Source: Chryseobacterium rhizoplanae
Lineage (GTDB): Bacteria > Bacteroidota > Bacteroidia > Flavobacteriales > Weeksellaceae
Assembly: GCF_900182655.1 (NCBI RefSeq)
Contig: NZ_FXTC01000003.1
Span: forward strand, 124,001 to 188,000
Reading direction: 5' to 3'
DNA: 64,000 nt
Part shown: positions 1 to 64,000 of the stretch, piece by piece
Position numbering within the stretch: position 1 is the first letter of the stretch
How the letters are laid out: each line of letters starts with the position of its first letter
Notes under the pieces: model-generated
What the model saw: only the letters and a program-made list of their open reading frames with translations
Databases searched by the model: none
What the model was told of the DNA's origin: nothing
Position numbers and translations under genes: made by a program

Positions 1-745
1 TCACCCACGCATTCATCTCATCTCTGGCCATCATCTCCTTAACAATGAGAATACCATCAATAATAAGATCTTCTTTGGTGTTTTCTTCTATTTTTTGTTT
101 TCCGTAGATTGGTTTTCCTAGTAGAGATGCTCTTTTAGAATCTGTTCTCTGAGTTAAAAAACCTACTACCTGATAAGGAAGGCTCGGATTATCAAGAATA
201 GCACGTGCAATTGCAATTGATTGTTCATCAATTCCTAATACCAGAATTCTTTTTTTCAGTGCGCTTCTTCTGTATTCCCTTACAATATGGAAAAATTCTT
301 TCACATATAATCTGAAAAGGAATAATCCCATAAATGAAATTACAAAATAAAGGATCAGATAAGGAGTAAGTATAAACTTGGCCCCTGTAGTCCAGAAGTA
401 AAGAATATTGATCGTTCCGATAGTCAGCATTGTGCAAAAGCATGATATCAGAAGCTTAAATAAGTCTATAAATGTTGAATGGCGGATAATTCCGGCATAC
501 GTCTTGAAGAGATACATAAAAACAGTATTCGCCAAAATAATAAAAGCAAAAATTAAGCTTTTATCTTCATGGTAAATAAATTCCTGTTTAGTAATTTTTT
601 CGATAATGTAAGTAGAAAGAAATAGAGATATAACCAGAATAATAATGTCTATTACAAGAATTATCCATCTAGGAAGATATCTTACGTCTGAGAGATTGAC
701 AACATTATCCCCTCCAAATATTGTTTTTCTAAGAGAATCGTACAT
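1..745 (-). CDS. Polysaccharide biosynthesis NDP-sugar epimerase/dehydratase (CapD/FlaA1/WbpM-like), N-terminal part
   Basis: The frame opens at an ATG (complement of 743-745) and stays open to the window edge, so only the first 248 residues are seen. About four hydrophobic segments lie in residues 25-160 (starting near WIILVIDIIILVISLFL). A Rossmann-like stretch follows, with KKRILVLGIDEQSIAIARAI at about residue 170 and then VVGFL. This layout, a four-helix membrane domain followed by a CoA-binding-like nucleotide fold, is that of the FlaA1/CapD/WbpM family, which modifies UDP-sugars at the inner membrane for capsule, O-antigen or exopolysaccharide synthesis. The catalytic SDR domain would lie beyond the window. 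An undecaprenyl-phosphate sugar transferase shares a similar N-terminal region and cannot be excluded. Confidence 0.7.
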   Translation of the reverse strand, partial: MYDSLRKTIFGGDNVVNLSDVRYLPRWIILVIDIIILVISLFLSTYIIEKITKQEFIYHEDKSLIFAFIILANTVFMYLFKTYAGIIRHSTFIDLFKLLISCFCTMLTIGTINILYFWTTGAKFILTPYLILYFVISFMGLFLFRLYVKEFFHIVREYRRSALKKRILVLGIDEQSIAIARAILDNPSLPYQVVGFLTQRTDSKRASLLGKPIYGKQKIEENTKEDLIIDGILIVKEMMARDEMNAWV

Positions 746-1103
746 TGTCTATATTGGTGTTCATATTTAATTAATGTGTAATATCTGATCTTGTGATCAA
801 AGATAATTCCGATACAATCATGCAAAAATAAAATAAATTTATTTCAATATGTTGAAATCAAAAATAAATTTGATGTTATATTTATGAAATCTAGCAATTT
901 CATTACGATACAGCTAAAACTCACAGACAAAAATCATACCATATAAAGTCTTATAAAGGCGATATTTATCTATAAAAATTCTTTATTTCAGCTGTTTTAT
1001 CTTTAAAATAATTATTAAATATTTATGTATCAACCTCTTTCACTGAACTGATTGTTTTTTTGTTAAAAGTCATATGTCAAGTTTTTTGGAATTCATTAAT
1101 ATA
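746..1103. other. Intergenic gap, no gene seen
   Basis: This AT-rich stretch separates the start of the epimerase-type gene from the end of recX. I see no convincing open frame, RNA fold or repeat. It should carry the promoter of the epimerase gene and the end of the recX transcript. Confidence 0.5.
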
Positions 1104-1562
1104 TTATTCAAAAATATCAATTATTTTCTCATATTCAAAACCTTTACTCATCAAATATTTTATAGTCTTGGTTTTTTTTTGATATTCTTTCAAACCAGTT
1201 TGTTTAGAATAATATCCTTCAAAAATTTTCCTGATAGTCTTCTCATAATCAGAATCATCTATCTCATCAAAGCACGAGCTGATCAACCTTTCTGAAATCT
1301 GTTTTTGCTTCAGATTCATTTTAATTTTGGTCTTCCCCCAGTGTTTAATGTAAAATTTACCTCTGATATAGCTTCGTGTAAACCTTTCTTCATTCAGATA
1401 GTTTTCTTTCAGGAGATATAAAATGATTTCTTCTTTGGCTTCATCAATAAGCAGAAATTCTCTCATCTTCTGTTCCACTTCTGCATGGCAGCGGTCCTGG
1501 TAAACACAGTAGTTCACCAGTTTCTGCTTGATTTCCTCGAAGGTATAAGATTTCTTTTCCAT
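1104..1562 (-). CDS. recX: Regulatory protein RecX
   Basis: The protein has 152 residues, the usual size for RecX. It shows the RecX three-helix repeats: YCVYQDRCHAEVEQKMREF near the N-terminus, then LLKENYLNEERFTRSYIRGKF and HWGKTKIKMNLKQKQIS. These match the family pattern L..Rd.S..El..KL, L...gyldDerfA..yv, and wG..kI...L. RecX proteins bind RecA filaments and limit RecA-driven strand exchange in the cytoplasm. The gene starts six bases beyond a strong hairpin that ends the glyA transcript, so it is probably transcribed separately or by readthrough. recA itself is not in the window. Confidence 0.9.
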   Translation of the reverse strand: MEKKSYTFEEIKQKLVNYCVYQDRCHAEVEQKMREFLLIDEAKEEIILYLLKENYLNEERFTRSYIRGKFYIKHWGKTKIKMNLKQKQISERLISSCFDEIDDSDYEKTIRKIFEGYYSKQTGLKEYQKKTKTIKYLMSKGFEYEKIIDIFE

Positions 1563-1567
1563 TGAAT

Positions 1568-1598
1568 AAAAAAAGAATGAGCAGTTTGCCCATTCTTT
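1568..1598 (-). terminator. Rho-independent terminator of glyA
   Basis: Read on the minus strand, AAAGAATGGGCA and TGCTCATTCTTT form a 12-bp stem with one G-U pair and a three-base loop. A run of T follows. It lies just past the glyA stop codon and before the recX start. Confidence 0.85.
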
Positions 1599-1618
1599 AT
1601 ATGATATCGGAATGTCTG

Positions 1619-2884
1619 TTAGTAATTGAACAGAGCTTTTCCTTCCATTAATTCGTTAACTTTCTTTCTTACGGATGTAAGAACTTCTTCATTTTTGATA
1701 TTGTCTACCACTTCAGAAATCAATCCTGCAATAGTATCCATATCATTTTCTTTCAAACCTCTTGTTGTAATAGCTGCCGTTCCTAATCTGATACCAGATG
1801 TTGTGAATGGAGATTTATCATCAAAAGGAACCATGTTTTTGTTACAAGTAATATCAGCAAGCACTAATGCTTTTTCTGTTTCTTTACCGTTTACTCCTTT
1901 ATTTCTAAGGTCTACCAGTATCAGGTGATTATCTGTACCACCGCTTACGATATCAAATCCTCTGTCGATCATCGCTTTTGATAACGCCTGAGCATTGGAT
2001 TTAACTTGTTTTGCATATGTTTCAAACTGTACGTCCAAAGCTTCACCGAAAGCTACTGCTTTACCAGCGATCACGTGTTCAAGTGGTCCTCCCTGAATAC
2101 CTGGGAATACAGCTCCGTCCAATACCTGGCTCATCATTTTGATTTCTCCTTTTGGAGTTTTGTGGCCATATGTATTTTCAAAATCTTTCCCCATCATAAT
2201 CATCCCTCCTCTTGGGCCTCTCAGGGTTTTGTGAGTAGTGGTAGTTACTACATGGCAGTGCTCGAATGGTGAGTTTAATAATCCTTTTGCTACTAAACCT
2301 GCAGGGTGAGCAATGTCTGCCCAAAGCGTAGCTCCCACTTCGTCTGCTACTTCTCTGAATTTAGCATAATCCAAATCTCTTGAATACGCTGAGAAACCAG
2401 CAATAAGCATTTTTGGTTTTTCTCTTAGAGCAACTTCTCTCATTTGGTCATAGTCAATAAGACCTGTTTCCTGCTGAACTCCGTAAGAAACCACATTATA
2501 TTGTATACCAGAAAAGTTCACTGCAGAACCGTGAGTAAGGTGTCCTCCCATTGAAAGGTCCATCCCCATAATTTTATCACCAGGTTTCAAAACTGCAAGA
2601 TAAATGGCTGCATTCGCCTGAGAACCGGAGTGCGGCTGAACATTCACATAATCTACTCCGAAAAGTTCTTTTGCTCTGTTGATAGCCAATGTTTCAACCT
2701 CATCTACAACTTCACATCCTCCGTAATATCTTTTTCCGGGATATCCTTCAGCATATTTATTTGTCAGTACACTTCCCATTGCTTTCATCACGTTTTCAGA
2801 AACAAAGTTTTCTGATGCGATAAGCTCTAATCCGTGAGTTTGTCTTTGTCTTTCCTTTTCAATCAGGTCGAAAATAATATCCAT
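1619..2884 (-). CDS. glyA: Serine hydroxymethyltransferase
   Basis: GlyA is a cytoplasmic PLP enzyme that interconverts serine and glycine with tetrahydrofolate, feeding one-carbon units to purine and thymidylate synthesis. The sequence has the family signatures [10 protein letters not shown] near the start, [13 protein letters not shown], the HSGSQAN motif, and the PLP-lysine motif [15 protein letters not shown] start it at the ATG at 2884 (421 residues, normal length). A GTG 27 bases upstream would give 430 residues, but a -7 element (TACATTTG, 2921 to 2914) sits only three bases before that GTG, so the GTG would fall at or before the transcript start. A terminator follows the gene. Confidence 0.96.
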
Positions 2885-2913
2885 TTTACTTTTAGTTTTT
2901 GAAATTTCCACCC

Positions 2914-2921
2914 CAAATGTA
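2914..2921 (-). promoter_or_regulatory. -7 promoter element of glyA
   Basis: TACATTTG on the minus strand fits the Bacteroidota -7 consensus TAnnTTTG. Transcription would begin about 7 bases on, giving a leader of roughly 25 bases to the ATG at 2884. Confidence 0.6.
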
Positions 2922-3032
2922 CGGATTTTTCATCGAGATTTTTCTATTGAAAAAATGATTTTAAACACTAAAAAATGAAAACATCATCAATAAATCAAAT
3001 ATTATAGCTGTTTTAATTTGATCAAAAACCCT

Positions 3033-3938
3033 TTAAAATTCTTCGTCTGCAAGTTCTTTATTGACCACTGCACCTGCAAAATTTCCCTGTGAAACAGCAT
3101 TAGCTACTGAACGCATCATTGTCACATTGTCTCCACAGGCAAAAACTCCGGGAACATTTGTTTTCTGCATCATATCTACTTTAATAAATCCCTGCTCTGT
3201 AAGTTCACATCCCAGATCGTCAGATACATTGATATTCTGTTCAAAAGGAATTTTAGCATATAAAGTCTGTAAAGCAACTTCTTTTCCGTTTTTGAAAACG
3301 ATTTTTTGAATGGAACCATTTGTATGCTCAATGCTTTTAATTTCATCTTCGTTAAGAATGATTTTATTCTGCTCCAGTTTTTCGAGTTGTTCATCAGTAA
3401 GAACAGCTTTCCCGTTTGTAAACAGGGTAAGGTTTTTAGTCAGATTAAAAATCAGTTTTGAAAATTCATAAGCCATATCTCCATTGGAAAGAATTCCGGT
3501 AACCTCGTTTTTCACTTCATAGCCGTGACAGTATGGACAATGTATAACAGAAATCCCCCAGCATTCTGCAAATCCGGGAATATCCGGCATTTTATCTTTC
3601 ACTCCGGAAGCTAAAATGAGTTTTTTAGCCTGAAATTTTTCGCCGGATGAAGTTTCAATCTCGAAACCATCAATTGTTTTTACTGTTTTTACAACTGTTC
3701 CATTATAAAACCGGACCGTGTTATATTTCTCTACATCTTCTTTTGCCAGCTTTGCAATTTCGGAAGGTGTTTTCCCATCATGAGTAACAAAATTATGGGA
3801 ATGCGGTGTTTGCCTGTTGCAAGGTTTTCCGTTGTCAATAATCAGGACATTTCTTAAAGACCTTCCCAATGACATACCTGCAGATAAACCGGAGTAACTT
3901 CCTCCTATTATGATGATATCAAAATTTTTGTTTTCCAT
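3033..3938 (-). CDS. Thioredoxin-reductase-like NAD(P)/FAD oxidoreductase with CPYC motif
   Basis: This 301-residue flavoprotein begins with an FAD-binding Rossmann motif (IIIIGGSYSGLSAGMSLGR, residues 8-26) and ends with the FAD motif GVFACGDN. A redox pair C134-P-Y-C137 sits in the TrxR position (IHCPYCHGYE). The second, NAD(P)H-binding Rossmann motif is not canonical: where TrxB has GGGDSA, this protein reads LSNGDMAYE (about residue 150). Similar small CxxC flavoproteins act as disulfide oxidases or reductases; the substrate is unknown here. It is therefore probably not the housekeeping trxB. The start at 3938 lies 12 bases downstream of an array of seven AATTGAT repeats, so its expression may vary with repeat number. 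Confidence 0.8.
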   Translation of the reverse strand: MENKNFDIIIIGGSYSGLSAGMSLGRSLRNVLIIDNGKPCNRQTPHSHNFVTHDGKTPSEIAKLAKEDVEKYNTVRFYNGTVVKTVKTIDGFEIETSSGEKFQAKKLILASGVKDKMPDIPGFAECWGISVIHCPYCHGYEVKNEVTGILSNGDMAYEFSKLIFNLTKNLTLFTNGKAVLTDEQLEKLEQNKIILNEDEIKSIEHTNGSIQKIVFKNGKEVALQTLYAKIPFEQNINVSDDLGCELTEQGFIKVDMMQKTNVPGVFACGDNVTMMRSVANAVSQGNFAGAVVNKELADEEF

Positions 3939-3950
3939 AGTTCAGTTTAT

Positions 3951-3999
3951 AATTGATAATTGATAATTGATAATTGATAATTGATAATTGATAATTGAT
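3951..3999. repeat. Tandem heptamer array, seven copies of AATTGAT
   Basis: Seven perfect, uninterrupted copies of AATTGAT lie directly upstream of the minus-strand oxidoreductase gene, where its promoter or leader should be. Perfect short arrays like this are prone to slipped-strand changes in copy number. Confidence 0.95.
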
Positions 4000-4103
4000 A
4001 ATACAAAGTTAACTTAAAATCAATTAATGCAATAAAGTTGCAATAATATTTATCTATTAATTTTATCCTGTCTACAAATCATTATTTTATTCTTATTGAA
4101 AAA

Positions 4104-5630
4104 CTATTTCCACTCATTTTTGACTTCAGTAATCTCGTCCTGAATTCTTTTACTGATATCTATTTTCGCTCCCTGCAAACTGAAAATTGCCGTTCCTCTT
4201 TCTCTTGCGTACGGATTGGTAATGGAATCATATAATTTTGCTACTTCAAAAAAAGAACCTGATTCTTTAAGTTCCTTTCCTGCTTCAGGAGCATCTTTAA
4301 CCCTGATAACATTTTTATATTTTTTGCTTAAATCTATCCAATTGATATAATCCGCATGAAATGACATGGCTACAACACCTGCCTTTGAATAATAATTAAT
4401 AGCACCAGTCTGCCCGTAGTTATCACACAATACCATGGTATTTCCGGATTTTGACAGTCGGGAATATTCTTTATCTACTTTTTGAGCCAATTCTTTCCAG
4501 CCTTGCATATCAGCAAAATCCTGAGGTAACGGATGATCTTTTCCGTCTTCCCAGCGAAGCAATCCGAACTTTTTGTATTGATCCTGATGGGACTCAATAT
4601 ATTCAGGACTCTTATTGGGGAAGGCTACATTATATAAAGGAAGAAATAAAAGTATAGGGATAAGGATGCTGACAGGTTTTAAAAATCTCTTCCACCCTTT
4701 TTCAAATAAGCGGCCCAGAAAAACGGAACCAAAGGCAATATATACCGGATACAGCCCTATCGCATAGTAATCTTTTGCTTTAAAAAATAAAAACAGGGTA
4801 ATGGTGATGATATAACTCCAAAAGAAAAACCTGAATTTCTCAAAAGGCTTGTACAACAGTAATGCTCCCCAGCCTGCTATAATGACAAAAATAACTCCTA
4901 TGAAAAAGAGAATCTGAGATTTCATAAAACCCATTCTATCCACATGCACAAGCTGTTTTTCAGAAAGTTCTTTCATATGATGGATCACCGGAAAATGATT
5001 CTGATACTGCCAGAGAAGATTGGGAAAAACAATAATCAAAGCCAGAAGAGCGGCCCAATATACATGAGACTGCATAAAAATTTTTCTTTGCTCTGTTAAT
5101 AATAATGCAGGAATAAGTCCCAATAATGAAAAAGCAATATTGTATTTATTTAATATTCCTATTCCAAAGATAACAGCTCCAATGTATATCCATTTTACTT
5201 TTTCTGAATTAAAATATTTAATCAAAGCATAATAAAGGAACAGCCACAGAAAAATTTCTAAAGAGTTAGGCTGAAACAGCATATTTATCCGGAGGAGTAC
5301 TGAGAACAGAATCCCTAAAGAAGCAAGTATTTTGGCAAAGAGGTTTCCATTAAGTTCTTCAACAATTTTCCACACCAACACTATCGTCACTGCTCCAAAC
5401 AACGCAGGGAAAAACTTAACCCAAAATATGGAATTTCCTAACATTTTAATTATCCAGGCAATCCATGAATTGACGGGAGGAACTGAAAGATATCCCCACG
5501 CCAGATGATTGGCCTGATCGAGATGCAGATATTCATCCCGGTGAAGCTCATACTCAGGACTTATCAGTGAGTATTGAAGAGCAAATTTCGCAATGATAAA
5601 AAGAAGCAGAATCCAGTAGTCTTTTTTCAT
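4104..5630 (-). CDS. GT39/ArnT-like membrane glycosyltransferase
   Basis: This 508-residue protein is an integral membrane protein with about ten hydrophobic segments. Its first extracytoplasmic loop carries the family signature HRDEYLHLDQANHLAWGYLSVPP (residues 30-52), with the acidic DE pair that in PMT/ArnT-type (GT-C) enzymes is catalytic or metal-binding. Such enzymes move a sugar from a polyprenyl-phosphate carrier to lipid A, protein or polysaccharide on the periplasmic side. The last 150 residues are soluble and probably periplasmic. No partner genes for sugar-lipid synthesis are adjacent, so the acceptor is unknown. Confidence 0.8.
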   Translation of the reverse strand: MKKDYWILLLFIIAKFALQYSLISPEYELHRDEYLHLDQANHLAWGYLSVPPVNSWIAWIIKMLGNSIFWVKFFPALFGAVTIVLVWKIVEELNGNLFAKILASLGILFSVLLRINMLFQPNSLEIFLWLFLYYALIKYFNSEKVKWIYIGAVIFGIGILNKYNIAFSLLGLIPALLLTEQRKIFMQSHVYWAALLALIIVFPNLLWQYQNHFPVIHHMKELSEKQLVHVDRMGFMKSQILFFIGVIFVIIAGWGALLLYKPFEKFRFFFWSYIITITLFLFFKAKDYYAIGLYPVYIAFGSVFLGRLFEKGWKRFLKPVSILIPILLFLPLYNVAFPNKSPEYIESHQDQYKKFGLLRWEDGKDHPLPQDFADMQGWKELAQKVDKEYSRLSKSGNTMVLCDNYGQTGAINYYSKAGVVAMSFHADYINWIDLSKKYKNVIRVKDAPEAGKELKESGSFFEVAKLYDSITNPYARERGTAIFSLQGAKIDISKRIQDEITEVKNEWK

Positions 5631-5679
5631 GGGATATAGTTTGGAATTTAAAGGTAAGACAGTCTAACTCTCTCTTTTG

Positions 5680-6255
5680 TTACATAATTTGCATGATTTC
5701 AAACTTATTATCTATAATTTCAGTTTTTATCTTCTGAATATTGTCAGACCAATATTTAATTTCTTCAATCTTCTCAGGACATTCTTCTATGGGAGCATTC
5801 TGACAGTCGATCAAATATTCCTGGTACTTTTTCAATATATTATTCAGATATACTTCATAATCTTTAGGATTTTTAGGAATATATCCTATTCCATCACAGC
5901 CGCAGGAATGAAAGCATTTTCCTGTTTTAAAAAGGCTTTCTGCAATCTTCCATTCTTTGACTGCTGTTTTTTTAGGAGCTTTGAAATCTTTTCCCAGATC
6001 AGCCATCACACTGGTACATTCCGGGCATTTTATAATCCTGTTTTCAAGGTTTGAAACAATTTTTTCCAATTCTTTTGTTTCTGCTTTCGTGAAAACATAT
6101 CCTACTTTGCGAAATATTTTCCCACCAGGTTCATAGTATATTTTTTCTTTTTCTATCCTTCTTATAATGTCATAAGTATCCGGCTGTTTAAATGATTTCC
6201 GGCATTTAAAACAGACATAATGTGATTTATAAGTTTTCCGAGCATATCGACACAT
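5680..6255 (-). CDS. Zinc-ribbon protein of unknown function
   Basis: The 191-residue product has a CxxC pair near the N-terminus (CFKC), a second pair (CPEC) near residue 78, and a Cys/His cluster HSCGCDGIGYIP near residue 115. The pattern suggests one or two structural zinc sites. The C-terminal half is charged and helical. I do not recognise a named family. A -7 element (TATATTTG, 6284 to 6277) precedes the ATG at 6255. It lies between the export operon and the glycosyltransferase gene on the same strand, but a terminator isolates it from the export operon. Confidence 0.65.
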   Translation of the reverse strand: MCRYARKTYKSHYVCFKCRKSFKQPDTYDIIRRIEKEKIYYEPGGKIFRKVGYVFTKAETKELEKIVSNLENRIIKCPECTSVMADLGKDFKAPKKTAVKEWKIAESLFKTGKCFHSCGCDGIGYIPKNPKDYEVYLNNILKKYQEYLIDCQNAPIEECPEKIEEIKYWSDNIQKIKTEIIDNKFEIMQIM

Positions 6256-6310
6256 TTTTCATGGATTTATCTGACTCAAATATAGGAATTTACTCTTGTA
6301 AAGGTTTATA

Positions 6311-6347
6311 TAAAAAAATCCCGGAGAAAAAAAATTCCTCCAGGATT
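6311..6347 (-). terminator. Terminator of the MacAB-like operon
   Basis: On the minus strand AATCCTGGAG pairs with CTCCGGGATT (6338-6347 with 6317-6326, one G-U pair), and seven T follow. It lies 29 bases past the stop codon of the adaptor gene at 6376. Confidence 0.8.
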
Positions 6348-6375
6348 ACAGTTTAAAAGTGTATAGTGTAGTTTA

Positions 6376-7587
6376 TTATTTTTTGCTGGATTTTTCTTTC
6401 AGCTCTTCTTTGTCTTTATCAGAAGGATTCCAAACTTTAATCTCAGTATCTTTTGTAATCTCTGATCCCGGAAGAACCTGAACGTTGATACCGTCACTAG
6501 CTCCCAGTTTCAAATATACTTTTTTGAATTTCCCATCTTTTTGTTTCGATTCTACAAAAGGAACATCTTTTCCTTGTTTCTTTTCATACTGAACTAAAGA
6601 CTCGTCCAATAATAATGCATTTTTCTGAGAACTCAAAACAATTTCACCGTTCGCAGAAAAACCTGCTCTAATATACTCATTATTAGGATTACTTACGTTA
6701 CCTTCTACCGGAAATTTAATGGTTCCTGCATTATCTTTTCCTTTAGGTGCGATCATCGTTAGTTTTCCAGGGAAAGTTTTGTTTTGCAGTGCACCGATTA
6801 CGATGTTCATATCCATACCTTCACTCAGTTTTCCAGCTTGAGCTTCGTCAATTTCACCTTTAAAAATCAGGACATTCAAATCTGCCACTGAACAGATTGT
6901 AGTTCCGGCGTTAAAGTTATTGGCTTCAATCACCTGGCTTCCTGCTTTTACAGGCACCTCAAGTACGGTACCCGAAGCTTTGGAACGAATCTCGGTAGTA
7001 GCTAAACCTTGTCCTTTCAATTCAGGCGTTGCTCCTGTCTTAGCAATCTGTAATCTTTTTTGAGCGGTATTTAATTGCTGTTGAGCATTTTTCAACGTCT
7101 GTTGCTGAGAGTACAATTGCTGCTGAGAATTCAGATACTCCTGTTTAGAAGCTACTCCCTGCTTGTACAGTTTATCCTGCATTTCAAATTGCTTCTGCAT
7201 ATTTCCTACATTCATCTGCGCATTGCTGATCTGAATCTGTGCATTCTGAACTTCCTGCTGAGCAGCATTTACCTCAGAAATACTAGGAACAATCTTTACG
7301 GTAGCAATCAGCTGTCCTACTTCTACCTTATCTCCTTCTTTTACTAAGATTTTATCTATGATCCCTGCAATATTGGGTTTAATTTCAATTTCTTCCTTGG
7401 GAACAATTTTTCCTGTTGCCATTACTTTATCATCCATATTCTGAACGGTAGGCTTACGGGTAAGGAAAGCTTCTCCTTCTTTAGAATTAGATTTGATAAG
7501 ATAGCCAATCCCTGAGAACAATGCCACTGCAAATAAAAGCCCCAACACTATATAAATGGCTTTTTTCCAAGTGAATTTCTTTTTCAT
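6376..7587 (-). CDS. Periplasmic adaptor (MacA/HlyD-like membrane fusion protein)
   Basis: This 403-residue protein has one N-terminal membrane segment (AIYIVLGLLFAVALFSGIGYLI). The split lipoyl/barrel-sandwich domain follows, with GIIDKILVKEGDKVEVGQLIA near residue 75. A long coiled-coil hairpin rich in Gln and Asn comes next (about residues 105-180), and then a beta-barrel domain. Adaptors of this type link an inner-membrane ABC permease to a TolC-type outer-membrane channel. It is the last gene of a four-gene minus-strand operon (ATPase, two permeases, adaptor). No TolC homologue lies in the window, so the channel must be encoded elsewhere. The exported substrate is unknown. Confidence 0.88.
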   Translation of the reverse strand: MKKKFTWKKAIYIVLGLLFAVALFSGIGYLIKSNSKEGEAFLTRKPTVQNMDDKVMATGKIVPKEEIEIKPNIAGIIDKILVKEGDKVEVGQLIATVKIVPSISEVNAAQQEVQNAQIQISNAQMNVGNMQKQFEMQDKLYKQGVASKQEYLNSQQQLYSQQQTLKNAQQQLNTAQKRLQIAKTGATPELKGQGLATTEIRSKASGTVLEVPVKAGSQVIEANNFNAGTTICSVADLNVLIFKGEIDEAQAGKLSEGMDMNIVIGALQNKTFPGKLTMIAPKGKDNAGTIKFPVEGNVSNPNNEYIRAGFSANGEIVLSSQKNALLLDESLVQYEKKQGKDVPFVESKQKDGKFKKVYLKLGASDGINVQVLPGSEITKDTEIKVWNPSDKDKEELKEKSSKK

Positions 7588-7697
7588 ATGTATAGTTTAT
7601 TTTTTATTAAATAGATTGAAAGATTTAAAAATTAAAGATTGATTCTCTATATTCCTTTTTACTTTTAAATCTTAAAATGATTTCATTTTCAAATTAA

Positions 7698-8969
7698 TTA
7701 CTCTGTTCTTAAGGCTTCAATAGGCCTGATCTTTACGGCTCTTTGTGCCGGAATCATTCCGATGATCAATCCTAAAATCACCATGACAGCCATGGCAGCA
7801 AATACGTTTCCATAGTTGACTGTCGGATTATAGAAAGGAAATGAATCCTGTCCCTGGGTAACGGCATTCAGAATCATCAACACAAAAATTCCAAACATAA
7901 AGCCTAATAACCCCGAGGAGAGTGTTATCACCACACTTTCCAGCAAAATCTGATTTCTTACTTCTGCCGGTTTCGCTCCCAATGCTCTTCTGATCCCGAT
8001 TTCTTTGGTTCTTTCTTTTACTGTAATCAAAAGGATATTCGAGATTGCAATTACTCCGGCAAGGATTGTCAGTGTACCTACAATGATAGTTAATAGCTGC
8101 ATTCCCGTAAGAAAACCTGTCAGCTTTTTAAATTCTTTTCCAAGGTTGAAACTTCCGAAAGCATTGGTATCTTCAGGGGATACTTTATTTTTTGACTTTA
8201 ACACCTGCTTTACATCTTCTTCTACCGAATTCACATTGGCATTAGGTTTACTTACAATCGCAAACATGTCAATCTGATCTCCTGCATTATACATTTTTGT
8301 ATAGGTAGAAAGCGGGATGAAAGCTGTTTGGTCATTTTCAAATCCACCTCCTTTTTTCACACGGAAAACTCCGATTACATTAAAGAATAGTCCTTTAATA
8401 TTGATTGATTTCCCAATTGGGTTTTCTTTTTTCTTAGCATCAAAGAAGTTTTTATAAATCTCTTCTCCAATGACTACTACATTTTTATTTCCTGAAACAT
8501 CGGCATCATTGATGTAGCGTCCAAAGATCAGCTTCTTTTCTGAAATTTTATTTCCTACAGAGTAATCTCCCGTAAGCGAATAAGTACCATTTTTCCCGTT
8601 TCTTGACATTGCCTCTCCCGGTGTTCCGGTAAAGCTTCCTCTGGCATTCTGCGGCGAGATATAATCTATGGCAGTTACTTTTCTTTTCAGCATTTCCATA
8701 TCATTTAAGTTCAGATGAACTTCTCTTCCTTTAGGAAATCCTTCATAGGGAATAGAGGTTTTCTGTGCCCACAGGAAGATTGAATTGGTAGCAAAACCGG
8801 AAAATAATTTATCAAAACCATTCTCCATTCCTTTTGCTGCTCCAAGAAGGCTTACATACAAAAACATCCCCCATCCTACGCCGATCATGGTAAGAAATGT
8901 TCGGAGCTTATTATTCCTTAATGAATAATAAATCTCCTGCCAAGTATCTTTTTTAAATATGATATTCAC
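7698..8969 (-). CDS. ABC transporter permease, MacB/FtsX type (second of pair)
   Basis: This 423-residue protein has the MacB architecture: a first membrane helix near residue 25 (LRTFLTMIGVGWGMFLYVSLL), a periplasmic domain of about 240 residues, then three C-terminal helices. The motif KERTKEIGIRRALGAKP marks the cytoplasmic coupling loop, and RPIEALRTE closes the protein. It is paralogous to the neighbouring permease at 9037-10266, which ends with the same IEALRTE. A heterodimer driven by the ATPase at 10359-11048 is the simple reading. In MacB-type systems the pump moves substrate within the periplasm towards the outer membrane. Confidence 0.88.
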   Translation of the reverse strand: MNIIFKKDTWQEIYYSLRNNKLRTFLTMIGVGWGMFLYVSLLGAAKGMENGFDKLFSGFATNSIFLWAQKTSIPYEGFPKGREVHLNLNDMEMLKRKVTAIDYISPQNARGSFTGTPGEAMSRNGKNGTYSLTGDYSVGNKISEKKLIFGRYINDADVSGNKNVVVIGEEIYKNFFDAKKKENPIGKSINIKGLFFNVIGVFRVKKGGGFENDQTAFIPLSTYTKMYNAGDQIDMFAIVSKPNANVNSVEEDVKQVLKSKNKVSPEDTNAFGSFNLGKEFKKLTGFLTGMQLLTIIVGTLTILAGVIAISNILLITVKERTKEIGIRRALGAKPAEVRNQILLESVVITLSSGLLGFMFGIFVLMILNAVTQGQDSFPFYNPTVNYGNVFAAMAVMVILGLIIGMIPAQRAVKIRPIEALRTE

Positions 8970-9036
8970 CTTGTTGAATTATAAGTTATAAATTATGAGT
9001 TATGAATTTCATTAATCCGTTTATCTTTTTCACAAA

Positions 9037-10266
9037 TTACTCTGTTCTCAATGCTTCGATCGGTTTAATTCTTGAAGCTCTGTATGCCGGCACAAATCCT
9101 GCGATCAATCCTGAGAAAATCAAAGCGATAAATGCCATGATGATAGCTCCCCATCCTACACTCGGGCTTTTAATAAAGAACTCTTCAAGGCTGTTTCCGA
9201 TAAGACTTAAAGTCAAAACGCCTACTCCTACTCCAACCAGTCCGGAAACCACGGTAATCACAACACTTTCCTGAACGATCAGTCCTACAATTCCGCTTGG
9301 CTTTGCTCCAATAGCTTTCCGTACTCCTATTTCCTTGGTTCTTTCTTTTACGATATACACCATAATGTTACTGATCCCGATAATTCCTGCCAGCAATGTC
9401 CCCATACCAATAAAACCGACAATTGCGGTAAGAACTGCCATAAACGCAAATGTATCATTCATGTTTTTCGCATTGTTCCAGACACGTATACCCTTTTCAT
9501 CGTCAGGAGAAACACTTTTTCTTGCTTTTAATTTATCTTTAAGCTCATCACCATACTTAATGGCCTGATCCGGAGTCAGTTTATCATTATATGTTATATA
9601 GGCTATATTTACAGTATCAGATCCTTTCTTCATCTGCTGTAAAGTAGTAATCGGAACGGTAATATGTCTTTCATCTCTGTCTCCTCCGTCATCTGAGAAA
9701 ACTCCAATGACCTTATACATGGTTCCATTAATATCGAGCTCTTTTCCTATCGGGCTTCCATTCTTGATTAAATCCCTTTGAACCATTCTCCCAATGACCG
9801 CAACATTTAATTTCCTTTCCAAATCCATCGCTGTCACATACCTGCCATCAATAATTTTTCTGTTTTCAATGACCTGTTCCCCGGGTTGAGCTCCATTGAT
9901 CTGATAAAGGCCACTTTCCTTTCCATATTTCACCATTAAATTGGCGGTATATCTGGGACTGGAAGGCCCAGCTTTTTCCTTATCTGCATTAATTAAAAAG
10001 TCATAGTCTGAGTTATTCAGGGTTATATTCCGATCAGACTGAAGGCCTTTATAAGCTAAAGAGGCTTTTCCTGTAGAAAAAATAATAAGATTTTTAGCAT
10101 CTCCCGCAAATCCTTCCGAGAATGCATTCTGAAGCCCTTTTCCAATTCCAAAAAGCACAATGAAAATAAACAGTCCCAAAGCTACCGTAAACCCTGAAAG
10201 CACCGTCCGAAGTACATTACTCCGGATAGAACTGAATATTTCCTGCCAACGATCTAGGTCAAACAT
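9037..10266 (-). CDS. ABC transporter permease, MacB/FtsX type (first of pair)
   Basis: This protein is 409 residues long. Helix 1 is near residue 20 (LRTVLSGFTVALGLFIFIVLFGIGKG). A large periplasmic domain follows, then three C-terminal helices with VKERTKEIGVRKAIGAKPSG and a PAYRASRIKPIEALRTE end. It is transcribed between the ATPase gene and the second permease. The intergenic spacers of this operon are 60-110 bases of AT-rich sequence with degenerate 7-8-base repeats, so the genes are not translationally coupled. Confidence 0.88.
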   Translation of the reverse strand: MFDLDRWQEIFSSIRSNVLRTVLSGFTVALGLFIFIVLFGIGKGLQNAFSEGFAGDAKNLIIFSTGKASLAYKGLQSDRNITLNNSDYDFLINADKEKAGPSSPRYTANLMVKYGKESGLYQINGAQPGEQVIENRKIIDGRYVTAMDLERKLNVAVIGRMVQRDLIKNGSPIGKELDINGTMYKVIGVFSDDGGDRDERHITVPITTLQQMKKGSDTVNIAYITYNDKLTPDQAIKYGDELKDKLKARKSVSPDDEKGIRVWNNAKNMNDTFAFMAVLTAIVGFIGMGTLLAGIIGISNIMVYIVKERTKEIGVRKAIGAKPSGIVGLIVQESVVITVVSGLVGVGVGVLTLSLIGNSLEEFFIKSPSVGWGAIIMAFIALIFSGLIAGFVPAYRASRIKPIEALRTE

Positions 10267-10358
10267 TTTTTATTGGTATTAAAAGATTGAAAAATTTAAA
10301 GATTAAAAAATTGAATCGTTAAATTTTCAAATTATCTCATTTTCAAATTTTCAAATTC

Positions 10359-11048
10359 CTAAAGCACAATCTGCTTAATAAACTCATCACTTTCAATAAC
10401 CCCATCCTTCAGCACTACGTTTCTTTTGGTCTGTGCAGCTACGTCCGGTTCGTGGGTTACAACGATGATCGTTTTTCCTTCATTATTGATATCCTGAAGA
10501 AGTTTCATAATATCATGAGTAGTTTTGGAGTCCAATGCTCCGGTAGGTTCATCTGCCAATACCACTTTTGGATTTGTGATCAATGCTCTTGCAATAGCCA
10601 CTCTCTGTTTCTGACCTCCGGAAAGTTCACTGGGAAGGTGATTTGCCCATTGTGCAAGACCTACTTTTTCAAGATATTCCATAGCTTTCTGATTACGTTC
10701 TCTTCTCGGTACATTCTGATAGTACAGAGGAAGTGCTACGTTTTCCAAGGCTGTTTTATAATTGATAAGATTAAAGGACTGAAAAATAAATCCCAAAAAC
10801 TTACTTCTGTATTCTGCAGCTTTTACTTCTGATAAATGCTCGATAGGAACTCCATCCAATTCATAGGTCCCTGAATCTTTTTCATCCAGAATCCCAATAA
10901 TATTAAGAAGTGTAGATTTTCCGGAACCGGAACTTCCCATAATAGAAACAAACTCGCCCTCAGAAATATTCAGATTAATTCCTTTGAGAACATGAAGTTT
11001 GCTTTTTCCTGTATCGTATGACTTATTTAAATCCTGAATTACTAACAT
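10359..11048 (-). CDS. ABC transporter ATP-binding protein (MacB/LolD-type)
   Basis: This 229-residue ATPase has Walker A GSSGSGKST (about residues 38-46), the Q-loop in FIFQSFNLI, the ABC signature LSGGQKQRVAIARAL, Walker B VVLADEPTGALDS and the H-loop VTHEPD. The size and the signature are those of the LolD/MacB/FtsE branch. It is the first gene of the four-gene export operon and energises the two permeases downstream. Confidence 0.93.
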   Translation of the reverse strand: MLVIQDLNKSYDTGKSKLHVLKGINLNISEGEFVSIMGSSGSGKSTLLNIIGILDEKDSGTYELDGVPIEHLSEVKAAEYRSKFLGFIFQSFNLINYKTALENVALPLYYQNVPRRERNQKAMEYLEKVGLAQWANHLPSELSGGQKQRVAIARALITNPKVVLADEPTGALDSKTTHDIMKLLQDINNEGKTIIVVTHEPDVAAQTKRNVVLKDGVIESDEFIKQIVL

Positions 11049-11256
11049 TAAGTGATGTATGTTTTATACCCAATAAGTAGATGATATTTTCAAATTGTTA
11101 CAAGAATAAAAATTTATTCAAATATTTTTTTGTTTAATGCTTTAAACCTTTATTAATAATACTTTATAAATTCATGTTTAACTGTAACTCCAGATTTCTA
11201 TGTATTTATCCTCAATATAGTGGTCTAGCCTATTATTCTAGCCTGTTTCATGTAAA

Positions 11257-11265
11257 TGTGGAAAA
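11257..11265 (-). promoter_or_regulatory. DnaA-box-like site upstream of nrdB
   Basis: TGTGGAAAA on the plus strand (TTTTCCACA on the minus) differs from the DnaA box TTATCCACA at one base. It is flanked by an inverted repeat, TAGCCTG at 11239-11245 and CAGGCTA at 11271-11277. Confidence 0.35.
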
Positions 11266-11428
11266 CTTTTCAGGCTAAAAGTCAGCCGATTAGTATTTAC
11301 CCCTTTCAAAATCAGTTCTTTTTTTCGAACTTTGCTATTAGTTCTTTACAAGAAATATGGTTTTGCAAAAGTGAATAACTTTATTTTACAACTTGCAGAC
11401 AAACAAAAAGTTAAGTATTTCCGGAACG

Positions 11429-11437
11429 TTATCCACA
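11429..11437 (+). promoter_or_regulatory. Perfect DnaA box 37 bases before nrdB
   Basis: TTATCCACA matches the consensus DnaA box exactly. It lies in the 425-base gap between the divergent export operon and nrdB, close to where the nrd leader should be. Confidence 0.5.
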
Positions 11438-11473
11438 AGGATCTAAAATTATTTAATTATAAAGATATTTAAT

Positions 11474-12448
11474 ATGGGAATTTTTGATAAAAGAGTAAGC
11501 TATAAGCCATTTGAATACCCGGAGGTTCTTCAATTTGTAGAGGCAATCAACAAATCGTTCTGGGTGCATTCGGAAGTGGACTTTACTGCAGATGTTCAGG
11601 ATTTTCATTCGCAGTTGGAACCACATGAAAAGCACGCTGTGAAAAATGCGCTGTTAGCCATTGCACAGATTGAGGTGTCTGTAAAGACATTCTGGGGAAA
11701 TTTATACAACCACCTTCCAAAGCCGGAATTCAATGGGTTAGGATCTACTTTTGCAGAATGCGAGTTTCGTCATTCTGAAGCATATTCCCGTTTATTAGAG
11801 GTATTAGGATATAATGATGAATTCCTTAACGTTATTGAAATTCCTGCCGTAAAAGGAAGAATCGAGTTTTTAGGAAATGCTTTGAAGCATGCTAATTCTG
11901 CGACCCCGAAAGAATATGTTTCCGCTTTACTATTATTCAGTATTTTAGTGGAAAACGTTTCTCTTTTCTCACAGTTTGCCATCATCCTTTCTTTCACAAG
12001 ATTTAAAGGATTCATGAAAAATGTTTCCAATATCATCGCATGGACTTCAGTAGATGAGCAAATTCACGCTAATGCAGGAATCTACCTGATCAATAAAATC
12101 CGTGAGGAACAGCCTGACTTATTAACAGACAGCGATATAGAAGATATCTACACTTTAGTAGACGAATCTATCGCAAGAGAAGGTGATATCCTTAGCTGGA
12201 TTTTTGAATTGGGAGAAATCGACAATGTTTCTAAAGAAGATCTTTTAAACTTCATGAAATACCGTGTGGATGACAGCTTGAAGAAAATCAATATGAAAAC
12301 AAGATACAACATCACTCCGGAACAGTACAAACCAATGGTATGGTTCGAAGAGGAAGTTTTCGCCAATTCATTAGATGATTTCTTTGCAAAAAGACCTGTA
12401 GACTATACGAAGCACGATAAGAGTATTACAGCAAACGATTTGTTTTAA
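11474..12448 (+). CDS. nrdB: Ribonucleotide reductase small (beta) subunit, subclass Id-like
   Basis: The beta subunit houses the metal cofactor that starts radical chemistry for making deoxyribonucleotides. The expected six metal ligands are visible: E67 (where class Ia has Asp), E97, H100, E160, E195 and H198, with Y104 at the tyrosyl-radical position. A Glu as first ligand with a Tyr retained matches the dimanganese, superoxide-activated enzyme characterised in Flavobacterium johnsoniae (subclass Id), rather than the Ia iron-tyrosyl type. There is no N-terminal ATP-cone. At 324 residues it has a normal length. It is the first gene of nrdB - small gene - nrdA. No nrdI is present, in line with subclass Id. 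The subclass call is inferred from residues and relatives, not measured. Confidence 0.92.
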   Translation: MGIFDKRVSYKPFEYPEVLQFVEAINKSFWVHSEVDFTADVQDFHSQLEPHEKHAVKNALLAIAQIEVSVKTFWGNLYNHLPKPEFNGLGSTFAECEFRHSEAYSRLLEVLGYNDEFLNVIEIPAVKGRIEFLGNALKHANSATPKEYVSALLLFSILVENVSLFSQFAIILSFTRFKGFMKNVSNIIAWTSVDEQIHANAGIYLINKIREEQPDLLTDSDIEDIYTLVDESIAREGDILSWIFELGEIDNVSKEDLLNFMKYRVDDSLKKINMKTRYNITPEQYKPMVWFEEEVFANSLDDFFAKRPVDYTKHDKSITANDLF

Positions 12449-12556
12449 TATTGGAGCGCGAGCGAAGCGAGCGTCAAAGCAGTCAGTATCAGGATTTATT
12501 CCTTTCTGATCAGTTAACGGAAATCAGTTCATTAATAAAGCACAAATACAGAAGAG

Positions 12557-12847
12557 ATGATCAATGTAATAGTAAGCTATACAGTAAACCCGGAATTTGT
12601 TCCAAACAATAAAACCAATATCCAAAAGTTTCTGGAAGATTTCAAGAATTTAGATTCTTCCACCTTTGAATATAAAGTCTATGTAAAGGAAGATGGTGTT
12701 ACTTTTGTACATTATTCAAACTACATTAATGAAGAAGTTCAGCATGAGGTTTTGAATGTTCCGTCTTTTAAAGAATTTCAGAGATTAAGAGACGAAAGCG
12801 GGCTGAACGGTTCCCACAAAGTAGAAATTTTACAATCAATACTATAA
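12557..12847 (+). CDS. Small ABM-like (dimeric alpha-beta barrel) protein in the nrd operon
   Basis: This 96-residue protein starts MINVIVSYTVNPEFVPNN and continues FVHYSNYINEEVQHEVLNVPSFKEFQRLRDESGL. This resembles the antibiotic-biosynthesis-monooxygenase-like ferredoxin fold, including the motif of a conserved strand followed by F..f.....l. Such proteins bind small molecules or haem, or act as structural dimers. It is placed between nrdB (108 bases upstream) and nrdA (55 bases downstream) on the same strand, so it is very likely co-transcribed. A role tied to ribonucleotide reductase is inferred only from position. Confidence 0.6.
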   Translation: MINVIVSYTVNPEFVPNNKTNIQKFLEDFKNLDSSTFEYKVYVKEDGVTFVHYSNYINEEVQHEVLNVPSFKEFQRLRDESGLNGSHKVEILQSIL

Positions 12848-12855
12848 AAAAACAA

Positions 12856-12886
12856 AATTCCGGAGTGATTCTCTCATTCCGGAATT
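12856..12886 (+). promoter_or_regulatory. Hairpin between the ABM-like gene and nrdA
   Basis: AATTCCGGA (12856-12864) and TCCGGAATT (12878-12886) form a perfect 9-bp stem with a 13-base loop. No T-run follows, so it is not a classic terminator. It ends 16 bases before the nrdA start and could stabilise, process or attenuate the operon mRNA. Confidence 0.5.
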
Positions 12887-12902
12887 CGAAAATATAACAT
12901 CT

Positions 12903-14561
12903 ATGGAAGAGCAAAATTCAAATATATGGTGGCTCAATGAAGAGTCTGAGCAAATGCTGAACAGAGGATATCTGTTAAAAGGTGAAACGGTAGACGGAGC
13001 TATCGACAGAATTACCACTGCTGCTGCAAAAAGGTTATACAAACCTGAACTTCAACCGGCATTTAAAGAAATGATCACAAAAGGATGGATCAGTTTTTCT
13101 TCTCCTGTATGGGCAAATATGGGAACAGAAAGAGGTCTTCCTATCTCATGTTTCAACGCTCATATTCCGGACAGCATTGAAGGGATTACTCACAAAATGG
13201 GTGAAGTCATCATGCAGACTAAAATCGGAGGAGGTACTTCAGGATATTTTGGAGAACTAAGAAACAGAGGTACAGCTGTAACAGACAACGGAAAGTCTTC
13301 AGGAGCAGTTTCATTCATGAAGCTTTTTGATACGGCTATGGATGTGGTTTCTCAGGGAGGGGTAAGAAGAGGTGCTTTTGCTGCTTACTTAGATATTGAC
13401 CACGGAGATATAGAAGAATTTTTATCCATTAAAGATATTGGTAGCCCGATTCAGAACCTGTTTACCGGAGTATGTGTACCAGATTACTGGATGCAGGATA
13501 TGATTGACGGTGATATGGAGAAACGTAAAGTTTGGGCAAGAGTATTGGAAAGCCGTCAGCAAAAAGGTCTTCCTTATATTTTCTTCACAGACAACGTGAA
13601 CAGAAATAAACCTCAGGTTTATAAAGATTTAGGAATGACGGTGAATGCAAGTAACCTTTGTTCTGAAATTATGCTTCCATCTACTATGGAAGAGTCTTTC
13701 ATCTGCTGTTTATCTTCCATGAACCTTGAACTGTATGATGAGTGGAAAGATACAGATGCTGTAAAATTAGCAGTATACTTCCTTGATGCTGTATTATCTG
13801 AGTTTATTGACAAAACTGAAGGTAACTATTATCTACAGGGAGCAAGAAACTTCGCTATGCGTCACAGAGCACTTGGATTAGGAGTTTTAGGATACCATTC
13901 TTATTTACAGAAAAATATGATTCCTTTTGAAAGCTTTGAGGCGACTCAGTTCAACGCAAGAGCATTCAGACATATTAAAGATCAGGCGGAACAGGCTTCA
14001 AGAGAGCTTGCCAACATCTATGGAGAACCAGAAGTATTGAAAGGATACGGATTAAGAAATACCACCACAATGGCTATTGCTCCTACTACTTCAAGTTCTG
14101 CAATCTTAGGACAGACTTCCCCGGGAATCGAGCCTTTCTCTTCCAACTATTATAAAGCAGGTCTTGCTAAAGGAAACTTTATGCGTAAGAACAAATACCT
14201 TGCAAAATTATTGAAAGAAAAAGGATTGGATAACGAAGAAACATGGAGAACAATCATGCTTAACCATGGATCTGTACAGCACCTGAATGAGCTTACTCCT
14301 GAAGAAAAGGCAGTATTCAAAACATTCAAAGAAATCTCTCCAATGGAGATCATCTCTCAGGCGGCACAGAGACAGCAATACATTGACCAGGCACAGTCAC
14401 TGAATCTTCAGATTCCTTCTACAATGCCTGTAAAAGATGTTAACTACCTTTATATTGAAGCTTGGAAAAAAGGAGTGAAAACACTTTATTACCAAAGAAG
14501 TTCATCTGTTTCAAAAGAAATGATGGTTAACTTCGTGTCATGTTCAAGCTGCGAGGCATAG
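12903..14561 (+). CDS. nrdA: Ribonucleotide reductase large (alpha) subunit, short form without ATP-cone
   Basis: The alpha subunit binds and reduces ribonucleotides. Visible catalytic parts are C83 (PISCFN) and C269 as the likely redox pair, the active-site string N251-L-C253-S-E255 (thiyl radical Cys with Asn and Glu), the tyrosine pair in TLYYQRSS, and the C-terminal shuttle C547-S-S-C550. At 552 residues it lacks the N-terminal ATP-cone of about 100 residues found in E. coli NrdA, so overall activity control by ATP/dATP at that site is absent. This matches the short alpha subunit of F. johnsoniae. Substrate specificity control should remain. A terminator follows at 14590. Confidence 0.95.
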   Translation: MEEQNSNIWWLNEESEQMLNRGYLLKGETVDGAIDRITTAAAKRLYKPELQPAFKEMITKGWISFSSPVWANMGTERGLPISCFNAHIPDSIEGITHKMGEVIMQTKIGGGTSGYFGELRNRGTAVTDNGKSSGAVSFMKLFDTAMDVVSQGGVRRGAFAAYLDIDHGDIEEFLSIKDIGSPIQNLFTGVCVPDYWMQDMIDGDMEKRKVWARVLESRQQKGLPYIFFTDNVNRNKPQVYKDLGMTVNASNLCSEIMLPSTMEESFICCLSSMNLELYDEWKDTDAVKLAVYFLDAVLSEFIDKTEGNYYLQGARNFAMRHRALGLGVLGYHSYLQKNMIPFESFEATQFNARAFRHIKDQAEQASRELANIYGEPEVLKGYGLRNTTTMAIAPTTSSSAILGQTSPGIEPFSSNYYKAGLAKGNFMRKNKYLAKLLKEKGLDNEETWRTIMLNHGSVQHLNELTPEEKAVFKTFKEISPMEIISQAAQRQQYIDQAQSLNLQIPSTMPVKDVNYLYIEAWKKGVKTLYYQRSSSVSKEMMVNFVSCSSCEA

Positions 14562-14589
14562 GATCAAGTAATAAACACGCTATATTTAC

Positions 14590-14623
14590 AAAAGCATACC
14601 GAAAGGTGTGCTTTTGTCGTTTT
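14590..14623 (+). terminator. Terminator after nrdA
   Basis: AAAAGCATACC and GGTGTGCTTTT enclose a GAAA loop (one G-U pair), followed by a broken T-rich run. Confidence 0.75.
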
Positions 14624-14639
14624 CATAGGCCTTTAGTTT

Positions 14640-14672
14640 CCCACAGATTGCACAGATTTTCACAGATGATTG
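14640..14672. repeat. Dispersed 33-base CACAGAT repeat, copy 1
   Basis: The segment begins CCCACAGATTGCACAGAT and is matched at 31 of 33 positions by 14815-14847 in the same orientation. It contains three internal CACAGAT-like units. It is non-coding and sits in the gap after nrdA. Confidence 0.8.
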
Positions 14673-14751
14673 GTAAAAATTGAAAAAATTTCACTTCAGC
14701 TCCTGATGTTGATAGGTTAGCTAAAGCCGTCGGAATTAGTCTTTATTTTTT

Positions 14752-14780
14752 AAACGGGCTGAAGCCCGTTCCTATTGAAT
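14752..14780. repeat. Palindromic GGGCT-AAGCCC repeat, copy 1
   Basis: ACGGGCT-GA-AGCCCGT (14754-14769) is a perfect 7-bp hairpin followed by TCCTATTGAAT. A second copy with the same tail is at 28735-28763. Confidence 0.75.
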
Positions 14781-14814
14781 AATTACAGTTTGTATATAAT
14801 TATTTTGAGCATTT

Positions 14815-14847
14815 CCCACAGATTGCGCAGATTCTCACAGATGATTG
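14815..14847. repeat. Dispersed 33-base CACAGAT repeat, copy 2
   Basis: Direct repeat of 14640-14672 with two mismatches (A to G at the eighth base of the CACAGATT core, T to C later). Confidence 0.8.
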
Positions 14848-14901
14848 CGTGTTCTCAAAATGATTTAATAATCATAAAAGTGTACGTCTTTTATTAGTAA
14901 A

Positions 14902-14963
<62 letters not shown>

Positions 14964-14980
14964 AATTTATAATTTACAAA

Positions 14981-15012
14981 AAAAGGTCCGGAAAGAAAAT
15001 CCGAACCTTTGA
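14981..15012 (-). terminator. Terminator of the TonB receptor gene
   Basis: On the minus strand AAAGGTTCGGA (15010-15000) pairs with TCCGGACCTTT (14992-14982), with one G-U pair, and a run of T follows. It is 33 bases past the stop codon. Confidence 0.85.
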
Positions 15013-15044
15013 AAAGAATTATGAAGTAAAATGTAAAAACGTAC

Positions 15045-18000
15045 TTAAAAATTGTATCGAACACCCAGCTGAGCCTGAAATCTTGATGCAAACTGATCAA
15101 TAGTATAAGGTAGCCCCGGGGTTTTGAAGTTATATGTTGGATCGCCGGCAGAAGGTTGTCCTGTTGCTACATTTCCAACTTTTGTCAAACCAACACTTGC
15201 TGTAGAATTGAAAGTATTAGGAACAAAATATACTTTCCCCCAATCTTTGTTCAGTAAATTGGTAAAATTGATGATGCTCAATGATATTTGTATATTATTC
15301 TTAGATTTCTTACTCAGTTTGATCTCATCCATGATTCTGATATCCGCCTGAATATTCCAGGGAGTAACATCACCATTTCTTTCAGTGAATTTTCCTCTTC
15401 TGGACTTCAGATAGTCATTATTGTTGACAAAATTTTCATAATCTGCAATCTGCTGCTGAGCAGTTACCACTACATTTCCTGCAGCATCTTTTATAGGAAC
15501 TATATATTTGGAAGCTTCTGCAGCATCTTTAAAAATATAAGCAAGTCCTGCTGCCTGTCCTGTATTGGCAATCGTGCTGTTCACAAATCCCCATGAAAAA
15601 GGATTTCCGGATTGTGCATTGAAATATACATTGGTGTATAATCTGTTGGTCTCAGAAATATTAAAGGCATATCCAAGATTCGCAACGACCCTGTTTTTGA
15701 TGGCAAAGTTAGATGTTGTCAGTTTCGGGTCATTTGGCGTCAGAGACTGATTCATCTGCCAGTTACTTTCCATAGAGTTTCTGATACCGTTGGTAATATC
15801 CTTAGCGTCTCCATAAGTATAAGCCACAAAGAAATTAAAACCGAAGTCGTATGATTTTGAAAGCTGTGCAGTCAGATTGTAACGGTATCCTTCTTTAGTA
15901 TTGGATAAAAGGTAGGCATTAGAGAAATTACTGTTGATATTTGTTGTATAGATTGGCATCTCATGATTTGTATCATAGCTGTAATACGTTACGTTATCCG
16001 TTTTATTCACCTGCTGGAATTTCAGATCATAAAGCACTTTTGTATAGATCCCTTCTAAAGTCAATTTATATCCTGCAAGGGTATAATCGAATGCTAAGGA
16101 GCTTCTCCAAACTCTTGGCATTTTAAAGTTGTTGTCAATAAGGTCTACCTGTACTTTTGAAGAGTTCTGCCATTTCGGGAAATTGGCACTGTTCAGTGGA
16201 TCTCCATTGGAAGCAAGTTGTGCCGCTGTTGGCCCATTATAATCATAACTTCCAAAACCTACTCCATCATTATAATAAGCATATCCTAACCATGCAAAAG
16301 GAATTCTTCCTACAAAGATTCCTGATCCACCTCTTAATACCATAGATCTGTTCTCTGTAAGGTCAATCGTAAATCCAAGTCTTGGAGAGAATGTAGGTTT
16401 ATTCAGGTAGTTGTTGGTAAGCTGACTCAATGGAGTGTAACTGTAGGTATTTCCCGAGTTTGGATCCTGAGGCGAATTGTTTACCAATGGACTTAATTGT
16501 GGTTTATTCGGTAAGTCTGTATAATCTACTCTTACTCCCGGTGAAAGTCTCACTCTTCCCCAGTTAATTTCATCCTGAAGGTACAGGGAAAGCAAATTCA
16601 CTTTGTATTGAGCATAAGGATTATCAAAAATTGTTTGTCTGCTGTCTCCGTTGAAAGGGTAAGTACCTCTTATCCTTGCAGGAGTACCGTTAAAAAAATC
16701 ATTCAGGCTTTTATAGGAAATTCTTCCGTTCAATGCATTTACAAAACCATAGTCAATATTGTATAACTCATTGTGCATTCCTAATAAGAAGGTATGATTT
16801 CCTTTTTTATAAGTAAGATTATCGGTAATTTCAAAAGTCTTCTGCTTCATATTGAAAACAGTGGCCTCTCTGTCATTTCCCAAAAGAATCGTTCCGCCGT
16901 TGTAAGCAATTTCTACCTGTGGAAACATGGCATTACCGGAAGTGGGATCTCTGTAATCATGAATGGAAGAATATCCTACTACTAAATTATTGCTCCATTT
17001 ATCATTGAAACGGCTTTTTAATTCAAGCGTAGTGGTAGATGCAGTATTTTTCTGAACAAAATCCATGCTGGAAAATCTGAAATTCGCGCCGTCTCTTTCA
17101 AGGTTGGATGCCTGTGAAAATACTGTATTATTTTTAACGGATAAGGTGTGCTTATCATTAATTTTCCAATCTAATTTATTGAAAAGTTTAGAACTTTCAG
17201 AAAAATTATTGTATTGATTAAAGCTACCAACATTGAATCCATATTTATTTCGTACAAAATCAGAAATCTGCTGGGCAACCTGCTCATTTACGAGTGCTCC
17301 CGGATCATTGGCATTATAGAATACAGGATCTGTTCTTTTGGTGTATTCTAAATTGGTAAATAAGAATACCTTATCCCGCACAATGGGCAAACCTACTCTT
17401 CCTCCATAAATAAAGTCTTCAAAATCACTCGGCATTTTGGAATTATCCCCTACTCTGTTTCTACCGGTAATTGCCGCATTTCTTCCGTATGCATAGATTG
17501 ATCCTGTAACATCGTTACTTCCGCTTCGTGTTACCGCATTAATACTTCCTCCAAGGAAATTCCCGAGCTTTACATCATAAGGAGCAATATACACCTGCAC
17601 ATCCTGGATAGCATCCAGACTTATAGAATTGGAACGGGTACTGCTTCCCGGCATTCCCGAAGTACCGGTCTGCCCTCCTAATGAAGGACTGAATCCAATT
17701 GCATCATTATTGATAGACCCATCAATCGTCACGTTATTATAACGGAAATTGGTCCCGTTGAAAGAGTTGTTAGCACTTTGAGGAACCAGTTTGGTAACAT
17801 CCTGAATTCCGCGGTTGATATTAGGAAGACCAGAAATCTGAGCCTGGCTGATCCCTACCCCATATTTTGCGGCGGTCTTTTTAGAAGTGATTTTCACCTC
17901 ATCAATTGTCTTTTCTTTACTTCCCACTTCTACCACAGGTAAGTCGTTATTCCCTAAAGAAAGCTGCAGATTCGGGTTTTCATAAATAACCTGTGATCCA

Positions 18001-18230
18001 TCAGATATTTCAATTTTATAAGGTCCTCCCGGCTGAAGATTATCTAAACTGAACTGTCCTTTGCTGTTACTTTTCGTTTCAATGGTACTATTAGTAGGAA
18101 GGTGAACTACCTTTACGGTAACTTCGGAAGAAATTCCCTTTAATCTTCCAAAAATTTTAGAACTGGTTTCCTGTGAAAATGCAAACCCAAACGATAATAG
18201 AGCAAAAGCACAGATGATTTTTTTCTTCAT
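15045..18230 (-). CDS. Large Oar-like TonB-dependent outer-membrane receptor
   Basis: This 1061-residue protein starts with a signal peptide (MKKKIICAFALLSFGFAFSQ). A carboxypeptidase-regulatory-like beta-sandwich follows (about residues 25-105: GRLKGISSEVTVKVVHLPTN, GQFSLDNLQPGGPYKIEI). The plug domain comes next, with the helix-loop TKLVPQSANNSFNGTNFRYN and GGSINAVTRSGSN, and then a beta-barrel ending in ...QLGVRYNF with terminal Phe. This layout is that of Oar (OmpA-related) receptors, common in Bacteroidota. No SusD-type lipoprotein gene is adjacent, so this is not a SusCD glycan pair. The ligand is unknown. It is a single-gene unit with its own terminator. Confidence 0.88.
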   Translation of the reverse strand: MKKKIICAFALLSFGFAFSQETSSKIFGRLKGISSEVTVKVVHLPTNSTIETKSNSKGQFSLDNLQPGGPYKIEISDGSQVIYENPNLQLSLGNNDLPVVEVGSKEKTIDEVKITSKKTAAKYGVGISQAQISGLPNINRGIQDVTKLVPQSANNSFNGTNFRYNNVTIDGSINNDAIGFSPSLGGQTGTSGMPGSSTRSNSISLDAIQDVQVYIAPYDVKLGNFLGGSINAVTRSGSNDVTGSIYAYGRNAAITGRNRVGDNSKMPSDFEDFIYGGRVGLPIVRDKVFLFTNLEYTKRTDPVFYNANDPGALVNEQVAQQISDFVRNKYGFNVGSFNQYNNFSESSKLFNKLDWKINDKHTLSVKNNTVFSQASNLERDGANFRFSSMDFVQKNTASTTTLELKSRFNDKWSNNLVVGYSSIHDYRDPTSGNAMFPQVEIAYNGGTILLGNDREATVFNMKQKTFEITDNLTYKKGNHTFLLGMHNELYNIDYGFVNALNGRISYKSLNDFFNGTPARIRGTYPFNGDSRQTIFDNPYAQYKVNLLSLYLQDEINWGRVRLSPGVRVDYTDLPNKPQLSPLVNNSPQDPNSGNTYSYTPLSQLTNNYLNKPTFSPRLGFTIDLTENRSMVLRGGSGIFVGRIPFAWLGYAYYNDGVGFGSYDYNGPTAAQLASNGDPLNSANFPKWQNSSKVQVDLIDNNFKMPRVWRSSLAFDYTLAGYKLTLEGIYTKVLYDLKFQQVNKTDNVTYYSYDTNHEMPIYTTNINSNFSNAYLLSNTKEGYRYNLTAQLSKSYDFGFNFFVAYTYGDAKDITNGIRNSMESNWQMNQSLTPNDPKLTTSNFAIKNRVVANLGYAFNISETNRLYTNVYFNAQSGNPFSWGFVNSTIANTGQAAGLAYIFKDAAEASKYIVPIKDAAGNVVVTAQQQIADYENFVNNNDYLKSRRGKFTERNGDVTPWNIQADIRIMDEIKLSKKSKNNIQISLSIINFTNLLNKDWGKVYFVPNTFNSTASVGLTKVGNVATGQPSAGDPTYNFKTPGLPYTIDQFASRFQAQLGVRYNF

Positions 18231-18545
18231 ATTTTATTCGCTATAAACTTGGTGTAAAATTATATCTAGTAAAAATGAAGTATGGTAACATAGAATTAAC
18301 ATTACGTAACAGAATGTTTAATATTTCCTTAAAAAAAACTTAATAGAAACATCATGAAAATCTTAAAAAAAATTCTAGAGCAAAGATGAAAATCTTCTAT
18401 ATTTCAAGCTTTCAAAAGTTTTTAATTTCTTAAAATTTTACTATTAACAATTATTCTCTGTTGAACTACTTTCCCTTCGAATCATAGAAGCTCTGAATTT
18501 TTTGATTTATATTTGTGTTTATTGTTTAATACCAAAACTACAGAT
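18231..18545. other. Divergent promoter region, no gene seen
   Basis: This AT-rich gap separates the TonB receptor gene (minus) from the DUF72 gene (plus). The only element I can point to is the -7 box at 18508-18515 for the DUF72 gene. Confidence 0.5.
18508..18515 (+). promoter_or_regulatory. -7 promoter element of the DUF72 gene
   Basis: TATATTTG fits TAnnTTTG. It argues for the ATG at 18546 as start, because an upstream in-frame TTG (18513) overlaps the element. Confidence 0.6.
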
Positions 18546-19436
18546 ATGAAATTCGGACAAGTAGAAGACCCGTCAAAAATAGATTTCACCTTACCAAAAG
18601 ATCATCCTAAAACCAAGGAAATGCTGGCTCTTAATAAAAAAGGACTGGAAAATATTTCTATCGGATGTGCGAAATGGAATAAAACGGATCTTAAGGGATT
18701 TTATCCTAAAGGAACTAAAGATGAACTGACCTATTATGCAACTCAGTTTAATTCTATTGAACTGAATGCTACTTTCTACGGAATGCCCACTCCTGACCAG
18801 GTAAAAACATGGAAGGAAAAAACTCCTGAAAATTTTAAATTCTTCCCTAAGATCACCAATACGGTTTCTCATTTCAGAAGACTGATTGATGTGACTGATC
18901 CGGTGACCCATTTTGCTTCGGCAGTGATGAATTTTGATGAAAAACTGGGAATGGCTTTTCTTCAGCTTCATGATAATTTTAAACCTAAAGATTATGACAG
19001 GCTGGAAAAATTTGTAAAAGAATGGCCTAAAGAAGTTCCTTTAGCTATAGAACTCAGAAATACGGAATGGTTTACTGATGAGGAAATCCTTAATACAACC
19101 TGTGAGCTCTTTGAAGCTCATAACATCACCAACATCATCGTAGATACTGCCGGAAGAAGAGATATGCTTCATATGCGCCTTACCACGCCTAATGCATTTA
19201 TCCGTTACGTAGGAGCCAATGCCGAAAGTGACTATGAAAGATTGGATGACTGGCTGAAACATCTTACTAAATGGAAGAAAGAAGGTCTTCAGAATCTCTA
19301 CTTTTTCGTACACCAGAATATTGAAAAAGCATCACCTCTATTATCCGCATATTTTATCAAGAAGCTGAATGAAGAGTGGAAAACTGATATTCATATTCCA
19401 CAAATGGCCACAGAAAGTACAGGTACGTTATTTTAG
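18546..19436 (+). CDS. DUF72 domain protein (YecE-like)
   Basis: The 296-residue product has the DUF72 pattern: GCAKWNKTDLKGFYPKGTKDELTYYATQFNSIELNATFYGMP near the N-terminus, FKFFPKITNTVSH, GMAFLQLHDNF and VPLAIELRNTEW. DUF72 proteins have a TIM-barrel fold related to UV-endonuclease/xylose isomerase barrels; the biochemical role is not established. It stands alone between a divergent TonB receptor gene and a small hypothetical gene. Confidence 0.85.
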   Translation: MKFGQVEDPSKIDFTLPKDHPKTKEMLALNKKGLENISIGCAKWNKTDLKGFYPKGTKDELTYYATQFNSIELNATFYGMPTPDQVKTWKEKTPENFKFFPKITNTVSHFRRLIDVTDPVTHFASAVMNFDEKLGMAFLQLHDNFKPKDYDRLEKFVKEWPKEVPLAIELRNTEWFTDEEILNTTCELFEAHNITNIIVDTAGRRDMLHMRLTTPNAFIRYVGANAESDYERLDDWLKHLTKWKKEGLQNLYFFVHQNIEKASPLLSAYFIKKLNEEWKTDIHIPQMATESTGTLF

Positions 19437-19553
19437 ATAATATAAATCAGGTACAGGATAAAGATTGATATAAACTTCTTTTTCATAACGAATAAATTCG
19501 TAAATTAGGGTGTAATGTATTTCACGATGCATTATATTTTAAAAACATAAATC

Positions 19554-19784
19554 ATGGAAAAAGAAATTTGCAAAATCAGTATTGCCAATAGCTGGCTTGG
19601 TGATGAGTATATTTTTTATGAAAACAATACCATAAAAAGAGTATATGATCATCACAGCCTGAGTTCCAATAAAACGGAATGGGTTACTCCAAAAGAAATC
19701 AGTAAACAAAGCAAGGACAAACTGGTCAGATCCTGTCCTGAGGAATTCAAAGAACAAATTATGCAAATCCTGGATTATCCTTAA
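19554..19784 (+). CDS. Small protein of unknown function
   Basis: This 76-residue soluble protein has no signal or membrane segment. It begins MEKEICKISIANSWLGDEYIFYENN, suggesting a strand-turn-strand start, followed by a charged helical half. I do not recognise a family. It is 117 bases after the DUF72 gene and is followed by a hairpin shared with the convergent gene, which supports a real transcript. Confidence 0.5.
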   Translation: MEKEICKISIANSWLGDEYIFYENNTIKRVYDHHSLSSNKTEWVTPKEISKQSKDKLVRSCPEEFKEQIMQILDYP

Positions 19785-19794
19785 CAGAAATAAT

Positions 19795-19832
19795 AATGGG
19801 TAATAAGTCTTTTATAGTACTCATTACCCATT
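19795..19832. terminator. Bidirectional hairpin between convergent genes
   Basis: AATGGGTAAT and ATTACCCATT form a 10-bp stem with an 18-base loop between the stop codons at 19784 (plus) and 19843 (minus). Confidence 0.6.
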
Positions 19833-19842
19833 TATTCTATTC

Positions 19843-20436
19843 TTATTTATTTTTCTTCAGAAGCAACACCAGATTGAGAAACAGAAGCAGGAAATCCAGT
19901 GTAATCCAGATGCCCAGTTTTGTATTCTCATAATTGTAGGCATCTACCTGTTTTTTTGCTGATTCAGAAAGTTTCATACTTTGGTTGATGTAATTCTGTA
20001 CCTCTACAATCTGATCTATATTTTTATTCGGCACGGAATGTTGCGAAAAGTATACGAGATTTTTCTTTCCGAGATATCCTACAATCCAGTATTCATCAGA
20101 CTTATCCATTTTCAGGTATTCTATTCTGTAGTATTCCGGACGTATTTTTCCGATATGTTTGGGCTCAAGAGTTGTGTTTTGATCGGTTTTATTTACATTG
20201 ATCAGATAAAAATCCAATGCCTGGGGAAGTTTATTAATAACCTGCAGTCCTACAGAATTATCCACAAATGCTACCGCACTTTTCTTAATAAACCAGTACG
20301 TAAAAACAGAAATTGAGAAAACTACTGTTACTATACGGAACAGCTTTGCCCACTTCATCATACTTCCCGATTTCACTTTAAATAAAACCAGAGAAAGAAC
20401 AGATGCCAGAAATATTATAAAAATAATGAGTGTCAT
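19843..20436 (-). CDS. Membrane protein of unknown function
   Basis: This 197-residue protein has hydrophobic segments at residues 2-19, at about 33-50, and at the C-terminus (about 173-193), with a soluble domain of about 115 residues between. The loop contains KHIGKIRPEYYRIEYL and YWIVGYLGKKNLVYFSQ. I do not recognise the family. It ends in a lysine-rich tail (LLLKKNK). It is convergent with the small gene before it and divergent from the outer-membrane protein gene after it. Confidence 0.55.
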   Translation of the reverse strand: MTLIIFIIFLASVLSLVLFKVKSGSMMKWAKLFRIVTVVFSISVFTYWFIKKSAVAFVDNSVGLQVINKLPQALDFYLINVNKTDQNTTLEPKHIGKIRPEYYRIEYLKMDKSDEYWIVGYLGKKNLVYFSQHSVPNKNIDQIVEVQNYINQSMKLSESAKKQVDAYNYENTKLGIWITLDFLLLFLNLVLLLKKNK

Positions 20437-20470
20437 ATTCTACAAAGATACTTCTTCTCTCTATTTTATC

Positions 20471-20478
20471 TATATTTG
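20471..20478 (+). promoter_or_regulatory. -7 promoter element of the outer-membrane protein gene
   Basis: TATATTTG fits TAnnTTTG and lies 27 bases before the ATG at 20505. Confidence 0.6.
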
Positions 20479-20504
20479 CGGCCATATTTTAATCTTAATT
20501 AACT

Positions 20505-21740
20505 ATGAAAAAAACATTCTCAGTACTCCTTTCCTTCTGTATTGCGTTAATCTGCGCTCAGATAAAATTTGAAAAAGGTTATATCATCAACAGTAATAAT
20601 GTAAAGAAAGAAGTACTTATCAAAAATCAGGGATGGGCAAACAACCCTGACAGCTTCACTTACAAAACAGATGAAAAATCAGGAGAAAGTACTGGTACAC
20701 CCTCTACAATTAAAGAATTTGAGATTTACAATGATGTAAAATATGTTACCTATAACGGTGACATTGATTATTCGTCTGATAATACCGGGGATTTTTCTTC
20801 CAACAAAGAACCTGAGTTGAAAAAAGCTTCTGTATTCCTTAAGGAAATTGTAACAGGCAGTAAAAACCTCTACTCATATCAGGGTCAAAATATCACAAGG
20901 TACTTTTATTCTGACTCAAATTCTTCTATTCAGCCATTGATTTATAAAAAATACTTTTTCAATGGAAACAATCTGCAGGTTGCAACAAATGAAAAATATA
21001 TTGATCAATTGAAAACTATATTCTCAGATGATAATACAGCTCAGACAATTGCTCTAAAAACAAAATATACGAGTAATGATCTAAAGAAAATTTTCTCAAC
21101 ATATAACAGCAATATTTCTGGAACTACTAACGAAGAAACTCCTTCTGAGACTAAAAGAAATTCTAAGTTTAACTTGGCTGTCAGACCTGGGCTCAATTTT
21201 TACTCACCATTGGAAATAACAAAAACTTTTAGTAATGAAGGGGCTCCTTCAAAAACTGGATTCAGGATAGGAGTTGAAGCAGAAATTGTATTACCATTCA
21301 ATAAAAACAAATGGTCAGTTGTAATTGAACCTACATTCTCACTTTACAATAACAAAACGGCTGTAAGAACAACTAACGGTAATTTGTATAACATAAATGT
21401 AGATAATTATTCATTTATAAGTATTCCTCTAAGTGTAAGACACTACATGTTTATCAATGATAAATCAAAGATCTTTATTAATGCAGGTATTAATGTTCTA
21501 ACTCTGAAAACAAGTTCAGCTAAGGATTTCCCATTAGATTATGATGGATATGTATTTGACAGATTTAAGTTATCTTCATCTCAGGCTTTCAAAAGCGCTG
21601 TATTTGGAATAGGGTATAATTATAATAACAAATACATTATAGAAGCTAGGTATAATACGGGCATGAATCTACTTGAAGAAAAAGGTCCTGAGGCAAATCT
21701 AAAGTATGCTTCCTTAATCCTGGGATATAATATTTTCTAA
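20505..21740 (+). CDS. Secreted outer-membrane beta-barrel (porin-family) protein
   Basis: The 411-residue product has a signal peptide (MKKTFSVLLSFCIALICAQ). The first 200 residues hold a domain of unknown fold. The C-terminal half looks like a small beta-barrel of the PorT/outer-membrane protein beta-barrel group: alternating strands such as FNLAVRPGLNFYSPL, FRIGVEAEIVLPF, WSVVIEPTFSLY, ISIPLSVRHYMF, and a final YASLILGYNIF ending in Phe. It is probably inserted in the outer membrane by BAM. The ligand or role is unknown. It overlaps the convergent HD-hydrolase gene by four bases. Confidence 0.7.
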   Translation: MKKTFSVLLSFCIALICAQIKFEKGYIINSNNVKKEVLIKNQGWANNPDSFTYKTDEKSGESTGTPSTIKEFEIYNDVKYVTYNGDIDYSSDNTGDFSSNKEPELKKASVFLKEIVTGSKNLYSYQGQNITRYFYSDSNSSIQPLIYKKYFFNGNNLQVATNEKYIDQLKTIFSDDNTAQTIALKTKYTSNDLKKIFSTYNSNISGTTNEETPSETKRNSKFNLAVRPGLNFYSPLEITKTFSNEGAPSKTGFRIGVEAEIVLPFNKNKWSVVIEPTFSLYNNKTAVRTTNGNLYNINVDNYSFISIPLSVRHYMFINDKSKIFINAGINVLTLKTSSAKDFPLDYDGYVFDRFKLSSSQAFKSAVFGIGYNYNNKYIIEARYNTGMNLLEEKGPEANLKYASLILGYNIF

Positions 21741-22381
21741 TCTACATTCCATTCTTTATAAAACTGGTCGAGGAAATTCAGCATATAATTGTGTCTTTCT
21801 TCGGCCATTTTTTTCCCCTTTTCGGTGTTCATCATGTCTTTCAGAAGCAATAGTTTTTCGTAGAAATGATTGATAGTTGTGCCATCAGACTTTTTATATT
21901 CTTCTTTTGACATTCCCAATTTAGGCTTCATATCCGGATGGTACATCAGGTTATTCTTAAAGCCTCCGAAATTGAACGTTCTGGCAATTCCAATTGCTCC
22001 AATTGCATCAATACGGTCGGCATCCTGCACGATTTTAAGTTCAATAGGTGGATTTAACGGAGCCTGATCTCTATTTTTAAATGAAATATTTTCAATCACA
22101 AATAAAACCTTCAGGATTGTTTCTTCGGGAACATTTTGCTCTTCAAGAAATGCTCTGGCTATTTTGGGAGCAATGGTTTCATCTCCGTTATGAAATTTAG
22201 GATCTGCAATATCGTGAAGAAGCGCAGACAATTCTACAACCTCTTGATCACAATCTTCTGTTTCTGCTATTTGAGCGGCCAGTTTCCAGACTCTTTCAAT
22301 ATGGAACCAGTCATGTCCCGCTTCTGCTCCTTCTAATTTTTCTTTTACAAATGCTATTGTGTTGTCAATCGTACTTTTCAT
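21737..22381 (-). CDS. HD-domain phosphohydrolase
   Basis: This 214-residue protein carries the HD-domain metal ligands in order: HDWFHIERVWKLA (residue 19), a second HD pair in LLHDIADPKFHNGDE (about residue 51), and a later Asp in IVQDADRIDAIGAIGIARTF. This is the pattern of small YedJ/PA2633-like HD hydrolases, which act on phosphorylated small molecules in the cytoplasm; the substrate is not known. It is translationally coupled to the alpha/beta hydrolase gene, whose stop overlaps its start by four bases (ATGA). Confidence 0.88.
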   Translation of the reverse strand: MKSTIDNTIAFVKEKLEGAEAGHDWFHIERVWKLAAQIAETEDCDQEVVELSALLHDIADPKFHNGDETIAPKIARAFLEEQNVPEETILKVLFVIENISFKNRDQAPLNPPIELKIVQDADRIDAIGAIGIARTFNFGGFKNNLMYHPDMKPKLGMSKEEYKKSDGTTINHFYEKLLLLKDMMNTEKGKKMAEERHNYMLNFLDQFYKEWNVD

Positions 22382-23223
22382 TTATCTATCAGTTCATTTA
22401 AAATAATATCCCAGAGTTTACTATTGTAACTTCTAAAAAAATTGACATGTCCGATTTCCTTTTTATCAGATTCTGAAACAGCAACCAATCTGTAAGTTGG
22501 TTTAAGATTAGGATAAGTATTATTTAATAAGCTTAAAACTCCTTTTTCTGTGAGCCAGACATCATCTTCTGCACGGATTACAAATACTTTCTGTGTCAAA
22601 TTTTTAGAAAAGTCATCAATTTTCTCCAACAGTCTGTTGGTTGATTTCTTGTTTAAAATTAAGGTTCTCCAGTCATATGCGCAATTTTTTGGAAGACTTT
22701 CTCCCAGTCCAAACCAATGTGCCGGAAAATACCCTAGTAATGAAGTGGTTAATGGCTGAACAATTCCAAAGCCAAAATATGCTTCAATTTTTGTTCTCCA
22801 CTTCAGATTACCCACAAAAGCATTTTGTGTTCCCACAAAAATAAATTCTTCAAAAATTTCAGAGTCTTCATTCATTCCCAGAATTAAAGCACCTACAGAA
22901 TGGCCTAAGCAAAACTTTTTATAGTCTTTAAAATTTGTTTTGATATATTGGGTTAAAGCTTTGTAATCTTTTGAGCCCCACAATCTCATAGAACCATGAA
23001 ATCCTCTCATATCTTTCGGCTTGGAAAGTCCTATTCCCCTGTAATCATAAGTAATCACTGTAAATCCCTGTTCAGAAAAATAACTGGCAAAAGAAAAATA
23101 CACTTGCTGTTTTACTCCTGTTGCCGAATTAATCAGCAATAGTTTCCCATTACTTTTTTCAGGCTTAAAGAGATGGACAGCGAGAGAAATATGGTCTTCT
23201 GTGGTCAATATTAGTTTTTCCAT
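22378..23223 (-). CDS. Alpha/beta hydrolase
   Basis: This 281-residue protein shows the alpha/beta-hydrolase fold: FTVITYDYRGIGLSKP (strand 3 and loop), the nucleophile elbow CLGHSVGALILG (Ser about residue 109, variant G-H-S-V-G), a late acid region VFVIRAEDDVW, and the catalytic His in EIGHVNFFR. This resembles the YheT/esterase-like group. The substrate is unknown. It overlaps the downstream HD-hydrolase gene and probably forms a two-gene unit with it. Confidence 0.85.
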   Translation of the reverse strand: MEKLILTTEDHISLAVHLFKPEKSNGKLLLINSATGVKQQVYFSFASYFSEQGFTVITYDYRGIGLSKPKDMRGFHGSMRLWGSKDYKALTQYIKTNFKDYKKFCLGHSVGALILGMNEDSEIFEEFIFVGTQNAFVGNLKWRTKIEAYFGFGIVQPLTTSLLGYFPAHWFGLGESLPKNCAYDWRTLILNKKSTNRLLEKIDDFSKNLTQKVFVIRAEDDVWLTEKGVLSLLNNTYPNLKPTYRLVAVSESDKKEIGHVNFFRSYNSKLWDIILNELIDK

Positions 23224-23313
23224 AGTATAAAAAGAAAAAATCCACTATAAAAGTGGACATTTTACTTATATTTTTATGTTAAGTTTCAGACTTTTGATAT
23301 GTCGTAAATAGCT

Positions 23314-24204
23314 TTAAGAAAAGAAGTCTGACATTCTTGGCAACCCTGTCTGAGAACCCTTACCCCCGGAAACTCTTGATGAAACTTCATTTCCAAATTT
23401 CACGCATTCTTCAATAGAGTTCCCATGGCAAAGCGCAATAGCAAATCCTGACGTAAATGCATCGCCCATTCCCATTTTATAAACTTTCTCGTCTTTGTCG
23501 TTTCTATAATATTTCATCTCTGTGCCATCAAAATAAATGGTTGAGTTGGTATCATCTCTTACAAAAACTTTATTGAAATATTTCTTAAGGACCTCTTCCC
23601 TCTTTTCTTCTCCGAAAATGGTGTATAACTCGTTGCTTTTAGCTACAATAAAATCAACCTTTTCTAAAACTTCTTCACTGACTCTCATTGCAGGAGAAGC
23701 ATATAGGCCAACTTTCTTACCATATTTCTTGGCTTTTTTAACGGTATGCTCTACCACCTCCATAGAAACTTCAAGCTGTACCAGTACAAGATCTGCAGTA
23801 TTAAAATACTTATCTGCTTCGTCTATATGCGATTTGCTGAGATATTTATTGGCTGCCGGTACAACAACAATAGCTGCATTGCCATGAGAAGTTGTCACAT
23901 AAGCTGTTCCTGTAGCCTCTTTATCTGTTTCATGTACAAAACCTACATTTACATTTTCACTTACCAGATTTCTCATGATTTGCTGACCAAGGGGATCCAT
24001 TCCCACACATCCTATAAAGTACACACTTGCACCCAGCCTGGCAGTACCTACCGACTGATTGGCTCCTTTACCCCCAAAATAGCTATCTGACTTAACAGCC
24101 AAGACCGTTTCGTTGGGTGAAGGAAGTTTTTCGGTTTCAAGAACCAAATCTATGGATGAGCTGCCCACAACAATAATTCGGGGTTGTTCTGATGAGAAAT
24201 TCAT
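23314..24204 (-). CDS. PfkB/ribokinase-family sugar kinase
   Basis: This 296-residue protein follows the ribokinase pattern. The substrate motif is FGGKGANQSVGTARLGA (PfkB signature 1, residues 43-59), the N of NELY interacts with ATP, and the anion hole and catalytic base are in KMGMGDAFTSGFAIAL, where the usual GAGD is GMGD. Ribokinase is the most likely specificity given KGANQ, but no ribose transporter or pentose gene is adjacent, so the substrate could be another sugar or nucleoside. The Ala to Met change next to the catalytic Asp is unusual. Confidence 0.8.
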   Translation of the reverse strand: MNFSSEQPRIIVVGSSSIDLVLETEKLPSPNETVLAVKSDSYFGGKGANQSVGTARLGASVYFIGCVGMDPLGQQIMRNLVSENVNVGFVHETDKEATGTAYVTTSHGNAAIVVVPAANKYLSKSHIDEADKYFNTADLVLVQLEVSMEVVEHTVKKAKKYGKKVGLYASPAMRVSEEVLEKVDFIVAKSNELYTIFGEEKREEVLKKYFNKVFVRDDTNSTIYFDGTEMKYYRNDKDEKVYKMGMGDAFTSGFAIALCHGNSIEECVKFGNEVSSRVSGGKGSQTGLPRMSDFFS

Positions 24205-24271
24205 TGTGTTTTGTATTAGCTTTAAAATTTATAACTGACAAAATCGTGTTCCAAAAGTAACTAATTTTAAG

Positions 24272-24907
24272 TTAACTTATTTCTATAAATTCAGTAATTA
24301 TTTTCACTGGTAATTGATTTTCATCATATGCTATATAACTGGCATAAAATCCTTCCCCATATCCGGTTTCAAAAGCAAATATAGTTCCGGGATGCTCTTT
24401 TGCAGGTTTCAGGAAGGCATATTGGTCAATAGCACCGTTTTCATCAAAGAAATACTCATGGAAAAATTCTTCGTAGATTCCCATAAAATCACCGCCTTTA
24501 TTCTGGAATAGTCTCTGTTCAAGCTCGTTGAGGCTATTTTGAGTATCAACATCCATGAAACATCCCATCCCGCTTTCTACAGGATAACCAAAGATTTCTT
24601 CTTTTGCCAGATCTTTTATGTTCTGTCCTGCCGTAGTTGCCAGTTTCCATTCTTTAATTTCAGAATTATTGAATATGATTTCAGCATAAGCCACACAGTT
24701 ACTGTTTCTTTCTTTGTGCACGATCACAGAAAAATCCCCCTTCGGAAATTCTGTAGTGAAAGGAAGCATATCATTGGTGATTAATGGATCGCAGGCAACC
24801 AGCTTTCCACTGGAAAGATAGATCTTCCCCGCTTCAAAACTTTCTAACAATGGATTTTCTACAAAATCCTTCGAGAATAGTTTTTTTATGTTTTCTATAT
24901 GTGTCAT
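24272..24907 (-). CDS. DUF4241 domain protein
   Basis: This 211-residue protein has features of DUF4241: an early YLSSGKLVACDPLI, central FPKGDFSVIVH, AEIIFNNSEIKEWKLAT, and a later segment with GMGCFMDVDTQ. The family is of unknown function and common in Bacteroidota and Firmicutes, sometimes near toxin immunity genes. It starts only five bases after the stop codon of the GIY-YIG gene, so the repeat-flanked nuclease unit lies immediately upstream and may affect its expression. Confidence 0.7.
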   Translation of the reverse strand: MTHIENIKKLFSKDFVENPLLESFEAGKIYLSSGKLVACDPLITNDMLPFTTEFPKGDFSVIVHKERNSNCVAYAEIIFNNSEIKEWKLATTAGQNIKDLAKEEIFGYPVESGMGCFMDVDTQNSLNELEQRLFQNKGGDFMGIYEEFFHEYFFDENGAIDQYAFLKPAKEHPGTIFAFETGYGEGFYASYIAYDENQLPVKIITEFIEIS

Positions 24908-24912
24908 TTTAT

Positions 24913-25278
24913 TTATTCTTTATTTTCAGTGTCAGGCCGAGCGGAGTCGAAGCCTTTGGGATTTTTATCATTAAAATTATCTGCATGGCTGTCATTTCGG
25001 CAAATAGATAATTCTTTCAGCTTATCCCAATTATCATTTATAGTAGCTTCCTTTTTCTTACGACTCCAGCCCTTCACTTGTTTTTCAAATGCTATTGCCT
25101 GAATAATATCATTAAACAGATAAAAGAAGACCAGCTCAACCGGTCTTCTTTTATACGTATAACTTTCAGGAAATTTCCCTGACTGATGCTGAGAAAATCT
25201 CAATTCAATATCATTGGTAACTCCTGTATAATAGGAATTATCGGAACATTTTAAAATATATACAAAATATTGTTTCAT
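24913..25278 (-). CDS. GIY-YIG nuclease enclosed by inverted repeats
   Basis: This 121-residue protein has a single GIY-YIG domain: FVYILKCSDNSYYTGVTNDI (residues 5-24), R27, the metal-binding Glu in AFEKQVKGWSRKKKE (E65), and K-rich helix. Such domains cut DNA. Residues 108-117 (KGFDSARPDT) are the translation of the left repeat (24930-24957), so the repeat supplies the protein tail. The start codon is seven bases inside the right repeat (25286-25313). The gene therefore nearly fills a 384-bp unit with 28-bp inverted ends (26 of 28 identical). Many Bacteroidota GIY-YIG proteins of this UPF0213-like kind are annotated with no role. A link to spread or upkeep of the repeats is an inference. 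Confidence 0.85.
   Translation of the reverse strand: MKQYFVYILKCSDNSYYTGVTNDIELRFSQHQSGKFPESYTYKRRPVELVFFYLFNDIIQAIAFEKQVKGWSRKKKEATINDNWDKLKELSICRNDSHADNFNDKNPKGFDSARPDTENKE
24930..24957 (-). repeat. Left inverted copy of the CTTCGACTCCGCTC repeat
   Basis: On the minus strand the segment reads CTTCGACTCCGCTCGGCCTG at its core. It is an inverted match to 25286-25313 at 26 of 28 positions. It overlaps the 3' end of the GIY-YIG gene. Other copies of the family are at 45079-45105, 45157-45184 and 52788-52810. Confidence 0.9.
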
Positions 25279-25285
25279 CTTTCAA

Positions 25286-25313
25286 AAAGGCTTCGACTCT
25301 GCTCAGCCTGACA
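25286..25313 (+). repeat. Right inverted copy of the CTTCGACTCCGCTC repeat
   Basis: Reads CTTCGACTCTGCTCAGCCTG at its core on the plus strand, ending TGACA. It lies in the spacer between valS and the GIY-YIG gene, just upstream of the nuclease start. Confidence 0.9.
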
Positions 25314-25345
25314 TTCCGACAAATTACCCTATTATTAGGTAATTT

Positions 25346-27961
25346 TTACAAACTTTTCAGTTTCTCTTCAAGGATCGCAATTTTATCCTGAGCATCTTTC
25401 TGCTTCTTACGCTCCACTTCTACAACTTCAGGTTTAGCATTGGCAACAAACTTTTCATTGGAAAGTTTCTTATCAACTGAAATTAAGAACCCTTTTAAAT
25501 ATTTCAATTCTTCTTCAGTTTTTGCTTTTTCTTCTCCTAAATCTAAGTTTTCACTTAAAGGAATAGAAACCTCAGTCGCTCCTACCAGGAAAGTAAAGCT
25601 AGGCTTATCTGTTTTTTGTCCAAAATAGATTTCAGAAACATTAGCCAGTTTTCTTACTACAGCTTCATTGGCAAATTCAGATGCATTGGTATAAACCTCA
25701 ACAGCTTCTCTTGGCGAAATTCCTTTTGTCTGGCGGTAATTTCTAACTCCTGAAATTAATTCAGCTGTGATTTCAAAGTTTTTAATAGCTTCTTCACTAA
25801 AGCTATCGGCATTCTTCTGCTGAGCAATAACAAGCGCTTCATCAATACTTCTTTCAGAAATCAACTGCCAGATTTCTTCAGACTGGAATGGCATGAACGG
25901 ATGAAGCAGCTTCATCAATTCTTCAAAGAAATAAATGGTTTTATTATATACTTCTTTAGAAATTCCTTCTCCATAGTTAGGCTTGATTGCTTCAAGATAC
26001 CAACCACAAAAATCATCCCAAATTAATTTATAGATCAAATGCAACGCATCAGAAATTCTGAACTTCTCAAACTGATCATTAATTTCAACGATTGTTTTGT
26101 TCAGTTTATTTTCAAACCATTCAATAGCCTGATTATCTGTAGCAATTGCAGGTTTATCTTCGTGATTCCACATATTGATCAAACGGAATGCACTCCAGAT
26201 TTTGGTCATAAAGTTTCTTCCCTGAAGCATTAAGTCTTCATCAAAAAGAAGGTCATTACCTGCAGCAGAACTCAATAGAATTCCTACGCGTACCCCATCA
26301 GCACCATATTTTTCCATTAATTCAATAGGATCCGGAGAGTTTCCTAAAGATTTTGACATTTTTCTTCTTTGCTTATCTCTTACAATTCCTGTAAAGTAAA
26401 CATTTTTGAACGGAACTTCTTTTTTGTATTCCAATCCGGACATGATCATTCTTGCCACCCAGAAGAAAATAATATCAGGGGCAGTTACCAGGTCAGAAGT
26501 AGGATAATAATACTGGATATCTTTATTTTCAGGATCTAAAAGCCCTTCAAACACAGACATTGGCCATAGCCAGGCTGAGAACCATGTATCTAATGTGTCC
26601 TGATCCTGTCTTAAACTCTCCAGAGTAAGTTCCGGATTTCCGGATTTCTGTTTTGCTAATTCTAAAGCTTCTTCAGCTGTTTCAGCTACTACAAAATCTT
26701 CATCTCCTGTTCCGAAGTAAAAAGCAGGAATCTGCTGTCCCCACCATAGCTGACGGGAAATATTCCAGTCACGGATGTTTTCCATCCAATGTTTGTAGGT
26801 ATTTTTAAATTTCTCAGGATAGAATTTTACATCATCATCCATTACCACATCTAAAGCAGGCTTAGCAAGATCAGACATCTTAAGAAACCACTGTACAGAA
26901 ATTTTAGGTTCAATTACGGCACCTGTTCTTTCCGAAGTTCCTACTTTATTTACATAGTCTTCAGCTTTCAGTAAAAGATCTTTTTCTTCAAGTTCTTTTG
27001 CAATCTGCTTTCTTACGTCAAATCTATTCTTTCCGGCATAATGCAATCCATGCTCATTAAGGTTTCCGTCATCATCCAGAGCATCAATCATTTTCAACTG
27101 GTGTTTCTGTCCGATTTCGTAGTCATTCACGTCGTGTGCCGGTGTAATTTTCAAAGCTCCGGTTCCGAATTCAATATCAACATATTCGTCTTCAATGATT
27201 GGCACTACTCTGTTCACAATCGGTACAATTACATTTTTACCTTTTAAATGAGCATATCTTTCGTCATTAGGATTGATACAAACTGCGGTATCTCCAAAAA
27301 TAGTTTCAGGACGTGTAGTAGCCACTGAAAGGAACTCTTCTGAGCCTTCAATTTTATATTTAAGGAAATATAGTTTTCCGTTTTGTTCTTTGAATATTAC
27401 TTCTTCATCAGAAATATTGGTCTTTGCTTCAGGATCCCAGTTGACCATTCTGTATCCTCTGTAGATCTTTCCTTTATTATACAGATCTACAAAGCTTATA
27501 ATAACCTGTTTTGAAAGGTTATCTTCCATGGTAAAACGGGTTCTGTCCCAATCACAAGAACATCCCAGTTTTTTCAGCTGCTCAAGAATGGTCCCTCCAT
27601 ATTTGTGAGTCCAGTCCCAGGCATGTTTTAGAAATTCTTCACGGGTAAGATCTGACTTATTGATTCCTTCAGACTTCAATTTAGCAACAACTTTAGCTTC
27701 AGTAGCAATTGAAGCATGATCTGTTCCCGGAATCCAACAAGCATTAAACCCGCGCATTCTTGCACGACGGACCAGAACATCTTGAATGGTATTGTTCAAC
27801 ATATGTCCCATGTGTAATATCCCCGTCACATTTGGTGGAGGAATGACCACGGTATATGGTGGTTTGTCATTAGGTTCTGAATGGAAATATTTATTTTCCA
27901 ACCAGTAATTGTACCATTTCTGTTCTGTTTCCTGTGGATTGTACTTTTCTGAAATCTGCAT
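25346..27961 (-). CDS. valS: Valine--tRNA ligase
   Basis: ValS charges tRNA-Val with valine in the cytoplasm and edits mischarged threonine. The class I signatures are present: HIGH as HMGH in PPPNVTGILHMGHMLNNT, and KMSKS in DKQRRKMSKSLGNSPDP. The editing domain (FGTGALKITPAHDVNDYEIG) and a C-terminal coiled coil (residues about 810-871) are intact. I start it at the ATG at 27961 (871 residues). An upstream TTG at 27985 is less likely because a -7 element (TATTTTTG, 27997 to 27990) ends only five bases before it. Confidence 0.96.
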   Translation of the reverse strand: MQISEKYNPQETEQKWYNYWLENKYFHSEPNDKPPYTVVIPPPNVTGILHMGHMLNNTIQDVLVRRARMRGFNACWIPGTDHASIATEAKVVAKLKSEGINKSDLTREEFLKHAWDWTHKYGGTILEQLKKLGCSCDWDRTRFTMEDNLSKQVIISFVDLYNKGKIYRGYRMVNWDPEAKTNISDEEVIFKEQNGKLYFLKYKIEGSEEFLSVATTRPETIFGDTAVCINPNDERYAHLKGKNVIVPIVNRVVPIIEDEYVDIEFGTGALKITPAHDVNDYEIGQKHQLKMIDALDDDGNLNEHGLHYAGKNRFDVRKQIAKELEEKDLLLKAEDYVNKVGTSERTGAVIEPKISVQWFLKMSDLAKPALDVVMDDDVKFYPEKFKNTYKHWMENIRDWNISRQLWWGQQIPAFYFGTGDEDFVVAETAEEALELAKQKSGNPELTLESLRQDQDTLDTWFSAWLWPMSVFEGLLDPENKDIQYYYPTSDLVTAPDIIFFWVARMIMSGLEYKKEVPFKNVYFTGIVRDKQRRKMSKSLGNSPDPIELMEKYGADGVRVGILLSSAAGNDLLFDEDLMLQGRNFMTKIWSAFRLINMWNHEDKPAIATDNQAIEWFENKLNKTIVEINDQFEKFRISDALHLIYKLIWDDFCGWYLEAIKPNYGEGISKEVYNKTIYFFEELMKLLHPFMPFQSEEIWQLISERSIDEALVIAQQKNADSFSEEAIKNFEITAELISGVRNYRQTKGISPREAVEVYTNASEFANEAVVRKLANVSEIYFGQKTDKPSFTFLVGATEVSIPLSENLDLGEEKAKTEEELKYLKGFLISVDKKLSNEKFVANAKPEVVEVERKKQKDAQDKIAILEEKLKSL

Positions 27962-27989
27962 AAATTCTATTTCTTTGGCTTGCAATTTG

Positions 27990-27997
27990 CAAAAATA
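27990..27997 (-). promoter_or_regulatory. -7 promoter element of valS
   Basis: TATTTTTG on the minus strand fits TAnnTTTG, 29 bases before the ATG at 27961. Confidence 0.6.
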
Positions 27998-28039
27998 GTC
28001 TAAAGAAAAAAATTTTTAAGCATGAATTAAAATAATTTT

Positions 28040-28047
28040 TAACTTTG
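28040..28047 (+). promoter_or_regulatory. -7 promoter element of the DUF1573 gene
   Basis: TAACTTTG fits TAnnTTTG and lies 42 bases before the ATG at 28090. Confidence 0.6.
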
Positions 28048-28089
28048 TTTCACAAAATTTATCTAACAAACGTATTAACATTCAAGAAT

Positions 28090-28566
28090 ATGAAAAAACT
28101 AATTGCAGGAATTGCATTATTCGGGACATTTGCAATTGCATCTGCACAAACGATTACATTTGATAAAACAACTTTCGATTACGGTACTATTAAGCCTAAC
28201 GCTGATGGTACAAGATTCTTTACTGTAACGAATTCAGGTGATAAGCCTTTGATTCTTTCAAACGTAAAGCCTTCTTGTGGATGTACAACTCCTGAGTTCA
28301 GCCAGGACCCTATCATGCCGGGTAAATCCGCTAAGATCAAAGTTGGATACAACACTGCTATTCCTGGAGGTTTCAACAAAATGATTGAGGTTTTCTCTAA
28401 TGACCCTGTAAACAGCAGAAGTGTAATTTACATTAAAGGTAATGTAGACGCTAATGCTCCTGCTCCTGTTGCTGAAGCAAAAGTATTGACTCCTGCAGAA
28501 CAGAAAGAAGCTGCTAAAGCTGAGAAAAAAGCTGCTAAACTAGCTAAAAAGGCTGCTGCGAAGTAA
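28090..28566 (+). CDS. Secreted DUF1573 protein
   Basis: The 158-residue product has a clear signal peptide (MKKLIAGIALFGTFAIASAQ) and one DUF1573 domain, an Ig-like/MSP-like fold: ITFDKTTFDYGTIKPNADGTRFFTVTNSGDKPLILSNVKPSCGCTTPEF with the conserved SCGCT. A C-terminal tail of about 30 residues is very rich in Ala, Lys and Glu. The function of the family is not established; it is abundant in Bacteroidota envelopes. The gene is a single unit with its own promoter element and a strong terminator. The conserved start is the ATG at 28090, since a further upstream frame would begin inside the promoter. Confidence 0.88.
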   Translation: MKKLIAGIALFGTFAIASAQTITFDKTTFDYGTIKPNADGTRFFTVTNSGDKPLILSNVKPSCGCTTPEFSQDPIMPGKSAKIKVGYNTAIPGGFNKMIEVFSNDPVNSRSVIYIKGNVDANAPAPVAEAKVLTPAEQKEAAKAEKKAAKLAKKAAAK

Positions 28567-28587
28567 TCTCTACTCAAAAAAATAAAA

Positions 28588-28616
28588 AAACCGTCTCCAT
28601 AGAGGCGGTTTTTTTA
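28588..28616 (+). terminator. Terminator of the DUF1573 gene
   Basis: AAACCGTCTC and GAGGCGGTTT form a 10-bp stem (one G-U) with loop CATA, followed by a T-run. Confidence 0.9.
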
Positions 28617-28734
28617 TTACATTTATGTTTGTTTAGGTGGCAGGTAGCGGATAATAGGTGACAGGAAATAGTGTTGATGTTTATCTAAATATTATTTCTG
28701 TTTTGGCTGAAGCCAATGGATACTTTTAAACTCT

Positions 28735-28763
28735 GGCTGGGCTAAAGCCCACCCCTATTGAAT
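28735..28763. repeat. Palindromic GGGCT-AAGCCC repeat, copy 2
   Basis: TGGGCT-AA-AGCCCA (28738-28751) is followed by CCCCTATTGAAT, the same tail as at 14752-14780. A shorter relative (TTGGCT-GA-AGCCAA) is at 28703-28716. Confidence 0.75.
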
Positions 28764-28776
28764 TTTAATAACAACA

Positions 28777-28856
28777 TCTTTTAATCTTTTAATCTTTTAA
28801 TCTTTTAATCTTTTAATCTTTTAATCTTTTAATCTTTTAATCTTTTAATCTTTTAA
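28777..28856. repeat. Tandem octamer array, ten copies of TCTTTTAA, abutting the ppk2 start
   Basis: Ten perfect copies of TCTTTTAA end four bases before the ATG of the polyphosphate kinase gene. The array therefore forms the whole near-upstream region, where promoter and leader should be. Confidence 0.95.
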
Positions 28857-28860
28857 ATAT

Positions 28861-29730
28861 ATGGACACCAATTTCTCAGATGACTTTAAGGTAAACGGAA
28901 AATTTTCAATAAAAAAAACTTCAACATCGTATAAAGGAAAGCTCACCAAAGAAGATGGAGAACAAATGCTGATTCAGGAGAAAGAAAAGCTTCGTGAACT
29001 GCAGGAAAAATTATATGCTGACGGAAGCCAGTCTCTTCTGGTTGTATTACAGGCTATGGATGCAGCGGGAAAAGACAGTATGATAGAACATGTTTTCGGA
29101 GGAGTGAATCCGCAGGGATGCAATGTGACCAGTTTCAAAACACCGAGTTCTAAAGAATATTCCCATGATTTTCTATGGAGACATTATCTCGCGTTGCCAC
29201 AGAAAGGAATGATCGGGATTTTCAACCGCTCTCATTATGAAAGTGTCCTGGTCTGCAAAGTACATCCAGAATATAATTTAAGTGAAAAAACGTGGTCTTC
29301 TGTAAAAGATTTCGACAATAAATTCTGGGAAAACAGATATGAAAGTATCAGGAATTTTGAAAAACATCTTTCACAGAACGGAACAACGGTTGTAAAGATC
29401 TTTTTACATGTTTCTAAAGATGAGCAGAAAAAAAGGCTTCTGGACAGAATCAATGAACAGGAAAAAAACTGGAAATTCTCTGCAGGAGATCTTCCGGAAA
29501 GAGCATTATTCGATCAGTATATGGAAGCTTATGAAACAGCCATCAATGAAACATCGAAAGATCATGCTCCCTGGTATGTACTTCCTGCAGACAACAAATG
29601 GTTTGCAAGAGTGGCTGCTATCCAGATCATTATTGATACTCTTGAAAAAATGAATCTCAAATATCCTTCTCTTTCTGATAAAGACAAAGAAGACCTTCAA
29701 CGGGCCAAAACACAATTAATGGGAGAATAA
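28861..29730 (+). CDS. Polyphosphate kinase 2 family protein
   Basis: PPK2 enzymes transfer phosphate between polyphosphate and nucleotides, mostly to form NDP or NTP from NMP or NDP. The 289-residue sequence has Walker A AMDAAGKDSMIEHVF (about residues 65-79), the PPK2 lid and Walker B region GMIGIFNRSHYESVLVCKVHPE, and the conserved NRYESIRNFEKHL and WKFSAGDLPERALFDQYMEAYE blocks. The single-domain length fits the PPK2 class I or III subfamilies. The gene directly follows an array of ten octamers; a change of copy number would alter promoter spacing. The gene is convergent with the next. Confidence 0.9.
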   Translation: MDTNFSDDFKVNGKFSIKKTSTSYKGKLTKEDGEQMLIQEKEKLRELQEKLYADGSQSLLVVLQAMDAAGKDSMIEHVFGGVNPQGCNVTSFKTPSSKEYSHDFLWRHYLALPQKGMIGIFNRSHYESVLVCKVHPEYNLSEKTWSSVKDFDNKFWENRYESIRNFEKHLSQNGTTVVKIFLHVSKDEQKKRLLDRINEQEKNWKFSAGDLPERALFDQYMEAYETAINETSKDHAPWYVLPADNKWFARVAAIQIIIDTLEKMNLKYPSLSDKDKEDLQRAKTQLMGE

Positions 29731-29741
29731 TCAGTCATGGT

Positions 29742-30329
29742 TTATTTCAAAACCGATCTGTGATGAATATAATTAAAGACCTTTGAATGTAATTTTTCAA
29801 AGGTTTTTTTCCATGTAAATTGTCCGGTAGTTTTGACCTTATTTACATTTTCCGGTAATAGGAATGGTATAATTTCCTTTGGAATACGCCAGAAAACTTC
29901 AGGTGGGTTTTGCCTGAAAATATTGATGTAAAGTTTTAATGTTTCCAGATACCAATCCTGATGCTTATGATAATCATTAATTCCACCTACATTTGGGAAA
30001 TGATGCAGCTCCCTTTCCAGGATCTTCGGACAGAATTCTTTCCAGTATTCGGTGGTGTAAAGCAAATGCATGTGCCATACTTTATCTACTACAATTGAAG
30101 GAGAGGCTCCGTTTTTTGAGACACAGCATAAGTAAACAAACTTTTTATATTCTTCAATGGCAAGCAGACAGAATCTCCTCGTCCACCCTTCAGTCTGAGC
30201 CAGTTTTCTGGAAAATGGAATGATGACAGCCTGATCAATCTGATACGCTGAAATTCTCTCCCACAAAGGATTCTGGTCATAATCTAACTGTTTGTTATCC
30301 AATAAAACGGAAGTAAATTCGGGTTTCAT
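29742..30329 (-). CDS. Glycine-rich-domain (GRDP/DUF1399-like) protein
   Basis: This 195-residue protein has the sequence pattern VDKVWHMHLLYTTEYWKEFCPKILERELHHFPNVGG (about residues 80-116). It resembles plant glycine-rich domain proteins and the bacterial single-domain forms that carry W-H-x-H-L...F and HH motifs. The conserved His and Cys residues could bind a metal. It has no signal peptide. In this window it is the last gene of a minus-strand group with two membrane proteins that end in CGCG motifs. In related bacteria such proteins lie near Cys/Gly-rich-tail membrane proteins (TIGR04222-type neighbourhoods), which I recall rather than see here. Confidence 0.6.
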   Translation of the reverse strand: MKPEFTSVLLDNKQLDYDQNPLWERISAYQIDQAVIIPFSRKLAQTEGWTRRFCLLAIEEYKKFVYLCCVSKNGASPSIVVDKVWHMHLLYTTEYWKEFCPKILERELHHFPNVGGINDYHKHQDWYLETLKLYINIFRQNPPEVFWRIPKEIIPFLLPENVNKVKTTGQFTWKKTFEKLHSKVFNYIHHRSVLK

Positions 30330-30375
30330 AATGTCAACATTTTAATTGGTAATTCTGTAATTAATATAAGCCCTA

Positions 30376-30903
30376 TCAACCTCCGCATCCACAGGATAAA
30401 GGACTATTATAGGTATAAATTTCTTTTTTGTAATGACCTTGAATTAATTTTGCAAAATCATCCCTGGTCATATCCGTATCAACATCTGTATCTCCTAAAT
30501 GTAATTGAAAATCTTTTTCGGGGTACAAATCTACTGTCACCGAAAGAACGGCATCAACAATCTGAATTTCAGAAATTTCATCCCATATCAATTGCTGTTT
30601 TGTCTTATGATTAAAAATTCCTGTTTGGGTGATGGATAGTATTTCCACAGCTTCTTCTTCCGGAGTTCTCTGCTCCGTAATGCATGTGATCAAGATTTTT
30701 ACTGAACCATAAAAGAAAACTGATATCAATACAAGTACAATAACCGAAATTAAAAACTTAAAGAAATTACTGCTTATTAACAAAAGATATATTGTTGCAC
30801 AAAGAGCGGCCAATAGAGCAAGTGAGATGAGAATAAAGAAAATAATCCCCAAATACCCGGGTTTTCTTTGTCTTGATTTATATAAAGTGATTTCTGTTTG
30901 CAT
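30376..30903 (-). CDS. Membrane protein with C-terminal CGCGG tail, paralogue A
   Basis: The 175-residue product starts MQTEITLYKSRQRKPGYLG. Two hydrophobic segments follow (about residues 20-45 and 50-75). A cytoplasmic-type domain comes next, with WDEISEIQIVDAVLSVTVDLYPEKDFQLHLGDTDVD, which is probably PH-like. The protein ends YTYNSPLSCGCGG. I use the ATG at 30903. The open frame extends 33 codons further, but that part overlaps the upstream gene's end and is not conserved with the paralogue. It is about 40 percent alike by eye to the neighbouring protein at 30926-31456. Function unknown. The Cys-rich tail could bind metal or be a modification or sorting signal. Confidence 0.65.
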   Translation of the reverse strand: MQTEITLYKSRQRKPGYLGIIFFILISLALLAALCATIYLLLISSNFFKFLISVIVLVLISVFFYGSVKILITCITEQRTPEEEAVEILSITQTGIFNHKTKQQLIWDEISEIQIVDAVLSVTVDLYPEKDFQLHLGDTDVDTDMTRDDFAKLIQGHYKKEIYTYNSPLSCGCGG

Positions 30904-30925
30904 TTTGTATGTTTCTATATTAAAA

Positions 30926-31456
30926 TCAACAACCACAACCGCAGGACACAGGAGTAATGTAAGTATAAATTTCTTTTTTATAATGATATTCCAATAATTT
31001 TTCAAAATCCTCCTGCTTCATTTGTTTCTGAAGATCTGTATTAAAAAGGTTAAGTTTAAAATCTTTTCCAGAATCAAAATCTACGGTTACAGACAATATA
31101 GAATCTATAATCTGTATTTCTGAAATAGTTCCCCATTCAGCTTTTCTATTTTCTGGGTAATAAGTTATTCCTTCTTTTGAGATGTTTAAAGCAGGAGAAA
31201 TAACCGGACGTTTTGTTTGTTTTCTTATCAGATAAAGAAAATGTTTTATGATCAGATAATTTAAAAACATCAACCCGATCCATATTATTTTATTAAGAAT
31301 CTTTATCACTACAACATTGGTAATATCACTAAAAAAACAAGTCAGACATTGGTCAATTGCCCAAAATAGTCCATATACAAAGGCAATGTAGAGTAGAATA
31401 AGAATATACCCGGGTTTTTCCTCAGGAACTGAATGTAGTGTGATTTCTGTTTTCAT
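30926..31456 (-). CDS. Membrane protein with C-terminal CGCGC tail, paralogue B
   Basis: The 176-residue product starts MKTEITLHSVPEEKPGYIL, aligning with paralogue A. It has two hydrophobic hairpins and a soluble domain with WGTISEIQIIDSILSVTVDFDSGKDFKLNLFNTD. It ends KKEIYTYITPVSCGCGC. The ATG at 31456 is chosen to match the paralogue; an in-frame ATG six codons upstream exists. The shared parts are the N-terminal MxTEIT, the ISEIQI.D..LSVTVD core, HYKKEIYTY and the Cys tail. The pair is a recent or functional tandem duplication in one operon with the GRDP-like gene. Confidence 0.65.
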   Translation of the reverse strand: MKTEITLHSVPEEKPGYILILLYIAFVYGLFWAIDQCLTCFFSDITNVVVIKILNKIIWIGLMFLNYLIIKHFLYLIRKQTKRPVISPALNISKEGITYYPENRKAEWGTISEIQIIDSILSVTVDFDSGKDFKLNLFNTDLQKQMKQEDFEKLLEYHYKKEIYTYITPVSCGCGC

Positions 31457-31631
31457 TTTTATTTGTTTATACAAATGTGTGATAACAGAACAATATAAAA
31501 ATCCTTTATTCGTCTTATTTGGTTTTGCACAAGTCTTATATTAGACTTATATAAAACAAATATCTCTTTCACAAATAATTATGAAAACAGATTTGATTTA
31601 AGAATAAAATTGGACGAAGATTATATAAAAA

Positions 31632-31957
31632 AAACGAGAAAATCTATAAGCCGGATTTTGTACTTCCGAAGAAGTGCCTGTTATTTATCTACGTGTTACA
31701 TTGCTGCAACACTTGAGCTGATTACCCCTCGGTTTTCAGGACGAGCCGCCCCTATTTCCATTACTGAAAAGAACCGATATACTTACCATTGCACCGCAAA
31801 GAGTTTACCTGGTTTCACTACAGCCGAACTGTACTTGCTTTCTGTTGCACTTGTCCTACCCTCACGGGTGACGGATGTTATCCGCTTTGCTGCTCTATGG
31901 TGTCCGGACTTTCCTACCTCCCGTAAAACGGGAAATCAACAAGCCGATTTTCTCGCG
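31632..31957 (-). ncRNA. rnpB: RNase P RNA
   Basis: The minus strand holds the bacterial RNase P core: GGTAGGAAAGTCCGGACACC near the 5' end (P4 5' strand and flank), AGGGTAGGACAAGTGCAACAG, GGTAAACTCTTTGCGGTGCAA, and AAATCCGGCTTATAGA at the 3' end. The P1 helix pairs 31946-31955 with 31635-31644 (CGAGAAAATC and GATTTTCTCG on plus). A -7 box TATCTTTG (31969 to 31962) lies just before the 5' end and a T-run follows P1. The RNA processes the 5' ends of tRNA precursors with the protein RnpA. Confidence 0.95.
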
Positions 31958-31961
31958 GATG

Positions 31962-31969
31962 CAAAGATA
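31962..31969 (-). promoter_or_regulatory. -7 promoter element of rnpB
   Basis: TATCTTTG on the minus strand fits TAnnTTTG and sits five bases before the RNase P RNA. Confidence 0.7.
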
Positions 31970-32112
31970 CATAAATTTCGCAAAGAAAGCGGAGAAAGCC
32001 AGGACAGAGAGAGAAATCTAAATTATTAATTCTCTTTTTCCATTTTTACGATTTTACATTATAATTTTCACCAATTACCACTTTATTATTATCTTCGTGC
32101 CATTATACATCT

Positions 32113-32604
32113 ATGGATTCCAGAGAAAAAGAATTTGCGAAGCTTATCAAGGATAATCAGGGTCTGATTATCAAAGTATCGCGCCTGTATACCAATTCTC
32201 TGGAAGATGAAGAAGATCTTTTCCAGGAAATTGTTTTACAGCTTTGGAGAAGCTATGATTCCTTTAAAGGAAATTCCAAGATTTCCACATGGATGTATCG
32301 TGTAGCGCTCAATACAGCCATTACCCTCTTTAGAAAAAAAAGCAAAAGTCTTCCTACAAATGAGCTGGACATCAACCACAAGGATTTTGTGGAAGATGAC
32401 GATGACAAACAGCAGCAGGTATCACTTTTGTATACTGTAATCAAGACTCTTCCTAATGTAGAAAGAGCCATTGTCATGATGTATCTTGACGATCTGCCTT
32501 ACAAGGATATTGCAGAAAACCTCGGTATCACTGAAGTCAATGCACGTGTGAAAATGAACAGATTAAAGAAAACCCTTAAAGAACAGATGGAAAAATATGC
32601 CTGA
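32113..32604 (+). CDS. ECF-type RNA polymerase sigma factor
   Basis: This 163-residue protein has sigma region 2 (DNQGLIIKVSRLYTNSLEDEEDLFQEIVLQLWRSYDSFKGNSKISTWMYRVALN, about residues 12-65) and region 4 (LPNVERAIVMMYLDDLPYKDIAENLGITEVNARVKMNRLKKTLK). It overlaps the next gene by eight bases, a membrane protein that may hold it at the membrane. ECF factors of this type redirect RNA polymerase upon an envelope or stress signal. Confidence 0.92.
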   Translation: MDSREKEFAKLIKDNQGLIIKVSRLYTNSLEDEEDLFQEIVLQLWRSYDSFKGNSKISTWMYRVALNTAITLFRKKSKSLPTNELDINHKDFVEDDDDKQQQVSLLYTVIKTLPNVERAIVMMYLDDLPYKDIAENLGITEVNARVKMNRLKKTLKEQMEKYA

Positions 32605-33271
32605 ATTTGATCTAGATAGTTTAAAAAAAACATGGCAGGAACAACCTGTACAGCCTAAATATGACGACAAGGAGATTCTCCAGATGTTGAATAGAAAGTC
32701 ACGTAATTACATCAAATATATTTTCTGGATCAGCGTTGTAGAATTTTTATTCTTTTCCGTATTAGGTCTGTTTTATCTTTTCCCTGAAGAAGAATCAGAC
32801 AGTTTCCGTAAAATGCTGGAAAGACTAGGTGCCCAGGAAGCTCCGGAAGTAGAAAACAACTTCGGTCATGCTTATTTAGCTATAAAGGTCTTAAGTCTAT
32901 TGATTACAGCATATTTTGTATTGAAATTCTATCAGAATTACAGAAGAATCAAGATTGAGGAAAATCTGAAGGGTCTTATCACCCGAATTATTAAATTCAA
33001 AACAACAGTAAATGCTTTTATCCTGATCAGCATTGTATTATTGCTGATATTCACGTTTGTATTAACCGCGTTCATATTTTACACTTTAAATTCTCAGAAT
33101 ATACAGCCTAGCGGCTCAAACCTTACCATCATTATCGTAGGAATTATTGTCAGTACTTTATTAGGTATATCCATGATCTGGCTTTATTACAGGCTGGTAT
33201 ATGGTACAATTATTAAAAAGCTTGATAAAAATTTAAAGCAACTTAAAGAAATAGATTCTCAGGAAAGTTAA
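32597..33271 (+). CDS. Membrane protein coupled to the ECF sigma factor, possible anti-sigma factor
   Basis: This 224-residue protein has a short N-terminal cytoplasmic part (MPEFDLDSLKKTWQEQPVQPKYDDKEILQML) and four predicted membrane helices (about residues 42-62, 92-110, 140-162 and 175-197). The overlap with the sigma gene by eight bases and the DLDSLKKTWQEQ start, seen in membrane partners of Bacteroidota ECF factors, suggest an anti-sigma role. This is inferred from position; no classic zinc anti-sigma motif (HxxxCxxC) is present. Confidence 0.6.
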   Translation: MPEFDLDSLKKTWQEQPVQPKYDDKEILQMLNRKSRNYIKYIFWISVVEFLFFSVLGLFYLFPEEESDSFRKMLERLGAQEAPEVENNFGHAYLAIKVLSLLITAYFVLKFYQNYRRIKIEENLKGLITRIIKFKTTVNAFILISIVLLLIFTFVLTAFIFYTLNSQNIQPSGSNLTIIIVGIIVSTLLGISMIWLYYRLVYGTIIKKLDKNLKQLKEIDSQES

Positions 33272-33329
33272 TATACATAGGCATATTTCGGGATATAATT
33301 ATTAATTTTAGCCCACCAAATCTTAAACT

Positions 33330-34955
33330 ATGCCCTTATCTTATGTGTATGGAACTTCTGAGGTTCCATTATTAGGACAGACCATCGGAGCCAATCTTAA
33401 AAGTACTGTCGAAAAATATCCCCATCAGGAAGCATTAGTCTGTGTTCATCAGAATTACAGAGCTACATACCAGGAATTTTACAATCAGACAACTGCCGTT
33501 GCCAAAGCTTTACTGCTTTTGGGAGCAAAATCCGGTGACAGAATCGGAATCTGGTCTTCCAACCGTTATGAATGGGTTCTTTTGCAGTATGCCACTGCGA
33601 GAATAGGAACTATTTTAGTCAATATCAATCCGGCCTACAGGACTCATGAACTCACCTATGTTCTTAATCAGTCTGAAGTTCGTTTTATTTTTTCGTCTTT
33701 AAGCTTTAAAAGCAGCAACTATAAAGAAATGGTTGAGTATGCCAAAGAAGTATGCCCTACCCTTGAGCATGAGATATTCTTTGATGAAAACTGGGAAGCA
33801 TTTGTCAATAACGGCCAGGATATTTCAGATGAAGTTCTCCACAGTTTTGAAGAACATGTACAGTTTGATGATCCTGTTAATATTCAATATACTTCCGGAA
33901 CTACAGGTTTCCCGAAAGGCGTTACGCTTTCTCATCATAATATCCTGAACAACGGCTATTTTATCGGAATCAGATTAAAATATACTGAGAAAGACCGCGT
34001 CTGTATTCCGGTACCTTTTTACCATTGTTTTGGTATGGTAATCGGAAATATATGCTGCACAGCCCACGGAGCCTGCATGGTAATTCCTAACGACAGCTTT
34101 GAACCGGAAATCACTTTAAAAGCCGTTTCTGAAGAAAAATGTACTTCTTTGTATGGGGTTCCTACCATGTTTATTGCGGAACTGGCGGTAAAAGGTTTTG
34201 ATAAGTATGATTTTTCAAGTTTAAGGACGGGTGTCATGGCAGGATCAGTATGTCCTCCGGAAATTATGAAAAAGGTAGAGAGCCTGATGAATATTAAAGA
34301 AATGAGCATCTGCTACGGAATGACGGAAACTTCACCCGTATCTACCCAAACTTTAATTGGAACGCCGCTGGAAAAGCAGGTCAGTACTGTGGGAACTGTT
34401 CAGGATCATCTTGAGATCAAAATTGTGGATGAAAATGGCAGAACCCTGAAACGCGGCGAACATGGTGAACTTTGCACAAGAGGCTATTCTGTCATGCTGA
34501 AATACTGGAATGATCCTGAAAACACAAAAAAAGTACTGGATGATGCACGCTGGATGCATACCGGAGATATGGCAGTAATGGATAAAGACGGATATATTAC
34601 CATTTCCGGAAGAATAAAAGACCTCATCATCCGTGGCGGAGAAAATATTTCACCCAAAGAAATTGAAGATTTTTTATACACGTACACCAATATCCTTGAT
34701 GTTCAGATCATTGGAGTTCCAAGTGAAAGATTCGGGGAAGAAGTGATGGCCTGGGTCAAAGTAAGGAAAGGATTCACTATCACAGCAGAGGAACTTCAGG
34801 AATATTGCAAAGGAAGAATTTCCCACTATAAAGTCCCGAAATACTGGAAGTTTGTAGATGAGTTCCCAATGACTATTTCCGGCAAAATAAGAAAGGTAGA
34901 AATGAGAGAAATCTCTATGAGGGAATTGGGACTGGAGAATGTAAAGCAGATATGA
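33330..34955 (+). CDS. AMP-binding acyl-CoA synthetase
   Basis: The 541-residue enzyme has the adenylate-forming signatures: P-loop-like YTSGTTGFPKGVTLSHHN (about residue 188), the YGMTETSPVS motif, the W(M)HTGDMAVMDKDGYI motif with Asp, IIRGGENISPKEIEDFL hinge, and a C-terminal catalytic Lys in TISGKIRKVEMRE. This is the pattern of medium/long-chain fatty acyl-CoA synthetases that activate fatty acids with ATP and CoA. It follows the sigma-factor gene pair by 58 bases on the same strand but probably is independent. The exact chain length is not readable. Confidence 0.9.
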   Translation: MPLSYVYGTSEVPLLGQTIGANLKSTVEKYPHQEALVCVHQNYRATYQEFYNQTTAVAKALLLLGAKSGDRIGIWSSNRYEWVLLQYATARIGTILVNINPAYRTHELTYVLNQSEVRFIFSSLSFKSSNYKEMVEYAKEVCPTLEHEIFFDENWEAFVNNGQDISDEVLHSFEEHVQFDDPVNIQYTSGTTGFPKGVTLSHHNILNNGYFIGIRLKYTEKDRVCIPVPFYHCFGMVIGNICCTAHGACMVIPNDSFEPEITLKAVSEEKCTSLYGVPTMFIAELAVKGFDKYDFSSLRTGVMAGSVCPPEIMKKVESLMNIKEMSICYGMTETSPVSTQTLIGTPLEKQVSTVGTVQDHLEIKIVDENGRTLKRGEHGELCTRGYSVMLKYWNDPENTKKVLDDARWMHTGDMAVMDKDGYITISGRIKDLIIRGGENISPKEIEDFLYTYTNILDVQIIGVPSERFGEEVMAWVKVRKGFTITAEELQEYCKGRISHYKVPKYWKFVDEFPMTISGKIRKVEMREISMRELGLENVKQI

Positions 34956-35034
34956 TAAGATTAAAAATGCAAAATTGCGAAATGATGAAATTGTTGAATC
35001 TGACAAATAATTTTTACCATTCAAACCTATAAAA

Positions 35035-35071
35035 AACAAAAAAGCATTTCAGTTTGAAATGCTTTTTTTAT
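35035..35071. terminator. Bidirectional terminator between acyl-CoA synthetase and rpoN
   Basis: AAAGCATTTCA and TGAAATGCTTT enclose GTT, with A-run before and T-run after, fitting both convergent genes. Confidence 0.9.
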
Positions 35072-35075
35072 GTTT

Positions 35076-36539
35076 TTAAAGTTCTTTTCTTAATCTTGCT
35101 ACAGGAATATTGAGCTGTTCACGATATTTTGCAATCGTTCTTCTGGCAATATTATAACCCTGTTCTTTTAGGATTACTACTAATGCATCATCTGTAAGCG
35201 GCTTTCTTTTATTTTCTTTGCTGATGACTTCCTGAAGGTGGGTTTTGATCTCTTTGGTAGAAACTTCTTCTCCATCATCATTCGTTAAGCTGTCTGAAAA
35301 CAGGTCTTTAAGATATACAATCCCGTTAGGAGTATCTGCATACTTACTTTTTACCACTCTTGAAATGGTAGAGATATCAAATCCCGTAATATCTGCAACG
35401 TCCTTTAAGATCATTGGTTTCAGAGATTTTTCGTCTCCGGTAATGAAATAATCCTTCTGGAATTTCACAATCGCTGTAATCGTCTGTAATAAGGTATTCT
35501 GACGTTGATTAATAGCATCAATATACCATTTTGCAGCATCCAGTTTCTGTTTGATAAATAATGCAGCCTGCTTATGCTCTGACGAATTTTTATCATGGGA
35601 GTAAGTCGTCAGAATATCTTTATATTCTTCAGAAACTCTTAAAGTAGGCGCATTTTTGCTGTTAAGCATAGGAATCACTAATCCGTCTTTTACCTGAATC
35701 ACAAAATCCGGAATAATTTCCTGATTAATTGTAATGGTTTGCGTATCAAAGTTTCCACCTACTTTCGGGGATAATTTTGAGATTTCGTCCAGTGCATCTT
35801 TCAGATCTTCTTCTTCAATATCATATTTCTGAATGATCTTGTTGTAATGCTTATTCGTCAGGGCTTCAAACTGATGTCTCAAAATATTGGCAGCTAAAGA
35901 AACTGCTTTATCTGAGCTTACTTTCTTTTCAATTTGCAGCAATAAACATTCCTGCAGGCCTCTTGCTCCTACTCCGGACGGGTCCAGCTTCTGAACATAG
36001 TTCTCCAGGATATCCTCAACTTTTTCTTTGGTTGTATAAATACCTTGTGAGAAAGCAAGATCATCAACAATAGACTTGATTTCTCTTCTAAGATATCCGT
36101 CTGTATCTAAGTTCCCGATAAGGTATTCTGCAATCTTAAGATCTTCCTCACTGATATTCACCAGGTGTATCTGCTCTGTAAGATAGTCGTATAAAGACTG
36201 TCCCTCCGTGAGAAGACTTTCATTGTCAAATTCTTCATCATCCGGAGAATAGTTGCTGGATGCGGTTTTATAGCTTGGTTCATCGTCATAGATATATTCA
36301 TTGACGTCGAAATCTGTTTCAATGCTTTCTGTACCCTCATCCTTATAAGCATCTTCCAGGGAAGAGTATTCATCTTCTTTAGAATCTTCTTTCGCAATTT
36401 CCAAAGCCGGGTTTTCTTCTAACTCTCTCTCCAGCTCCTCTTCAAATTCCAGAGTATGAAGTTGAATAAGCTTCATCAACTGGATTTGCTGAGGGGCCAG
36501 CTTTTGTCCTAATTTGAGTTGTAAGTGTTGTTTAAGCAT
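35076..36539 (-). CDS. rpoN: RNA polymerase sigma-54 factor
   Basis: Sigma-54 directs RNA polymerase to -24/-12 promoters that need an AAA+ activator. The 487-residue product has the Gln/Leu-rich activator region I (LKQHLQLKLGQKLAPQQIQLMKLIQLHTLEFEEELERELEENPAL), an acidic region II, the core-binding domain, and the RpoN box near the end (ARRTIAKYREQLNI). No enhancer-binding activator gene is adjacent. Confidence 0.95.
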   Translation of the reverse strand: MLKQHLQLKLGQKLAPQQIQLMKLIQLHTLEFEEELERELEENPALEIAKEDSKEDEYSSLEDAYKDEGTESIETDFDVNEYIYDDEPSYKTASSNYSPDDEEFDNESLLTEGQSLYDYLTEQIHLVNISEEDLKIAEYLIGNLDTDGYLRREIKSIVDDLAFSQGIYTTKEKVEDILENYVQKLDPSGVGARGLQECLLLQIEKKVSSDKAVSLAANILRHQFEALTNKHYNKIIQKYDIEEEDLKDALDEISKLSPKVGGNFDTQTITINQEIIPDFVIQVKDGLVIPMLNSKNAPTLRVSEEYKDILTTYSHDKNSSEHKQAALFIKQKLDAAKWYIDAINQRQNTLLQTITAIVKFQKDYFITGDEKSLKPMILKDVADITGFDISTISRVVKSKYADTPNGIVYLKDLFSDSLTNDDGEEVSTKEIKTHLQEVISKENKRKPLTDDALVVILKEQGYNIARRTIAKYREQLNIPVARLRKEL

Positions 36540-36654
36540 ATTCTTATTTGCGTTTTAACATAACATATTCTACGAATTTAATAAATTTATTTGACAAAAA
36601 ACACATTTAGCATGATTTTTGCAGTATACATCCCATCTTAATAAACTATTGAAA

Positions 36655-36691
36655 AATAAAAAAAGCCTTAACTTGTGATTAAGGCTTTTTT
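36655..36691 (-). terminator. Terminator of asnS
   Basis: AAAAGCCTTAA (36661-36671) and TTAAGGCTTTT (36679-36689) form an 11-bp stem with loop CTTGTGA. On the minus strand a T-run follows. Confidence 0.9.
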
Positions 36692-36698
36692 TATTGCT

Positions 36699-38147
36699 CT
36701 AGAATTCAGCGCTTTTCGGCGTTCTTGGGAAAGGAATCACATCTCTGATATTTGTCATTCCTGTTACGAAAAGAACTAGTCTTTCCAGTCCTAAACCAAA
36801 GCCCGCATGCGGTACAGAACCGAATTTTCTGGTATCAAGGTACCACCAAAGCTCATGCTCATCTACATGCATATCTGCCATTTTCTGTTTTAAAACATCT
36901 AATCTTGCTTCTCTTTCAGATCCACCGATGATCTCACCGATACCAGGGAAAAGAACATCCATTGCTGCAACGGTTTTGTTGTCATCGTTCAGTTTCATAT
37001 AGAAAGCTTTGATTTCTTTCGGGTAGTCAAATAATACTACCGGGCTTTCAAAATGCTTTTCTACAAGGTATCTTTCATGCTCAGACTGAAGGTCTGTTCC
37101 CCATTTTTCAACCGGGTAAGCAAATTTTCCTTTTTTGTTTTCTTTAGAGTTCAACAGGATTTCGATTGCTTCTGTATAGCTTACACGCTTGAAACGCTTA
37201 GCCACTACATTCTGAAGTTTTTCGATAAGACCTTCTTTAGCTCTTTCTTTTTCCGGTTTTGTTTTCTGTTCTTCTGCAAAACGATTGTCTAAGAACTCCA
37301 GATCATCTTTGCAGTTATCCAATACATACTGGATCACATATTTCAAGAAATCTTCCGCAAGGTCGATATTGTCTTCAAGGTTGTTGAAAGCTACTTCCGG
37401 CTCAATCATCCAGAACTCGGCAAGGTGTCTTGTGGTGTTAGAATTTTCAGCACGGAAAGTAGGTCCGAAAGTATAAATTCTTCCCAATCCCATCGCAGCA
37501 GTTTCTCCTTCAAGCTGTCCTGAAACGGTAAGGTTGGTTTTTTTACCGAAGAAATCCTGTGCAAAATCAATTTCGCCTTCTTCCGTTTTCGGCATATTGT
37601 TCAGATCAAAGTTGGTTACTCCGAACATTTCACCTGCTCCTTCCGCATCTGCGCCTGTAATAACCGGTGTGTTGATATAGAAAAACTGGTTCTGGTTGAA
37701 GAATGAGTGAACAGCAAAACTTACTGCATGACGCACTCTGAACACCGCTCCGAAAAGGTTCGTTCTGAATCTTAAGTGTGCCTGCTCACGAAGTTTTTCA
37801 AGACTGTGTTTCTTAGGCTGAAGAATTGTACTCTGAAGTTCTTCTGTAAAGTTATCTCCTAAAATAATGATCTTTTTAGCGATAATTTCCACAGATTGTC
37901 CTGCTCCCTGGCTTTCCACCACTTCTCCTATTACTTTCAGGGAAGAAGCTGTACTGATATTCTTGATAATAGCTTCATCAAAATTTTCGAAATCAACAAC
38001 TATCTGCAAATTATTAATCGTAGAACCATCATTAAGTGCAATAAAGCGATTTGCACGGAATGATCTTACCCATCCGTAAACAGTAATGTCATGATGTAAT
38101 ACTTTCTTGTAATCCTTTAGGATTTCTTTGATCGTTTGCTTTTTCAT
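36699..38147 (-). CDS. asnS: Asparagine--tRNA ligase
   Basis: AsnS is a class II tRNA synthetase that charges tRNA-Asn. The 482-residue product has the N-terminal OB-fold anticodon-binding domain ([28 protein letters not shown]), motif 2 ([25 protein letters not shown]), and motif 3 ([28 protein letters not shown]). The terminal PRTPKSAEF is usual for AsnRS. A -7 box TAACTTTG (38194 to 38187) lies 40 bases before the ATG. Confidence 0.96.
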
Positions 38148-38186
38148 TTGTTGATGATAAATTTTTTATATAAAAATTAATGTCCG

Positions 38187-38194
38187 CAAAGTTA
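38187..38194 (-). promoter_or_regulatory. -7 promoter element of asnS
   Basis: TAACTTTG on the minus strand fits TAnnTTTG. The upstream terminator T-run ends one base before it. Confidence 0.6.
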
Positions 38195-38224
38195 CAAAAA
38201 AACAGCGCAACTTGATGATTGCGC
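38195..38224 (-). terminator. Terminator facing asnS with no intact gene before it
   Basis: On the minus strand GCGCAA (38224-38219) pairs with TTGCGC (38210-38205) and a run of seven T follows. No intact minus-strand gene ends here, only a short coding-like remnant at 38252-38375. Confidence 0.7.
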
Positions 38225-38226
38225 CG

Positions 38227-38895
38227 TCTTTAAAAATCATTTAACAGGTATTTAAACTTTCAGTTCAGGAAATTCACCTTTTTTCTTCTGCAGACTCTCC
38301 TTCATTTTCAGGTACATTTCCACTCAATATTATCCTGAACTTCAATAAAATCCGGAATAAACACCCGGAATAAACACACTTACACTATCACTTTTAAAGA
38401 ATAAAATATTATTTTACTCTGGGTTTTCATGGAATTAGTTTATTGAAATGGTTATTAGTTTTTAAGTGATAAGTTTGTGGTAAATTACCGGGTCATACAT
38501 CCATTTTTAGACTATACTATACTTTTAAACTTTGTGGCGGATGAACCGGATTTACTGTTTAATGATTTTAAATGATCACTACACTTTACATCTCTGAATT
38601 CTGAACAATTACTTCATTATTTACATTTAATTTTCTGGTTATTTTTTCTGGTTTTTATCCTCTTCATGATTAGTTTTATGATACAATTCCTGACTTGATT
38701 TCTTTTAATGATCAACAGTTTGGAACTGATATCTTGTATTGTGCACATACAAAATAAATGGTTGTGTTTTTACCTGAAGCAAAGATGCAGGAAGTGAAAT
38801 AATGACACAAGTGAATGGTCTATAGATTCATAAATTTATATACCTAAAATCATGAATCTATAAACAATAATAAAATGAATATCAACAAATTAAAC
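38227..38895. other. Gene-free gap with a possible decayed gene end
   Basis: This is the longest gap in the window. On the minus strand two short frames abut: IPDFIEVQDNIEWKCT ending at 38308, and MYLKMKESLQKKKGEFPELKV ending at the stop at 38252, 28 bases before a terminator. They read as one C-terminus split by a frameshift. A 13-bp tandem duplication (CGGAATAAACAC twice, about 38351-38375) lies at the break zone. The rest, 38400-38895, shows nothing I can name. The promoter of an upstream gene may also be lost. Confidence 0.35.
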
Positions 38896-40629
38896 CTAAT
38901 TTGAAGACATGTTTTCAATTTCTTTCAGATAGATAGAAAGAGGGGTTCCGGTTCTTTTTTTGAAGGCTAAAGTGAAAGCCTGTTCGTTATTATATCCTAA
39001 TTCTTCTGCGATAAAAGGAATTTTATAGGACCTGAATTTTCTGTCAGTGGCCAATCTGCTGATGGCATAGTCAATACGGAGATCGTTGAGATACGTTGCA
39101 AAGTTTTTTCCTTTGTAAGTATTGATAATTTCTGACAGATATTTAGAGTTTGTTTTTATTTTTTTGGCAAGGCTTCCCAACGTAATTCCTTTATTCAAAA
39201 ACTGATCTTTGCTTTCAAATATTTCAAGTTCCTTTAAAATGGTCTGGGCAATATCTTCAGAAACCGTTCTGGATGTTTTGTCTTCAGAATTTTCCGTATT
39301 TTCTACCGGATGAATTTCTTGTCCGGCTTCCGGCTCTTTATTTTTCACTACTCTTTTTTCATTTACAGATTGAATCAGATCCTGGGCTATCTTTTTATAG
39401 TTCTTTTCAGATTTTTTATATTTAAAATAAACATTGATAAACAGAAGGTGTGATATCAACAAAAGACTCAGTACAATATAAAACAGACTCTTCCTTTTGG
39501 TAAGCTCGTTAGTAATATCTTCCTTCTCCTGCTGCAACTCCGGCGTATCATATCTTCTCGGAAGCTCTCTGGAAATGTACCTGAACTGCGTATCCAGGAC
39601 CTGATCAACTTTTAGAAAACGGTCTACATAATACAGCTGCTTTTCTTTATCACCGTTTTCTTTATAATAATCAATCAGATAGGTATATACATCTCTCAGC
39701 TCCGGATAGATATAATTTGTTTTAAGAACCATAGAATCAATCTTCCGGAAAAAGTCTACAGATTTTTCTTTTTCCTGAAGCCCGGCATAGGATTTCCCTA
39801 AATATAAAAGAGTATAATGCTGGTTTCTTTTACTGCCACTATTATTGGTAAAGAAATATTTTTCACACTCCAGTAAACCGTCAATTGCTTTCTGATAATT
39901 TTTTGAATGAAGATGATAATAGCCCAGCAGCCCAAGGTTTTGATAATAACGGTAAACATCTTTACTTTTTTTGGAACCCTGTAAACCTTCCTGTATCAAT
40001 GCATATGCAGAATCCATTTTATTGATCTCTATATAAGCATCTGCCAGGTTTAATTTGAGGGAATTGATCTCCGTCTCATTCATATAATCGGCATCATAAG
40101 CATAATGCCTCAGTACTTTTGCAGTCTCCTCATGTTTCCCGATATAATTGTTGAGATAGGCAATACTGATATGGGCCATGGCAATCTGCCTTTTATTTCC
40201 TTTTTCTTTTGCATACTTCAAACCTAGGATATAATTATTCAATGCAGACTGAAGATTATCATTTCTAAAATAAAGATTTCCTCTTAAAAGATAAATTCTG
40301 GCCGGATAGGTATTTTCTTTAGAGTTTTGGGTGATATGCTGTAAGCTGTCAAGGTATTTTAGTGCATTAGGTAAATCCTCGTCAAAATGAAGCATAACGT
40401 ACCCTTCAGCAATCTGAGTTGTATTGTTTTCAGACTTTGCTTTTTTAAGATAAGAACTGGCAATACTTTTTGAGTTGTTTGTATCTCCGGGAAGAGCCTT
40501 ATAAAATTCGTCTTCCAATTCTTTATAAGTCCGTTTTTCCGGATTATTTTTTTCGGTATTATTGGTCTGTGCCTGAAAAAACACATTCCATATCATCAAA
40601 AACAGGATTAAACATTTTATTTTCATCAT
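38896..40629 (-). CDS. TPR sensor with transmembrane segment and AraC-type DNA-binding domain
   Basis: This 577-residue hybrid regulator begins with a signal peptide (MMKIKCLILFLMIWNVFFQAQ). A run of TPR-like helices follows (about residues 50-340, e.g. ENTYPARIYLLRGNLYFRNDNLQSALNNYILGLKYAKEKGN). One membrane helix near residue 385 (SLFYIVLSLLLISHLLFINVYF), a linker, and a C-terminal AraC helix-turn-helix (LGSLAKKIKTNSKYLSEIINTYKGKNF, FIAEELGYNNEQAFTLAFKKRTGT) complete it. This places the sensor in the periplasm and the DNA-binding part in the cytoplasm. Such one-component TPR-AraC regulators are frequent in Chryseobacterium-type genomes; the signal is unknown. Confidence 0.85.
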   Translation of the reverse strand: MMKIKCLILFLMIWNVFFQAQTNNTEKNNPEKRTYKELEDEFYKALPGDTNNSKSIASSYLKKAKSENNTTQIAEGYVMLHFDEDLPNALKYLDSLQHITQNSKENTYPARIYLLRGNLYFRNDNLQSALNNYILGLKYAKEKGNKRQIAMAHISIAYLNNYIGKHEETAKVLRHYAYDADYMNETEINSLKLNLADAYIEINKMDSAYALIQEGLQGSKKSKDVYRYYQNLGLLGYYHLHSKNYQKAIDGLLECEKYFFTNNSGSKRNQHYTLLYLGKSYAGLQEKEKSVDFFRKIDSMVLKTNYIYPELRDVYTYLIDYYKENGDKEKQLYYVDRFLKVDQVLDTQFRYISRELPRRYDTPELQQEKEDITNELTKRKSLFYIVLSLLLISHLLFINVYFKYKKSEKNYKKIAQDLIQSVNEKRVVKNKEPEAGQEIHPVENTENSEDKTSRTVSEDIAQTILKELEIFESKDQFLNKGITLGSLAKKIKTNSKYLSEIINTYKGKNFATYLNDLRIDYAISRLATDRKFRSYKIPFIAEELGYNNEQAFTLAFKKRTGTPLSIYLKEIENMSSN

Positions 40630-40784
40630 TCATCCGAGCTATATTACAAAAATATTATTTTTCTTCTGTAGATGCACCACTGCTTTTGCTTTTTTCATGT
40701 ATTAATCAATATTTTCATTAAATTTAATGCTGATAAGTCTCTAAAAAGAGAGTACAGACTGATGGCTGCACTCTCTTCAAAAAA

Positions 40785-41426
40785 TTATTTCCATTCTACT
40801 CTACCCTCAAGATAATATACTCTTCCATCACTCTCGTAAAGAAGATCATATCCCTGGGATGTCAGATAAAAATGGCAAACCTTTGTTTCTCCGCTTCTAT
40901 CTTTAAAATCGATAACAGCCGGACACATTTTAGCATGATCCATTTTTTTCACAATCAGGTCAAAATTTTTCTGAATATTTTTTTTGCTGTAAAGCGACAG
41001 CATCCTGTCATCAATAAACCGGATATATTTCAGAGATGAAAGCGGATAAGTAATCAATTTAAAAGGTTTTCCCGCAAGCTTAGCTGCATTTTCATTAAAA
41101 AAATTCGTGATTGAAAGACTATCCCGGGTAATATTTTTCACCACGCTTGATTCATATCTTTGTCCATCCGTAAATTCCATACTGTAGATGGCTTCCATTT
41201 TAATGGCAAAACCTTTCCCTGATTTTCTTAAATCTTTTAAATCTGTAAATTCTTTTCCTTTTTTAATCACAATCAAAACATTTCCTTCTCCAAAATCACA
41301 GTCATAATATTTTTTATAATCAAAAGGTTCTTCTGTAGAAGTATTCACTGTATCATTAGTGGTATTTTGTGAAAAAATACGTACTGAAAACAGGAATAAA
41401 AATAATATGAGTTTATAATTTTTCAT
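40785..41426 (-). CDS. Secreted protein of unknown function
   Basis: The 213-residue product has a signal peptide (MKNYKLILFLFLFSVRIFSQ) and no other membrane segment. The mature part contains a Cys pair (C43 in YYDCDFGEG, and later KMCPAVIDF and KVCHFYL) and beta-rich sequence. I do not recognise the family. It is two bases after the LA_2272-like gene and is certainly in the same operon. Confidence 0.55.
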   Translation of the reverse strand: MKNYKLILFLFLFSVRIFSQNTTNDTVNTSTEEPFDYKKYYDCDFGEGNVLIVIKKGKEFTDLKDLRKSGKGFAIKMEAIYSMEFTDGQRYESSVVKNITRDSLSITNFFNENAAKLAGKPFKLITYPLSSLKYIRFIDDRMLSLYSKKNIQKNFDLIVKKMDHAKMCPAVIDFKDRSGETKVCHFYLTSQGYDLLYESDGRVYYLEGRVEWK

Positions 41427-41428
41427 GT

Positions 41429-42058
41429 CTAATTTGTTTTCTGTTTTTTAAAATTCCAGTTGATGAGCGGAAGTTTTCTTTTTCCGTTTTCATTCCATCC
41501 GCCGATCTGGATTCCTCTGAAATCTTCACATTTGTTATACAAACCAATCTGCAACCCACGGCATTTATGTCCAATATTGGCCAACGGTGCTGCAGAAACA
41601 CCTTTCATCTCATGATGCAGGTTAAAAAATGGAGAAACAGATACTCCGTTGGTCACCGCATATGTGTTGATATTACTCGAAACATTGATCTCCAGACCAT
41701 TTGTAACAGTAGGTTCCATATTGATCAGAGACAATTGAAGTCCATTGATTGTATTCATCTTTTCACGGGGAACCATTACATAATCATCATTGCCTGGTAA
41801 TTGTAAGTTGACAAGCATCAACGGAGGAAGAAAAATACCCAGGAAGTTGAATCCCATTCCTAATCCGTTTACTTTTTTAGGCTTAAAATGATCTTCCTCA
41901 TCATAGTATTTAAATAAAATCCCGTTGACATTTCTGACATTCTTTGAAGGGGAAGCTGCAATAAATCTCGGTTTCAAAGAATCTGCTTTTAAACTGTCTG
42001 ATGCATAAGCCAGACTATTGAATAAAAGAACTGCTGCAAATAAAATTCGTGTTTTCAT
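41429..42058 (-). CDS. Secreted LA_2272-like surface-repeat protein
   Basis: This 209-residue protein has a signal peptide (MKTRILFAAVLLFNSLAYA). Its second half shows the repeated strand pattern of LA_2272-family surface-repeat proteins: NGLQLSLINM, NGLEINVSSNIN, KGVSAAPLANIGHKCRGLQIGLYNKCEDFRGIQIGGWNENGKRKLPLINWNF. Each unit has G[LI]Q[IL]..[WY]N. Function unknown, envelope-located by signal peptide. The first gene of the operon; its upstream region carries a palindrome (42144-42160) that matches one in front of the divergent regulator gene. Confidence 0.6.
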   Translation of the reverse strand: MKTRILFAAVLLFNSLAYASDSLKADSLKPRFIAASPSKNVRNVNGILFKYYDEEDHFKPKKVNGLGMGFNFLGIFLPPLMLVNLQLPGNDDYVMVPREKMNTINGLQLSLINMEPTVTNGLEINVSSNINTYAVTNGVSVSPFFNLHHEMKGVSAAPLANIGHKCRGLQIGLYNKCEDFRGIQIGGWNENGKRKLPLINWNFKKQKTN

Positions 42059-42143
42059 AACGCATTATTTTAAAATTACATTTCAAAATTATCAGCAGAA
42101 AGCACAGTTTTGAATGTGAAAAAAAATTAAAAAAAACATTCTG

Positions 42144-42160
42144 TTTGCGAAAATCACAAA
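42144..42160. promoter_or_regulatory. Operator-like palindrome upstream of the LA_2272-like operon
   Basis: TTTGCGA-AAA-TCACAAA, an inverted repeat with one mismatch. It is 85 bases from the LA_2272-like start (minus) and has a near-identical partner at 42344-42360, exactly 200 bases away. Confidence 0.6.
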
Positions 42161-42343
42161 ATACGGGCTGGAAACTGGAAGAAAGAGGTTCGAAGTTACT
42201 TTGAGTGATCAATAGTAATCGTGCTTATATTTCCAATTACTTTTAAATTATTATTGATTCTTTCGACTACCAATACTTCCCGCCTTCAAGCTTCCCACCT
42301 TTTAAACAGAAAATCAAAAACTCTTTCCACAAAAAATATTACA

Positions 42344-42360
42344 TTTGTGAAAATCACAAA
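42344..42360. promoter_or_regulatory. Operator-like palindrome at the regulator promoter
   Basis: TTTGTGA-AAA-TCACAAA is a perfect 7-bp inverted repeat. It overlaps the -7 element TACATTTG (42340-42347) and ends three bases before the ATG at 42364, an ideal place for autorepression. Confidence 0.7.
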
Positions 42361-42363
42361 ACT

Positions 42364-43293
42364 ATGTACCAGGAAGCTCTGCTCAAGGAAATCCGAAGAA
42401 AAATAGGTGAAAAATCTTTAAATGATGAGATCGCCAACATTCTTAATATCAGCTATGACGCGGCCCACAGAAGGACTTCCATGAAAGCCAAGTTCAGTTT
42501 TGAAGAGGCTTTGGAGCTCGCCAGATACTATCAGATCTCATTGGATCAGTTTCTGGGAACAGAAAATCAATTGGTTGTCAAAAGAACACAACCGGTAAGA
42601 ACCACTGAAGATCTTTTAAACTATTTCGAAAACTCTTTGAAGATTTTAAATGTTTTTCAGAATATCAACAATTCCAAAGTATTCTATTCTGCAAAAGACA
42701 TCCCGTTTTTTTATACCATTTCAGATTCAATATTATCCCGTTTCAAGTTTTATGTCTGGATGAATTTACTGAATCAGGACAAGTTTTTAAGTCCGTTTCA
42801 TGAGTTTAGTATGGAATATCATTCAGTAAAAAATGACCTGCTGAAAGATCTTTATGATAAACAAAACGTCACCGAAATCTGGAATGACACCACCATTATG
42901 AGTGTTTTGAGACAAATCTCCTTCTACTATGAAATGGGATTATTGAAGAAAAATGATGTGGATCTTATTCTTGATGACCTGAGGAAATTACTGGAAAGTC
43001 TGGAAATTAAAACACTGGAAAAAACTAATTTCCAGATCTATGTGAATGATTTAGTCATTTTAAACAACAGTATTTTATTCAAAAATGAGCAGCAATGTTC
43101 CTTTTTCGTTCCTTTCAGCATGTTCGGATATATGATGACCAATGATAAAATCACCTGTGAAGATTCTCTGAGCTATTTTGAGCATCAGATCAAGAACTCC
43201 AGATCCCTGAACGAATCCGGAAACCGGGAAAGGAAAATGTTCTTTAATAAAATGTATGAACAGATTGACCGATTAAAACAAAATTTATCATGA
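42364..43293 (+). CDS. Helix-turn-helix transcriptional regulator (Bacteroidota type)
   Basis: The 309-residue protein has an N-terminal helix-turn-helix (LNDEIANILNISYDAAHRRTSMKAKFSFEEALELARYYQISLDQF, about residues 19-63) and a long all-helical C-terminal domain of the type found in Bacteroidota regulators. No cysteine or metal-binding motif is seen. Its own promoter has a perfect palindrome on the -7 box, so it probably represses itself and, through the copy 200 bases away, the divergent secreted-protein operon. It overlaps the AraC gene by four bases (ATGA). Confidence 0.75.
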   Translation: MYQEALLKEIRRKIGEKSLNDEIANILNISYDAAHRRTSMKAKFSFEEALELARYYQISLDQFLGTENQLVVKRTQPVRTTEDLLNYFENSLKILNVFQNINNSKVFYSAKDIPFFYTISDSILSRFKFYVWMNLLNQDKFLSPFHEFSMEYHSVKNDLLKDLYDKQNVTEIWNDTTIMSVLRQISFYYEMGLLKKNDVDLILDDLRKLLESLEIKTLEKTNFQIYVNDLVILNNSILFKNEQQCSFFVPFSMFGYMMTNDKITCEDSLSYFEHQIKNSRSLNESGNRERKMFFNKMYEQIDRLKQNLS

Positions 43294-44096
43294 ATACCCT
43301 GCGTAAAGGAGAATATTTTGGAGAAACCAATCAAATAGTCAATCTGGAAGGATTGATCATCACTGATACGGAGTATACGCATCCTTATGTAGACTGGCAT
43401 TATCATGAAAATGCTTACTTCACTTTTTTGCTTCAGGGCAATATGAAAGAAGGGAACAGAAAAGAAACCTATGGCTGTTCTGCCGGAACATTATTGTACC
43501 ATCATTGGGAAGATCCGCATTACAATAGTAAACCGGATATCTTTACAAGAGGCTTTCATATCGAGCTCACTCAAAGTTGGTTTGACCGGTTTGATATTCA
43601 GAAAAATAAAGTGGAGGGCAGCTTTAATATAAAAGATCCCGCTTTAAAACTACTGGTTTATCAGATGTTCAAAGAAACGAAAACCAATGATTTATCTTTT
43701 GAACTGGCCGTTACTCAGTTATTATTGCATCTTTTCAGTCAATTGGCCCATCAGAAGGAAAGTAGTGATAGAAAACCAGTTTGGGTAGGTCAGATCAATG
43801 AAATTTTACATGAAAGCTTTACAGAAAGCCTGAATCTTACGGAACTTTCTAAAACATTGAATATTCATCCTATCCATCTCAGCAGGGATTTTCATAAATA
43901 TTTCCATTGCAATCTGGGTGAATATCTCAGAAAATTAAAACTTAACAAATCACTTGAATTGCTGACTTTATCCCATTCTTTGACGGATATTGCCATAGAA
44001 TGCGGCTTTTCAGATCAGAGTCATTTTACCCGATGTTTTAAAGAAAATATCGGAATTACTCCATTGAAATACAGGAACCTTCTGAAAAATTATTAA
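43290..44096 (+). CDS. AraC-family regulator
   Basis: This 268-residue protein has an N-terminal cupin-like sensing domain (PYVDWHYHENAYFTFLLQG, GTLLYHHWEDPHYN with several His) and a C-terminal double helix-turn-helix (LTELSKTLNIHPIHLSRDFHKYFHCNLGEYLRKLK and LTDIAIECGFSDQSHFTRCFKENIGITPLKYR). Translationally coupled to the regulator upstream. Two direct repeats in front of the SDR gene downstream (44134-44168), with 21-base spacing, are plausible binding sites for it. Confidence 0.9.
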   Translation: MNTLRKGEYFGETNQIVNLEGLIITDTEYTHPYVDWHYHENAYFTFLLQGNMKEGNRKETYGCSAGTLLYHHWEDPHYNSKPDIFTRGFHIELTQSWFDRFDIQKNKVEGSFNIKDPALKLLVYQMFKETKTNDLSFELAVTQLLLHLFSQLAHQKESSDRKPVWVGQINEILHESFTESLNLTELSKTLNIHPIHLSRDFHKYFHCNLGEYLRKLKLNKSLELLTLSHSLTDIAIECGFSDQSHFTRCFKENIGITPLKYRNLLKNY

Positions 44097-44133
44097 AAGT
44101 TCTCCGAATACAAAGGAAATAAACCATCATTCA

Positions 44134-44168
44134 CGATTTGGATACATCATTCCCCGATTTGGATACAT
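44134..44168 (+). promoter_or_regulatory. Direct-repeat site (two CGATTTGGATACAT) upstream of the SDR gene
   Basis: CGATTTGGATACAT occurs at 44134-44147 and again at 44155-44168, start-to-start distance 21 bases (two helical turns). This is the typical geometry for AraC dimer sites. A -7-like box CATCTTTG is at 44188-44195. Confidence 0.6.
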
Positions 44169-44226
44169 TTCCCCTTTCGTAAGTTTCCATCTTTGTACCA
44201 TCATTTAAACAAAAAAATATTTAAAA

Positions 44227-45066
44227 ATGGAAACAAAAAAAGTATGGTTCGTGACAGGAGCTTCAAAAGGCTTAGGATTCGAGTTGGTAAAAAAATTATT
44301 ATCCGAAGGATTTCAGGTTGCTGCAACAAGCCGTACCATTGAATCCCTGATCTCAACCCTCGGAGAAACTTCTGAAAACTTCCTTCCGCTCGGCGTAAAC
44401 ATTACAGACAATAACGATATTAAATCTGCCATTGCCAAAACGGTTGAACATTTCGGAAAAATTGATGTAGTTGTGAATAATGCCGGTTATGGACAAATCG
44501 GAACATTGGAAGAACTTACAGATGAAGAGGCGAGAGAAAATTATGCTGTGAATGTTTTCGGAACCTTAAATGTGATCAGAAATGCCATGCCTTATCTCCG
44601 TGAGCAAAGGTCTGGAAACATCTTCAATATTTCTTCCGTTGGCGGATATTCCGCTAATTTTCCGGGTTGGGGAATTTACTGCTCAACAAAATTTGCTGTT
44701 GCCGGATTTACTGAAGCCTTGGCCGAAGAAGTAAAGGATTTCGGAATTCATGCTACTGTAGTATATCCCGGATATTTCCGTACAGATTTTTTAAGTAAAG
44801 ATTCTGTAAAAACACCTTCCAATCCTATTCAGGCTTATGAAGCAGCAAGAAATTCTGAACAGGCTCATCTTAATGACATCAACGGAAATCAGCCAAATGA
44901 TCCGGAGAAGGCAGCTGATGTACTGATTCAGATCAGTAAAGAGAAAAATCCGCCGGTACATTTATTATTGGGAGTAGGAACGATGGAGTTTCTGAATAAT
45001 AAGATTGATATCTTAAAGAAAGATGCTGAGAAATGGGAAAGCCTTACCGTTTCTACTGCGATTTAA
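44227..45066 (+). CDS. Short-chain dehydrogenase/reductase
   Basis: This 279-residue cytoplasmic oxidoreductase has the SDR cofactor motif TGASKGLGFELVKKL (TGxxxGxG, residues 10-24), NNAG in VVVNNAGYGQIG, and the catalytic triad Ser in ISSVGGY, Tyr and Lys in YCSTKFAVAGFTEALAEE (Y-x-x-x-K). A C-terminal 30-residue part is typical for classical SDRs. NADP or NAD preference is not readable. It stands between two AraC regulators with a candidate AraC site upstream; it is probably the target of the local regulator. Substrate unknown. Confidence 0.9.
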   Translation: METKKVWFVTGASKGLGFELVKKLLSEGFQVAATSRTIESLISTLGETSENFLPLGVNITDNNDIKSAIAKTVEHFGKIDVVVNNAGYGQIGTLEELTDEEARENYAVNVFGTLNVIRNAMPYLREQRSGNIFNISSVGGYSANFPGWGIYCSTKFAVAGFTEALAEEVKDFGIHATVVYPGYFRTDFLSKDSVKTPSNPIQAYEAARNSEQAHLNDINGNQPNDPEKAADVLIQISKEKNPPVHLLLGVGTMEFLNNKIDILKKDAEKWESLTVSTAI

Positions 45067-45078
45067 TTTGATACTATT

Positions 45079-45105
45079 CTTCGACTCCGCTCAGGATGAC
45101 ATTCC
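45079..45105 (+). repeat. CTTCGACTCCGCTC repeat, convergent pair, left copy
   Basis: CTTCGACTCCGCTCAGGATG with the tail ACATTCC. Member of the family that encloses the GIY-YIG gene. Its partner at 45157-45184 is inverted, so the region can fold into a hairpin of about 100 bases. Confidence 0.85.
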
Positions 45106-45156
45106 TAATACTTACTATTTTAATTTAATCGGATGAATTAAATATAAAACTTTAGA

Positions 45157-45184
45157 GGTCAGCCTGACCGGAGTCGAAGGCTTT
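45157..45184 (-). repeat. CTTCGACTCCGCTC repeat, convergent pair, right copy
   Basis: On the minus strand it reads CTTCGACTCCGGTCAGGCTG. It ends just before the promoter region of the second AraC gene. Sixteen of the first 17 bases pair with the left copy. Confidence 0.85.
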
Positions 45185-45232
45185 ATGATATCATGCATTA
45201 TAATATTTGCAAAAACACTTAACTTCGCAATT

Positions 45233-46147
45233 ATGAAACAGCCGGTTCATTTTAATTCCATTTCAGAATTTCATGCTTTCTGCAGTCTTCCGAATCCCGA
45301 GCATCCACTGATCAGTTTGATAGATTACAGCAAGGTTCGTTATGTTGTAGAAAATGAAGAACTGAAGTGGATCCAGAATTTTTATTCTATTGGTTTGAAA
45401 AAAAATGTCACTCCAAAGTTTAATTACGGTCAGCAGCAATATGATTTTGACTCCGGAGTATTGTGTTTTGTTTCTCCCCAGCAGTTTTTAAGCCTGGAAA
45501 TAAGACAGGATGTTGAAGTAGAGCCTACCGGATTTTTATTGTTGATTCATCCCGATTTTCTGTGGAATACTCCATTAACCAGGAAAATAAAGTCTTATGA
45601 TTTCTTCAGTTATCAGGTAAAAGAAGCTCTTTTTCTTTCCGATAAAGAAGAGAAAACCCTTGTTGATATTTTTAAAAATATTGAACGGGAATATCAGTCA
45701 AATACCGATCGATTTACACAAGAACTCATCATTGCCCAAATTGAATTATTACTGGTTTACTCTGACCGTTTTTATGAACGTCAATTTTTCACCAGAAAAA
45801 AATCAAGCCACGAATTATTATACAAGTTTGAAGATATCCTTTCCCAATATTTCGAAAGCGGAAATCTTCTTGAAAGTGGAATTCCATCGGTAAAAACCAT
45901 TGCCGAACAAATGAATATTTCACCTAATTATCTCGGAACCTTACTCCGCTTACATACGCAGCAAAATACCCAGCAGCATATTCAGAATAAATTGATTGAT
46001 TCCGCCAAAGAACGTTTGATTACCACAAGCTTATCTGTAAGTGAGATTGCTTATGAATTGGGATTTGAACATCCGCAGTCTTTCAGTAAACTCTTTAAAC
46101 AAAAGACGAATCAGTCTCCCGGAGAATTCAGAAAGCTGTTCAATTAG
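45233..46147 (+). CDS. AraC-family regulator
   Basis: The 304-residue protein has an N-terminal AraC-like cupin region (residues 1-130) and a C-terminal helix-turn-helix pair: VKTIAEQMNISPNYLGTLLRLHTQQNTQQHIQNKLI and TTSLSVSEIAYELGFEHPQSFSKLFKQKTNQSPGEFRKLF. I start it at the ATG at 45233; the longer frame extends into the repeat at 45157-45184 and has no supporting signal. Target unknown; the SDR gene lies upstream. Confidence 0.85.
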   Translation: MKQPVHFNSISEFHAFCSLPNPEHPLISLIDYSKVRYVVENEELKWIQNFYSIGLKKNVTPKFNYGQQQYDFDSGVLCFVSPQQFLSLEIRQDVEVEPTGFLLLIHPDFLWNTPLTRKIKSYDFFSYQVKEALFLSDKEEKTLVDIFKNIEREYQSNTDRFTQELIIAQIELLLVYSDRFYERQFFTRKKSSHELLYKFEDILSQYFESGNLLESGIPSVKTIAEQMNISPNYLGTLLRLHTQQNTQQHIQNKLIDSAKERLITTSLSVSEIAYELGFEHPQSFSKLFKQKTNQSPGEFRKLFN

Positions 46148-46236
46148 AATATGTGGCGAATAATAAAATAGCAATGTTAATTTCATTCTATTTTACCATG
46201 AAGAAGTTTGTTACTTTTGTTTAAATACTTCTTCCA

Positions 46237-47889
46237 ATGAAACCAGTTCTATTATTGATCTTTATTTTCACATTTTATCTGTATCAGGGACAAAACAAAA
46301 ACATAGTCAATCCTGAAAAAATTGAAAATCCGATTCAAAAAAATCATATCGGAAAAATTGTTTTCGTTAATAAAACTATTGCTCTTGAAAACCTTAAGGA
46401 TTCGGACTTTCTCAGTTCTTCTTTATTCCAGGAAAACGGAGATCTTGGTATTCATGCTTTTTTTGACAACTCTCTAGTTAATTATCTGCATCAGCTTGAA
46501 CCCAATTGGACGGTTGATGAACTGTTGAAAAACGGAAATTATCAATTCTCATTTTATGTAGACGGAAAACTGATCCATAAAGAAAATCTCAATACAGGTG
46601 CAGGCATTGCAGATCATAAAAAAGTCAAAACCACACTGCGAATTCCTCTTCTCAGCAGCAAAAACGAAGATTCATGGGGAAGGTATTTATGGATGCGTTT
46701 TTATATGTCCCATAACGGGATTGATGCTCTGTCAGAAGGAAATCATACCTTAAAAATTGAAATACGCCCGTATCTCAACGCTTCTACACTCAAAACAGGA
46801 TCTGTTATCGCAGAAGGTCAGATCAACCTCAACGTTCCTTCCCAAAATATTCCTGAGCATCAGATCGCCATTCAACCCATTCAATCCAACAGCGGATGGA
46901 AGGTTTCTCAGGAAAAAATCAACACAGAAGCTATCAGAAATCTGAATAAGAAAATTGCAGAAAACAGATTTAAAAATATAACTGGAATTGTCATTATAAA
47001 AGATGGAAAATTGCTGCTGGAAGAATATTTCAACGGATCCGGAAGAGATTCTTTGCAGGATACCCGTTCTGTAGGGAAGTCATTTTCTTCAGCGTTGACG
47101 GGAATTGCTGTCAAAGAAGGATATTTAAAAAGCGAAAATCAAAACCTGAAAGAGTTTTACAATTTGAAACAATTTAAAAACTATTCTTCTCAAAAAGAGA
47201 ATGTTACTATAAAAAATTTGTTGACAATGAGTTCCGGATTTGATGGGAATGATGAAAATTACGAATCTCCAGGAAATGAAGAAAATATGTATCCTACCGA
47301 AAATTGGGTAAATTTCACATTAGATCTGCCGATAACAGAGAATACACCAGGGAAAAACTGGAGTTACTTCACTGCCGGAGTTGTGGTAACAGGAGATATT
47401 TTGGATAAATCGGTTCCACAAGGCTTAAAAAACTATGCTGATAAAAAGTTATTCCAACCCCTTGGAATCACAAATTATAAATGGCAGTTTACTCCACAGC
47501 AAAAGCCGTCTCTGGCGGGAGGACTTCGTATGAAAGCTCTTGATTTTGCAAAATTCGGGCAGCTCTACAGCAATAATGGAGTTTGGGAAGGAAAAACTAT
47601 TTTGAGTAAAGACTGGATTAAAAAATCTTTTACCAATTATTTCCCGGACCGTCAGGATTTTGAAGGGTATGGATATTTATTCTGGAGAAAAGTTTATACG
47701 GTGGGAAACAGCAGTTATGAAGCTTTTCAATCCAGCGGAAATGGTGGAAACAAGATCATCATCTTCACCAAAATACCAGTTGTAATGGTAATTACCGCAC
47801 AAGCTTACAATAAGCCTTATGCCCATTCACAAGTTGAAAAAATGGTACAGGAATATCTTTTACCCGCCTTGAAAATGGGTAATGAGTAA
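46237..47889 (+). CDS. Secreted serine hydrolase (class C beta-lactamase/DD-peptidase fold)
   Basis: The 550-residue product has a signal peptide (MKPVLLLIFIFTFYLYQGQ) and an extra N-terminal domain of about 220 residues that is beta-rich. The catalytic domain follows. Its S278-V-G-K281 is the SxxK nucleophile, and a Tyr in NWSYFTAG stands where the YxN motif is expected, but with Thr instead of Asn. The third motif is SSGNGGNKIII. Such proteins include esterases, D-aminopeptidases and penicillin-binding-like hydrolases, and a true lactamase is only one possibility. Likely periplasmic or exported. Confidence 0.8.
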   Translation: MKPVLLLIFIFTFYLYQGQNKNIVNPEKIENPIQKNHIGKIVFVNKTIALENLKDSDFLSSSLFQENGDLGIHAFFDNSLVNYLHQLEPNWTVDELLKNGNYQFSFYVDGKLIHKENLNTGAGIADHKKVKTTLRIPLLSSKNEDSWGRYLWMRFYMSHNGIDALSEGNHTLKIEIRPYLNASTLKTGSVIAEGQINLNVPSQNIPEHQIAIQPIQSNSGWKVSQEKINTEAIRNLNKKIAENRFKNITGIVIIKDGKLLLEEYFNGSGRDSLQDTRSVGKSFSSALTGIAVKEGYLKSENQNLKEFYNLKQFKNYSSQKENVTIKNLLTMSSGFDGNDENYESPGNEENMYPTENWVNFTLDLPITENTPGKNWSYFTAGVVVTGDILDKSVPQGLKNYADKKLFQPLGITNYKWQFTPQQKPSLAGGLRMKALDFAKFGQLYSNNGVWEGKTILSKDWIKKSFTNYFPDRQDFEGYGYLFWRKVYTVGNSSYEAFQSSGNGGNKIIIFTKIPVVMVITAQAYNKPYAHSQVEKMVQEYLLPALKMGNE

Positions 47890-47944
47890 TCGGTAATGAA
47901 GTAATAGTAATGTAGGAAATTGAGGAAGAATAGCTTATTGCAAA

Positions 47945-48487
47945 CTATTCGTCTTTCTTGGATGGAACCAGAAATACGTCAATAAGACCTTCAGGAAGTT
48001 CCATTTTGATTATTCTTTCTTCTCGGTCAACTTCAAGAATCCAGTCTTTGATCATAGGAATAACTACTTCTTTTCCATCCAGATTGGTAATGAAATACAC
48101 CTGCGCCGTCTGATCATTTACAGATCTGATCACTCCACAGCTGTTATCATTTTGATCAAAGATTTCAAACCCGATGATCTCGTGATAGTAGAATTGTTTT
48201 CCCGAAAGTTTGGGCAGTGAAGCAAGCGGAAGGTAAACATTTTTACCCAATACCTGGTCTACCATAGCCTCAGAAGAGTTTTTGAATGCAAGATTCAGAG
48301 CATCAAGTTTGCTCCATGATGATCTTTCAATAAAAAATGGAACCAATAATCCGTTGATTTCAACGAATATTGATTCCAATTTATTGTAAAGCTCGGGTTG
48401 ATCGGTATCCAATTTAAGGATTACGTTACCCGCAAGTCCATGTCTGCGTGTGATTTTTCCTAAAAAATAGCAATCTTCTTTACGCAT
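47945..48487 (-). CDS. rimM: Ribosome maturation factor RimM
   Basis: RimM helps assemble the 30S subunit head by binding S19 and 16S rRNA. The 180-residue protein has the N-terminal RimM domain (CYFLGKITRRHGLAGNVILKLDTDQPELYNKLESIFVEI) and the PRC-barrel half (GVIRSVNDQTAQVYFITNLDGKEVVIPMIKDWILEVD). It follows rpsP by 14 bases in the usual rpsP-rimM order; trmD is not adjacent. Confidence 0.95.
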   Translation of the reverse strand: MRKEDCYFLGKITRRHGLAGNVILKLDTDQPELYNKLESIFVEINGLLVPFFIERSSWSKLDALNLAFKNSSEAMVDQVLGKNVYLPLASLPKLSGKQFYYHEIIGFEIFDQNDNSCGVIRSVNDQTAQVYFITNLDGKEVVIPMIKDWILEVDREERIIKMELPEGLIDVFLVPSKKDE

Positions 48488-48501
48488 AACAGGGTTTGTT
48501 C

Positions 48502-49068
48502 TTAAGCTTCAGTGTTTTCTTCAGTTTCAGCAGCAGGAGCTTCTCCTTCTGTAGCTTCAGCAACAACTTCTTCAGCAGGTGCGTTAGCAGCTTCTTCAGC
48601 AGCTTTAGCATCAGCCTCAGCTTGTGCAGCAGCAGCAACTCTAGCTTCGTTTACTTTTACTTCAGCTTCTAAAGCTGCTTTCTTAGCATCAGCTTTAGCA
48701 GTTGCTAAACCTTCTACTTTACCTTGTACTTTAGAGTCTTTAGCTTCTACCCAAGCATTGAATCTTTTTTCAGCTTCAGCTTCGTCAAAAGCACCTTTAG
48801 CTACACCACCTTGTAAGTGTTTTTTGTAAAGAGCACCTTTGTAAGATAAAATAGCTCTAGCAGTATCAGTAGGCTGAGCACCGTTGTTTAACCACTGTAC
48901 AGCGGAATCAACGTTCAATTCGATAGTTGCTGGATTAGTAATTGGGTTGTAAGTTCCTAGTTTTTCGATGAATCTACCATCTCTTCTCGCTCTAGAATCT
49001 GCAACCACGATGTGGAAAAAAGGTTTTCCTTTTTTACCGTGTCTTTGTAATCTGATTTTTACTGACAT
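48502..49068 (-). CDS. rpsP: 30S ribosomal protein S16 with long Ala/Glu tail
   Basis: Small-subunit protein S16 is seen in residues 1-80 (MSVKIRLQRHGKKGKPFFHIVVADSRARRDGRFIEKLGTYNPITNP). A further 100 residues follow, rich in Ala, Glu and Lys and probably helical then disordered (AEEAANAPAEEVVAEATEGEAPAAETEENTEA). This roughly doubles the E. coli length; extended S16 is usual in Flavobacteriia. A -7 box TATCTTTG (49124 to 49117) lies 49 bases before the ATG. An ORF on the other strand of the tail is a shadow. Confidence 0.95.
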   Translation of the reverse strand: MSVKIRLQRHGKKGKPFFHIVVADSRARRDGRFIEKLGTYNPITNPATIELNVDSAVQWLNNGAQPTDTARAILSYKGALYKKHLQGGVAKGAFDEAEAEKRFNAWVEAKDSKVQGKVEGLATAKADAKKAALEAEVKVNEARVAAAAQAEADAKAAEEAANAPAEEVVAEATEGEAPAAETEENTEA

Positions 49069-49116
49069 AATGTTTGAATTTTACGGGAACTCGTCCCAGT
49101 TAAATATTTAAGAGTG

Positions 49117-49124
49117 CAAAGATA
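49117..49124 (-). promoter_or_regulatory. -7 promoter element of rpsP-rimM
   Basis: TATCTTTG on the minus strand fits TAnnTTTG. Confidence 0.6.
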
Positions 49125-49264
49125 GTAAAAAAGTTTAAAGTAAAAAGCGACAAGTAAAAAGTTTTATAAAATTCATTTTCCAGAAGCCGGGAACCTGCTC
49201 TCGCTACTCGCTTTTTTCTTTTAGAAAGAAAAAGAGCTTAAACAAACCGCTCGATCAGGGCTAT

Positions 49265-49777
49265 TTATTCCATATTACCCATGTAAAATAATCCCAGACA
49301 CTTCTGGTTTTCTTCAATAGTAAGAGAATTTTTCAATTCATCTACAATTTTGGGAGAACTCCAATAGCATCCGATATTATTCGCTGTACAGGTAAGATAC
49401 ATGTTCTGAACCGCCATTGAAACAGCGGCTATTTCTTCCCATTCAGGAACCATTCCGCTGAAGTTGACTACGATAGAAACTACAACATTGGCTTTATTGA
49501 TTTTAAAACCGATATCATTGTATTTTTTTTCCAGGAAAAGCTGCTCAGGTGTAATTGCTTTATAGATAGCCTGCATTTCTGAGGCCAGCTGTGCTTTCTC
49601 TTCACCTTTGAATATTTTGAAACGCCAGGGTTTTGTACGTTTGTGATTGGGAGCCAGTGTAGCAGCATTTAAAATTTCCTCCAAAACTTCCTGAGATATT
49701 TCTGTATCCGCATAATCTTTTGGGAAAATACTTCTTCTTTGCTCTATGATTTCTTTTAAAATGGATGCTTTATTCAT
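49265..49777 (-). CDS. Nitroreductase-family protein
   Basis: This 170-residue protein has FMN-binding features of the family: IIEQRRSIFPKDYAD at the N-terminus (the R-R-S that contacts FMN), LNAATLAPNHKRTKPWRFKIFKG, and the C-terminal segment NIGCYWSSPKIVDEL. Short nitroreductase-like proteins reduce nitro groups, quinones or flavins with NAD(P)H. The last 20 residues of the usual fold are shortened, ending LGLFYMGNME. Stands alone; regulation not visible. Confidence 0.85.
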   Translation of the reverse strand: MNKASILKEIIEQRRSIFPKDYADTEISQEVLEEILNAATLAPNHKRTKPWRFKIFKGEEKAQLASEMQAIYKAITPEQLFLEKKYNDIGFKINKANVVVSIVVNFSGMVPEWEEIAAVSMAVQNMYLTCTANNIGCYWSSPKIVDELKNSLTIEENQKCLGLFYMGNME

Positions 49778-49888
49778 GTAACAAAATTACGAAAAAGATG
49801 GAAGCAGGAAGCGGGATGAAAGAAGTTTAATATTTGATTGGCTGATAGGTACCGGAAACTTATCAAAATTACTTTTTACTTTTTACTT

Positions 49889-50338
49889 TTACAAAACCTC
49901 TATAACCTTCTGATGGATTTTGTTTAAGGTAAACTCATCACCGGATTTCATACCCATCATTTTTTTGGCCATGGGGCTTTCAGGAGAGATGGCATAGAAC
50001 CGGTCTCCTTCAAAAAAGAATTCCCCTAGTGACACGGATATATAAAACCGGGCCTTATTGGTAATGACCAGCGAGCCAAGCTGTACTCTTTCCGTAGCGG
50101 TATTCAGGACTTTTGCCATATTTCTTTTAAGATCATTCAAAGCTCCCAGCTGTCGCTGCATCTGGTAAATCTCCTCCTGCATCTCTTCTCTCATACTGTC
50201 ATATTTCGGAGTTTTTTTGATGTCACGGCTGGCTTCCAGGGTAAATTCGATAAAGTTTTTAAGCTTTTCAATTTTCTCTGCGATGGTAGTTTTCACAAAG
50301 TCTCTGATATCACTTTTTTCAAATACGATCTTCTCCAT
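49889..50338 (-). CDS. GreA/GreB-like C-terminal domain protein
   Basis: The 149-residue protein has an N-terminal helical coiled-coil region (residues 1-85, e.g. REEMQEEIYQMQRQLGALNDLKRNMAKVL). A short FKBP-like GreA C-terminal domain follows: VQLGSLVITNKARFYISVSLGEFFFEGDRFYAISPESPMAKKMMGMKSGDEFTLNKI. GreA proteins rescue paused RNA polymerase. The acidic loop tip of true GreA (DE in the N-terminal hairpin) is not obvious here, so it may be a Gre-like secondary-channel factor with another role. Confidence 0.7.
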   Translation of the reverse strand: MEKIVFEKSDIRDFVKTTIAEKIEKLKNFIEFTLEASRDIKKTPKYDSMREEMQEEIYQMQRQLGALNDLKRNMAKVLNTATERVQLGSLVITNKARFYISVSLGEFFFEGDRFYAISPESPMAKKMMGMKSGDEFTLNKIHQKVIEVL

Positions 50339-50470
50339 ACAATCTATTCTTTATATAAAGATAATATTTTTGGAATAATATTTCTTTGACTTAACATAAA
50401 AAAACGATTGCAAAATAGCTCATCATTTTTAAAAATATTTTTTAGCTTTGCCCCTTTAAAATCTAAAACC

Positions 50471-50833
50471 ATGTTTAAAACACCATTTTCATTTGATGGG
50501 AGAATCAGAAGGACAGAATACGGATTGTCCTATCTTCTATATCTGGTATTTTCTGTGCCTTTCAATTTTTATTTTCAGACTAACGAACAGCCATCCGGGG
50601 GTGTTATTATCGTTTTCTTCCTTTTATTAATTCCATTTCTTTGGTTTTTTATTGCACAGGGAGCAAAAAGATGCCACGACAGAGGAAATTCAGGTTGGTT
50701 TCAACTAATTCCTTTGTATGGTTTATGGATGTTATTTGCAGACAGTGACCACGGACCCAATGAATACGGACCTAATCCTAAGGGTGAAGGAAACTATAAC
50801 TCGATCAACGAGATTGGTAAGAAAGAATTGTAG
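50471..50833 (+). CDS. DUF805 membrane protein
   Basis: This 120-residue protein has the DUF805 signature: MFKTPFSFDGRIRRTEYGLSYLLYL near the start, and ARKRCHDRGNSGW-like sequence (QGAKRCHDRGNSGWFQLIPLYGLW). It has three membrane helices. The family is small, common and of unknown function. The ATG at 50471 follows a -7 box (TAGCTTTG, 50443-50450); an upstream frame has no support. Confidence 0.85.
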   Translation: MFKTPFSFDGRIRRTEYGLSYLLYLVFSVPFNFYFQTNEQPSGGVIIVFFLLLIPFLWFFIAQGAKRCHDRGNSGWFQLIPLYGLWMLFADSDHGPNEYGPNPKGEGNYNSINEIGKKEL

Positions 50834-50834
50834 T

Positions 50835-50867
50835 AAAAAAGCCTTGTAAAATTTACAAGGCTTTCAT
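50835..50867. terminator. Bidirectional terminator between DUF805 and SRPBCC genes
   Basis: AAAGCCTTGTAAA (50838-50850) and TTTACAAGGCTTT (50852-50864) form a long stem, with an A-run before it. Confidence 0.85.
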
Positions 50868-50868
50868 T

Positions 50869-51399
50869 TTATTTTTCAGCAAGTTTTTTCAGATCACCCA
50901 ACCCCTGGCTAAACATTTTATCCATATTTCCGTTCATCAGTGGTTTCATAATTTTCATCATAGGAGTAAGTTCATTATCAATCATCCAGGTCACTTTGGT
51001 ACCGCTTCCTTCAGGAACCATAACAAAATTAGCCTTCATATCTCCTTCAAAAGGTTTTATAAAGTGAAGTTTTGTAGCCATTTTCTGATTAGGAACCAGC
51101 TCAGTAATTGCCTGCTCTCCTTCTCCTACATTTTTATCACCTTTCCAGTGATAGGAATCTCCTACTTTATCGCCGTTCCCTGAATACGTAATCACAATAT
51201 TTTTATCAGCCTTGGAAAAAGGATCCCATTGATTGTAGCCTTTTAAAGTACCTACATAAGGCCACACTTTTTCCTGTGGCGCATTGATGACAACAGATTT
51301 TTCATAATGATAATCTTTACTGAAAGCCAGCATTGCAATTACAGCATAGATAATAGCCAGCACAATGATGGCACCAATGATTTTTAAGAGTGTTTTCAT
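50869..51399 (-). CDS. SRPBCC-family protein with membrane anchor
   Basis: The 176-residue protein has one N-terminal hydrophobic helix (LLKIIGAIIVLAIIYAVIAMLAF) and an SRPBCC (START-like) domain: VVINAPQEKVWPYVGTLKGYNQWDPFSK, VGDSYHWKGDKNVGEGEQAITEL, and TKVTWMIDNELTPM. Such domains bind hydrophobic ligands. Probably tethered to the membrane with the domain outside or inside; its ligand is unknown. Confidence 0.85.
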   Translation of the reverse strand: MKTLLKIIGAIIVLAIIYAVIAMLAFSKDYHYEKSVVINAPQEKVWPYVGTLKGYNQWDPFSKADKNIVITYSGNGDKVGDSYHWKGDKNVGEGEQAITELVPNQKMATKLHFIKPFEGDMKANFVMVPEGSGTKVTWMIDNELTPMMKIMKPLMNGNMDKMFSQGLGDLKKLAEK

Positions 51400-51597
51400 A
51401 GTCTATATATTTTAAGGTTATTTATTTTAAATCGGTTTCAAAATTAAATATTCCCACATCACTCTCACTTTCCATATGACAAGATTATTTAAAGATAAGT
51501 ATTTTTGTCATAACTTGTGAGTAAGGCATTATTTTTGAGCGTTTCAGCTGTGATTCCCAATGAATCATTACATTTACCTTATATAAAAGATCAAAAA

Positions 51598-53634
51598 ATG
51601 AATATTTTAACAGAAAAATTTACTACTCCATATCATTCAGCACCCTTCAGTGATATTAAAAATGAAGATTATCTTCCGGCGTTTAAAGAGCTGATTCAAA
51701 AATCTGAAGCAGAAATTGATGCTATTGTCAACAATACGGAAGCACCCACTTTTGAAAATGTTATTGAAGCATTGGCGTATTCAGGGGAACAGCTGGATGT
51801 GGTTTCAAATATTTTTTTCAACTTAAATTCTGCAGAAACCAGCGATGAGATCCAGCAGATTGCCCAGGAGGTTTCTCCGATCTTAACGGAATATTCTTCA
51901 AAAATATCTCAAAACGAAGCCCTTTTCAACAAAATCAAGAAAGTATATGATGAAAAGGACAAATATAATCTCAACGAAGAGCAGGAAATGCTTTTGAACG
52001 AGACCTACAAAGGTTTTGTAAGAAGCGGAGCTTTACTGAATGAGGAAGACAAAGAAAAATTAAAGAAAATCAGCATGGATCTTTCTTTAAAATCTTTACA
52101 GTTCGGACAGAATGTTTTGGCTTCTACAAATGCTTATTTTAAACATATCACGAATAAGGAAGATCTTGCAGGAATTCCTGAGGCTATCATTGATCAATAT
52201 GCTGAGGAGGCTAAAGAAAGAAACCTTGAAGGATGGGTAGTAACTTTACAATACCCAAGCTATATTCCGTTCATGACGTATGCTGAAAACCGCGAACTGA
52301 GAAAGGAACTGGCACTGGCAAATGGTAAAAAATCCTTTGATGGCGGAGAATTCGACAATCAGAATCTGATTAAAGAACTACTTAATCTAAAACAGCAGAA
52401 AGCTGAACTTATCGGGTATAAAAATTATGCAGATTTCGTTCTGGAAGAAAGAATGGCGAAGTCTCCGGTAAAAGTTTTTGATTTCTTAAACGAGCTTTTA
52501 ACCAAAGCAAAACCATATGCTGATAAAGAAATTGAAGAACTGAAATCTTTAGCCAAAGCCGACGGAATTGAAGAAATGCAGGGTTATGATCATGCATTCT
52601 ATGCTGAAAAGCTTCGTAAGCAGAAATTTGATCTTAATGATGAGGAATTAAAACCATACTTCCCGTTAGATCAGGTACAGGAAGCAGTATTCGGATTGGC
52701 AGGAAAACTTTTCGGACTGACTTTTGAGGAGAGAAATGATATTCCGAAATACCACGAAGATGTAAAAGTATATGAAGTAAAAGAGGCCTTCGGCTCCGCT
52801 CAGGCTGACAGCTACAAGGCATTATTATATGTTGATTATTTCCCAAGAAAAGGGAAAAGAGCCGGTGCATGGATGACCAGCTACAAAAATCAGTATAAGC
52901 AAAACGGTGAAAATTCCCGTCCGCATATTTCAATCGTTTGTAACTTCAGCAAACCGACAAAAGATACCCCCAGCCTACTGACGTTCCAGGAAGTGACTAC
53001 TCTTTTCCACGAATTCGGGCACGCACTTCACGGAATGATGGCAGATACCCAGTATCCTACACTGTCTGGAACTTCTGTAAAATGGGATTTTGTGGAACTT
53101 CCATCTCAGTTTCTGGAGAACTTCTGTTATGAGCCTGAGTTCTTAAAAACATTCGCCAAACATTATAAAACCGGGGAAGTACTTCCTGATGGAAAAATTG
53201 AAAGAATAGAGCAGTCTAAAAACTTCATGGAAGGTTATCAAACTTTAAGACAGCTTGGATTCGGACTTCTGGATATGAATTATCATACAAAAGTTGGAGA
53301 GTTGGAGAATGAAAGTATAAAGGATTTTGAAGATAAATATACCAAAGCAACCACTCTTTATCCTTCCAATTCTGAAACGGCAATGAGCCCAAGTTTCTCC
53401 CACATTTTCCAGGGCGGATATTCTGCCGGATATTATTCTTACAAATGGGCGGAAGTTCTGGATGCGGATGCTTTCCAGTATTTCAAAGAAAATGGAATCT
53501 TCAATCCTGAGATTGCAGCCAAATATAAAGTATTGCTTTCTTCAGGAGGAACAAAAGATCCAATGGAATTGTATAAAAGCTTCAGAGGCAGCGAGCCAAA
53601 AGTGGAGAGTTTGCTGAAAAGAGCATTTGGATAA
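51598..53634 (+). CDS. M3-family zinc metallopeptidase (Dcp/oligopeptidase A-like)
   Basis: This cytoplasmic peptidase cuts short peptides. The 678-residue sequence has the zinc motif H471-E-F-G-H475 in FHEFGHALHG, with the third Glu and later residues in the M3 pattern (SQFLENFCYEPE, FSHIFQGGYSAGYYSYKWAEVLDADAF). I start it at the ATG at 51598 because the frame before it starts from a poor upstream codon; a -7 box TATTTTTG is at 51500-51507. Odd: codons for EAFGSAQAD (about residues 396-404) lie in a copy of the CTTCGACTCCGCTC repeat, just before the conserved LLYVDYFPRKGKRAGAW block, which looks like a tolerated insertion. Confidence 0.93.
   Translation: MNILTEKFTTPYHSAPFSDIKNEDYLPAFKELIQKSEAEIDAIVNNTEAPTFENVIEALAYSGEQLDVVSNIFFNLNSAETSDEIQQIAQEVSPILTEYSSKISQNEALFNKIKKVYDEKDKYNLNEEQEMLLNETYKGFVRSGALLNEEDKEKLKKISMDLSLKSLQFGQNVLASTNAYFKHITNKEDLAGIPEAIIDQYAEEAKERNLEGWVVTLQYPSYIPFMTYAENRELRKELALANGKKSFDGGEFDNQNLIKELLNLKQQKAELIGYKNYADFVLEERMAKSPVKVFDFLNELLTKAKPYADKEIEELKSLAKADGIEEMQGYDHAFYAEKLRKQKFDLNDEELKPYFPLDQVQEAVFGLAGKLFGLTFEERNDIPKYHEDVKVYEVKEAFGSAQADSYKALLYVDYFPRKGKRAGAWMTSYKNQYKQNGENSRPHISIVCNFSKPTKDTPSLLTFQEVTTLFHEFGHALHGMMADTQYPTLSGTSVKWDFVELPSQFLENFCYEPEFLKTFAKHYKTGEVLPDGKIERIEQSKNFMEGYQTLRQLGFGLLDMNYHTKVGELENESIKDFEDKYTKATTLYPSNSETAMSPSFSHIFQGGYSAGYYSYKWAEVLDADAFQYFKENGIFNPEIAAKYKVLLSSGGTKDPMELYKSFRGSEPKVESLLKRAFG
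52788..52810 (+). repeat. CTTCGACTCCGCTC-type repeat inside the M3 peptidase gene
   Basis: CTTCGGCTCCGCTCAGGCTG plus ACA differs from the GIY-YIG-flanking consensus at two of 23 positions. It is in frame within the coding sequence. Confidence 0.7.
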
Positions 53635-53663
53635 CCAATAAAAACGGATTCACAGATTACTAT

Positions 53664-53692
53664 AAAAGAACAGCAATTGCTGTTCTTTTTTG
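53664..53692 (+). terminator. Terminator after the M3 peptidase gene
   Basis: AAAAGAACAG and CTGTTCTTTT form a 10-bp stem around CAATTG, with a T-run after it. Confidence 0.85.
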
Positions 53693-53761
53693 TTTTCTCA
53701 TTACGTGTATGGTGCTTTATGAAATTTTGTAAATTAGTCACTCAATAACCTCAAATTTCAC

Positions 53762-54178
53762 ATGACCATCCAAGAACAAATCAAAGACTATATCAACAGC
53801 CAGCCTGAGAAAAAGCGTAATGATATGCAGGAACTGCACCACATCATTCTGGAACTTATGCCGGAATGCCAGCTATGGTTTCTGGATGGTAAAAACAGTG
53901 AAAATAAAACAGTTTCCAATCCCAATATCGGCTATGGATTCTACACTATACAATATACTGATGGAAAAACCAGAGATTTTTATCAGATCGGAATGAGTGC
54001 CAATACCTCTGGGATCTCAATTTATGTCCTCAATATTGCCGATAAAACCTATCTGAACACAACCTATGCAGATAAAATAGGTAAAGCCAGCGTAACCGGA
54101 TATTGCATTAAATTCAAAGCGTTGAAAGATATCAACATTGAAATCCTGAAAGCAGCAATAAAAGATGGTCTTAAGTAA
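53762..54178 (+). CDS. DUF1801-like protein
   Basis: This 138-residue protein shows the DUF1801/YdhG-like pattern: ELHHIILELMPECQLWFLDGKNS with Pro and W, GFYTIQYTDGKTRDFYQIGMSANTSGISIYVL and a later YADKIGKASVTGYCIKFKALKDINIEILKAAIKDGL. It is 38 bases before the next gene and lies in the same direction, so the two may share a transcript. The function of the family is unknown. Confidence 0.75.
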   Translation: MTIQEQIKDYINSQPEKKRNDMQELHHIILELMPECQLWFLDGKNSENKTVSNPNIGYGFYTIQYTDGKTRDFYQIGMSANTSGISIYVLNIADKTYLNTTYADKIGKASVTGYCIKFKALKDINIEILKAAIKDGLK

Positions 54179-54203
54179 TATATTTCTGAATAAAAATATC
54201 TTT

Positions 54204-54211
54204 TAACTTTG
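54204..54211 (+). promoter_or_regulatory. -7 promoter element of the 436-residue gene
   Basis: TAACTTTG fits TAnnTTTG. It is only five bases before the ATG at 54217, so the transcript would be leaderless or nearly so. Confidence 0.55.
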
Positions 54212-54216
54212 TCTTT

Positions 54217-55527
54217 ATGGCAACAATTAAACAGCTTTATACAACCTTAGATGAACGCAGACGCCCAGAAGATGTTGCAGAAATGATCGTTGATGTCTTG
54301 AAAAGCGATCTGAAAATTCAGGAACATGCTATTTTAAGTAAAGCAGCCAACCGTTCTCTGAATAAAAATTTCTATGGATATACCTCGATGCTGGAAACTT
54401 TTGGAACAGCCATCGGAGCTGGAAAGCAGATCAAAAAAGCGACTGATATTTTTAAAATCAATGAAAAAGAAAATTCAGGGTACAATAATGTGGATGAAAT
54501 TGAAGCTTTCCTAAAAGAAGTTTCTTCCCTTATTCACAAAGATATCGGGCAAAATGATTTCAGAAAAGACCGTCTTAATAAAGATTTGAGAAAGCTCGCC
54601 GGAATGGATATTTCCAAGCGGAATTATAATAAAAAGTGGAGGCTTCTGAAAAGGATTGAGATCAGGCTTCAGAAATTTATTCAAGAATCAAAAAAAATCG
54701 AGCTTCAGAAAATTGCCAAGCACGGACTTTCTCATACCATCAGCTTTGAAGATTTCTCCGTTGATATGAATACCGCATGTTTTATTGCCTACTTCAATGC
54801 CCGCAGCAATCTGAGAAGCACATTTACCAATCAAAGTCAGGACAGGCCTTTTGATGAAATATGTGATATGCTTTTCAACCGATGCAAACAAAATCCGTCA
54901 GAAACAAACTGGTCAGCTATTTCCTATAGCTACTCTTCTAAAGAAGTTTTACAGCATTTGACAGATGAACAGAAAGGAAATTTATTAGGAAGATGGACCG
55001 TTATTCTTGAAGAAATTTCAGAATTTCTGGAAACACTTTGGAATGAAAATGATATCTACCGAAAAACCATGGCTGTCAAAAAAGGGAATGATTCTACTAC
55101 ATGGAATAATACAGCCGGAGCCTGGAATAAAGCCAGAGATAACTGGATGAATCTGATTTATGCCCTAGGGCTAGATTCTGTTCTTGATGATCTTTGCTTT
55201 GGAAAAGTGATGCGTCTGATGGCTTCCGATGTTATCGCATGGCACTTATCTTCCGGTGGTAAGATAGATCCCAATACAGAAGTGTGGAATAATGTACCTT
55301 TGCCGTGGGAAGTTTTTCAGGAAAAAGTTTTTTGTAATAAGGAAACTATTGTCAATGCTTGTAAAGAAGCTGGTATAAATCCTGAAAAATCAGGATGGAT
55401 TGCACCCCGTACTCATGGAGTAAGCCCATTCAGACCCACTCCTGAACTGGTGCATGGTGTAACGGTTTCAAATCCTTTTTTAGCAAAGGTTTTAAAACAG
55501 AATAAATATTTTTCAGGAAAAATCTGA
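54217..55527 (+). CDS. Unrecognised 436-residue protein directly upstream of two tRNA-like RNAs
   Basis: I do not recognise this family. The protein is soluble with no signal peptide. It begins MATIKQLYTTLDERRRPEDV. A strongly basic helical stretch covers about residues 115-175 (DFRKDRLNKDLRKLAGMDISKRNYNKKWRLLKRIEIRLQKF). A middle block contains HGLSHTISFEDFSVDMNTACFIAYFNARSNLRSTFTNQ. It closes SGWIAPRTHGVSPFRPTPELVHGV. The Lys/Arg-rich part could touch nucleic acid, which is an inference. Only 12 bases separate its stop codon from a tRNA-shaped sequence and a second one follows at once, so gene and RNAs are probably on one transcript. It also has a -7 box just before its ATG. No known toxin, ligase, TROVE or RtcB motif was found by eye. 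Confidence 0.7.
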   Translation: MATIKQLYTTLDERRRPEDVAEMIVDVLKSDLKIQEHAILSKAANRSLNKNFYGYTSMLETFGTAIGAGKQIKKATDIFKINEKENSGYNNVDEIEAFLKEVSSLIHKDIGQNDFRKDRLNKDLRKLAGMDISKRNYNKKWRLLKRIEIRLQKFIQESKKIELQKIAKHGLSHTISFEDFSVDMNTACFIAYFNARSNLRSTFTNQSQDRPFDEICDMLFNRCKQNPSETNWSAISYSYSSKEVLQHLTDEQKGNLLGRWTVILEEISEFLETLWNENDIYRKTMAVKKGNDSTTWNNTAGAWNKARDNWMNLIYALGLDSVLDDLCFGKVMRLMASDVIAWHLSSGGKIDPNTEVWNNVPLPWEVFQEKVFCNKETIVNACKEAGINPEKSGWIAPRTHGVSPFRPTPELVHGVTVSNPFLAKVLKQNKYFSGKI

Positions 55528-55539
55528 AAGAAAAATAAA

Positions 55540-55613
55540 GGATAGATTAGCTCAGTGGCAGAGCACCCGGCTCTTCACCCGGGTTGACGTATGTTCGAGC
55601 CCTGCATCTATCC
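55540..55613 (+). tRNA. tRNA-like RNA 1, 8-nt anticodon loop
   Basis: A cloverleaf folds fully. Acceptor GATAGAT/ATCTATC (55541-55547 with 55606-55612) is perfect, with an extra G-C pair outside (55540 with 55613). D-arm GCTC-AGTGGCA-GAGC. Anticodon stem CCCGG/CCGGG (55566-55570, 55579-55583) with the 8-base loop CTCTTCAC. T-arm GTATG-TTCGAGC-CCTGC has one mismatch. No CCA is encoded. With 7-base numbering the anticodon would be CTT (Lys); with one base inserted it resembles a Glu-type UUC loop. Identity is not decided. Confidence 0.7.
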
Positions 55614-55618
55614 TGATA

Positions 55619-55691
55619 TCTGATATAGCTCAGTGGCAGAGCACCCGGCTCTTGGACCGGGAGGACACAGGTTCGAGCCCTGTTATCAGAC
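55619..55691 (+). tRNA. tRNA-like RNA 2, 8-nt anticodon loop
   Basis: A cloverleaf with perfect pairing in every stem: acceptor TCTGATA/TATCAGA, D-arm GCTC-AGTGGCA-GAGC, anticodon stem CCCGG/CCGGG around the 8-base loop CTCTTGGA, T-arm ACAGG-TTCGAGC-CCTGT. No CCA is encoded. It shares 28 identical bases with copy 1 (TA through the CTCTT of the loop). With one inserted base the loop resembles a Gln-type UUG. Copies begin 78 bases apart. Whether they work in translation or as non-coding RNAs is open. Confidence 0.7.
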
Positions 55692-55787
55692 CTGATAATA
55701 CAATAATGAACAGGAAATACTGATCTTTCTGTTCTAAGAAGCTAAATTTGTATAGCATAAGAAATATCCATTCTGTAATTTTAAATA

Positions 55788-56171
55788 ATGAGTACGATAC
55801 CTCAAAGATTAGAAAACGTAAAAAAACTTCAGGCCAAAAGATGGGAAAATGAAGATCACTGGGACACTTTGAATGATCTATTAATCAAAGAACTGGATGA
55901 AATTTTATTGATTGAGCCTGAAAACACTTCTGCTTTGGTTAATATTGGTGCTGTGTATTCCGATATGGGAGAAAACGAAAAGGCGCTGGAGTATTTAAAA
56001 ATGGCTTTAAACTTAGGTTCTAAAGACAAAAATCTGTTTGTAAACCTGGCTATTGTTCTTGTTTATATGGAAAAGCACCAGGAAGAATATTTAGAATATC
56101 TTGAAGAAGCTGAAGATAAAACTGAAGATCCGCTTACTTTTAAAGCTTATTTTGATCCTCAATCCCGTTAA
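55788..56171 (+). CDS. TPR protein
   Basis: This 127-residue soluble protein has two TPR-like helix pairs: ELDEILLIEPENTSALVNIGAVYSDMGENEKALEYLKMALNLGSKDKNLFVNLAIVLVYMEKHQEEYLEYLEEA. TPRs mediate protein contacts. It begins 96 bases after the second tRNA-like RNA. Whether it belongs to the same system is unknown. Confidence 0.75.
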   Translation: MSTIPQRLENVKKLQAKRWENEDHWDTLNDLLIKELDEILLIEPENTSALVNIGAVYSDMGENEKALEYLKMALNLGSKDKNLFVNLAIVLVYMEKHQEEYLEYLEEAEDKTEDPLTFKAYFDPQSR

Positions 56172-56198
56172 AATTCTATACAATTAAAATTTAAAATC

Positions 56199-56399
56199 AT
56201 GTTACTGGCCATATTACTTCCCTTTCTATCCTTTATTGTCCGCGGAAAAGTTCTCACCGGAATAATCTGCCTTATTTTACAGATCACTCTGATCGGATGG
56301 CTTCCTGCCGCCATATGGGCTGTTCTTTCTTTAAATAATGAAAGAGCGGATAAGCGCAATGACAAACTGATTAAAGCAATGCGAAAAAATCAAAAGTAA
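56199..56399 (+). CDS. YqaE/Pmp3-family small membrane protein
   Basis: This 66-residue protein has the YqaE/Pmp3 (UPF0057) form: two hydrophobic segments (LLAILLPFLSFIVRGK and TGIICLILQITLIGWLPAAIWAVL) and a charged tail (NNERADKRNDKLIKAMRKNQK). The family is small and inner-membrane-located, linked to ion or stress tolerance in other organisms. It is 27 bases after the TPR gene. Confidence 0.85.
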   Translation: MLLAILLPFLSFIVRGKVLTGIICLILQITLIGWLPAAIWAVLSLNNERADKRNDKLIKAMRKNQK

Positions 56400-56594
56400 C
56401 TATCAATTCCCAACACGGGCAATACTTTAATAATCCATAACAGCATTGAGGTTCTGATATAATTGTCGTAAATTTACATAGACCATTCTCACCGGAGAAA
56501 ACTACCGGAATGATAAAATTCCTTTGACTGAAAGATTTTCAAAGTCTGAAACGTATTAGTTTAACATCAAAAGAACCGCTAATTTCTTTATGCT

Positions 56595-57326
56595 ATGAAA
56601 GAAAATAAATATGACAATCCGTCATTTTTTGACCAGTACGAAAAAATGCTCCGCTCACAGATAGGATTGGAAGGTGCCGGAGAATGGCATACTTTGAAAA
56701 ATATGCTGCCTGATTTTCAGGGAAAACATATTCTTGACCTCGGCTGTGGTTTTGGATGGCACTGCCGTTATGCCATGGAAAATGGTGCAGAATCCGTGAT
56801 CGGAATTGATCTTTCGGAAAGAATGCTGGCAAAAGCTCAGGAAATCAATAATCTGGAAGGAATTCAATATGAAAGGAAAGCTTTGGAAGATGTTGATTAT
56901 CCTGCTGAAAAATTTGATATCATATTGAGTTCGCTCACATTACATTATGTAGAATCATTCGATACTATAGTTCAGCATATTTACAAATGGCTTAGTCCCG
57001 GAGGATTTTTTGTCTTTTCAGTGGAACACCCTGTTTTCACAGCTGAAGGCGGTCAGGATTGGGTATATGATAAAAACGGCGAAAAAACCTGTTGGCCCAT
57101 AGACCGTTATTTTATGGAAGGAAAAAGAAACACTACTTTTTTAGGAGAAAATGTGATCAAATACCACCGTACTTTAACTTCTTATTTAAATACTTTATTG
57201 AAACACGGCTTCAAAATCAAAGAAATTGTTGAACCGGAACCAGATCAGGAGATGCTGAAAGAAATCCCGGAGATGAAAGAAGAACTCCGCAGACCAATGA
57301 TGCTGTTAATCTCTGTTGAAAAATAG
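56595..57326 (+). CDS. Class I SAM-dependent methyltransferase
   Basis: This 243-residue enzyme has motif I HILDLGCGFGWHCRYAMENGA (G-x-G-x-G-type SAM loop), motif II acidic VIGIDLSERMLAKA, and a later FDIILSSLTLHYVESFD typical of UbiE/ubiquinone-like small-molecule methyltransferases. The acceptor is not readable. It stands alone between the membrane protein and a serine hydrolase. Confidence 0.9.
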   Translation: MKENKYDNPSFFDQYEKMLRSQIGLEGAGEWHTLKNMLPDFQGKHILDLGCGFGWHCRYAMENGAESVIGIDLSERMLAKAQEINNLEGIQYERKALEDVDYPAEKFDIILSSLTLHYVESFDTIVQHIYKWLSPGGFFVFSVEHPVFTAEGGQDWVYDKNGEKTCWPIDRYFMEGKRNTTFLGENVIKYHRTLTSYLNTLLKHGFKIKEIVEPEPDQEMLKEIPEMKEELRRPMMLLISVEK

Positions 57327-57407
57327 TTTCTTATAACAACTCATTCTATTTTTTTAGAAAAAAACACAAATCACTATATTGCATAACATAGTAATAATAA
57401 TTTATCA

Positions 57408-57415
57408 TATCTTTG
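57408..57415 (+). promoter_or_regulatory. -7 promoter element of the serine hydrolase gene
   Basis: TATCTTTG fits TAnnTTTG, 18 bases before the ATG at 57434. Confidence 0.6.
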
Positions 57416-57433
57416 TATAGCAAATTACAGAAT

Positions 57434-58543
57434 ATGATTATTAAAAAACTAGTTTCCTTTTTGATATTGCTCCTGTTTTTCAGCAATACAATGGATGCTC
57501 AGATCCATACAAAAGGATATGAAAAGAAAATTGACAGTATTATTCAGACAGAATTCGGGAATGAAAATGAACCCGGCGGCGTTTTTCTGATTACTCAAAA
57601 GGGAAAGAATCTCTACCGGAAAGCATTTGGAAAAGCCAATCTTGAACTCAACGTTAATATGACCCCGGAAAATGTTTTCCAGATCGGATCAATGACCAAA
57701 CAGTTTACCGCAGTAGCTATTCTGATGCTGGAACAACAAGGCAAACTTAGTGTCAACGACCCCATTTCCAAATACATTAAAGATTATCCTAACGGAGATA
57801 AAATTACCATTCATCATCTTCTGACACACACCTCAGGCATTAAGGATTTTACCAAAATGAAATCCATTTCTTCTATTGCACAAAAAGAGATGAAGCCTGA
57901 AGAGATGGTTAATTTTTTCAAGAATGAACCTGTAGATTTTGCTCCTGGAGAAAAGTTTGATTACAACAATTCCGGGTATGTAGTTTTAGGTTATATTATT
58001 GAACTGGTTTCCGGAAATTCTTATGAAGATTTTATTAAGAAAAATATTTTTGATACAACAGGAATGACCCATTCTTATTACGCTTCGGATAGAAAAGTGA
58101 TCCTTCAAAGAGCTTATGGTTATCACAAAAAAGAACAGGGATTTGTCAATAAAACGGTCATCAGTTTCAGTGTTCCATTTTCTTCCGGTTCACTGATGTC
58201 TACTGTAGATGATATGCTGAAATGGCAGCAGGCTTTACTTCAGAATACCTTACTGAATTCAACAGAAACCCAAAAAGCATTTCAGAAATATAAATTGAAC
58301 AGTGGTGAAGAATTTACCTATGGATACGGATGGCATCTGAAAGACATTAATGGAACTCCAGACCGGGAACATGGTGGAAGTGTATTTGGATTTAAAAGCA
58401 TGGGTGTTTATATCCCCAGTGAGGATATCTATGTGATAGGATTCAGCAACTGTGACTGCCACTCTCCTACTGAAGTTACCAGAAATATTGCAAAAGCGAC
58501 ATTAAGTGAAGTCAAAACTTCTTCTAAAAAAACATACAAATAA
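57434..58543 (+). CDS. Secreted beta-lactamase-fold serine hydrolase
   Basis: The 369-residue product has a signal peptide (MIIKKLVSFLILLLFFSNTMDA) and the class C-type serine hydrolase motifs: S86-M-T-K89 (GSMTKQFTA), Y177-N-N179 (FDYNNSGYVVLGYI) and HGG in REHGGSVFGF. It matches the D-aminopeptidase/esterase/beta-lactamase family with unknown substrate. The annotated longer start (57413) lies inside the -7 box, so the ATG at 57434 is preferred. It is convergent with the MFS gene by six bases. Confidence 0.85.
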   Translation: MIIKKLVSFLILLLFFSNTMDAQIHTKGYEKKIDSIIQTEFGNENEPGGVFLITQKGKNLYRKAFGKANLELNVNMTPENVFQIGSMTKQFTAVAILMLEQQGKLSVNDPISKYIKDYPNGDKITIHHLLTHTSGIKDFTKMKSISSIAQKEMKPEEMVNFFKNEPVDFAPGEKFDYNNSGYVVLGYIIELVSGNSYEDFIKKNIFDTTGMTHSYYASDRKVILQRAYGYHKKEQGFVNKTVISFSVPFSSGSLMSTVDDMLKWQQALLQNTLLNSTETQKAFQKYKLNSGEEFTYGYGWHLKDINGTPDREHGGSVFGFKSMGVYIPSEDIYVIGFSNCDCHSPTEVTRNIAKATLSEVKTSSKKTYK

Positions 58544-58549
58544 TCCTGA

Positions 58550-59956
58550 TTATTTTTTACGCCTTATTTCAGGAAGAACATGATTAGGAACTTTAAAAAC
58601 TGAAGCTATAACAAAAACCAGGCAGAGAATATTGATCAATATGGCTACTGAAAATGCATTGTGATAATGCTTTACCAAAGGTTTCGTTCCCAGAAAATAG
58701 TAAAAAACACTTCCTACAGCGACAATTCCAATGATGGCGGCCACCTGCTGAAAGGTATTATAAACCCCGGATGCATTTCCTATCAGCTTTTCAGACATCC
58801 CCGACAGGGCAATATTGGCCAGCGAAGGAATGATTGAGCCTACTCCCAAGCCATGCAGAAACAACAACAGGCAGAAAATGGGAAAACCAATCTGTATTCT
58901 GAATAAAAACAGCTGAAGAATAAGAATAACAATAATAAAGCTGAGCCCTGCAATCAGGGCTTTTTTTCCATATCTCAAAATCAGTTTTACAGAAACTGCG
59001 GACGCGAGTATAAATCCCAGTCCCTGAAAGACTATAATTTCTCCGGCTGCTAGAGGACTGATCTTTAATCCATCCTGAAAAAAAAGCGACAGAATATAAA
59101 AGTAGGAATCCAGCATAATAAAGAAGAAGGAAACAGCCACAATTCCCAGATTAAAATTCTTATAACGGAAGAGATCAAAATCAATCAGATAAGAACGTTT
59201 ATTTTGTACTCTCCTCTTCTGATTTTTGATAAAACTGAAAATAATTCCGGCTGAGATGACCATCAATCCAGCATTTTTGAAATGAAAACCTTCATGTTCA
59301 GACATCGTAAGGGCATAAGTAGCACAGAACAATCCTGCAGAAAGCATTACAACACCACCCATATCAAAAGACTGCTTTACTGAAGTTTTAGATTCATTCA
59401 ATAATTTCAGGCTCAGAAAAACTGCGGGCAGGCATATAGGAATATTCATCAGAAAAATAAGTCTCCAGGGTTCTTCCATGATTGTAAGAGATGAAAAATA
59501 TCCGCCGAGAAACTGACCTAAAATAGTTCCTATTCCAATCGTGATCCCATACCAACCCATAGCTTTTGTACGCTCATGATGAACAGTAAATAAAATCTGA
59601 ATCATCGAAAGAACCTGCGGAGCCATCATTGCAGCACTTATCCCTTGTATAAATCTCGAAATAACAAGTTGCTCAGCTCCTGCAGAAATTCCGCAAGCTA
59701 TAGAACTTACCATAAAAGATATTAATCCGATGAAATAGATCTTTTTTCTTCCGTAGAGATCGCCCAACCTGCCTCCGGTAATCAGAAAAGAAGCAAATCC
59801 GATAAGATAAGCCGCAATCATAAACTGCATTTCGCCGTTGGAAGCATCAAGATTACGCTGTATGGAAGGTATAGACACATTAATGATAAAAATATCCATA
59901 ATTGTCAACAGCTGACCAAAAAGTATAACTAATAATTTCAAATACTTATGTTTCAT
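58550..59956 (-). CDS. MFS drug/proton antiporter, DHA2 (EmrB/QacA) type
   Basis: The 468-residue protein has 14 predicted membrane helices and the MFS motif A GGRLGDLYGRKKIYFIG (about residues 61-77). Motif C-type sequence is at about GITIGIGTILGQFLGG (helix 5). Such pumps export toxic compounds with proton influx. It sits 40 bases after the TetR-family gene on the same strand, and palindromes ahead of both genes share a TAGA-N4-TCTA core, so the TetR protein very probably represses both. The outer-membrane part of a three-part pump is absent. Confidence 0.9.
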   Translation of the reverse strand: MKHKYLKLLVILFGQLLTIMDIFIINVSIPSIQRNLDASNGEMQFMIAAYLIGFASFLITGGRLGDLYGRKKIYFIGLISFMVSSIACGISAGAEQLVISRFIQGISAAMMAPQVLSMIQILFTVHHERTKAMGWYGITIGIGTILGQFLGGYFSSLTIMEEPWRLIFLMNIPICLPAVFLSLKLLNESKTSVKQSFDMGGVVMLSAGLFCATYALTMSEHEGFHFKNAGLMVISAGIIFSFIKNQKRRVQNKRSYLIDFDLFRYKNFNLGIVAVSFFFIMLDSYFYILSLFFQDGLKISPLAAGEIIVFQGLGFILASAVSVKLILRYGKKALIAGLSFIIVILILQLFLFRIQIGFPIFCLLLFLHGLGVGSIIPSLANIALSGMSEKLIGNASGVYNTFQQVAAIIGIVAVGSVFYYFLGTKPLVKHYHNAFSVAILINILCLVFVIASVFKVPNHVLPEIRRKK

Positions 59957-59963
59957 TTTTATA

Positions 59964-59975
59964 TAGATATATCTA
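59964..59975. promoter_or_regulatory. Operator-like palindrome before the MFS gene
   Basis: TAGATATATCTA is a perfect 12-bp palindrome, extending to 14 bases (ATAGATA-TATCTAT, 59963-59976). It matches the core TAGATAAGTCTA upstream of the TetR gene. Confidence 0.65.
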
Positions 59976-59996
59976 TTTTTTAATATTCAAAAAAAA

Positions 59997-60560
59997 TTAG
60001 GGTAATAAGCCCTGAACAATTTTTTTAACCTGATCAAAAGAATCATTTTGTTTGCTGATGGTGGAGGTTACAACCGCTCCTTCTATTAACAGGAAAATAT
60101 TTTCTGTTACGAAATCAATATCAGAAAGCTTTCCTTGTGCACCGTATTCTGTTACAAGTGTTTTAATCAGATCTTTCTGTTTTTCTTTATGCTGTCTGGC
60201 AAAACCGGAGACAGAAGGATTTCCTTCTCCTATTTCAGAAACTATTTTTATGAAATGACATCCTGCAAACTTAGAGGTTTGCTGCAGTTTTTTCCTGTAG
60301 TCAATGAGTGCCAGAAGTTTTTCTCTGGGTTCTGAAATGTTGGATGTGCTGTTTTCGTATCCCTCAAACCAGTTCACTTCTTCTTTGACCAGATAGGCTT
60401 GAAGAAGATCGTTTTTAGATGAAAAGTGGTTGTACAGTGAACCTATGGCAATATCAGCTTCTGCAATAATCTGGTTGATTCCTGTAGAATTGTATCCTTG
60501 CTTATAAAATAAATCTGAAGCAACCCTGACAATCCTCTCGCGTACTTTTTCTTTTTTCAT
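59997..60560 (-). CDS. TetR/AcrR-family repressor
   Basis: This 187-residue protein starts MKKEKVRERIVRVASDLFYKQGYNSTGINQIIAEADIAIGSLYNHFSSKNDLLQAYL, the classic TetR helix-turn-helix, with a variable ligand-binding C-terminus. I start it at the ATG at 60560; a longer frame of nine residues runs into the operator region. It is the first gene of a two-gene unit with the MFS pump. Candidate operators are at 60589-60614 and 59964-59975. Confidence 0.9.
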   Translation of the reverse strand: MKKEKVRERIVRVASDLFYKQGYNSTGINQIIAEADIAIGSLYNHFSSKNDLLQAYLVKEEVNWFEGYENSTSNISEPREKLLALIDYRKKLQQTSKFAGCHFIKIVSEIGEGNPSVSGFARQHKEKQKDLIKTLVTEYGAQGKLSDIDFVTENIFLLIEGAVVTSTISKQNDSFDQVKKIVQGLLP

Positions 60561-60588
60561 CGTGAAAATTTTTACAAATCTAAACAAA

Positions 60589-60614
60589 AAAAATAGATAA
60601 GTCTATCTATTTTT
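60589..60614. promoter_or_regulatory. Operator-like inverted repeat before the TetR gene
   Basis: AAAAATAGATA (60589-60599) and TATCTATTTTT (60604-60614) are perfect 11-base inverted arms around AGTC. The centre TAGATAAGTCTA (60594-60605) matches the MFS palindrome in its TAGA-N4-TCTA core. Confidence 0.7.
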
Positions 60615-60769
60615 AAAAACAAATAAAAACTTTTGAAAACTCAGCATGTAAACTTTTTGAACTAACAAAATAGTTATACCATTCGCTACATATTATTTTT
60701 TTAAATAAGATTGAAGCATATTTTGTATCTTTCAATAACCATTTTTAAAAGATTATCTGGTAAATACCT

Positions 60770-61393
60770 ATGGCGGAAGAACTTTATTTCATCAAAACCA
60801 ACCCTATTATTGCCAAAATTAATTTGTACAATAAGCTTGACCGTGAAGAAGAAAATATTTTACAATTCCTGCCATCTGATGCAAAAGACACACTTGAAAA
60901 TATCAAAAACAAGGTAAAGGATTCTGTTGAAGAACTTACTCAGGAGGAGCTTCTCCTTATTTTTCAATGGTTTAGTAAAGTATATTCTTCAGATCATGAG
61001 GAAGCTAAAACACAACTTTTCATCAATGGTATTGATCTTTTTTATGAAATACCTACAACCGTTCATGCCGAAAACTTTCTTCAGATTCTTTCAGATTATG
61101 AAAAGCTCCTGAAACAGGACATGAATTATATTGTGGATTCCAAAAACTTCAATCAATTCCTGATCTACGGAATATTTCTCACAGAAATTATCAATAGAGA
61201 CCAGCATCAGGATAATATACTTTGTGAGTATCTGAAACCGGACCATCAATCTTTATATCTTCTGGCAGAAAACCAATGTAGCTCAAAAGAATTTGACGGA
61301 AAAATCATTCCCGAACTTCAACATCATTTTGCTGATCTGTATGATCTGACCAAGTTTTACAAAGGTCCTATTATTAAACTGGAACAGGAATAA
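60770..61393 (+). CDS. Protein of unknown function
   Basis: This 207-residue soluble protein has no signal or membrane segment. It is mostly helical by composition, with an acidic C-terminal region (FDGKIIPELQHHFADLYDLTKFYKGPIIKLEQE). It begins MAEELYFIKTNPIIAKINLYNKLDREEENI. I do not recognise the family. It is divergent from the TetR gene with a 209-base gap. Confidence 0.5.
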   Translation: MAEELYFIKTNPIIAKINLYNKLDREEENILQFLPSDAKDTLENIKNKVKDSVEELTQEELLLIFQWFSKVYSSDHEEAKTQLFINGIDLFYEIPTTVHAENFLQILSDYEKLLKQDMNYIVDSKNFNQFLIYGIFLTEIINRDQHQDNILCEYLKPDHQSLYLLAENQCSSKEFDGKIIPELQHHFADLYDLTKFYKGPIIKLEQE

Positions 61394-61658
61394 AAACCTT
61401 TCATTCGCTTTTAGCTGTTCTGATATCCCTTTCATTGTTATCGGGATGAAATTTCTTTATCCTTATTCAAAGGGATAAGTTTAAAAAATATTCTTCCGCT
61501 CATGTAACATTCCGGATTCAATAATTGTCTTGTATATATAATCGAAAAAACGCTGCTGATAAAAAAGTACAACTGAGATTAACAAGAATGATTGAATCAG
61601 GATAAAAACTATACCACAGCCAGCAGTCTCTTTTACGATGTAGATTTGTTGGCTTTTT

Positions 61659-62018
61659 TTATTTATTTACAGCCAAATTCTTTACTGCAACAAAATAATA
61701 CACCATTCCTCCGGCAAAATATGCAAGTACATCAAAAATATCTCCGATAAATTGGGCAGATAGTTTCGGGCAAAGCATTTCAAACAAAAAAGACAGATAG
61801 AGCACTGAGGTGAATATAAATTTCAAATCAGGTTTCCATGAACAGCCCAAGATTGAATTCATTATATATCCGATCAGATAACAATACATAGGAACAGTAA
61901 TACCGTCCGCAAAATAATCATTGATAACGGGAATATAAATTCCGTTCTGTCTCAGCAAAACAATCGTTCCCCAGGCTGCCAGTCCCAGCAGAAACCAATA
62001 TGAAATTCTTTTTTTCAT
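61659..62018 (-). CDS. Small membrane protein
   Basis: This 119-residue protein has four hydrophobic segments (about residues 7-24, 40-57, 67-84 and 92-112) and Lys-rich ends. It begins MKKRISYWFLLGLAAWGTIVLL and has no recognised motif. Its start overlaps by one base the stop of a 44-codon gene upstream (TAATG), which suggests translational coupling. Confidence 0.6.
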   Translation of the reverse strand: MKKRISYWFLLGLAAWGTIVLLRQNGIYIPVINDYFADGITVPMYCYLIGYIMNSILGCSWKPDLKFIFTSVLYLSFLFEMLCPKLSAQFIGDIFDVLAYFAGGMVYYFVAVKNLAVNK

Positions 62019-62152
62019 TACATGTGGAGCACTGCCATTATTATCCCAAGAACAACCTGCAGTATTTTGGATATAACTTCCTGAGGATCGGTTTTGCTTT
62101 CATCCTCGTTTTTGCCTGCTGATTCGTAATCAAATTTTGGTTTACCTTCCAC
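62018..62152 (-). CDS. 44-residue small protein with GTG start and membrane helix
   Basis: From GTG at 62152 the frame reads VEGKPKFDYESAGKNEDE and then a hydrophobic end EVISKILQVVLGIIMAVLHM. The first half is charged and the last 19 residues can cross the membrane. An in-frame stop lies just upstream, so the start must be near this GTG. A -7 box (TATATTTG, 62180 to 62173) precedes it by 20 bases, and the stop TAA overlaps the next ATG (TAATG). The family is unknown. Confidence 0.55.
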   Translation of the reverse strand: MEGKPKFDYESAGKNEDESKTDPQEVISKILQVVLGIIMAVLHM

Positions 62153-62172
62153 TGCCTTATGATTTTATTTTG

Positions 62173-62180
62173 CAAATATA
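62173..62180 (-). promoter_or_regulatory. -7 promoter element of the small-membrane-protein pair
   Basis: TATATTTG on the minus strand fits TAnnTTTG and lies three bases from the 24-bp palindrome. Confidence 0.65.
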
Positions 62181-62182
62181 CC

Positions 62183-62206
62183 AAATTAGAACAATTGTTC
62201 TAATTT
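62183..62206. promoter_or_regulatory. Perfect 24-bp palindrome, likely TetR operator
   Basis: Each arm is AAATTAGAACAA read to the centre (62183-62194) with the exact inverted arm at 62195-62206. It sits between the -7 boxes of two divergent units (62173-62180 on minus, 62240-62247 on plus), so one repressor dimer could control both. The adjacent TetR gene is the obvious candidate. Confidence 0.75.
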
Positions 62207-62239
62207 TTAAAATATGATTTATATCCGTTCTTATATTCT

Positions 62240-62247
62240 TATCTTTG
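62240..62247 (+). promoter_or_regulatory. -7 promoter element of the TetR gene
   Basis: TATCTTTG fits TAnnTTTG, 5 bases before the ATG at 62252. Confidence 0.6.
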
Positions 62248-62251
62248 AGCT

Positions 62252-62872
62252 ATGAAGACCAAGGATAAAATTCTGTCTAAAGCACTGGAGTTATTTAATG
62301 AAAAGGGATATAACAATATCACTACAAGGCATATTGCGGCTGAACTCAACATCAGTGCGGGCAACCTGCATTATCATTTCAGGCACTCGGAAGACATTAT
62401 TAAAATTCTATTCTCAGAGCTTACCCAGAAAATGGATGAGCTTCTGAACCAAATGAAAAAACTGGATAATAAAAGTCTGCAAGATCTTTATCAGTTTACC
62501 TATTCTACCTGTGAGATCTTTTATTTTTACCGTTTTATATTTATTAATTTTATAGATATACTCAACCGGATTCCTGAAATAGAATCCAGGTATGAAGGGA
62601 TCAATTTCAGCAGAAAAGAGGAATTTCAGCTCATCTTTTCAGACCTTCAAAAGAGTAATATTTTCCAGAAAGATGTTCCCCATTTTATTGTGGATTGTCT
62701 TACTGAACAGATATTCATCATTGCAGATAACTGGCTTACTCACAACAGGCTTATCTTAAAGCTCAGTCCCCAAGAAGCAATACAGCATTATACGCTTCTG
62801 CAGATGAATCTTTTCTATCCACTTCTTAATAAAGAACAGCAAAAACTTTATGAACAGCAATACATCCAATAA
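62252..62872 (+). CDS. TetR-family regulator
   Basis: The 206-residue protein has a TetR helix-turn-helix in MKTKDKILSKALELFNEKGYNNITTRHIAAELNISAGNLHYHFRHSEDIIKILF and a longer helical ligand-binding part typical of the family. The divergent palindrome 46 bases upstream is its probable operator, so it likely represses itself and the small-membrane-protein pair. It overlaps the GNAT gene by 23 bases. Confidence 0.9.
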   Translation: MKTKDKILSKALELFNEKGYNNITTRHIAAELNISAGNLHYHFRHSEDIIKILFSELTQKMDELLNQMKKLDNKSLQDLYQFTYSTCEIFYFYRFIFINFIDILNRIPEIESRYEGINFSRKEEFQLIFSDLQKSNIFQKDVPHFIVDCLTEQIFIIADNWLTHNRLILKLSPQEAIQHYTLLQMNLFYPLLNKEQQKLYEQQYIQ

Positions 62873-63344
62873 CCAGAGTATTATTATAAGAAAAGGGCTC
62901 AGGAAAGATCTTCCGGAAATGCTGGAGCTTTTTACATCCACTATAGATGAGGTATGCAAAAAAGACTACAATCCCCAACAACTTGAAGCATGGAAATCCG
63001 GTGCAGAAAACGAGGAAAGATGGATGAATGTGATCAGCAGCCAACATGTTTTAATTGCTGAAAATAGAAATCAGATCACAGGATTCTGTACTCTTGATAA
63101 GGGAAACTATATTGACCTTCTTTTTGTACACAAAGCTTATCAGCATAAAGGGATAGCAGCGCTGCTTTACCATGAAATTGAAAAAGAAGCTCTGAAGCAT
63201 GATACGAAACAAATTACAGCAGATGTAAGCAAAACCGCCAGACCCTTTTTTGAAAAGATGAGTTTTCATGTGATTGAAGAGCAGACTGTTCGTGTAAAAG
63301 GAATTGCCCTTACTAATTATAAAATGGCAAAAAACTTTTCTTAA
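62850..63344 (+). CDS. GNAT-family N-acetyltransferase
   Basis: This 164-residue enzyme has the GNAT fold: DLPEMLELFTSTIDEV, an acetyl-CoA loop in FVHKAYQHKGIAALLYHEIEKEA (QHKGIA instead of Q/RxxGxG/A), and ADVSKTARPFFEKMSFHVIEEQ. The acceptor is unknown. It begins inside the end of the TetR gene (23-base overlap), which suggests coupling. Confidence 0.88.
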   Translation: MNSNTSNNQSIIIRKGLRKDLPEMLELFTSTIDEVCKKDYNPQQLEAWKSGAENEERWMNVISSQHVLIAENRNQITGFCTLDKGNYIDLLFVHKAYQHKGIAALLYHEIEKEALKHDTKQITADVSKTARPFFEKMSFHVIEEQTVRVKGIALTNYKMAKNFS

Positions 63345-63354
63345 TTTCTTAATT

Positions 63355-64000
63355 ATGGAATTAACACCGGAATATAATGAGTTTAGGATTTCAGTTCCTC
63401 AGGAATTTGAAAATGTATTTACTCATTTTTATTTTGCTGAAAATACTTCTGATCGATCTGTTACCAAAACTCTTTTGCCCACGTATCAGACAATTCTGTT
63501 ATTCTGTTTTGGAGAAAGTGCTACAATGTCTACCCGCGAAAAGACAACCGTTGGTGTTGATAAATGTATGGTATTGGGTCCGGTGAGACAATCTTTTGAA
63601 TATACGCTTCCGGCAGGCTGTTCTATTCTGGTAGCCAATTTTAAAGATGATGCTTTCTTCAGATTTTTTGGAAAAGTACCCATTGAACAATCGGTAAGAC
63701 ATCCTGACGAACTGCTGGAGGAAAATTGTTTTACAGATTTGTGGCAACAGTTGAAAAAATTAGCTTCAACCCAAGAGCAGGTAAATCACATCCTTGAATT
63801 CTGCAAACCTTATCTTCAACATCAGGATATTACCAGTAAACTTTTGAGCAGTTTTGAAAATGATCTTTTGAATCCGGTCAAAGCAATTGCAGAGCAGACT
63901 CAGCAGACAGAAAGAAATATTCAGCGAAAGCAGAAAGAGCAATTCGGGTATTCCTTAAAAGAGCTTAACCGCTATAACCGTTTTTTAAAAGCTGTAAAAA
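63355..64000 (+). CDS. AraC-family regulator, N-terminal part
   Basis: The frame opens at an ATG at 63355 and runs off the window after about 215 residues. The first 140 residues are cupin-like, e.g. MELTPEYNEFRISVPQEFENVF, LPTYQTILLFCFG and LPAGCSILVANFKDDAFFRFFG. The visible C-terminal end, IAEQTQQTERNIQRKQKEQFGYSLKELNRYNRFLKAVK, is the start of the AraC helix-turn-helix. The second helix-turn-helix is cut off. The start is 10 bases after the GNAT stop. Confidence 0.8.
   Translation, partial: MELTPEYNEFRISVPQEFENVFTHFYFAENTSDRSVTKTLLPTYQTILLFCFGESATMSTREKTTVGVDKCMVLGPVRQSFEYTLPAGCSILVANFKDDAFFRFFGKVPIEQSVRHPDELLEENCFTDLWQQLKKLASTQEQVNHILEFCKPYLQHQDITSKLLSSFENDLLNPVKAIAEQTQQTERNIQRKQKEQFGYSLKELNRYNRFLKAVK

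Follow-up and report, generated by a model that had tools for sequence, protein, structure and literature searches.

A small GIY-YIG nuclease gene and the two REP sequences flanking it, found in a stretch of 64,000 nucleotides of Chryseobacterium rhizoplanae DNA (the window), are likely (probability roughly 0.65) to be one unit of a repeat-plus-enzyme system that operates in the manner of REP/RAYT but uses a GIY-YIG nuclease. Small GIY-YIG genes of this family are associated with inverted or clustered [T/C]GTC REPs that pair by type with the nuclease; the REPs are also dispersed, and both the units and solo REPs occur as presence/absence alleles. Since well over a hundred related genes in several phyla are likewise set in matching repeats, the nuclease is probably the handling enzyme that had been missing for bacterial repeats of a very common class.

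The window gene is an ORF of 121 aa on the minus strand (24913–25278), placed between both copies of the repeat. The upstream REP (25286–25313, plus strand; TGTCAGGCTGAGCAGAGTCGAAGCCTTT on the gene strand) lies 7 nt before the ATG and directs its TGTC tag away from the gene. The other REP (24930–24957, minus strand), whose tag is also directed away from the gene, is read through at the gene 3′ end and encodes the last residues of the protein, KGFDSARPDT. Both were located from the sequence, by comparison of the inverted arms and by a motif scan; the arms are 28 nt long, inverted, complementary at 26 of 28 positions (93%) and spaced by 328 nt, which bears out the enclosure by inverted copies described in the first-pass annotation. 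The gene is free-standing and intergenic, residing in no intron or intein. It lies between valS (25346–27985, minus strand; ORF and valS-region comparison) and an ORF (24272–24907, minus strand) that was named a DUF4241-type gene in the same annotation, these two being the flanks of a recurrent insertion site.

Concerning the enzyme, GIY-YIG was the only domain found by Pfam (PF01541, E 5e-17), and the catalytic residues Y7, Y17, G19, R27, H31 and E65 were invariant among 40 relatives, the Tyr, Tyr, Arg and Glu that define the family being thus conserved. A structure model of the window nuclease (pLDDT 81) gave its best match with UPF0213 proteins and the next one with the branched-DNA nuclease Slx1. 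The stand-alone GIY-YIG proteins UPF0213/YhbQ/YazA are similar in fold and size and include the nearest solved structures (PDB 1zg2 and 1ywl), but they form a separate clade. A reading of the nuclease as part of a defence system was dropped, since PADLOC returned no match for the window protein and only a weak homing-endonuclease match for a Rhizobium relative.

A search with the window protein yielded 80 loci, nearly all of them from Bacteroidota. REPs were present on both sides of the gene in 77 of the 80, within 150 bp in 73 of these 77, and REP density up to 500 bp from the nuclease gene was 54 times as high as in the remainder of the locus. The association was also analyzed without recourse to any motif, by comparing the 200 bp before the gene with its end and the 200 bp that follow; repeats in inverted or direct orientation were scored, with scores of at least 14 being counted. 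Such a repeat pair was found in the flanks of 84% of 129 non-redundant small GIY-YIG genes and of 2.3% of 523 other ORFs from the same loci; with inverted repeats only, the figures were 58% and 0.8%, respectively. None of six YhbQ/YazA-type small GIY-YIG genes had a flanking pair, which rules out that all stand-alone GIY-YIG proteins have REPs. Conversely, when 396 genomes of the order were searched for exact outward-tagged repeat pairs spaced by 310–340 nt, five were found and all five contained the nuclease gene, while the control search with tags inward gave no pair in the same genomes. This repeat-first test is specific but small (five units). A repeat hot spot around any gene is ruled out by the control ORFs and the repeat-first test, and so is the proposition that such repeats flank unrelated genes equally often, which the first-pass annotation had named as fatal to its interpretation.

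The window holds three further copies of the repeat, as the first-pass annotation had noted. Two of them, located by motif scans, form an inverted pair that encloses no gene, has its tags inward and is flanked by an SDR gene and an AraC-type gene (45079–45101, plus strand, and 45157–45179, minus strand), a pair for which relatives carry long and collapsed alleles. The third, located by motif scans and comparison of relatives, is a solo REP (52786–52810, plus strand) placed in frame within a peptidase gene (51517–53634) and present in some species only. With a stringent motif (up to 3 mismatches), 3 copies were counted in the window versus a mean of 0.00 in 100 dinucleotide shuffles, and 23 dispersed copies in the whole genome (5.18 Mb) versus 0 with a reversed-pattern control. 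The shuffles, the reversed-pattern control and the control ORFs rule out that the repeats arose by chance. As a single strand, the window-type REP folds weakly (−2.9 kcal/mol, z −0.4), with a 5-bp stem and no CCA tail; a strong hairpin was looked for by folding and not found.

The source genome has four GIY-YIG loci. Besides the window gene, these are L002, which has GTCATTCCG repeats, L004, which is decayed and has GTCATTGCGAGG repeats, and L005 (contig C2, about 685354), a truncated gene of a second clade with CTTCGACAAGCTCAG-type repeats. In L005, the place of the missing N-terminal part is taken by a pair of REPs of the type belonging to that clade. Elsewhere in the same genome, a REP-containing stretch is directly repeated 559 bp apart near a contig end (L012/L013, contig C10, 163069–163650). 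Identity between nuclease copies of one genome almost never exceeds 74%, and mostly there is one copy per clade. The sole near-identical pair seen within a genome consists of two tandem GIY-YIG genes, 96.9% identical, in REP arrays (L217; genome G100, contig C1, 2382418–2383526).

The relation between repeat type and nuclease was analyzed on a tree of 135 nuclease proteins built from a short alignment of 101 columns. REP-type labels were assigned from the flanks by regular expressions, except for 13 that were set by eye from the flanks before tree building. The labels required 11 changes on the tree, the minimum being 8 and the number expected from shuffled labels 64.2 (none of 200 shuffles was as low), a signal that comes in part from the shared ancestry of gene and flanks. 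The CGTC type of alphaproteobacteria corresponds to one supported nuclease clade, and the YhbQ/YazA proteins to a separate clade without flanking repeats. Judged by sequence, every clade of the nuclease is paired with a REP type of its own (cognate pairing). REP abundance also follows the enzyme: among 119 genomes of the family, the median number of window-type REPs was 22.5 with a close homolog, 1 with diverged homologs only and 0 with none (p 8e-10 when phylogeny is ignored; p 0.008 at the genus level). REPs are numerous in some genomes in which no nuclease was detected (for instance G072 with 31 and G069 with 28).

The valS-DUF4241 gap was compared in 70 Chryseobacterium genomes; 17 of them have a filled allele, 28 have a REP hairpin and 25 have some other allele. 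One empty allele (L289) consists of TGTCAGGCTGAGC-ACAGATTTTCTATCTCC-GCTCAGCCTGACA. Compared to it, a filled allele (L281) has identical flanks and identical 13-nt arms, and adds the inner halves of the REPs with the gene between them. In the empty alleles, the outer REP arms form a terminator-like hairpin. On the valS tree, the filled state requires 14 changes, at least 9 of them forced by well-supported branches, with gains and losses being indistinguishable in direction. Distances of the nuclease gene and of valS correlate with a Spearman coefficient of 0.49. It is worth noting that L281 and another filled locus (L290) diverge by 16.5% in valS and by only 1.8% in the nuclease gene (98% identical); transfer of the element alone is not provable here, because the flanks close to the unit are similar too, so that more than the unit may have moved. 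In five loci (L189, L191, L198, L267 and L290), one or both REPs have the centre GGAGTC swapped for a longer ACAGATGAAAATCTGCGAAC..GTTCAC segment, the tag and the end being unchanged. The gap contains some other insert, of 327 to about 700 nt, in L264, L270, L274, L276, L294 and L295, and may therefore be a general insertion site.

Empty and filled alleles were also found at the suf operon of Azospirillum. In A. lipoferum (L131, 2874–3386), the nuclease gene and four CGTC REPs lie between sufB and sufC; the insert is absent in 11 other Azospirillum records (checked nucleotide by nucleotide in three), all outgroups being empty, which points to a gain in A. lipoferum. The alleles at these two sites thus dispose of the other objection foreseen in the first-pass annotation, namely a lack of empty sites or a vertical conservation of the gene without the repeats. 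A clearly different GIY-YIG unit occupies the sufB-sufC position in Shinella PSBB067 (L133, about 2950–3380); since different units are found there in different genera, this could be a preferred site.

GIY-YIG enzymes hydrolyze DNA without a covalent intermediate. This makes strand transfer in the RAYT style unlikely and favors a homing-like spread by break and gene conversion. The nuclease would recognize its own cognate REP, either in duplex form or extruded as a hairpin, and would cut near the TGTC/CGTC tag; another REP or a REP-flanked copy would then serve as the template for repair of the break. Such break-and-copy repair could place the gene inside REP palindromes and let gene-less REP pairs spread in trans. 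Homing-like repair would agree with the position of the gene within a REP palindrome, the outer arms of which do not differ between empty and filled alleles. On the other hand, copies within a genome are almost never near-identical, so self-spread inside a genome is not seen. The data lend weak support to the gene unit being an autonomous multiplying element, as genomes have mostly one copy per clade, which is also reported for RAYTs. The main cautions are the weak hairpin of the window REP and this low copy number of the nuclease within genomes. The repeat association, the cognate pairing and the presence/absence alleles support the idea, proposed from the window alone, of a REP/RAYT-like unit with a different nuclease. 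The broader proposal, for which we see about even chances, is a second, chemically unrelated class of REP-handling enzymes, in which GIY-YIG nucleases would be the dedicated partners of [C/T]GTC REPs across Bacteroidota, Pseudomonadota and others, spreading the repeats and themselves by palindrome cutting and homing-like repair.

Other interpretations deserve consideration. The nuclease could be a domesticated, structure-selective, Slx1-like caretaker. It would trim or resolve hairpins or cruciforms formed by REPs, or be under their regulation, without any REP spreading, the REPs being remnants or moved otherwise. We hold this to be unlikely. In its favor are Slx1 as the closest functional fold after UPF0213, the mostly single nuclease copy per clade per genome, and the abundance that REPs can reach without a nuclease gene. 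Against it, the REP type shifts together with the nuclease clade, units and solo REPs show presence/absence alleles, and REP copies are more numerous where a close homolog is present.

It seems improbable that the pattern reflects only inheritance and repeated deletion of an old mobile element, with REPs as dead ends and arms retained as transcription terminators. The invariant catalytic residues, the 98% identical nuclease genes at two loci with 16.5% valS divergence, the suf insert in one species with all outgroups empty and the solo REP in the peptidase gene of some species only speak against it, while the terminator-like hairpin kept by the outer arms in empty alleles, the correlation of gene and valS distances (0.49) and the decayed nuclease copies in the source genome are in its favor. 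Even less credit can be given to an accumulation of REPs near the nuclease gene for some unrelated reason, such as an insertion hot spot or a small gene between terminators. That the REPs are dispersed and also found without the gene agrees with this, but it is already contradicted by the control comparisons: repeat pairs flank only 2.3% of control ORFs and no YhbQ/YazA-type gene, the REP types are particular to the nuclease clades, and the repeat-first test gave the nuclease in 5/5 units.

Compared to known systems, the preferred reading of a repeat-plus-nuclease unit comes close to the REPtrons formed by GTAG REPs and RAYT/TnpA-REP transposases (PMC2817692, PMC8266576). Common to both are an enzyme gene bordered by its own inverted REPs, dispersed REPs, cognate pairing with REP type co-varying with enzyme type, mostly one enzyme copy per type, and a REP abundance that follows enzyme presence. 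The differences are in the enzyme, a Y1/HUH tyrosine transposase there and a GIY-YIG protein here (Pfam domain, UPF0213-like fold), and in the tag, GTAG there and TGTC/CGTC here. The window unit would work like a REPtron and is not a RAYT member, as it has neither an HUH/Y1 enzyme nor a GTAG tag. In REPINs (Bertels and Rainey 2011, PMC3116915), an inverted REP pair is likewise a unit varying between genomes, but the partner is a RAYT, whereas here the cargo of some pairs is a GIY-YIG gene. Homing endonucleases of the GIY-YIG type, such as I-TevI, share the catalytic domain and the presence/absence alleles at one site; they differ in that here there is no intron or intein, nor a separate DNA-binding domain in the 121 aa.

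CGTC-tagged REPs, with a tag that is sometimes TGTC or CCTC, have been described mainly in Alphaproteobacteria, and in Neisseria and Bacteroidetes too, apparently without a dedicated transposase, no associated transposase gene having been found (Di Nocera et al. 2013, PMC3733652). The tag beside the nucleases studied here is TGTC or CGTC, within the range of that superfamily. In loci from outside Bacteroidota, taken from plasmid and IMG/VR records, the small GIY-YIG gene was flanked by inverted repeats matching at 31/31 positions in Sphingobium (CGTCACCCCGGGCTTGACCCGGGGTCCCGCT) and at 33/33 in Rhizobium (CTCCGTCATCCCAGGGCTTGACCCTGGGATCCA), and CGTC-type repeats were also found beside such genes in Sinorhizobium, Shinella, Neorhizobium, Novosphingobium, Azospirillum, Neisseria and Aeromonas. 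An association restricted to Chryseobacterium is thus ruled out by loci across Bacteroidota and other phyla. In those records, CGTC-like hairpins were 7.6-fold denser up to 300 bp from the gene than elsewhere. No flanking repeat pair was found at the GIY-YIG gene of Photobacterium (L135), and in Rhizobium rhododendri (L130) the repeat copies were downstream of the gene only. The superfamily is characterized by a stem of 8–9 bp adjoining the tag and a tail near CCA, and the alphaproteobacterial and Neisseria repeats tested agree with this (stems of 8–9 bp; −8.9 to −10.4 kcal/mol). The alphaproteobacterial repeats fit the published description of CGTC REPs, and those of Neisseria and Aeromonas likewise carry the CGTC tag on an 8–10 bp stem, whereas the Bacteroidota repeats carry the TGTC variant, on a stem that in the window REP is shorter and imperfect.

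A candidate enzyme can hence be named for the CGTC REPs of PMC3733652, as it adjoins them in species of several phyla and its clades match the repeat types. No report joining GIY-YIG with REP or RAYT was found in the literature searched, although bioRxiv and most subscription papers were outside its scope and a prior report is possible. A single small protein and a 30-mer would now suffice to put the question of the REP enzyme to a direct test. The proposal would supply a function for many orphan annotations of "GIY-YIG nuclease family protein", and would account for C-terminal tails like GFDSAQPD, as these would be encoded by the repeat. A Bacteroidota-type unit with this very tail was seen in a contig labelled Candidatus Marinimicrobia (L064), which may be due to transfer or to a binning error. 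Finally, the nuclease gene is flanked in four loci (L058, L079, L088 and L090) by long, regular, BIME-like arrays of alternating REPs; the array in L090, for instance, comprises 8 units, each about 178 bp long.
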